DNA of 36,339 bases from Candidatus Iainarchaeum sp. (GTDB taxonomy: Archaea > B1Sed10-29 > WALL01), in contig JAGGYF010000036.1 of assembly GCA_021162685.1 (NCBI GenBank), positions 1-36,339 of the forward strand. The letters are read 5' to 3'. The translations under genes were made by a program, and so were the position numbers. How positions within the stretch are numbered: position 1 is the stretch's first letter; each line of letters starts with the position of its first letter. This document shows positions 1 through 36,339 of this stretch, in pieces. The notes beneath the pieces were generated by a model. That model was not told the origin of the DNA. It worked only from the letters and a program-made list of their open reading frames with translations, and made no database searches.

Positions 1-8
1 ATATAATT

Positions 9-599
9 GTGAGAGACGTTGTTTCAAGATTTGGGGCTGACTTTGAAACTGCGAAAAATCTTGCATATTATATGATAACAAATATTGGTACACCTTTTTC
101 TGAAAATAGTGTTGCAAGAGCACTAAGTTTGCATAACGAAACAGTTAAGAAGTATCTAAGATTTTTTGAAGAAGTTTTTTTGTTTTATTATGTTAGACAA
201 TTCTCTTGGAAAATAAAAACACAGCTGAAAAAAGATATGAAATGTTATGCAATAGACACTGGCTTAAGAAATGCTGTCTCGTTCAAATTCTCTGAAGATC
301 TCGGGAAATTGGCAGAAAATACAGTATTGATTGAACTGAAAAGAAGAGGCAAAGATGTTTATTTTTGGAAAGGAAAGAAAGAGGTAGATTTTGTAGTAAG
401 GGATAGAAAAGACTTGATTGCAATAAACGTGAGTTATGCAGATGAAATTCCAAAAAGGGAGATAGATGGATTATTGGAATTTAAGAAAAGGTATGGAAAG
501 AGTAAGTTAATAGTGATTACAAAGGATTTTGAGAAGAGGGATAAAAAGATAAAGTATGTTCCATTGTGGAAATGGCTGCTTCACTTGAGCGAGTTCTGA
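9..599 (+). CDS. AAA-type ATPase, C-terminal portion (DUF4143-like), 5'-truncated by window edge
   Basis: Frame is open to the window start. Pattern LAENTVLIELKRRGKDVYFWKGKKEVDFVV matches the C-terminal nuclease-like DUF4143 domain of archaeal AAA ATPases. Confidence 0.75.
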   Translation: MRDVVSRFGADFETAKNLAYYMITNIGTPFSENSVARALSLHNETVKKYLRFFEEVFLFYYVRQFSWKIKTQLKKDMKCYAIDTGLRNAVSFKFSEDLGKLAENTVLIELKRRGKDVYFWKGKKEVDFVVRDRKDLIAINVSYADEIPKREIDGLLEFKKRYGKSKLIVITKDFEKRDKKIKYVPLWKWLLHLSEF

Positions 600-656
600 T
601 AAATCAAATCCCGGCGGGAGCATTCATTTAAATAATGGCTATGTAAATAGTAGTGT

Positions 657-1487
657 ATGATAAAACCGTGGCTTCAACTTATACGGCCCTATAATGGGAT
701 AATGACTGCTATTGCTGTTGCAATAGGTTTTTTTGTCTCAAGCAGAACGATAAATGGATCAATGCTCATAGCAATGCTTTCTGCTTTTCTTATAATGAGT
801 GCGGGGATGATAATCAATGATTATTTTGACCTCCCAATAGACAAAAAAAGTAAACCGTGGAGGCCACTACCATCAAGAAAGATAAAAAAAGACGATGCCC
901 TTCTTGTTTCCATACTTCTGTTCTTAGGTGGGATCTTTTTATCCACTATGCTCAACAGAATTGCATTGTACATCGCTATAATCGCGTCTATATTTTTGTT
1001 GCTTTATGCAGCATCACTATCAAAAAAGGTGTTTATTGGGAACATGGTTGTTGCGTTCAATACTGCATTGACATTTATATTTGGGGAAGCAGCAGCAACC
1101 AATCAAATATTCTCAAAAGAACTTGGTGTGCTTTTCTTGCTTTCGTTTCTCTCAACAATTGCAAGAGAGATATACATGGACATCAGAGACATGAAAGAGG
1201 ATAGGAAGGTAAGGAGAACAGTACCAATAGAAATTGGCATGAAAAAGGCAGCATATATTGCATCGTTTTTTGTTCTGCTTTCTATCATTGCAAGCCCTCT
1301 CCCATTCATCGTAGGGTGCTTTGGTATATCATACCTTCTGATTGTAGGCATCGCAGATCTCTACTTTATCGTGATTATTGTAAAAGGGTTGAGGAACAAA
1401 AGGGCGAAGGCATTTGATTTTCAGGGAAAACACATGAAGATCGCACAGTTTATCGCGCTACTTGCTTTCATCATAGGTGCATTGTGA
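657..1487 (+). CDS. UbiA-family prenyltransferase (geranylgeranylglycerol-phosphate geranylgeranyltransferase-like)
   Basis: LIRPYNGIMTAIAV..NDYFDLPIDKKSKPWRPLPS and REIYMDIRDMKEDRK Asp-rich motifs, multiple TM segments. Confidence 0.88.
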   Translation: MIKPWLQLIRPYNGIMTAIAVAIGFFVSSRTINGSMLIAMLSAFLIMSAGMIINDYFDLPIDKKSKPWRPLPSRKIKKDDALLVSILLFLGGIFLSTMLNRIALYIAIIASIFLLLYAASLSKKVFIGNMVVAFNTALTFIFGEAAATNQIFSKELGVLFLLSFLSTIAREIYMDIRDMKEDRKVRRTVPIEIGMKKAAYIASFFVLLSIIASPLPFIVGCFGISYLLIVGIADLYFIVIIVKGLRNKRAKAFDFQGKHMKIAQFIALLAFIIGAL

Positions 1488-1541
1488 ACAAATGTTCAAT
1501 TTAGAGGATAACATTTAAAAAGATGTCCACATACAATCCTT

Positions 1542-2003
1542 TTGGGTGGGTCTATGACATCATATATAGACAGTGTGGATATTGCCATACTGCGCGTGCT
1601 TCTGAAAAACGCGAGGGCATCATTTAGAGAGATCGCATCAGAGGTTGGGATTGCTGTTGGTACAGTGCAGAATAGAGTAAGGAAAATGGAAAAGATGGGA
1701 GTACTACAAGGTTTTGAACCAATAATTGATTATAGCAAACTTGGATATGATGTTGATGCGATTATTGCACTGAAGATTAAGAGGGACAAGATAGAAAACA
1801 TAAGAAGAATGTTCAGAGAGACCCCGAATGTGATGAGCATGTATGAGGTCACTGGTGATGTTGATGTTTTTCTAAGGGTCAAGTTCAAGAGTTCATCAGA
1901 ACTAGCAGAATTTCTTATAAACAAGTTAAGCGAAGAATATGTTAAAAGCAGTGTAACATACACAGTATTGAGAAGGATGTCTAAGAAGGATTTGATACGA
2001 TGA
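1542..2003 (+). CDS. Lrp/AsnC family transcriptional regulator
   Basis: IDSVDIAILRVLLKNARASFREIASEVGIAVGTVQNRVRKMEKMGVLQGF wHTH plus RAM-like C-terminal domain. Start may be the ATG six codons... nearby 'MTSYID'. Confidence 0.88.
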   Translation: MGGSMTSYIDSVDIAILRVLLKNARASFREIASEVGIAVGTVQNRVRKMEKMGVLQGFEPIIDYSKLGYDVDAIIALKIKRDKIENIRRMFRETPNVMSMYEVTGDVDVFLRVKFKSSSELAEFLINKLSEEYVKSSVTYTVLRRMSKKDLIR

Positions 2004-3439
2004 TATTAAAGGATGATATCTTTGTCATACTAAGGGATACAGGAGAAGTTATGAAATGGTTTTCTGTAGCATTTTCTGTACCATTGCTGTATTCCGTACT
2101 ATTTGAACAAAATATCGGAATCATCTTTTCCTTCCTTGTTTCTATGATGCTGTGTTTTATCATTGGGTTTCTATTATACAGAACATTTAAAGTAAAAAGA
2201 GAGACCAGGAGAATGCATGCACTAGTCTCAGTATTCCTTGTTTGGGTTCTGATCTGTGTTGTATCTGCACTTCCCTTGTATCTCGGTGCTGGAAAGGGAT
2301 TTATTGACTCACTATTTGCAAGCACTGCATCAATAACAACAACAGGATTCAATATATTCACAGAGCAAGAAATGATTGCGCTCCCCCACTCAATAATCCT
2401 ATGGCTCAATTTTCTTTCATGGATAGGTGGTGCAGGTATAGTAATGGTTGCAATGGTAGGATTGCTAACAGCATTTGCAGAAGCAGGAAAACTATATGGT
2501 GCAGAGGGTAGGGCAGAGCGATTAAGACCTCATATAGTAAACACAACAAAACTTATATGGATGATATACGGTGCCCTAACGCTCATCGGTGTAATTTTGT
2601 TGTTGTTCTCTGGCATGAACCTTTTTGATGCAGTCAATTATTCTATGAGTGCGCTCTCAACAACTGGGTTTGGAACACATACAGATGCGTCAAGAGTCAT
2701 AAATCCATTCATTGAAATGACCCTCATGTTTCTGAGTATAATGGGAGCAATAAGCTTTGTTGCACACTATCATGTAATCTCAAAAGATAAATTAGCATAT
2801 TTCAAAGACAAACAGGTGCTTATGCTTCTAACACTTATAATTATAGGTACTGCACTGATTATCCCAAAACTTGTTGCCTATTATGGAACTAACGCCATAC
2901 GAATCGCACTATTCCATGTAGTAAATGCAGTGACATGTGGCGGATTTGAATATGTAGATATGAGTGCATGGATTGGAAACCTTGATTTCGTGCTATGGGT
3001 ATTCATAGGATTAATGTTCATTGGGGGTTCATCTGGTTCAACAACAGGAGGAATAAAGATTATCAGATTTATTGTTCTTCTCAAATCTGTATACTGGAAG
3101 ATAAAGCGGTTTATCTTACCAGAACATGCGGTATTTACAAAGGTTGTTGATGGCAGAAAGATAAAGGATAGCGACATAAACACAACGCTTTTCTTCACAT
3201 TTCTCTATGCACTATTCATATTCATTGGTGCAATGGTTCTAATGTCGTGTGGATACACAGCAACAGCAAGCTTCTTTGAGGTTGTGTCTGCGCAAAGCAA
3301 TGTTGGATTCACTGTTGGTATCATGAGTACATCTTCACCAGTGGTCGTAAAACTCATGCTTATCATAAACATGATCGTTGGAAGGTTAGAGATATTTCCA
3401 ATATTAGCATTTGCTGGTACTCTTCTGAAGATACGATAA
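2000..3439 (+). CDS. trkH: TrkH-family potassium uptake membrane subunit
   Basis: Repeated TTTGF / STTGFG / TCGGFE / SNVGFT selectivity-loop motifs and GGSSGSTTGGIKIIR. Overlaps upstream stop by 4 nt. Confidence 0.92.
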   Translation: MILKDDIFVILRDTGEVMKWFSVAFSVPLLYSVLFEQNIGIIFSFLVSMMLCFIIGFLLYRTFKVKRETRRMHALVSVFLVWVLICVVSALPLYLGAGKGFIDSLFASTASITTTGFNIFTEQEMIALPHSIILWLNFLSWIGGAGIVMVAMVGLLTAFAEAGKLYGAEGRAERLRPHIVNTTKLIWMIYGALTLIGVILLLFSGMNLFDAVNYSMSALSTTGFGTHTDASRVINPFIEMTLMFLSIMGAISFVAHYHVISKDKLAYFKDKQVLMLLTLIIIGTALIIPKLVAYYGTNAIRIALFHVVNAVTCGGFEYVDMSAWIGNLDFVLWVFIGLMFIGGSSGSTTGGIKIIRFIVLLKSVYWKIKRFILPEHAVFTKVVDGRKIKDSDINTTLFFTFLYALFIFIGAMVLMSCGYTATASFFEVVSAQSNVGFTVGIMSTSSPVVVKLMLIINMIVGRLEIFPILAFAGTLLKIR

Positions 3440-3479
3440 TAATATAAATTATCATGAGGTATGAATAGTTGGTGGGAGA

Positions 3480-4136
3480 ATGTACATTATAATTGTTGGA
3501 GCAGGGAGACTTGGTTATCACCTAGCAAAGACGCTTCTTGAAGAAGACCACGATGTTGTTATTGTTGACAAAAACGCAGATGTGTGTGCTGATTTATCTT
3601 CAGAGTTAGAATGTGTTGTTGTGCATGGTGATGGGACAAAGCCCCAGATATTGGAAGAAGCAGGTATTGCAGATGCAGATGCAGTTGTTGCACTCACAGG
3701 CCAGGACGAAACAAATCTTATTGTATGCTTGATGGGAAAACAGATGGGTGCTAAAACAGTTGCTGCTAGGCTTAGCCAGGTACACTATGATGAACAAATC
3801 CTGCAAAAACTCGGTTTGGACCTTGCCATCTACCCAGAGGCAGCCGCTGCTGGATATATCGCTGAACTCCTAACAAAGCCGAGGGTTTTGGATCTGGCAT
3901 TTATCGCAAGAGGAGACGCTGAGATAATAGAGGTTGAAGCATCACCTGACTCTTCTATTACTGGAAAACTGGTCAAAGACATAAAACTTCCAAGTGGTAC
4001 AGCAATTATTGCATTGTACAGAGGAAGCAACCTAATTATACCAGATGAAAGAACAGAGATAGGTTCCGGAGATAAGGTATTGGTATTAGCAAAAACAGAA
4101 AAGGTTGATGAATTGAAAAAACTGTTGGGGTTATAG
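3480..4136 (+). CDS. trkA: TrkA-type NAD-binding (RCK) potassium uptake regulator
   Basis: MYIIIVGAGRLGYHLAKTLLEEDHDVVIVDKN Rossmann start, TrkA-C at the end, adjacent to trkH. Confidence 0.92.
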   Translation: MYIIIVGAGRLGYHLAKTLLEEDHDVVIVDKNADVCADLSSELECVVVHGDGTKPQILEEAGIADADAVVALTGQDETNLIVCLMGKQMGAKTVAARLSQVHYDEQILQKLGLDLAIYPEAAAAGYIAELLTKPRVLDLAFIARGDAEIIEVEASPDSSITGKLVKDIKLPSGTAIIALYRGSNLIIPDERTEIGSGDKVLVLAKTEKVDELKKLLGL

Positions 4137-4137
4137 C

Positions 4138-4587
4138 ATGGACAAAATAGAATTCTTTGCTCAGGTTGGAAAATGGGTTGCAGTTAAGAAGATGAAAATT
4201 GATGAACACGTACAACCCATTGAAGTATGTAGGTTTTTGGTTTCAGTACATGAAACACTTGACAGAAAGATATGGGAATTCCTCTCGGATGATTTTGACC
4301 TGAAAGCATTGGAAAAGATCGCCGCAGATATCTGTGGTGCTGAGCTTACAAAAAAAGGTTGGCAGATAAAAGGCAGACTTTCTGAGGAGAAAATAAATCA
4401 GATATTGGCAAAACTGAAATCTCCAACTACATCAAAAGCGATCAACCAGATTGTAAAAAGTAAGAGGGGAAAAGAAATCGCCAAAACGTTTGTCACAAGA
4501 AAGGTACTAGAGATTCTTGGTTACCCAATAGAGCTGGAATCAAAACAAGTGGAGAAATACATAGATGAAAAACGATTGCAGGAATAA
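4138..4587 (+). CDS. Hypothetical protein, 149 aa
   Basis: Intact ORF 1 nt after the trkA stop. No family recognised by eye. Confidence 0.6.
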   Translation: MDKIEFFAQVGKWVAVKKMKIDEHVQPIEVCRFLVSVHETLDRKIWEFLSDDFDLKALEKIAADICGAELTKKGWQIKGRLSEEKINQILAKLKSPTTSKAINQIVKSKRGKEIAKTFVTRKVLEILGYPIELESKQVEKYIDEKRLQE

Positions 4588-4613
4588 TATTTTTATACAC
4601 GGAGATGAATAAA

Positions 4614-4738
4614 CTTCCAGCAAATAGTGGGGCTGTGGGGTAGCTGTGCAGCGTCCCTAGGGGAAACCTCTGCGGGTTTCCCCTGGCTACCCTGGGAAGC
4701 CCACCCCTTCCAGCAAACAATGGGGCTGTGGGGTAGCT
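4614..4738 (+). repeat. tRNA-Pro-associated element, copy 1: 32-nt leader+tRNA 5' duplication (4614-4645 and 4707-4738) flanking a ~61-nt structured insert
   Basis: cttccagcaaatagtggggctgtggggtagct versus cttccagcaaacaatggggctgtggggtagct (2 mismatches). Insert contains a 10-bp hairpin AGGGGAAACC/GGTTTCCCCT. Confidence 0.85.
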
Positions 4739-4794
4739 TGGTATCCTGCGGGCTTTGGGAGCCTGTGACCTGAGTTCAAATCTCAGCAGCCCCA
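4722..4794 (+). tRNA. tRNA-Pro(TGG)
   Basis: GGGGCTG/CAGCCCC acceptor, CGGGC-TTTGGGA-GCCTG anticodon arm, GAGTTCAAATCTC T-arm. Confidence 0.93.
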
Positions 4795-4830
4795 TTACTT
4801 AACAGCGTAGTTTTGTTGAGGAGCACCAAT

Positions 4831-4916
4831 GCAGGGGTTCCAGAGCCTGGTCAAATGGGCAGGACTTAAGATCCTGTGGCTTAGTGCCTACGAGGGTTCG
4901 AATCCCTCCCCCTGCA
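4831..4916 (+). tRNA. tRNA-Leu(TAA)
   Basis: GCAGGGG/CCCCTGC acceptor, CAGGA-CTTAAGA-TCCTG anticodon arm, long variable arm, GGGTTCGAATCCC. Confidence 0.93.
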
Positions 4917-5004
4917 CTGACCAAATTACATATGGTCGTTCGTAGTGTGGCATAAAGCCACACTATTAGAAATCATTGAAAGGAAGGGGTGTGGAATCCG
5001 AGGG
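4917..5004. repeat. Structured repeat family, copy A (short form)
   Basis: CTGACCAAATTACATATGGTCGTTCGTAG followed by a perfect 9-bp hairpin TAGTGTGGC-ATAAA-GCCACACTA, then TTAGAAATCATTGAAAGGAAGGGGT. Confidence 0.75.
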
Positions 5005-5095
5005 TACGCAAAGCGAAGCAAGGGAGTATATCCCCATAGTATGCTCTGCGCTTCGCATTGCGCAGGGGGAACCTGGGTTCCCCATAAAGGACGCT

Positions 5096-5250
5096 CTGAC
5101 CAAATTACATATGGTCGTTCGTAGCGTGGCAGCCTTTTTCCGCTTCAGGCGGAAAAAGCCTGGGGAAAGTATAATCATGTTCGCCCTGCCGGCGAACAAG
5201 GACGCCTTCGGCGTTTTATGCTTACAAAATCACACCATTAGAGGAGGGGG
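5096..5250. repeat. Structured repeat family, copy B (long form with three-hairpin cassette)
   Basis: Repeats CTGACCAAATTACATATGGTCGTTCGTAG from copy A, then cagcctttttccgcttcaggcggaaaaagcc..gttcgccctgccggcgaac..acgccttcggcgt, nearly identical to 36189-36274. Confidence 0.85.
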
Positions 5251-5306
5251 CTGCCTCCTAGTGATATCTTTCAGATTCCCGTATATCCTAGTTGAATGGT
5301 GATTTA

Positions 5307-5729
5307 ATGAAACAATATCCAGAAGTCACAGTTGGCGCGCTCATAGTAGACGAGAATGGTGAGATCCTACTCATACGCTCTCACAAATGGAGCAATAAAT
5401 ACGTGGTCCCTGGGGGCCACATAGAAATCGGTGAGACAATAGAAGAAACACTGAAAAGAGAGGTAAAAGAGGAGACAAACCTTGACATAGAGGTTGGGGA
5501 ATTCCTTGGTGTGCAGGAGAGCATATTTGATGAAACGTTTTGGAAGAAGGAAAGACATTTCATCTTTTTAGATTTTGTTTGCAGATTAAAACGAAAAAAT
5601 GAAATAAAACTAAACTATGAAGCACAGGAGTATATATGGATCAAACCAGAAAAAGCTCTTGAAATAGATGTAGAACCATACACAAAAAAAGCTATTGAGA
5701 GATATATAGAGGTAAGGGATAGAAAATGA
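5307..5729 (+). CDS. NUDIX hydrolase
   Basis: GGHIEIGETIEETLKREVKEETNLDIE Nudix box. Start set at the ATG 5307 (MKQYPEVTVGAL). Confidence 0.93.
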   Translation: MKQYPEVTVGALIVDENGEILLIRSHKWSNKYVVPGGHIEIGETIEETLKREVKEETNLDIEVGEFLGVQESIFDETFWKKERHFIFLDFVCRLKRKNEIKLNYEAQEYIWIKPEKALEIDVEPYTKKAIERYIEVRDRK

Positions 5730-6178
5730 GGGTTCTTCTGGTATATCATTCCCAGACAGGAAACACAAAAAGAATTGCAGAAGCTATTGCTAGTGGCATA
5801 GGAAAGGAATGCGTTGTTAAAAAAGTTAGTGAAGTAAAACCTGGTGACATAAAGAGATTTGATGTCATCGGATTTGGTACTGGTGTATACTTTGGAAAAC
5901 CTGGGAGGAGCATCGTTGAGTTCATAGAGAGATTACCGAAAGCTAAGAAAAGGGTCTTTGTGTTCGCTACATATGGCATAGGCTTCTTCGGAAAAAAAGC
6001 TATCAAAACACTTGAAACAAAACTTGAAGCAAAAGGTTTTACTGTTGGAAAGGCATTTGGATGTCTTGGTTTTGATAATTGGGGATTACTGAAAATAGTT
6101 GGTGGGATAAATAAAGGCAAACCAAATGAAGAAGACATAAAAAGAGCACATGAATTTGGGAAAGCATTACTGCCATAA
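5726..6178 (+). CDS. Flavodoxin-domain protein
   Basis: MRVLLVYHSQTGNTKRIAEAIASGI FMN phosphate-binding loop. 4-nt overlap with the Nudix gene. Confidence 0.88.
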   Translation: MRVLLVYHSQTGNTKRIAEAIASGIGKECVVKKVSEVKPGDIKRFDVIGFGTGVYFGKPGRSIVEFIERLPKAKKRVFVFATYGIGFFGKKAIKTLETKLEAKGFTVGKAFGCLGFDNWGLLKIVGGINKGKPNEEDIKRAHEFGKALLP

Positions 6179-6565
6179 CTCCTTTATCTTTCCCTGTATA
6201 TGCTGCTCTATACCAAATGTTTTGTCTGTGTTTGCTACCATAACCAATGCTGGCCATGGAACCCCCAAATCCCATGCAGCCCTCAATCTTCTGTGACCAT
6301 CTATAAGTATATCCTTGCCATCCTTTCTCAGAATAATCACAGGGGTGTTATAACCAAACTTCAATGCCTTTTTTATCTTGACAACAATCTCATCCTCTGT
6401 TATAATCTCCTGCTCACCTGGAAATGTGTAGTATATCTCTCCAATCTTCTTCCTGTCAAGCATCTCTTCCTTTTTTTCAAATGTTATATCAGGATATATC
6501 TTCTCATAGTATCTCAAAAGCTTATTGAAGAGCTCCCTTTCCTCATATGGCTGGATAAGTGGCAT
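6167..6565 (-). CDS. ParB/Srx-like N-terminal domain protein
   Basis: NTPVIILRKDGKDILIDGHRRLRAAWDLGVPWPALVM (DGHRRLRAA motif). Start set at MPLIQPYEE. Confidence 0.8.
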   Translation of the reverse strand: MPLIQPYEERELFNKLLRYYEKIYPDITFEKKEEMLDRKKIGEIYYTFPGEQEIITEDEIVVKIKKALKFGYNTPVIILRKDGKDILIDGHRRLRAAWDLGVPWPALVMVANTDKTFGIEQHIQGKIKELWQ

Positions 6566-6655
6566 GTACTCACCAGAAAAATAAATGCATATCTCCCTTA
6601 TAAGGATTGAGGCAAACATATATAAATAGCATTGCATTCAATTTTTTTGATTGAA

Positions 6656-6940
6656 ATGCCAAGTGAGGAAGAGGAAATCATCCAGCTTATCGCCCAGGAA
6701 CTTATGTCTGGGAAGAGCATAGATACTGTTGCTGGTGAATTGATACAAGCTGGTCTTCCCAGAGACGAAGCATACACTGTTGTAAATGCTGTTGCACAAC
6801 AATTGGCTGCTAGAGGTCGCGGAAGAGCGCCACCAAGAGGCGGGTATGCACCACCACCAAGAAGGCATGGCAGCATGCTAACATATTTGGTCATGATTGT
6901 GGCAATTCTAATTCTATTATACGTTATCATGTACAAGTGA
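6656..6940 (+). CDS. Small protein with helical N-domain, RG/P-rich linker and C-terminal TM (possibly tail-anchored)
   Basis: MPSEEEEIIQLIAQELMSGKSIDTVAGELIQAGLPRDEAYTVVNAVAQQLAARGRGRAPPRGGYAPPPRRH..LTYLVMIVAILILLYVIMYK. Confidence 0.65.
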   Translation: MPSEEEEIIQLIAQELMSGKSIDTVAGELIQAGLPRDEAYTVVNAVAQQLAARGRGRAPPRGGYAPPPRRHGSMLTYLVMIVAILILLYVIMYK

Positions 6941-6993
6941 TTTGAACAGACATAGTAACCAATTTATTTAATGCTGGCTAAAAACAATGCTGT

Positions 6994-7066
6994 GCCTCAG
7001 TGGCTCAGCCGGTAGAGCGCCACCTTGGTAAGGTGGAGGTCGAGGGTTCGAATCCCTCCTGAGGCT
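6994..7066 (+). tRNA. tRNA-Thr(GGT)
   Basis: GCCTCAG/CTGAGGC acceptor, CCACC-TTGGTAA-GGTGG anticodon arm, GAGGGTTCGAATCCCTC. Confidence 0.94.
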
Positions 7067-7068
7067 TA

Positions 7069-7087
7069 GGGAGGCCTTGTGCCTCCC
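7069..7087 (+). terminator. Hairpin immediately after tRNA-Thr(GGT)
   Basis: GGGAGGC-CTTGT-GCCTCCC, perfect 7-bp stem followed by GTTTG. Function unproven. Confidence 0.35.
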
Positions 7088-7223
7088 GTTTGTGGATTTA
7101 GGTTTTGATGAAACTTCACATTACACAACATCAGAAATACAGATGGTTTTATACCTCTCGTTGTATGATGTGCGTGAAAAGTTTCTTCGGATTCCGCCGA
7201 GGCTTTTCCAAGGGAGATTTGCT

Positions 7224-7613
7224 ATGAAAAAGTTTCTTGACAAAAACAATATAATAGCAGTTGTTGGTGCATCGCCCAACAAAGAGAAGTGGGGCTGGAA
7301 GATATTCACAAAACTACGGGAATCCGGATTTAAGGTATATCCAGTAAACCCAAAACATGAAAAGATTGATAATGCTAGGTGTTACCCAGACCTAAAATCG
7401 TTGCCTAAAAAACCAGATGTTGTTATAACCATTGTCCCACCACATATTACTGAGAAGGTTGTTGAACAGTGCAAAAAACTAGGCATAGAAATGGTGTGGA
7501 TGCAACCTGGCTCTGAATCAGAAGAAGCCATAAAATTTTGTAGAGAGAACGGTATTGAAGTAGTATATAATGCATGCTTTGTTGTTGATGGATTGAAAGA
7601 TATCTTCCAATAG
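7224..7613 (+). CDS. CoA-binding protein (YccU-type Rossmann)
   Basis: MKKFLDKNNIIAVVGASPNKEKWGWKIFTKLRESGFKVYPVNPK..VWMQPGSESEEAIKFCRENGIEVVYNACFVV. Confidence 0.9.
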   Translation: MKKFLDKNNIIAVVGASPNKEKWGWKIFTKLRESGFKVYPVNPKHEKIDNARCYPDLKSLPKKPDVVITIVPPHITEKVVEQCKKLGIEMVWMQPGSESEEAIKFCRENGIEVVYNACFVVDGLKDIFQ

Positions 7614-7648
7614 AAACCTTTTTAATGCCTTCTTGTCTATTTAGATAT

Positions 7649-8710
7649 ATGGCAGTTGATTTTTCCAACCTCGTTGTGATGTACTCAGGAATACCATGGG
7701 AAGAAGTAGGGTACACACTATTAACAATCATCATAGCGCTTGTAGCATCAAAGATAATATTTGTATTCATAAAGGGCACATTGGAAAAAATCGCTGGAAA
7801 AACAAAAACAACACTTGACGACATCCTTGTAAAGGAAATGGAGACACCTACACACCTCTTCGTAGTGCTCCTTGCATTATATCTCTCCTTGACAATCTAT
7901 CCAGGAATGCAAAGGTACTTCACGCAATTTGACATTCTCATACAAATATTGCTCATATTTGTTGTCGCATATGGAGTAACAAAAGCAGTTACTGCAACCG
8001 TACGTTGGTACATGCATGAGAAGCGTGGGAAAAAATACAAATATAATTACCTCATTGTAGTCAAGAAGATAATTAACGCAGTTGTGTATATCCTGGCCAT
8101 TATTATTGTTTTATCACAACTGGGCATTGAAGTAACTCCTTTGATCACATCACTAGGGATTGGTGGACTTGCTGTTGCACTTGCATTCCAAGACACCCTG
8201 GAAAACTACTTTGCTGGGATATATGTATCAACAGACAAAGGACTAGAAGTTGGAGATTACATCCAATTATCTGAAGGCATTGCTGGAACCATAAAAGAGA
8301 TTGACTGGAGAACAACAAAGATACAGACCTGGGATGGAAACCTAGTTATCATCCCAAACTCAAAACTTGCAGAATCCACAATAACAAACTACTTTAAACC
8401 TTCGTCCTCACTCCTCGTTCCAATTGATGTGCCCATTAGCTACAATATAAAATCAGACAAAGCGATCAGAGAAATAAAAAGGCTTGTGAGCAATGTAAAG
8501 AAGAAAGCACCAGATGTTCTAGACAAAAACTTTGAAGTTATTGTCAAGATAGACTCATTTGGGGAATCAAATATCATATACAAGGTAATAGTTAAAGTCA
8601 CAAATAGAAGCAATATGTTTAAATTTAAAGAGTTATTTAATGCAGAATTGGCTAGAGCATATGATTCTGGAAAACTTGCTGTAGATTATAACATAGTTAA
8701 AGTTTTGTAG
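7649..8710 (+). CDS. MscS-family mechanosensitive channel
   Basis: TSLGIGGLAVALAFQDTLENYFAGIYVSTDKGLEVGDYI and WRTTKIQTWDGNLVIIPNSKL are MscS signatures. Confidence 0.93.
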   Translation: MAVDFSNLVVMYSGIPWEEVGYTLLTIIIALVASKIIFVFIKGTLEKIAGKTKTTLDDILVKEMETPTHLFVVLLALYLSLTIYPGMQRYFTQFDILIQILLIFVVAYGVTKAVTATVRWYMHEKRGKKYKYNYLIVVKKIINAVVYILAIIIVLSQLGIEVTPLITSLGIGGLAVALAFQDTLENYFAGIYVSTDKGLEVGDYIQLSEGIAGTIKEIDWRTTKIQTWDGNLVIIPNSKLAESTITNYFKPSSSLLVPIDVPISYNIKSDKAIREIKRLVSNVKKKAPDVLDKNFEVIVKIDSFGESNIIYKVIVKVTNRSNMFKFKELFNAELARAYDSGKLAVDYNIVKVL

Positions 8711-8742
8711 CAATATCTTTTTTAACTGGTCGGTGTATAATT

Positions 8743-9441
8743 ATGCCTATGGGATTTGTATCACTAATTGGCGTAATAGCAATAGGGGTCCTCCTCCTTG
8801 TGCTGTCTTTTACAGTAGTTATGACCATTGTGGTGTATGCAATATGGAGAACAAGAAACATAATACTGCCAGAGGTCATACTTGCACTTATGAACATATT
8901 TGATTACCCAGTCAAAAGAACATTCTGGTTTTTTAAAATAGACACAGAAGCTGTTGATCTTGTGAAAACTGTGGTTATGAATAAGATCTATGAGAAACAA
9001 TTTTCTAAAATCCCTCCACAGGAAAGATTAATAGTACTGCCGCAATGTCTTAGGCATGTAAATTGCCCAGCAAGGCTTGATCCAAACGAGGGGATTGTAT
9101 GTGTTAAGTGTGGATTATGTGGGATAGCTAACATAAAAGAAGAGGCAGAAGCGCTTGGTGAAAAGGTGGTAATTGTTCCTGGTGGAACATTTGCAGCCAG
9201 GATGATGAAAAAGTTCAGACCAAAAGCAGTTATTGGGGTTGCATGTCCCGCAGAGATAAGAGAAGGAGCAGAGATTGCAATGAAACATGGCATAATCCCC
9301 CAAACGGTTCCATTACTACGTAGTGGATGTGTCAACACCGCAGTAGATTGGGATGAACTAAAAAGGGTTATGAAATTGGGTATTGGCAATGCTCCAGATT
9401 TATCTGACACAATGACAAAAAAGGCCATCATTCAAAACTAG
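8743..9441 (+). CDS. DUF116-family protein
   Basis: LPQCLRHVNCPARLDPNEGIVCVKCGLC Cys-rich region plus VIVPGGTFAARMMKKFRPKAVIGVACPAEI. Confidence 0.82.
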   Translation: MPMGFVSLIGVIAIGVLLLVLSFTVVMTIVVYAIWRTRNIILPEVILALMNIFDYPVKRTFWFFKIDTEAVDLVKTVVMNKIYEKQFSKIPPQERLIVLPQCLRHVNCPARLDPNEGIVCVKCGLCGIANIKEEAEALGEKVVIVPGGTFAARMMKKFRPKAVIGVACPAEIREGAEIAMKHGIIPQTVPLLRSGCVNTAVDWDELKRVMKLGIGNAPDLSDTMTKKAIIQN

Positions 9442-9458
9442 CATTAGGAGAGAGGAAT

Positions 9459-10307
9459 ATGGACATCATACCAATAATGTTTGATTCTATGGGAGCAAGG
9501 TCTATGGCAACATTTGTTAAATGCAATAAGAATATCTTGATAGATCCTGGTGTAGCACTTGGTCCTTCTAGATATGGTCTGCCTCCACATCCTGTTGAAA
9601 TAAAGGCAATGGAAAGGGGTTATTCCAAAATAAAGAAATTTGCAAGAGATACGGATATTTTTGTTATATCACACTATCACTATGATCACTATGACCCTGA
9701 TGCTAAATTCTACAAAGGAACGGTTTTTGTGAAGCATCCAAAGAAATCAATAAATGCCTCCCAGAAAAGGAGAGCAGAACAGTTTATACCCAAACTGGAA
9801 AAACTTGCAGATGTTAAATTTTCAGACTCAAACGAGTATAAGATTGGCAGCCTAACAATACGTTTTTCTCATCCAATGCCACACGGTCCAGAGCATTCAA
9901 AACTGGGATGGGTTATAGGGACATGTATAGAATACAAAAAAGAGTGCTTTGTTCACACATCAGATGTACAAGGTCCGCTTGTTAAAAAATCAACAGACTG
10001 GATAATATCGCAGAATCCTGATACAATATTTTTGTGCGGAGTACTGTCCTACTTCTTAGGATGGAGATATCCAACAAAGCTACTTGACATTGCAAACAAA
10101 GAGGTTGTAAGAATCATGAAGAACACAGATGTCAAGACAATTGTTATGGACCACCACCTCGTAAGAGATCTCCACTTCAGGAAAAAGATTGCTCCAGTTG
10201 TAGAACATGCTAAAAAGTCTGGGACAAGGATTTGCACTGCTGCAGAATTTGCTGGAAAACAAAACAAATTCCTTGAGGCTGAGAGGAAGTCCTTATGGAA
10301 AAAGTAA
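9459..10307 (+). CDS. UPF0282-type MBL-fold metal-dependent hydrolase
   Basis: ISHYHYDHYDPD (HxHxDH-type motif), FVHTSDVQGP, TIVMDHHLVRD. Confidence 0.85.
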   Translation: MDIIPIMFDSMGARSMATFVKCNKNILIDPGVALGPSRYGLPPHPVEIKAMERGYSKIKKFARDTDIFVISHYHYDHYDPDAKFYKGTVFVKHPKKSINASQKRRAEQFIPKLEKLADVKFSDSNEYKIGSLTIRFSHPMPHGPEHSKLGWVIGTCIEYKKECFVHTSDVQGPLVKKSTDWIISQNPDTIFLCGVLSYFLGWRYPTKLLDIANKEVVRIMKNTDVKTIVMDHHLVRDLHFRKKIAPVVEHAKKSGTRICTAAEFAGKQNKFLEAERKSLWKK

Positions 10308-10792
10308 GATGTTTTATCTCTGGCATGCCAGGATGCGGAAAAACAACGATGATAGAGAGACTTCTTCCATACATAAAAGATTACACTGGATTCATAACAA
10401 AGGATGTAAGAGAGCATGGAAAAAGAGTAGGATTTGACATAGAAGACATAGTTACAAAAGAAAGGCTTCCACTGGCAAGAACAGGCAGGGAAAAACCAAC
10501 TGTTGGAAAATACCACATATTTATTGATAATCTTGAAAGGATTGCTTTGAACGCCATAGAAAGAAAAGCGAACGTTCTAGTAATAGATGAAATTGGAAAA
10601 ATGGAGTTTTGTTCAAAAAGGGTCAAAGAGAAGATATTAGATGCAATAGAGAGCAATAGAAACCTCGTTGCTACCCTTCACAGAAATTATCTGCATTTGG
10701 CAAGAAACAATACACTCATATGGCTTGAGAAGGGGCATTGGAATGAAACATTTGAAAGGCTTAGGAAATTATTAAAAGGAGTTTGTAAATAA
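10295..10792 (+). CDS. THEP1-type nucleoside-triphosphatase
   Basis: ISGMPGCGKTTMIERLL P-loop; LVIDEIGKMEFCSKRVKEKI Walker B. Confidence 0.9.
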   Translation: MEKVRCFISGMPGCGKTTMIERLLPYIKDYTGFITKDVREHGKRVGFDIEDIVTKERLPLARTGREKPTVGKYHIFIDNLERIALNAIERKANVLVIDEIGKMEFCSKRVKEKILDAIESNRNLVATLHRNYLHLARNNTLIWLEKGHWNETFERLRKLLKGVCK

Positions 10793-10805
10793 GATTAGGC
10801 ACTAC

Positions 10806-10941
10806 GCCGGCGTAGCTCAGCCTGGTTAGGCCATGCGTCGTTGATGAAATCGGCGCAGGGACCAAAGCGCCAGACTCATAGGGATGGCATGAGCCCTCCG
10901 GAGATATCTGGAGGTCGCGGGTTCAAAGCCCGTCGCCGGCA
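10806..10941 (+). tRNA. tRNA with CAT anticodon (Met elongator or Ile2), two introns: 10830-10865 (D-loop) and 10881-10905 (37/38)
   Basis: Removing both introns restores GCTC/GAGC D-stem and CCAGA-CTCATAA-TCTGG anticodon arm; acceptor GCCGGCG/CGCCGGC. Confidence 0.88.
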
Positions 10942-11029
10942 CTTTTTCTTAGTAATTGCAAGAAAATAGTTAAACTTTGATATGATAATGCCATAAAACT
11001 TATATATGTGAAAATAACATAATATTAAT

Positions 11030-11281
11030 ATGAATATAAGTATGCATTTTGAAGGGATTATGGAAGAAATTATTGAAAAACTCCTCAAGCTGGGGATTGC
11101 AAAAACAAAAGCTGAAGCGCTTAGGCTTGGACTGCTTGAGCTGAACGATAAATATCAGTTAGTAGGAGTAGACAAGGAACTTGAAGAGGACTTAATAGAA
11201 ATAAACAGAATTGAAAGGGATATCAAAACAGGCAAGGAAAAGGTTTACTCTGTTAAGAATGTTGCTGAGCTGCTGGCATGA
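11030..11281 (+). CDS. Putative antitoxin of RelE-type TA pair
   Basis: 83 aa, EEIIEKLLKLGIAKTKAEALRLGLLELNDKY helical N-terminus. Overlaps the toxin start by 4 nt. True start may be an internal ATG. Confidence 0.75.
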   Translation: MNISMHFEGIMEEIIEKLLKLGIAKTKAEALRLGLLELNDKYQLVGVDKELEEDLIEINRIERDIKTGKEKVYSVKNVAELLA

Positions 11282-11523
11282 AAATCAAAAGAACGGCTAC
11301 GTTCAAGAAAGATGTCGAGAAACTTGATTCCCAAAGCAAGCAAACTCTCAGAAAAATGATTGAGAAAATCCTTGCCAACCCTGTTCGGTTCAAGCCAATG
11401 AAACATCACTCAAACATTTTCAGAATTAGGTTTAGCAAACTCAGACTTGTTTATAAAGTTGAACAAGACGTTATTACATTCATGTTCGTAAGGAAAAGAA
11501 ACAAAGTTTATAGAAATGTGTGA
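11278..11523 (+). CDS. RelE/ParE-superfamily toxin
   Basis: MKIKRTATFKKDVEKLDSQSKQTLRKMIEKILANP..FRIRFSKLRLVYKVEQDVITFMFVRKRNKVYRN. Confidence 0.85.
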   Translation: MKIKRTATFKKDVEKLDSQSKQTLRKMIEKILANPVRFKPMKHHSNIFRIRFSKLRLVYKVEQDVITFMFVRKRNKVYRNV

Positions 11524-11533
11524 ACCGGGGGAT

Positions 11534-11546
11534 CGTCGCCGGCACT
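11534..11546 (+). repeat. Direct repeat of tRNA-Met 3' end (candidate att site)
   Basis: cgtcgccggcact, identical to 10931-10943. Confidence 0.85.
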
Positions 11547-11589
11547 CTTTTTGCAAAGGTTTTTAAAGATTGGAGAGATTAATATCAAT

Positions 11590-12618
11590 ATGCCCCGTAT
11601 TACCATGAATGAAGCAAATAATGCCCTGAAATGTCTCAAAGCTCGCAAGGGACATAGGCTTATTATTGTTTTTGATTCTGCAGAAAAACAAGCAATCGCA
11701 AACAAGATACGCAGAGCTGCCAGAAGAAGAGGTATAAGGACAAAATTAATTGACATAAGAGAGCTATTTCAAAAAGGAAACGAAAGATATGTTCTTCAGG
11801 AAATAGAATCGCAACTCTCAAGATTTTTTGGAAGAGCTTCTCACAAGGAAAAGAATGCTATTACATTGATAGGTAATAAAAAACCTTATGCATCTGTAAG
11901 GGGAAAGATAGTGAGGAAGATACTTGAGCAGAATGGATACGTTTTACACATACCAACAGACAACACCAACGTAATAAAAAATCTCCTAGCATTAAATCCA
12001 AATGAATTGGAAAAACGTGGAAATACACTAATTGAGAGACTCAAAAACGCTAGAAGCATAATAATAACTACTGAAGCAGGAACAAATCTTACAATCCCAT
12101 GGCATCCAGAGAAAAGGAGTTGGGTACTAAGTGTTGGAAAAGTCAAGGATTATAGTGTTGGTAAAGGAGGATGGGGCAATCCTGGAGGGGAGGTATTTAC
12201 ATCACCAATACATGAAGGGGTTAGGGGGAAAATTGTTGTGGACGGTTCATTTGGAAATTTTGGATTGGTTAAAGAACCAATAGAAATAGAATTTGATGAA
12301 AGAGGTAGGGCAATCTTAAGTAAGATCAAACATGATGGGATAAGGAAGAAACTATCAAAAGATAAAAATGCTTGTAGACTTGGAGAACTAGGAATAGGAC
12401 TTGTGCCAGGAGAACTTATAGGAGACACCCTATTTGATGAGAAAAAAGAGGGAACAATCCATGTGGCATTTGGCCATGATGAGTCAGAAAGGGGAACAGG
12501 AGGAGAAAATGAAAGTGAAATCCACGAAGATGCGATAATCATGAACCCTACTGTAGTAGTTGTGGATCATAAAGGGAAAAAGCATACAATTATGAATAAA
12601 GGGAAACTCTGTGTATGA
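11590..12618 (+). CDS. Aminopeptidase (M29/thermophilic metallopeptidase-like)
   Basis: GNPGGEVFTSPIHEGVRGKIVVDGS..ELGIGLVPGELIGDTLFDEKKEGTIHVAFGHDESERGTG..SEIHEDAIIMNPTVVVD. Confidence 0.8.
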   Translation: MPRITMNEANNALKCLKARKGHRLIIVFDSAEKQAIANKIRRAARRRGIRTKLIDIRELFQKGNERYVLQEIESQLSRFFGRASHKEKNAITLIGNKKPYASVRGKIVRKILEQNGYVLHIPTDNTNVIKNLLALNPNELEKRGNTLIERLKNARSIIITTEAGTNLTIPWHPEKRSWVLSVGKVKDYSVGKGGWGNPGGEVFTSPIHEGVRGKIVVDGSFGNFGLVKEPIEIEFDERGRAILSKIKHDGIRKKLSKDKNACRLGELGIGLVPGELIGDTLFDEKKEGTIHVAFGHDESERGTGGENESEIHEDAIIMNPTVVVVDHKGKKHTIMNKGKLCV

Positions 12619-12686
12619 GGGAGTACGGGCTAGATTTTTATACCTCCTCTGCATTATTCTACTGACTAGTTCTGCGGGGTGCGAGG

Positions 12687-13325
12687 ATGGATTTAGCAAA
12701 AAAGGCAGCTGGTGAGAAGGCTGTAGAGTTTATAAAAGATGGCATGATTGTTGGTCTGGGAACAGGTTCAACTGTGTTTTATACTCTAAAAAGAATTGGA
12801 GACCTTGGCTTAGACATCATAGGTATCTGCACAAGCGTTGATACAGAAAACAAATGCAAAGAGTTTGGTATAAAAATTGGGGACATAAATGAATATGTTC
12901 CTGAAATTGCAATAGATGGTGCAGATGAGGTTGACCCAAACAAAAATTTGATAAAGGGTGGGGGAGGAGCATTAACTAGAGAGAAAATTGTTGATTACAG
13001 AGCTAAAGAACTTGTTGTCGTTGTCGGAGAGAATAAACTTGTTGATTATTTAGGCCAAAGATTTTACCTCCCAGTAGAAGTGCTTCCGTTCTGTTGGAAA
13101 AGAGTAAAGAGCGAACTTGAACAAATGTTTGAAAAGGTTGTGAAAAGAGATTTTGTAACAGACAACAAAAATTATATACTAGATTGTTATGGTAGAATAG
13201 AGGGTCCAAAAACATTGGAAAGGGAATTGAATAACATTCCAGGTGTTGTTGAAAATGGACTATTCACAAAGAACACTGGGAGAGTTGTGGTTGGCAAAGA
13301 CAATGGAGAAGTGGAGATAATATGA
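12687..13325 (+). CDS. rpiA: Ribose-5-phosphate isomerase A
   Basis: VGLGTGSTV, IDGADEVDPNKNLIKGGGGALTREKIV. Confidence 0.96.
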   Translation: MDLAKKAAGEKAVEFIKDGMIVGLGTGSTVFYTLKRIGDLGLDIIGICTSVDTENKCKEFGIKIGDINEYVPEIAIDGADEVDPNKNLIKGGGGALTREKIVDYRAKELVVVVGENKLVDYLGQRFYLPVEVLPFCWKRVKSELEQMFEKVVKRDFVTDNKNYILDCYGRIEGPKTLERELNNIPGVVENGLFTKNTGRVVVGKDNGEVEII

Positions 13326-13957
13326 TTTTGGTTGTGAATTTCAAAACATACGAGCAGAGTATAGGTGAGCGAGGATTGAAGCTTGCTAAGACCTTAGAGG
13401 GGATTACGAAAAATGCTATTGTTTGCCCGCAGATGCCAGACCTAAGGTACATAGCGAATCATGTGGATATCCCGGTGTATGCACAACATATTGATAGTAT
13501 AAAACCAGGAAGCCATACTGGCTGGATACTCCCAGAGGCAATAAAGGAAAGCGGATGTGAGGGCACTCTAATAAATCATTCAGAGCATACCTTGAGCATC
13601 AATGAAATAAAGGAAAGGGTTGAAAGGTGCAGAGATATTGGACTAAAATCAATGGTCTGCGTGCCTGACATAGAAACAGAAGAAAGGGTTGTAGACATGG
13701 AGCCAGATTTTATAGCTATTGAACCACCAGAGCTTATTGGTGGGAATGTATCAGTTGCAACTGCTAAACCTGAGTTAATAGAGAAAGCAGTAGAGGTAAG
13801 CAGAGGTATTCCATTATTATGTGGCGCTGGGATAAACAGCGCAGAAGATATAAAGATAGCAAAAGAACTCGGAGCAATAGGTGTTTTGGTTGCATCAGCA
13901 ATTGTGAAGAGCAAAAATCCGAAAAGTGTAATAGAATCATTTGCTGAATATTTATGA
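13322..13957 (+). CDS. tpiA: Triosephosphate isomerase (archaeal type)
   Basis: MILVVNFKTYEQSIGE, LINHSEHTLS, AIEPPELIGG, LLCGAGINSAEDIKIAKELGAIGVLVASAIV. Confidence 0.95.
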   Translation: MILVVNFKTYEQSIGERGLKLAKTLEGITKNAIVCPQMPDLRYIANHVDIPVYAQHIDSIKPGSHTGWILPEAIKESGCEGTLINHSEHTLSINEIKERVERCRDIGLKSMVCVPDIETEERVVDMEPDFIAIEPPELIGGNVSVATAKPELIEKAVEVSRGIPLLCGAGINSAEDIKIAKELGAIGVLVASAIVKSKNPKSVIESFAEYL

Positions 13958-13966
13958 GGTGAAACA

Positions 13967-14869
13967 ATGGATATAGTTGTTGGTCCAAAGGATGGTTTCT
14001 CAGAAAGGATTGCTGAGTATCTAAACCTAACATTTGTTCCACTGCACAGAAGGGTTTTTCCAGACAGAGAGATATGCCCAAGGATTGTTGATGCCATAAA
14101 AGGAAAAAGCGTTCTATTTGTTTCAAGAACAAGTGGTGCAGATGCATTTCATCCAAACAGATATCTAATTGAACTGTATTTAGCATTGACAAACTTGAAA
14201 AGTTTGGGTGCAAAGGAATTAAACGTATTGATGCCATATTTTGTTTACGCAAGACAGGACAAAGTGTTCAGAGAAGGAGAGGTTGTATCAGCAAAAGCAG
14301 TACTTGACCTTCTGAAAAACTTAGGTGTTAAGCGGTTCTATACAGTAACAGCACACATGCAAAGAGAAGAAGGAAAGCTAAGGTTTTATGACGAGATGGA
14401 GTGTTATACAATAGATGGTTTTGAGGAGATTGGAAAATACATAAAAGCAAAATACAATCCAGAAAATCCATTAGTTCTGGGTCCTGATTTGACTGCAAGC
14501 TCTGGGGCAGAAACTGTTGCTAAGGTTTTGGGAATCTCTGAAAGCTCTGCATTGGAAAAGTTTAGGGATAGGGACACAGGTGCAACAGAAACAAAAGGTG
14601 AGCTTCCTGAACTAAATGGCAGAGATGTTATTATTGTTGATGACATTGCTGCAACTGGGGGTACTATGTCCAAAGCAGTTAGCATGTGTAAGGAGAAAGG
14701 AGCAGGGAAGATCATCTGTGCTGTTGTTCATCCTGTTCTAGCTCAGGATTGTTTGAATAGGATAAGAAACACAGGTGCAGAATTCATTGGATGCAATACA
14801 ATAGAATCATGCATATCAAAGGTACATGTTGAGAAAAAGATTGCTGAGTTCATAAAACAGCATTCCTAA
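13967..14869 (+). CDS. prs: Ribose-phosphate pyrophosphokinase
   Basis: [44 protein letters not shown] (PRPP loop). Confidence 0.96.
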
Positions 14870-15503
14870 GTTCTTTCAATGCCTCGGCTGGGTCTGGTTT
14901 TTTGAATATTGCTGACCCAGCAACCAAAACATCTGCTCCTTTTTCAACAACCTGGGGAGCAGTTTGCAGATTTATCCCTCCATCTATCTCAATCTCAAAT
15001 GAAAGCTTTTGTTCCTCCCTCATCTCTTTAAGCTGGGTTATCTTTGGTAGAACATTTTTTATGAATGCTTGGCCACCAAACCCTGGATTTACTGTCATCA
15101 AGCAGACCATATCTATATCTGTGAGGACATGCTCTATCATGTAAACGGGTGTTGCAGGATTCAAAACAACTGCTGGTTTTGCTCCCAGTTTTCTTATGAG
15201 CTGCAATGTTCTATGCAGATGTTTACATGCCTCGGTATGTACAGAAATAATATCGCTCCCAGATTCTATAAACTCTGGGATATAAGTATCTGGGTTGTCT
15301 ATCATCAAGTGTGTGTCAAGAGGCAGATCTGTAACATTATCAACTGCTTTTACAACAATTGGGCCCATTGTGATGTTCGGAACAAAATGACCATCCATCA
15401 CATCTATATGGATATAGTCTGCACCAGCCTCCTCAACTGATTTTATTTGTTCTCCAAGTCGCGAGAAGTCTGCAGATAAGATAGAAGGAGCAATCTTTAC
15501 CAT
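14850..15503 (-). CDS. rpe: Ribulose-phosphate 3-epimerase
   Basis: [69 protein letters not shown]. Converges with and overlaps prs by 20 nt. Confidence 0.96.
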
Positions 15504-15570
15504 GAGACCACCGTACCTATTTATGTAGATAAAACTTTTTAAATGATGATTGACAAAAATACTCTCTATT

Positions 15571-15667
15571 GCCTCGGTAGCTTAGCGGTATAGCGCCGGT
15601 CTTGTACAGCCCAACAATATGGGCTAAAGATAACCGGAGGTCGAGGGTTCGAATCCCTCCCGAGGCT
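15571..15667 (+). tRNA. tRNA-Thr(TGT) with 25-nt intron 15607-15631
   Basis: GCCTCGG/CCGAGGC acceptor, CCGGT-CTTGTA|A-CCGG. Intron inner helix AGCCC/GGGCT and 3-nt bulges fit a BHB. Confidence 0.93.
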
Positions 15668-15813
15668 TCTGGCATTCAAGTGCGGAGCACATGCTTGAGA
15701 CAGTGCATTTCTCTTGGAAATACACTCCCCTTTCGTTGATTGCCTGTACTGGAAGTAAAATTTATTTGCCACACATTTATAAACTCTTTTTTGTATAAAA
15801 TCATCGAAGCAGT

Positions 15814-16020
15814 ATGAAAATTAACTGAAAGCCTACTAAGAAAAGAGTCATTGTAGTGATTTTATTATTCGTCTTTCTTTTCGGTGTTCCGAAAGTTATG
15901 GAATATTTTTTAAAGTCAGAACCCTCACCTTGCCATATCGCATCCGATGTCATGATACAAGAACAGATAAAATCTTGTGAAGCCACGCCAGAGTTTTCAA
16001 GCCTATCACCTAAAACGTGA
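15814..16020 (+). pseudogene. Small membrane-anchored protein interrupted by in-frame TGA at codon 5 (or translated from an internal start)
   Basis: Hand translation: MKIN*KPTKKRVIVVILLFVFLFGVPKVMEYFLKSEPSPCHIASDVMIQEQIKSCEATPEFSSLSPKT*. Absent from the ORF track. Confidence 0.5.
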
Positions 16021-16048
16021 GATATACTCTACACTACGTAGTATCTTC

Positions 16049-16252
16049 ATGACCATAGCTGCACCATTATACGTCTTACCATCAATCGTAATAGCATATT
16101 CTATTCTCCTGTTTCCAGCAGTGATTTATGGGGATGTTCCTTCCATCATAGGCTTCTGGGCTGTGAGTATAACTTCATTTACACTATATTTTTATCTATT
16201 AGTGGTACTAGGCGAGTATGCATACGCAGTAATACGCCAGAAAAAGAGTTGA
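16049..16252 (+). CDS. Small membrane protein, 67 aa, about 2-3 TM helices
   Basis: MTIAAPLYVLPSIVIAYSILLFPAVIYGDVPSIIGFWAVSITSFTLYFYLLVVLGEYAYAV. The ORF track gives start 15977; ATG 16049 is a better start after the 16020 stop. Confidence 0.5.
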   Translation: MTIAAPLYVLPSIVIAYSILLFPAVIYGDVPSIIGFWAVSITSFTLYFYLLVVLGEYAYAVIRQKKS

Positions 16253-16277
16253 AGCCAAAAACCGTTTCAATTGAACA

Positions 16278-16622
16278 TTACCTTTTCTTGTACTTGAACC
16301 TTTTTTCGTAATCCTTGTGCGAGAGCCATTCAATGACAACACTGACAATGAGCACTTCGTTTGCTTTTATGGTGTAAAGGAGGCGCCAAGCGTTTGGCAA
16401 ATCGTACTTCCACAAGTTGCTGATTTTGTATTTCTTGATGTACTCTTTTGGGATGAGCTTGCTGGGGATTTGTATTCCACAGGTAGGATTTGCTTTCAAG
16501 TCGTCCATTGCCCTGTCTATGAAATGATACAATTGCCTGTCTTCGAACTTCCCTTTCTTGAGCTTGTCAAAAGCCTTCTTCAACTTTTCTTCAATAAATG
16601 CTACGTGGATTTCTCTCGTCAT
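16278..16622 (-). CDS. RelE-like toxin
   Basis: MTREIHVAFIEEKLKKAFDKLKKG..NLWKYDLPNAWRLLYTIKANEVLIVSVVIEWLSHKDYEKRFKYKK. Start 16622 overlaps the antitoxin stop (ATGA). Confidence 0.82.
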   Translation of the reverse strand: MTREIHVAFIEEKLKKAFDKLKKGKFEDRQLYHFIDRAMDDLKANPTCGIQIPSKLIPKEYIKKYKISNLWKYDLPNAWRLLYTIKANEVLIVSVVIEWLSHKDYEKRFKYKKR

Positions 16623-16906
16623 TTCACAATCAATCCTTTGCTCAGGAGCTTTCTCACCCCTTCTGGGTCCCAGATCCACACAATCTTTTTCTCCCTGTCG
16701 AAAATGATTTTGTTAGAATATTCCAGGTAGTCGATTATCGTGCAGTATGTCTGGTACATTGTCTTGCGGGGCAGCTTTTCCCACACCTGCTTTTTTGAGT
16801 ATTTCCCACTGTGCTTTTGTATGAATTCCTCTACCATTAAAATTGTGTCCAGGCGCGGATAGCGCAGGACATTTTCCGGCTTGAAAACTGTCATTTGAAA
16901 CCGCAT
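16619..16906 (-). CDS. Putative antitoxin, winged-helix-like
   Basis: 95 aa, upstream of and overlapping the RelE-like toxin; VEEFIQKHSGKYSKKQVWEKLPRKTMYQTYCTIIDYLEYSNKIIFDREKKIVWIW. Confidence 0.65.
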   Translation of the reverse strand: MRFQMTVFKPENVLRYPRLDTILMVEEFIQKHSGKYSKKQVWEKLPRKTMYQTYCTIIDYLEYSNKIIFDREKKIVWIWDPEGVRKLLSKGLIVK

Positions 16907-16914
16907 ACACTAGT

Positions 16915-16930
16915 TATATCAATTGATATA
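16915..16930. promoter_or_regulatory. Perfect 16-bp palindrome, candidate TA operator
   Basis: tatatcaattgatata, 9 nt upstream of the minus-strand antitoxin start. Confidence 0.55.
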
Positions 16931-16968
16931 TTTAAATGTTTTGGTGCTCCAAGTACAGTACTCTTGCT

Positions 16969-16980
16969 CCTCCCGAGGCT
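16969..16980 (+). repeat. Direct repeat of tRNA-Thr(TGT) 3' end (candidate att site)
   Basis: cctcccgaggct, identical to 15656-15667. Confidence 0.75.
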
Positions 16981-16987
16981 CTAATTC

Positions 16988-17006
16988 TACGGTGCTAGAG
17001 CCTGCA
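16988..17006 (+). repeat. Left arm of 19-nt imperfect inverted repeat
   Basis: Reverse complement TGCAGGCTCTAGCACCGTA versus TGCAGGCTCTAGAGCCGTA at 19543-19561 (17/19). Confidence 0.7.
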
Positions 17007-17088
17007 CCAAACTATTTATAGAACCTCAAGCAGAAGCCCAGGAGCATGGATAGAATAACAACTGGCAAAGGAAGCTTTTGGCACTCAG

Positions 17089-17115
17089 TTCCGCGGAAAT
17101 GACCTGCGTGTGTCC
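17089..17115 (+). repeat. Direct repeat left of AbiE-type module
   Basis: GTTCCGCGGAAATGACCTGCGTGTGTC versus TTTCTGCAGAAATGACTTGTGTCTGTC at 18435-18461. Confidence 0.7.
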
Positions 17116-17185
17116 TATACTGGCCGAAAACCTTAAATAACAGTGTTACACTAATATTAACAAATTATTAATTTCGGTGTAGCAC

Positions 17186-17683
17186 ATGAAGGGCCTTTCT
17201 GGAAAAGAATTAGAACTTGTTTCATTTCTCGAGCTGAAGGAAAAGTATTTTTTTACGAGGGATGATGTGAGAAGTTTCTTCAAGAATGTGAACGAGATGA
17301 ACGTGTACCTGCACAGGTTGAAGAAAAAAGGGAGAATCATGAAGCTGAACAGGACCAAGTATTTTCTCGTTCCCGTGAAGGCGTTTAAAGGCTTCTGGGC
17401 AGAGCACCCCTTTGTTATCGCGGATGAGATATTCAACGGAAAAAACTATTTCATCAGGGGATTGGCCGCAGCGCACTACTGGGGCTTGGTGGAACAAATC
17501 CCGACGCAAATAGAAGTGGCTTGCACGAACAAGCAGGGAAAGAGAAAGCTCTTTGGTTTCACGATTATTTTCAAGAGAGTGAGGCCAGCAGGCATGAAGG
17601 GTTTCGTGAAGAGAAAGATAGGGAAGCATCCTTTCAGGATAATGTCAAAAAAGAGGGTTGAGCAATGGCTGAAATCACGTTGA
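17186..17683 (+). CDS. AbiEi-like antitoxin/transcriptional regulator
   Basis: wHTH N-terminus (FFTRDDVRSFFKNVNEMNVYLHRLKKKGRIMKLNRTKYFLVP), ...ADEIFNGKNYFIRGLAAAHYWGLVEQIP, overlapping AbiEii-type toxin. Confidence 0.78.
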   Translation: MKGLSGKELELVSFLELKEKYFFTRDDVRSFFKNVNEMNVYLHRLKKKGRIMKLNRTKYFLVPVKAFKGFWAEHPFVIADEIFNGKNYFIRGLAAAHYWGLVEQIPTQIEVACTNKQGKRKLFGFTIIFKRVRPAGMKGFVKRKIGKHPFRIMSKKRVEQWLKSR

Positions 17684-18426
17684 TAAGCAAGGCAGAACTA
17701 AAGCACATTGCTGGAAAAACGGGCTTCAATCTAATCTATCTGGAAAAAGACTATTTCCTAACCATACTACTGTACTTGCTTAAAGACATTGGGAGCATCT
17801 GCTTCAAAGGAGGTACTGCCTTGAACAAGATTTTCCTTGACCACACGCGCCTCAGCGAGGACCTTGATTTTGCATGTTCTGGCAACATAAAAAAAGTAAG
17901 AAAAGAAGTGCTTGAGGTTCTAAAGAAAAACAAGGATATTTTTCCAGATTATAAGTTTGAAAACCAGACAAAGGATTTTTTCCGTCTCAGAATCTTTTAC
18001 AAAAGCTATTTTTCTAAAACAAGTTATGTTGTCCTTGACGTGAACAGCAAAGCATCCATCCACAAGAAACCAGAAGCGAAAACAATACCTCATTTTTATG
18101 ATGGAATTCCTCCATTCAAAATAAAGACATTAGCACTTGAAGAACTGGCAGCAGAAAAAACAAGGGCACTGATAACTCGAAACCAACCTCGAGATTATTA
18201 TGATGTTTACATGATTCTACGAAATAAACATAAAATAAACAAAACCCTCCTAAGAAAAAAGCTGTCCGAAGCAGGCGAACAATTTGACGTAAATAGGATA
18301 TTCAAGAACGCTAGAAAGATTTACTCGAAGTGGGATGAAGAGATAAGCCAGCTAACAAACAAGCCAGTTGCTTATGCCTCTGTAATCAAGGCACTCCAAA
18401 AAGAGTTCGGCTACAAGAGCAAGTAA
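17665..18426 (+). CDS. AbiEii/AbiGii-family nucleotidyltransferase toxin
   Basis: ICFKGGTALNKIFLDHTRLSEDLDFAC, then ALEELAAEKTRALITRNQPRDYYDVYMI. Confidence 0.9.
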   Translation: MAEITLISKAELKHIAGKTGFNLIYLEKDYFLTILLYLLKDIGSICFKGGTALNKIFLDHTRLSEDLDFACSGNIKKVRKEVLEVLKKNKDIFPDYKFENQTKDFFRLRIFYKSYFSKTSYVVLDVNSKASIHKKPEAKTIPHFYDGIPPFKIKTLALEELAAEKTRALITRNQPRDYYDVYMILRNKHKINKTLLRKKLSEAGEQFDVNRIFKNARKIYSKWDEEISQLTNKPVAYASVIKALQKEFGYKSK

Positions 18427-18434
18427 CCACCTCA

Positions 18435-18461
18435 TTTCTGCAGAAATGACTTGTGTCTGTC
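18435..18461 (+). repeat. Direct repeat right of AbiE-type module
   Basis: See 17089-17115. Both copies begin with a palindrome (TTCCGCGGAA / TTTCTGCAGAAA). Confidence 0.7.
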
Positions 18462-18481
18462 GTTTTTCAGCCACAGCTCAA

Positions 18482-18491
18482 AGCCGTATGG
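18482..18491 (+). repeat. Short direct repeat left of HEPN/MNT module
   Basis: agccgtatgg in ctcaaagccgtatgg; matches 19555-19564 in ctctagagccgtatgg. Confidence 0.5.
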
Positions 18492-18508
18492 CTTGTTTCT
18501 CCCAAGAC

Positions 18509-18949
18509 CTATTCTATAATTTTTTCGATTTCTCTGATGAATCCTTCGGCAAATTCTAATGCTTCCTCGGCCTCTATCTTTGTTGCAGAATATCTCACAT
18601 CGTAAAGCACGCCATGCCTTGATGTCCTGTATCTGTCCAGCAGAGCAATTAGCTCACTGGGAATTTCGGGATGCTTTGCTTCTAGGTATCTAATCACGCA
18701 CTCATGACTTTTTTCGCGGTAACCATCTCTAAAAAGAACCGCACGCGCGGCGTTGAACGCGGCAGAATAAGACATAACCAAAGCAGAATCAAAAGAGCTA
18801 TTTTCAAAATTACTTTTCGCTTGTGCCAATAGGTTATCTGCCTTTTCCATGCTTTCCTTCACAAGCGTTTCAGCATAAGGAGACCTTTGGATGTACCCTT
18901 TCCTAAAGCACTCTTCCAGATTAAGCAATTGCCTCACCCCACAAAACAA
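18509..18949 (-). CDS. HEPN-domain protein (toxin of HEPN/MNT pair)
   Basis: LAQAKSNFENSSFDSALVMSYSAAFNAARAVLFRDGYREKSHECVIRYL..LLDRYRTSRHGVLYDVRYSATKIEAEEALEFAEGFI (RxxxxH-type motif). Confidence 0.85.
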   Translation of the reverse strand: MFCGVRQLLNLEECFRKGYIQRSPYAETLVKESMEKADNLLAQAKSNFENSSFDSALVMSYSAAFNAARAVLFRDGYREKSHECVIRYLEAKHPEIPSELIALLDRYRTSRHGVLYDVRYSATKIEAEEALEFAEGFIREIEKIIE

Positions 18950-19469
18950 AAGAGTTATATAAAGAGTAATAAAAGGGGTTTCCTCGCTTGCACAAGTCCT
19001 CTACTTGCTCCTTGCCCAAAGCAGTTAACTGCACGTTCACCCCAAGTTTCTCGGATATCTCCTTCTGGGCTTTTGCAACCCTCACAGCTTCAGGCCTCTT
19101 CTTGACCTTAACCCACAGATCTAGGTCGCTCCTTTCATGATTGGTTCCAGTAAGCCAGCTACCATAAACTCCGATACCTATAGCTTCGGGGATATGCTTT
19201 TTTATTGACTCAATTACCTTACGCTCTAGCAAGCTGTTTATGTTAAAATATATTTTGAGAAGTCGCACATTGGGGTTGGTTAACGAAATGCTATTTCTTT
19301 CAATAACTCTTTGTTTTCTTAAAAGCTTGAGAAATTGAGAAACAAATCCCGGACTAACGTTGTTCTCTTTTGCTATTGCCCTTACTCCAAGCAGTGTTCC
19401 TGGTTCTGATACTAAGTACTTCAACACTCTTACTTTCTTAGGTGAGGAGAATATTGACTCTGTTTTCAT
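18921..19469 (-). CDS. MNT-type nucleotidyltransferase with N-terminal HTH (antitoxin partner)
   Basis: GVYGSWLTGTNHERSDLDLWVKV (GSxxxGxxxxxSDxD) plus HTH GVRAIAKENNVSPGFVSQFLKLLRKQRVIER. Confidence 0.9.
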   Translation of the reverse strand: MKTESIFSSPKKVRVLKYLVSEPGTLLGVRAIAKENNVSPGFVSQFLKLLRKQRVIERNSISLTNPNVRLLKIYFNINSLLERKVIESIKKHIPEAIGIGVYGSWLTGTNHERSDLDLWVKVKKRPEAVRVAKAQKEISEKLGVNVQLTALGKEQVEDLCKRGNPFYYSLYNSFVLWGEAIA

Positions 19470-19474
19470 ATTGT

Positions 19475-19509
19475 AAACGTATCGTTTGTGATATATAAAC
19501 ATATCGTTT
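19475..19509. promoter_or_regulatory. Tandem palindromic operator candidates upstream of MNT/HEPN operon
   Basis: aaacgtatcgttt (19475-19487) and aaacatatcgttt (19497-19509), 22 bp apart, just upstream of the minus-strand ATG at 19469. Confidence 0.6.
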
Positions 19510-19542
19510 TCTTATTATAAACACATACTAACAGTGTCTCTT

Positions 19543-19561
19543 TGCAGGCTCTAGAGCCGTA
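19543..19561 (-). repeat. Right arm of 19-nt imperfect inverted repeat
   Basis: TGCAGGCTCTAGAGCCGTA, inverted relative to 16988-17006. Confidence 0.7.
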
Positions 19562-19588
19562 TGGGCAGTTATCATAGGTGTTCCAGCC

Positions 19589-20332
19589 TCAAAAAAACAG
19601 CATCTTCACTCCTGAAGCAATAACGAACAGGGCAAACAATCGTTTCACCCATAGGTCTCCTTTCTTTAATGCAACATGAGCGCCGATATAGCCACCAATT
19701 GCCATGCCCACAAGTAAGATTATCCCCACAGCATAGTTGATGATTCCATTCATAGCAAAGATCACCAGTGAAGCTAAGGAGAGGACAAACCAAGGTATGA
19801 TGTTTGTCGCAAGCACTTCAATCATTGTAAACCCAAGGAAATAGGTAAGTGTGTAAAAGATTAATGGTCCTGTTCCTTGACCAAAAAATCCACCGAATAT
19901 CATAATCAGGAAATAGATGAACAAACCTAATACTGACTTTGATTTGGTTGTTTTATTTCGTTTGATACCTATGTTTTGCTTCAGAAATGCAAATGGTAAA
20001 AGGGCAAGTAGAAAAAATCCTACTGCCCTTTGCAAAAGATTGGAATCTATGTTTAACAAAATGTTCGCACCGATTAAAGAACCAATCAAGCTGATTATTG
20101 AGAGGATAGCGACATATTCCCAAATGATTTTCTTGGCTTTATGGAACTTGAACAATGCAGTAGATGTTTGGCCAATTGTTCCAAATCTGTCTGTTGCTAT
20201 GGCAACCTGTGGAGGAAAACCAAGAAACATAAGTGCAGGTATAGAAATCAGACCACCTGCTCCAAGCACTGAATCAAAAAAGCCTGCGGTCATGCCTATA
20301 AACAGTGTGGACAGCAATACTACAAATTCCAT
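19589..20332 (-). CDS. TauE/SafE-family sulfite exporter-like permease
   Basis: GMTAGFFDSVLGAGGLISIPALMFLGFPPQVAIATDRFGTIGQTSTALFKF, multi-TM. Confidence 0.88.
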   Translation of the reverse strand: MEFVVLLSTLFIGMTAGFFDSVLGAGGLISIPALMFLGFPPQVAIATDRFGTIGQTSTALFKFHKAKKIIWEYVAILSIISLIGSLIGANILLNIDSNLLQRAVGFFLLALLPFAFLKQNIGIKRNKTTKSKSVLGLFIYFLIMIFGGFFGQGTGPLIFYTLTYFLGFTMIEVLATNIIPWFVLSLASLVIFAMNGIINYAVGIILLVGMAIGGYIGAHVALKKGDLWVKRLFALFVIASGVKMLFF

Positions 20333-20384
20333 TGGATAAATTTCTCTGCTGGGTTTTTTAATATTTTATGCTGTAATTACGGGT

Positions 20385-20480
20385 ATGGTCTCGCTACTCC
20401 AGTTATTCAGCATAATTGCTTGTATAATTGCTTTTGTTGCGAGTATAATGGTGTTATATCTAACCAGAAGGAATAGATAG
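20385..20480 (+). CDS. Candidate 31-aa single-TM microprotein
   Basis: Hand translation MVSLLQLFSIIACIIAFVASIMVLYLTRRNR*, in the intergenic region; below the ORF-track length limit. Confidence 0.4.
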   Translation: MVSLLQLFSIIACIIAFVASIMVLYLTRRNR

Positions 20481-20511
20481 TTTAATATACCCCAACATTC
20501 AAAAATCCACT

Positions 20512-20536
20512 ACAAAACACTAATTCTGTGTTTTGT
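20512..20536 (+). promoter_or_regulatory. 9-bp perfect stem-loop in leader of OB-fold gene
   Basis: ACAAAACAC-TAATTCT-GTGTTTTGT. Confidence 0.5.
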
Positions 20537-20559
20537 TAAAAATAAAGAGAGTGAATAAA

Positions 20560-20988
20560 ATGCAAACAGATATAGCTGACCTCAAACCAAGAGGTCGTGA
20601 ATTAGATGTAACCTTTAAGGTTATTGAGAAAACAGATGAGAGAGAAGTAACATCAAAGAGTGATGGAAGCAAGCATAAAGTAGCAGAAGTAAGAGTTGGA
20701 GATGCAACAGGAACTGTGCTTATGACACTATGGGATGATGCAATTGATTTAGTGGAAGAAGGCAAAACGTACGAGCTGAAAAATGGCTACACATCTCTGT
20801 TCAACAACACGATACGATTGAACGTTGGTAGGAATGGAGAGCTAGTTGAGAAGGAAGAGGAGATAGAACCAAATACAGAGAATGATGTTTCCCAGAAGGT
20901 GTACGAAAGAGAGTTCAGACCAAGAAGATTTGAAGGTGGGAGCAGAAGAAGGTTTGATAGAGGACGAGAAAGGAGAAAACGCTGGTAG
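20560..20988 (+). CDS. Single OB-fold nucleic-acid-binding protein (RPA/SSB-like) with Arg-rich tail
   Basis: MQTDIADLKPRGRELDVTFKVIEKTDEREVTSKSDGSKHKVAEVRVGDATGTVLMTLWDDAIDLVEEGKTYELKNGYTSLFNNTIRLNVGRNGEL plus RRFEGGSRRRFDRGRERRKRW. Confidence 0.9.
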   Translation: MQTDIADLKPRGRELDVTFKVIEKTDEREVTSKSDGSKHKVAEVRVGDATGTVLMTLWDDAIDLVEEGKTYELKNGYTSLFNNTIRLNVGRNGELVEKEEEIEPNTENDVSQKVYEREFRPRRFEGGSRRRFDRGRERRKRW

Positions 20989-21005
20989 ATTGCCAGCACC
21001 TATTT

Positions 21006-21191
21006 CTATTTTTTCATAAGCTTAGTGTAAGCTCTGTTCAGTAATTCTTCATGTGCTTTCTCGTCAGCGATTGTGAGTTTCAGCAGTTCAAGAATTTCTG
21101 GGTCTTGTATACGCTTCACATATGACATATAGAAATCTATTAGGTGTTTTTCTCTCTCCATATCTGATTTTAGTATTTGTTCAATATCCAT
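21006..21191 (-). CDS. 61-aa two-helix ferritin/rubrerythrin-like small protein
   Basis: MDIEQILKSDMEREKHLIDFYMSYVKRIQDPEILELLKLTIADEKAHEELLNRAY; ExxH pattern in the second helix. Confidence 0.6.
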   Translation of the reverse strand: MDIEQILKSDMEREKHLIDFYMSYVKRIQDPEILELLKLTIADEKAHEELLNRAYTKLMKK

Positions 21192-21243
21192 ATATGCACC
21201 CCACCTACACTGTTTTTATAGGAAAGGTTCCCATAAAAAACCT

Positions 21244-22098
21244 ATGCTTTGGCTTTGGGTAACACTATCTGCTGTTTTTATAAATGCCTTGGGGAAGATA
21301 ATACATAGATACATACTGAAAGATGAGGATGCAATAGGTTATGCATTTATCTGGAGTTTTCTGTCTGCTGTGTTCTACATTCCTTTGCTGGCTATAGAGC
21401 CATTAAGGTTGCCAACAACACAATTAGAATGGATGGGGTTTTTCCTAGCAGTAGCATTGTGGCTTATCATAAACATTGTTGGGTTCTATTCCATAAAACA
21501 TACAGAGATAACACTAAGAACACCACTAAATACAATCAAGATTGTCTTGATACTATTGCTTGGAGCAGTATTCCTGCATGAGGAGATTACCACATGGAAG
21601 GTTTTTGGAACACTGCTTGTCTTTGCTGGTGCATTTGTGATAACATGGAAGAAGGGGGCACTTGGTCATCTAACAGAGTATGGTGTTAAACTTACGTTAT
21701 TAACTTCATTGCTAACAGCGTGTGTTGCAATCGTTGATAAGTTCAATATGAATAATGGTATAAGCCCTGCGTTTTATGGTATGATGATGTATCTTGTTCC
21801 CTCGCTCTTCCTCGGAATCATGACGCGCTCTAGGATAGCAGGATTCAAGAAGTTGTGGGAGAATAAGGCGCCATTTGTCATACTCGCTGCATTATGTTAT
21901 ACTGGTATGTATTACCTGCATATGGTTGCATACACACTTGGGGATGTCACAAACGTATATCCTGTGCTACAATTAACCACACTTGTTACTGTTATACTAG
22001 GTTATGTGCTTCTGAAAGAAAAGACAGAGATAAAACAAAGAATTGTTGGAGCCATATTGATGATTATGGGTGCAGTCCTCATTGCTCTTGGCGCCTAG
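21244..22098 (+). CDS. EamA/DMT-superfamily transporter
   Basis: About ten TM helices in two repeats; FYSIKHTEITLRTPLNTIKIVLILLLGAVFLHEEIT, YPVLQLTTLVTVILGYVLLKEKTEIKQRIVGAILMIMGAVLI. Confidence 0.88.
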   Translation: MLWLWVTLSAVFINALGKIIHRYILKDEDAIGYAFIWSFLSAVFYIPLLAIEPLRLPTTQLEWMGFFLAVALWLIINIVGFYSIKHTEITLRTPLNTIKIVLILLLGAVFLHEEITTWKVFGTLLVFAGAFVITWKKGALGHLTEYGVKLTLLTSLLTACVAIVDKFNMNNGISPAFYGMMMYLVPSLFLGIMTRSRIAGFKKLWENKAPFVILAALCYTGMYYLHMVAYTLGDVTNVYPVLQLTTLVTVILGYVLLKEKTEIKQRIVGAILMIMGAVLIALGA

Positions 22099-22435
22099 CA
22101 AGAAGATATGAAACAAGTGCAGAATAATGCGGCAAAAGGTTTTCAACTGTTGGTTTGGCATCACCAATCTTCTCTTCTATCTCACTGAATCGCTTCTCGT
22201 GGTGATTATTCATAAAAATATCAGCGGACTTATTTTTTGGAAGATTGGCACTCTCTATTGCCTTGAACAATGCTAAAGCATGTGCTGCCTCCCTTGAATC
22301 CTTACTATAAGTAAATGTTCGTGAGAATCTCCTTCCCCATGCATCTTCATATGAGACATCTAATCTTATTTCATTCCCTCTCTCTTTCAAACGGAACCTT
22401 GGTCCAAGGTAAATCTTTCTATCAACAGCTGGCAT
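22079..22435 (-). CDS. Hypothetical protein, 118 aa
   Basis: Convergent with and overlapping the DMT gene by 20 nt. No family recognised. Confidence 0.5.
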   Translation of the reverse strand: MPAVDRKIYLGPRFRLKERGNEIRLDVSYEDAWGRRFSRTFTYSKDSREAAHALALFKAIESANLPKNKSADIFMNNHHEKRFSEIEEKIGDAKPTVENLLPHYSALVSYLLARRQEQ

Positions 22436-22450
22436 AACTATATTTTATAC

Positions 22451-22590
22451 AATGTCATTAAAAATATGTTATGGGATCGTGGGGTGGCTGTGCAGCGTCC
22501 CTAGGGGGCTTCGCCCCCTGGCTACCCTGGGAAGCCCACCCCTTCCCTCATAATGTCATCAAAAATATGTTATGGGATCGTGGGGTAGCT
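22451..22590 (+). repeat. tRNA-Pro-associated element, copy 2: 39-nt leader+tRNA 5' duplication (22451-22489 and 22552-22590) flanking the shared structured insert
   Basis: aatgtcattaaaaatatgttatgggatcgtggggtggct versus aatgtcatcaaaaatatgttatgggatcgtggggtagct (2 mismatches). Insert shares gtgcagcgtccctagggg..cccctggctaccctgggaagcccaccccttcc with copy 1. Confidence 0.87.
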
Positions 22591-22646
22591 TGGTATCCTC
22601 GCGGCTTCGGGAGTCGCAGACGGGAGTTCAAATCTCCCCGATCCCA
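22574..22646 (+). tRNA. tRNA-Pro(CGG)
   Basis: GGGATCG/CGATCCC acceptor, GCGGC-TTCGGGA-GTCGC anticodon arm, GGAGTTCAAATCTCC. Confidence 0.93.
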
Positions 22647-22759
22647 CTTCAGCTCCTTTCTTTTTAGAAAAAAGAAAGTAGTTGGCAGTCAAAGAAAAAC
22701 TAATCTTCTCTTCCTTTGAGAAGCATATTACTGTGGTGCAGCTTTCAGACGCCTTTTGG

Positions 22760-22774
22760 ATCTCCCGATCCCAC
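22760..22774 (+). repeat. Imperfect direct repeat of tRNA-Pro(CGG) 3' end
   Basis: atctcccgatcccac versus atctccccgatcccac at 22632-22647 (one gap; 11-nt exact core). Confidence 0.7.
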
Positions 22775-22812
22775 CAATGTTTTTAAATGAGTACAGACAA
22801 AACAAATTACGC

Positions 22813-22903
22813 CCCCGCTTAGCTCAGTCTGGTAGAGCGGTCGGCTGTAGATGGTAGCTCTGCCGATACCGACAGGTTGCCGGTTCAAATCCGGCAGCGG
22901 GGA
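22813..22903 (+). tRNA. tRNA-Tyr(GTA) with 17-nt intron 22851-22867
   Basis: CCCCGCT/AGCGGGG acceptor, GTCGG-CTGTAG|A-CCGAC, GCCGGTTCAAATCCGGC. Confidence 0.92.
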
Positions 22904-22904
22904 T

Positions 22905-23034
22905 GCCCCGGTGGTGTAGTTCGGTTTATCATCTGGGACTGTCGTAGCCCTCAAGGGAAGAGGGTAGAGGGAGAAACCGTAGGTGTCTCCTCTGCAGATA
23001 TCCCAGGACTCGGGTTCAAATCCCGGCCGGGGCG
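22905..23034 (+). tRNA. tRNA-Asp(GTC) with 55-nt intron 22945-22999
   Basis: GCCCCGG/CCGGGGC acceptor, TGGGA-CTGTCG|A-TCCCA. BHB central helix CTGT/GCAG with 3-nt bulges. Confidence 0.92.
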
Positions 23035-23122
23035 CTTTTTTGTGGGGAACCGAGAGGTGCTCATTATAATATCAAATATAAATGCGTAAGCACTTGGAGG
23101 GGGATAGGATGAAAGAAAAGAT

Positions 23123-23185
23123 AATTGCCCCCTTTATAAACCAAAAAGCTTTTATATATAAAGTAATATAACATATGGGGCAATT
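23123..23185 (+). promoter_or_regulatory. RNA polymerase operon upstream region: TATA-like element flanked by 9-bp inverted repeat
   Basis: AATTGCCCC (23123-23131) and GGGGCAATT (23177-23185) around aaaagcttttatatataaag. Confidence 0.5.
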
Positions 23186-23208
23186 TGTCTTATTTTGGAG
23201 GAGCTAGC

Positions 23209-23445
23209 GTGCTAGACCCGAGTATCATTTTAAACCATAAACTCGTGCCAAAACACGAGAAAATATCAAAGAAGGAGGCAGAGGAGCTTCTGAAGAAGTA
23301 CAATCTGACGAAGGACCAGCTCCCTAAAATAAATGAAGATGATCCTGTTGTCAAGGCCATAAAGGCGAAGAAAGGGGATATCCTAAAAATAACGAGAAAA
23401 TCATTGACTGCGGGAGAGGCGGTTTCTTATAGAATTGTTTACTGA
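23209..23445 (+). CDS. rpoH: DNA-directed RNA polymerase subunit H
   Basis: [73 protein letters not shown] 23209 preceded by ggagga. Confidence 0.95.
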   Translation: MLDPSIILNHKLVPKHEKISKKEAEELLKKYNLTKDQLPKINEDDPVVKAIKAKKGDILKITRKSLTAGEAVSYRIVY

Positions 23446-24928
23446 GGTGAGATGTTTGTATAATTGGGAGGTAGCAGAGGCGTTTCTAAATGAGAATGGA
23501 ATAATAAAACAACACATTGATTCTTATAATGATTTTATTGACAATAAGATACAGGAAGCAATTAATGAGACAGGTGTTATTGAGGCACATCAGAAGGGGG
23601 TTGTTTTAAAACTTGGAAAGGTTAGGCTAGAAAAGCCAAGGGTCACTGAAGCAGATGGTAGTAAGAGGAAGATACTACCAATGGAGGCAAGATTGAGAAA
23701 CAGGTCATATATGGCTCCAGTATATCTTGAGATGACACTTGTTCAAGATGGCATTGAGAGGAGTACTGAAGAAGTATTGATAGGAGAACTTCCAGTAATG
23801 GTTAAATCAAAACTATGTTACCTAAGCGAGATGAGTGATGATGAGTTGATAAAAGCAAAAGAAGATCCTATGGATCCTGGTGGATATTTCATAATCAATG
23901 GCTCTGAGAGGGTTCTGGTTGCTATTGAGGACCTAGCACCCAATAGAACAATCATCTCAACAGAGAAGAGAAGTGGAAAGGATGTAACTGTTGTCAGAAT
24001 CTTTTCTGTTTCTGGTGGGTTCAGAGCAAAGATTGGCGTTGAAAGGAAAAGCGAGGGTATATTCTATATAAGCTTCCCAGCCTCTCCAAAAAATTTGAAT
24101 ATTGTTCCTGTGCTAAAGGCATTAGGATTGTCCTCTGATAAGGATTTGTTTGCAGCATTCCACGGGAAGAAGAATATCATAAATGACCTCATGTTGAATA
24201 TGGAAGCAGTAAATGTGAAAACACAAAAGGAAGCGATTGATTACATTGGTAAGAGGGTTGCTGCTGGGCAACCTGAGGAGTATAGAAGAGCAAGGGCATT
24301 ACAAATCCTTGATAACTATCTTCTGCCGCACATTGGAAAAGATGAGTCGTCACGTCTGAAAAAAGCGTATTTCTTGTGCAAGATGATTGAAAAAGCAACA
24401 GATGTTGCTACAAAGAAAAGAGGAGAGGATGATAAGGACCACTATGCAAACAAACGAATAAAATTGTCTGGAATGCTAATGGATGAGTTGTTTAGATATG
24501 CACTTGGGTATTTTGTTAAGGATGTTAATTATCAGATAGACAGGGTGTTTGCAAGAGGAAAGAAACTTCAGATAAAAACACTTGTAAGGCCAGATGCGAT
24601 GACAGACAGGATAAGATATGCTATGGCAACAGGTAATTGGGTTGGTGGAAGGACTGGTGTATCGCAGTTATTAGATAGGATAACGTGGATGTCCGCTGTA
24701 TCACACATGAGAAGGGTTATCTCACCGCTCTCAAAGGTACACCCACACTTTGAAGCAAGAGACCTTCATCCAACACATTGGGGTAAGATATGTCCAAATG
24801 AGACACCTGAAGGACAGAGTTGTGGTCTTGTTAAAAACTTTGCTATAGGGTGTGTTGTCTCAAGGGAGTACCCTGAGGAGAAACTTGAGAAAGAACTGAA
24901 TAGGTTGGGGGTTGTCTTCAAGAAGTAG
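23435..24928 (+). CDS. rpoB2: DNA-directed RNA polymerase subunit B'' (N-terminal half of B)
   Basis: [28 protein letters not shown], ..[42 protein letters not shown]. Exact start uncertain (TTG/GTG). Confidence 0.96.
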
Positions 24929-24933
24929 GTGAT

Positions 24934-26754
24934 ATGATGGAAGAAGAAGTTGCTAATGTTTATCTCAATGGAAAACTCATTGGTTTTCACTCAAAGCCAG
25001 AGGAATTTGTGGAAACTGTAAGAAAACGAAGAAGAAAAGGGGAACTACCATCTGAACTTAATGTGGCGTACTACCCACAAACAGGAGAGATATACATAAA
25101 TACAGATGCTGGAAGAGCAAGAAGACCATTGATAGTTGTTGAGAACGGAAAACCAAAACTAACAAAAAAACATATACAAGACCTAAAGCATGGAAAGATC
25201 ACCTGGTCAGATCTTGTAAAGGAGGGTGTTGTTGAATTCCTTGATGCTGAAGAAGAAGAGAATGCGTACATTGCAGTTGATGAAGACTCACTTACAGAGG
25301 AGCACACACACATGGAGATACACCCTGCCCTAATTCTCGGTGTTGTGGCTGCAACTGCCCCATTCCCTCATCACAATTCATCCCCAAGAGTTACAATGGC
25401 ATGCGCAATGCTTAAGCAAGCACTTGGGGTATACCAAACAAACTTTAATGTTAGGATGGACACGCAGGCACACATTATGCATTATCCACAAAAACCAATA
25501 AGTATAACGAAGATTGCGAAAAAGGTTGGTATTGCTGAGAGACCAGCTGGACAGAACATGGTTGTCGCTGTTATGCCATACTATGGATATAACATGGCAG
25601 ATGCCATCATCATAAACAAGGCATCAATTGAGAGAGGACTTGGGAGAACAACATTCTACAGAACATACGTCTCAGAGGAGAGAAGATACCCTGGTGGGCA
25701 GAAGGACAGATTTGAGATACCAAAACCAGAGATACAGGGATACAGGGGAGACCAAGCATATAGGTTCCTTGGTGAGGACGGAATCATAGAACCAGAATGT
25801 GAAGTTAAAGGAGGAGATGTACTAATAGGAAAAACATCACCACCAAGATTCCTTGAAGAAGTTGGAGAGCTGAGTATGATTGAAGAGAAGAGAAGGGAAA
25901 ACTCAGTTACAATGAGGCCAGATGAACATGGGGTTGTAGATAAGGTTATAATCACAGAGGCAACAACAGGTAACAAACTTGTTAAGGTAAGAGTGAGAAC
26001 ATTGAAAATTCCAGAAATCGGAGATAAGTTTGCATCAAGACATGGACAAAAGGGTGTTGTTGGACTGATTGTGCCTCAACATGATATGCCATTTAATGAG
26101 CATGGTATAAGTCCTGATCTGATAATGAACTCCCATGCGATTCCATCAAGAATGACCATTGGGCACGTGCTTGAGCTGCTTGGAGGAAAAGCAGCATGCT
26201 TTAAGGGAAAAGAGGTTGATGCAACAGCATTTGAGAAGCTTGATGAAGAGGATATAGAAAAAGAACTGGCGAAATATGGATTCAGGCCAGACGGAAAAGA
26301 GATAATGTATGATGGGATAACAGGGGAAATGATTGAGGCGAAGATATTTGTTGGAGTAACATACTACCAGAGGCTAAAACATTTGGTTTCAAATAAGATG
26401 CATGCACGTTCAAGAGGTCCTGTCCAAATATTGACAAGGCAACCGACAGAAGGTAGGGCAAGAGAAGGAGGATTGAGATTTGGAGAGATGGAAAGAGACA
26501 CACTAATAGGGCATGGAGCATCAATGCTGTTACTTGAGAGATTACTAAAAGAATCCGATGTAGTTACAGAACTGATATGTGAAAATTGTGGCTCAATAGC
26601 AATTGACGACCAGATAAGAAAGAAGAAGTATTGTACGGTGTGTGGAAGTACAAAAGTGAGCCCAGTTGAGATGAGTTATGCATTCAAGTTACTATTGAAT
26701 GAACTAAGGGCTCTTTGTATAAGGCCGAGGGTTGTGTTGGAGGATAAGGCATAG
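24934..26754 (+). CDS. rpoB1: DNA-directed RNA polymerase subunit B' (C-terminal half of B)
   Basis: [75 protein letters not shown] zinc site. Confidence 0.97.
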
Positions 26755-26765
26755 GTGGTGGGCAA

Positions 26766-30826
<4,061 letters not shown>

Positions 30827-30830
<4 letters not shown>

Positions 30831-31231
30831 AACTCAGCATGGAAGAGATTGGGTACATCAACCTTGTTGAGAGTATGACTGGAGCCCATGTCAAGGATTG
30901 CATCATAAATGGAAATGAGATTGTTATTGTAGTAAAAGAGGGAGATATGGGGCTCGTTATAGGCAAAAAAGGGGAATCTATAAATAGAGTAAAAAAGAAA
31001 ATAGGTAAGAAGATCTCTGTGGTGGAATATTCAAAAGACCCAGAAAAATTCGTCAGGAACCTTTTCTATCCTGCGAAGATAGAAGGAGTAACAATTGAAG
31101 GCAACCGTGCACTAGTGAAAAGCAGTGAAAGCAAGCGTCTAATAGGCAGAAATGGGAAAAGAATAAAAAGGGCAAAAGAACTAATGTCACGGCATCACGG
31201 GATTGAGAATATTATTGTAGAACAGGTGTAG
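30827..31231 (+). CDS. nusA: NusA-like KH-domain transcription factor
   Basis: MGLVIGKKGESINRVKKKIGKKISVVEYSKDPEKFVRNLF, LIGRNGKRIKRAKELMSRHHGI. Start GTG 30827 or ATG 30839. Confidence 0.94.
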
Positions 31232-31240
31232 GTGTGTTAT

Positions 31241-31666
31241 ATGCCAGGTGAGTTTGCAGCATCAAAACTTAAGAAGAAGAGGAAAAAGTTTAGATGGAAG
31301 GATAAAGATTACAAGAAGAAAAAACTTAAACTTAAGAAGAAGCATGACCCACTTGGTGGTGCACCACAAGCAAGAGGGATAGTTCTACAAAAGGTTGCAC
31401 TTGAAGCAAAGCAGCCAAACTCAGGATTAAGAAAATGTGTTCGTGTTCAATTAATAAAAAACGGGAAGCAAATTACTGCATTTGCCCCGCGTGATGGAGC
31501 AATAAACTTTATAGAAGAACACGATGAAGTGATTGTTGAAAAGTTGAGAGCATCAAAGCGAGGTACACTTGGAGACCTGCCTTCTGTCAGATGGAAGGTC
31601 ATAAAGGTGAACAATGTACCTCTTGAGATGATGAGAAGAGGAAAGAGGGAGAAGCCAACAAGGTGA
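31241..31666 (+). CDS. rps12: Ribosomal protein S12 (uS12)
   Basis: [62 protein letters not shown]. Confidence 0.97.
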
Positions 31667-31670
31667 TCTC

Positions 31671-32267
31671 ATGTTAGTATTTGATAAATGGGATACGAGT
31701 GAAGTGAAGGTTACAGACCCAGGATTAGCAAAGTACATAAACCTTAATGAGTTTGTTACATTCCATACCCATGGAAGGCATGCAGCAAGGCAGTTCGCAA
31801 AAAGCAATATCTCCATAATAGAGCGATTGATAAATAATGTAATGAGGTCTGGTTCTGGAAGAAAGGTTGGTGGAAAACTTATAGATGGAAGGCTCGGATG
31901 CGGTAAAAAGAGCAAGGCAATAAAATGTGTTAGAGAGGCATTTGAGATAATACACAAAAAAACTGGAAAGAATCCAATTCAGGTTTACATAAAAGCACTT
32001 GAAAATGCCGCACCACGAGAAGAAACAACAAGGGTTAAGATGGGTGGCATAACAAGGCTCATTTCTGTTGACATCTCACCACAGAGAAGGATTGATTTTG
32101 CCCTTAGGAATATATGCGTCGCAATGCTTGGAAAGAGTTACAAAAGCAAAAAGAGCAGGGCAGAGGCATTAGCAGACGAGCTAATTGCAGCAGCAAACAA
32201 TGACACAAGCAGCCTTGCAATATCCAAAAAGGTTGAGATAGAAAGGGTCGCAAAAGGAGCAAGATAA
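31671..32267 (+). CDS. rps7: Ribosomal protein S7 (uS7)
   Basis: [59 protein letters not shown]. Confidence 0.97.
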
Positions 32268-32277
32268 AGGTGAAAAT

Positions 32278-34473
32278 ATGGGAAGAAGAGAGGAAATGGT
32301 TGAGAGGATAAAGAAGCTCATGACAGACATAGAGCATATAAGGAACATAGGTATTGTTGCACATATAGACCATGGAAAAACAACAATGACCGACAACCTA
32401 ATTGCTGGCGCGGGCATGATGTCTGAAGAGCTTGCTGGAAAGCAGCTTGTCATGGACTTCCATGAGGATGAACAGGAGAGAGGAATTACAATAAACGCAG
32501 CAAACATCTCCCTTGTTCATAATTATGATGGTCAAGATTTCCTTGTAAACATCATTGATACACCTGGACACGTTGACTTCTCTGGTGATGTCACAAGAGC
32601 CATGAGAGCAGTTGATGGTGCTGTTGTTGTTGTATGTGCTGTTGAAGGAGTTATGCCACAAACAGAGACAGTATTGAGGCAAGCACTAAAAGAGAGGGTA
32701 AAACCTGTATTGTTCATAAACAAGGTTGATAGACTCATAAACGAATTGCAGGTAACACCAGAGGACATGCAGAAACGGTTTGTTAAGGTAATCACAAGGG
32801 TTAACAAGATCATAAGTAAGTTGGCACCACAAGAATTCAAAGAGAGTTGGCAAGTAAACCCAGAGAAGGGAACAGTATGTTTTGGCAGTGCATACAATAA
32901 TTGGGCAATATCTGTCCCATTCATGAAGAAAACAAATATTACATTCAAGGATATTTACGAGCATTGCAAGAATAATGATCAAAAGACACTAGCCAAAAAG
33001 ATTCCATTGCACGAAGCTGTGCTTGAGATGGTGTTTCACCATTTGCCAAATCCAAAGGAAGCACAAAAATACAGAATATCTACAATATGGAGAGGAGATC
33101 CAGAAAGCGAGATAGGAAAGGCAATGAGAGAGTGCAGACAGGATGGTCCATTAGCGATGATGATCACAGATATCACTATTGATCCACATGCGGGGCCCAT
33201 TGCAACTGGAAGGATCTTTGCTGGGTATATCCAAAAGGGAATGAAGGTAAAACTCTCAAATGCAGCAGTTGAGAATACAGTACAACAAGTTGGAATATAC
33301 ATGGGCGCGGAGCGCATCAATGTTGAAAAGATTACTGCTGGAAATATAGCAGCAGTAACTGGATTAAGAGATGCATACGCAGGAGAAACCATCTCAACAG
33401 AGGGCATAGAGAGTTTTGAGGCGATGAAACACTTCTCAGAACCTGTGATAACAAAATCCATTGAAGCAAAAAATACTGCTGACCTACCAAAACTCATAGA
33501 GGTTTTGAGGCAAGTTGCAAAAGAGGACCCAATGATAAGAGTTGAGATAAATGAGGAAACCGGGGAACATCTGATCTCTGGTATGGGTGAGCTCCATCTT
33601 GAAGTTATTGAGGATAGAATAAGGAGAGAGAAAAAACTTGATGTAGAGACCTCGCCTCCAATTGTTGTATATAGGGAGACTGTTACACAAAAATCTCCTG
33701 TCATGGAAGGAAAATCTCCAAATAGACATAATAGATTCTATATAGAGGTATCTCCTCTTGAGGATAATGTTTACAAAGCAATTGAAGATGGAAAGATAAC
33801 AGAGAAAGACCTGAAAAACCCAAAAGAGCTATCAAAGAAGCTTGTTGAATTGGGTATGGACAAGGAAGAAGTAAAAAAACCGTGGGCAATATACAACAAG
33901 AATCTGTTACTGGATTGCACAAAAGGTATTGTACATCTTAACGAAACAAAAGAGCTTATCATACAAGGGTTCAAAGAAGCTATGGATAAGGGCCCATTAG
34001 CAAATGAAAAATGCACTAAGCTTAAGGTGAAGCTCGTTGATGCAAAACTACACGAAGATGCAATACACAGAGGTCCATCCCAAGTACTTCCAGCGATCAG
34101 AAAACCAATATATGCAGCCATGCTAAAAGCAGGTGCAATCCTTCTTGAGCCAAAACAAAATGTATTCATTAACGTACCTCAGGAATTAATGGGGGCTGTA
34201 ACAAAGGAGATGCAATCAAGGAGAGGACAGATCTTATCAATGGAGCAAGAGGATGAGCAGATAATTATAAAGGCAAAAGCGCCCATTGCAGAAATGTTTG
34301 GGTTCTCTGGTGATATAAGGAGTGCAACTGGTGGAAAAGCAATATGGAGCACAGAATATGCAGGATATGAGAAATTACCAAATGAACTGCAACAGAAGAT
34401 TATAAAACAGATAAGGGAGAGAAAAGGACTTAAACCAGAACCTCCAAAATACACAGATTTCATGGAACCTTAG
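32278..34473 (+). CDS. fusA: Translation elongation factor EF-2
   Basis: [58 protein letters not shown], diphthamide-loop [14 protein letters not shown]. Confidence 0.98.
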
Positions 34474-34525
34474 ATAATATTAATAAACTTTAAAAACAAA
34501 AAATAAGGAGAGTTGGTGATAGAGT

Positions 34526-35794
34526 ATGGCAGACGATAAACCTCACTTGAACCTTGTGTTCATCGGACACGTAGACCATGGAAAGTCTACACTAGTCGGC
34601 AGGATCCTGTATAATACAGGGGCTGTTGACGAAAACACAATGAGAAAGCTTAAAGAAGAGGCAGAAAAGCTAGGGAAGGCAACATTCGAGTTCGCATTCG
34701 TCATGGACCGATTGAAGGAAGAGAGGCAGAGAGGTCTAACCATTGACCTGGCACACAAGGACTTTAAAACAAGCAAGTATTATTTCACAATCATTGATGC
34801 ACCAGGTCACAGAGACTTCGTAAAGAATATGATTACAGGAGCCTCTCAAGCAGATGCAGCAGTACTGGTTGTTGATGTTGCAAGTGGCGTACAACCACAA
34901 ACAAAGGAACACGCATTCCTAGCAAGAACACTGGGTATCAAGCAGCTCATTGTAGCAATAAACAAGATGGATGCAGTGAACTTTGATCAGGCAAAGTACA
35001 ATGAAACAAAGTCACAGGTAGAGAACCTATTAAAGACAATTGGTTATGATACAAGCAAGATACCGTTCATACCAACATCTGCATACGCAGATGCAAATGT
35101 TACATCAAAGAGTGACAAGACACCGTGGTACAATGGTCCATCACTCATAGATGCACTGAATGCTCTAGAAGTTCCACCAAAACCAATGGACAAACCATTG
35201 AGATTGCCTGTGCAGGATGTATATAACATCACAGGTATTGGTACAGTACCTGTTGGTAGAGTAGAAACAGGTGTTTTGAAGGTTGGTCAACAGGTAATAG
35301 TAATGCCATCCGGTGCAAAAGGAGAAGTAAAGAGTATTGAGATGCACCACCAACCAATGCAACAGGCAGAACCAGGAGACAATGTTGGTTTCAATATAAG
35401 AGGTATCGGAAAGAACGATGTTAAGAGAGGAGATGTTGTCGGACCAGTTGAACACCCACCAACAGTTGCAAAGGAATTCACCGCACAGATTGTTATTTTG
35501 CAACACCCAAGTGCAATCACAGCAGGTTATACACCAGTATTCCACTGCCACACAGCACAGGTTGCATGTACAATATCAGAACTAATAAAGAAATTGGACC
35601 CAAGAACAGGACAAGTAGTTGAGGAAAATCCAAAGTTCCTCAAAACAGGTGACGTAGCAGTTGTTAAAGTAATACCAACAAAGCCAATGGTAATAGAGAG
35701 TTCAAAGGACTTCCCACAGCTAGGAAGATTCGCAGTCAGAGATATGGGAATGACAGTTGCAGCTGGTATGGTTTTAGAGGTAACACCAAAGTAA
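34526..35794 (+). CDS. tuf: Translation elongation factor EF-1 alpha
   Basis: [68 protein letters not shown]. Confidence 0.98.
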
Positions 35795-35809
35795 AGCCCT
35801 TCGGGGCTT
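35794..35809 (+). terminator. UUCG-capped hairpin between EF-1A and rps10
   Basis: AAGCCC-TTCG-GGGCTT, followed after ~20 nt by tttgtttttt. Confidence 0.4.
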
Positions 35810-35842
35810 CCTAACCCCATTTTGTTTTTTAGGTGAAGAATA

Positions 35843-36151
35843 ATGCAGATTGCAACAGTAAAGCTCACAGGACCTGATTATAAGAAGTTGGATATGGTAT
35901 GCAACCAGATAAAGGAGATTTGTAAAAAGACCGGTGCAAAGGTATCCGGGCCAATTCCCCTACCAACGAAAAGATTGCATATCCCAACAAGAAAGAGTCC
36001 ATGTGGCGACGGCTCAGAGACTTATGAGCACTGGGAGATGCGCATCCACAAACGCCTTCTGAACATAGAAACAGATGAGAGAACCTTACGCCAAGTAATG
36101 CGTGTCCAGGTTCCAGACCAGGTTCATATTGAAATAGAGCTAAAAGAATAG
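35843..36151 (+). CDS. rps10: Ribosomal protein S10 (uS10)
   Basis: GAKVSGPIPLPTKRLHIPTRKSPCGDGSETYEHWEMRIHKRLLNIE. Confidence 0.97.
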   Translation: MQIATVKLTGPDYKKLDMVCNQIKEICKKTGAKVSGPIPLPTKRLHIPTRKSPCGDGSETYEHWEMRIHKRLLNIETDERTLRQVMRVQVPDQVHIEIELKE

Positions 36152-36188
36152 ATTACTTTTTAAATCTCTAATTCTCTAAACATTAAAA

Positions 36189-36339
36189 CAGCCTTTTTCC
36201 GCTTCAGGCGGAAAAAGCCTGGGGAAGTATAACCATGTTCGCCCTGCCGGCGAACAAGGACGCCTTCGGCGCATGCTTAAAAGATCCCACTATTAGAAAA
36301 CCATAAGCTGGGGTCGCATAGGCCCAAATTACATATGGG
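36189..36339. repeat. Structured repeat family, copy C, running into a further unit at the window edge
   Basis: 36189-36274 nearly identical to copy B hairpin cassette; CACTATTAGAAA tail as in copy A; CCCAAATTACATATGGG at the end. Confidence 0.85.

Follow-up and report, generated by a model that had tools for sequence, protein, structure and literature searches.

The DNA analysed in this study, referred to as the window, is a stretch of 36,339 nucleotides that represents contig 12 of a 1.11-Mb archaeal genome with 98% completeness. Within it, the intact gene of tRNA-Pro(TGG) is preceded by a short insert, named E1, which lies between two copies of the leader and 5' end of the gene itself (Table 1). 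The original prediction of a 32-bp direct repeat around a 61-nt insert was exact in its coordinates, and the two copies were identical at 30 of 32 positions; because of these two mismatches, E1 is not considered very recent. The flanking repeat of E1 scored 27, and none of 4000 random positions reached 25. A chance origin of this repeat is excluded. The perfect 10-bp hairpin described earlier within the insert was also present (hairpin 1). The core of E1, CAGCGTCC...CACCCC, was matched by the family covariance model at 4649-4707 with 64 bits. ARAGORN and Rfam called nothing inside the insert and gave only the single intact tRNA-Pro(TGG). The suggested pairing of GTGGGGTAGC with GCTAC..CCCAC needs the tRNA flank, which most other copies do not have, and was given up as a property of the insert; long pairing between the tRNA D-arm and the insert was dropped as a family property.

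Table 1 Positions of the element copies and their flanking features in the window.
Feature	Positions	Strand	Remarks
TATA-like sequence TTTTTATACA	4590-4599	+	Upstream of the left copy; by eye, putative archaeal promoter
Left target-site duplication of E1	4614-4645	+	CTTCCAGCAAATAGTGGGGCTGTGGGGTAGCT; leader and first ~17 nt of tRNA-Pro, reaching the D-loop
Inserted element E1, short type	4646-4706	+	61 nt
Hairpin 1 of E1	4659-4684	+	AGGGGAAACC..GGTTTCCCCT
Hairpin 2 of E1	4685-4701	+	GGCT-ACCCTGGGA-AGCC
Right target-site duplication of E1	4707-4738	+	CTTCCAGCAAACAATGGGGCTGTGGGGTAGCT; runs on into the intact tRNA
Intact tRNA-Pro(TGG)	4721-4795	+	ARAGORN and Rfam
Terminal tail hairpin of E5	4917-4952	-	..ACGAACGACCATATGTAATTTGGTCAG
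Element E5, long type, enlarged hairpin 2	4977-5096	-	Between tRNA-Leu and ORF at 5292; tail to 4917
Second tail-hairpin copy abutting left end of E5	5096-5131	-	Tandem or nested element
Left target-site duplication of E2	22451-22489	+	39 bp, 2 mismatches
Inserted element E2 before tRNA-Pro(CGG)	22490-22551	+	Core 22493-22542, 67 bits
Right target-site duplication of E2	22552-22590	+	Runs on into tRNA-Pro(CGG), 22574-22647

A second copy, E2, adjoins tRNA-Pro(CGG) in the same arrangement (22451-22590). The duplicated leaders of E1 and E2 are unrelated in sequence, and the leader therefore derives from the target and not from the insert. The two copies occupy the same position in two paralogous tRNA genes, and a partial gene conversion is conceivable for this pair. 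A further copy, E5, lies on the minus strand beside the ORF at 5292, which we take by eye to be Nudix-like. The 3' end of tRNA-Pro(CGG) is partly repeated as well, with ATCTCCCGATCCCACC at 22760-22775 following an insert of ~110 nt (window 22648-22775). The minus strand of this insert starts near GGCGTCTG, and part of it recurs on contig 41 (L019). Both ends of tRNA-Pro(CGG) may have received insertions. A different dispersed repeat, CAGCCTTTTTCCGC..GGACGCCTTCGGCG, occurs at window positions 5130-5213 and 36189-36271 with 90-100% identity and also near elements in L019 and L059; it may be a related family. Element-tail-like sequence was seen at the contig end of the window (36288-36339). Several element copies sit at contig ends, and the repeats therefore probably break the assembly.

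The covariance model was built from 16 copies, and 19 genomes of the phylum were searched with it, counting matches at E <= 0.1. Altogether 41 copies were found in 6 of the 19 Diapherotrites genomes (MAGs). The genome of the window has 10, four relatives from its own family have 12, 11, 5, and 1, and the sixth genome, which belongs to another family of the order, has the other 2. Homologues are thus located at many loci beyond the two first considered. The DNA searches placed copies at the start of a carbamoyltransferase (argF-like) gene, at a tRNA-Val 3' end, at the start of a pilin gene, and elsewhere. Copies were read as stretches around the matches, and the protein genes were identified by Pfam, with the pilin match just below the curated cut-off. 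The relatives with the element (JAGMCR01, JAFGGZ01, WALL01, JAUVIW01) are metagenome assemblies of Diapherotrites/DPANN that originate from separate projects, which argues against an artefact. Under stricter filters, a sample of 397 archaeal genomes yielded no further copies. Searches of viral contigs, phages, and plasmids returned no viral, phage, or plasmid sequence carrying the element. Two IMG/VR contigs with a match to the 3' pattern were rejected as chance matches in phage coding sequence. No named family had been recognised in the insert at the outset, and this was borne out by Rfam 15, which gave only tRNA and RNase P at the gathering score and nothing for the element; a scan at E <= 10 yielded only sub-threshold noise. 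These data establish a real family of archaeal small mobile elements without an existing name, confirmed beyond the first locus.

The element is non-coding, without an ORF, and measures ~55-190 nt. Its left end is precise, reading [CG]AGCGTC, and is followed by a two-hairpin core of ~50-60 nt and then by an optional right tail ending in another hairpin. The right end falls into largely discrete types. The short type stops just past CACCCC, and the long type has a tail closing in a further hairpin; tailed copies total ~100-190 nt, and up to ~290 nt with nested hairpins. Tail matches numbered 21 in the genome of the window. Hairpin 1 varies among copies in length, loop, and sequence, with its pairing kept. 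Hairpin 2 has the consensus GGNN-ACCCTSGGR-NNCC, with the covarying pairs GCT/AGC, GAT/ATC, and GAA/TTC. Among 39 distinct copies, 90% of the cells were paired, compensatory change was present in 24 cells compared with 6.3 in shuffles, and the covariation score was 0.209 compared with 0.016-0.134 for slid partners, values obtained on an alignment fitted to the tested structure and so biased towards it. The hairpins thus covary among the copies. No matching terminal inverted repeats were seen in the copies by inspection.

Some copies carry large extra hairpins within the loop of hairpin 2. In L113 and L115, this loop holds nested inserts of repeated GGCGATTTCCGAAATAAGG-type hairpins, which perhaps form a third repeat family with the element as its target. 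At the pilin-start copy (L016, 1255-1674), one frame is open across the insert for 140 aa and runs off the stretch. A reading of the tails in genome G002 as integron attC sites was rejected; the RYYYAAC/GTTRRRY motifs make one small hairpin and stand in the wrong order.

Target-site duplications were assessed with the left junction fixed by the element and with direct repeats scored at 12 or more within 420 nt. A strong flanking direct repeat was found at 24 of 37 tested junctions, compared with 25 of 4000 random positions (0.6%). The other 13 junctions had no strong duplication, and some of them are located at contig ends. Most duplications are 11-53 bp long, and their sequences are local and mostly unrelated between sites. 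The length tends to go with the type of the element, at ~13-27 bp for the long type and ~32-53 bp for the short type. The duplications are exact at some sites (32/32, 21/21, and 18/18), which suggests recent activity. At several sites, the unit of duplication plus element is repeated head to tail. When duplications spaced up to 1.5 kb were sought, no larger, gene-carrying element was found.

No insert is present at tRNA-Pro(GGG) in the genome of the window or at the tRNA-Pro genes examined in relatives. One gene is presumed, from C and D boxes identified by eye, to encode a C/D-box sRNA. Of two genomes, the first has the element at the 5' end of this gene, and the second has it at the 3' end. 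In the first genome the 3' site is empty; in the second, the 5' end is occupied by a tail-like insert of another kind that has a partial repeat of its own.

More than half of the tested junctions lie at tRNA genes, in the T-loop, in the D-loop, or within 4 nt of the gene end. Such genes are estimated to make up well under 1% of a genome of this kind. Four classes of tRNA target were distinguished: antisense in the T-loop (..GGATT|TGAAC or ..GGATTCGAA|CC) in His, Gln, Cys, Met, and Leu genes; sense just past the 3' end in one Arg, two Val, and one Gly gene; sense in the D-loop in both of the window's tRNA-Pro genes, in one Gly gene, and in one gene of the sixth genome; and antisense at the 5' end in three Ser genes. 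The non-tRNA targets are RNase P RNA, where one copy begins 4 nt past the 3' end, the presumed C/D sRNA, the argF-like start, and the pilin start. Because the duplicated stretch includes the gene end, the tRNA or carbamoyltransferase gene that is hit stays intact. This preservation can reflect survivorship. The marked excess of tRNA genes over intergenic DNA, together with the clustering in loops, would probably not be produced by survivorship alone.

The insert before tRNA-Pro(TGG) almost certainly belongs to a family of small, non-coding mobile elements found in Diapherotrites/Iainarchaeota. The original prediction had offered an element that enters tRNA-Pro at its 5' end, with duplication of ~30-40 bp. 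The insertion and the duplication stood, and tRNA-Pro proved to be one of many targets. It had also offered a tandem duplication of the tRNA-Pro 5' end in which one copy evolved into another structured RNA, and the left copy is indeed a true tRNA-Pro 5' end. However, the same insert occupies many loci other than tRNA-Pro with differing, unrelated flanks, including protein-gene starts and RNase P RNA; this refutes the tandem origin, which is left with hardly any credibility. A functional cis-acting leader RNA that regulates the expression or processing of tRNA-Pro would agree with the position of the insert: the single TATA-like box recognised by eye lies upstream of it, and the insert is probably transcribed from there in the tRNA leader. 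The absence of the insert from tRNA-Pro(GGG) here and from the tRNA-Pro genes examined in relatives speaks against such a function, as does the presence of the element in either orientation at many unrelated genes, and we regard it as very unlikely. Two further candidates were rejected. An integrase att site does not agree with the duplicated sequences, which differ between sites, or with the absence of PF00589 from the genome of the window. In a CRISPR array reading, the insert is constant while the repeats differ, and no Cas1 was found.

Overall, the observations are very probably best explained by a non-autonomous mobile element with target duplication, whose enzyme probably acts in trans and would lie outside the families tested. 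The target would plausibly be cut in a staggered fashion. For a tRNA gene, one of the two cuts would lie inside the D- or T-loop or at the end of the gene; its counterpart would lie closer to the gene end or past it. Joining would take place at the AGCGTC end of the element, whether this is single-stranded DNA, folded DNA, or a copy made from an RNA, and gap filling would then make the duplication. With positive controls, reverse transcriptase (PF00078) and Cas1 (PF01867) were each detected in none of five family genomes, one of them 98% complete, and the Y1 tyrosine (HUH) transposase (PF01797), the enzyme of REP/RAYT systems, in none of six genomes that included these five. SINE-like retroposition, in which a structured RNA, the strand with ..GGACGCTG-3' at its end, would be copied by a reverse transcriptase onto a nicked target, fits the one precise and one heterogeneous end, the variable duplication length, the conserved secondary structure, and the preference for RNA genes. 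It seems unlikely, given that PF00078 was missing from the five family genomes, where a partner or viral enzyme is possible, and that the right ends are mostly discrete types and not random truncations. A replication error with no dedicated enzyme, in which a nascent strand quits a hairpin-prone RNA gene, copies the element, and rejoins upstream, would account for the variable duplication length, the hairpin-loop targets, the nested or mosaic copies, and the failure to find an enzyme. It does less well with the precision of the AGCGTC end at unrelated targets and with the lineage-restricted spread, and it is a rather doubtful route. Integration like that of casposons or CRISPR adaptation, in which a Cas1-type integrase reads T-loop/tRNA motifs and integrates small DNAs with duplication of the target, has a precedent in the A. 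boonei casposase with its tRNA-Pro 3' end, T-loop motif, and 14-15-bp duplications (PMC6614799), and the tandem repeat-insert-repeat arrays look CRISPR-like. The five family genomes have no Cas1, no matching terminal inverted repeats were seen, and the duplications are variable, up to 53 bp; this route is quite improbable.

As a separate observation, no protein of the Phage_integrase family (PF00589), and hence no detectable XerA, was found in the genome of the window, which is 98% complete, and the same applied to 6 of 9 relatives searched alongside.

A sister element was also identified. The tRNA-Asp intron (within 22905-23035) holds AGGAGACACCTACGGTTTCTCCCTCTACCCTCTTCCCTT in antisense at about 22950-22992. 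Four further genomes of the phylum contain close matches to AGGAGACACCTACGGTTTCTCCCTCTACCCTCTTCCCTT, and a fifth contains a weak one; among these are a 43/43 match adjacent to a 23S rRNA gene and matches located in introns of tRNA-Pro and tRNA-Trp. A genome from another family has the sister element in T-loop insertions with 20-21-bp duplications. The sister element aligns with hairpin 1 of the element plus the following CTACCCT, and its blastn match to one family copy has an E value of 7e-4. The predicted introns of three tRNA-Pro genes begin exactly with the sister element. This suggests that tRNA introns may arise from related elements; vertical inheritance of the sister element within tRNA-Pro genes is a possible alternative. 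Tentatively, a phylum-wide superfamily of Iainarchaeota hairpin elements might enter tRNA genes at their loops through an integration chemistry not described before, with T- and D-loop insertions neutralised by the duplication and anticodon-loop insertions surviving as spliced introns, and so give rise to tRNA introns in archaea. For one locus, disruption of a tRNA gene by way of a mobile element has been proposed earlier (PMC3293823).

Small mobile repeats are well known in bacteria; here, the family is archaeal, with duplications up to ~50 bp and RNA-gene targets. Its spread in small genomes without detectable reverse transcriptase, Cas1, or Y1 transposase points to an undescribed mode of DNA integration. 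If the link to introns is true, it provides a testable route for tRNA intron gain, a long-standing question in tRNA evolution. The insertions also call for caution in annotation: if long introns are permitted, ARAGORN joins the two duplicated ends of the tRNA at exactly these sites into false intron-containing tRNAs. Elsewhere in the window, the name that ARAGORN gives to three intron-containing tRNA genes changes with the intron setting: 10806-10942 (Thr CGT), 15571-15667 (Leu CAG or Thr TGT), and 22813-22903 (Tyr).

Several known systems share features with the element. Eukaryotic SINEs are short structured non-autonomous repeats with one precise end and variable duplications. The element shares these traits but is archaeal, and no reverse transcriptase was found. 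Prokaryotic MITEs are, like the element, small dispersed non-coding repeats; the element differs in having no matching terminal inverted repeats by inspection, no related transposase found in the search for Y1 enzymes, and long, variable duplications. Head-to-tail units resemble a CRISPR array, but with the roles of repeat and spacer exchanged.

The A. boonei casposase recognises TCAAATC and integrates at the tRNA-Pro 3' end with a 14-15-bp duplication (PMC6614799). This motif is T-loop sequence, and the enzyme is the closest mechanistic counterpart. Family 2 casposons (PMC6614799) have in common with the element an archaeal host, a tRNA-gene target, a T-loop motif, and target duplication. However, casposons are autonomous, with terminal inverted repeats, Cas1, and 14-15-bp duplications, whereas the element has neither Cas1 nor an ORF and makes duplications of 11-53 bp; the missing Cas1 and the longer duplications argue against membership.

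The CGTC-tagged REPs, including Rickettsia RPE-4/RPE-6 and Neisseria dRS3, are hairpins that bear a CGTC tag and for which no transposase is known (PMC3733652). Common to both are small hairpin repeats, CGTC at one end, the absence of a known dedicated transposase, clusters, and insertions into genes. The REPs are bacterial palindromes of 20-40 bp with CGTC on a stem starting with A/T pairs and mostly a CCA tail, and 'duplication' is not mentioned for them (PMC3733652). In contrast, the element is archaeal, has a tail in addition to its two-hairpin core, duplicates 11-53 bp, and strongly targets tRNA genes; it reads CGTC-CCT-AGGGG..CCCCT-GG, without the A/T stem start or CCA tail of that description. 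The four-letter CGTC tag may be shared by coincidence. The disruption of tRNA-Thr in Caldiarchaeum has likewise been attributed to a mobile element, at one locus and by a 1.87-kb insert with a predicted recombinase (PMC3293823), whereas here a tiny non-coding family is found at many loci.
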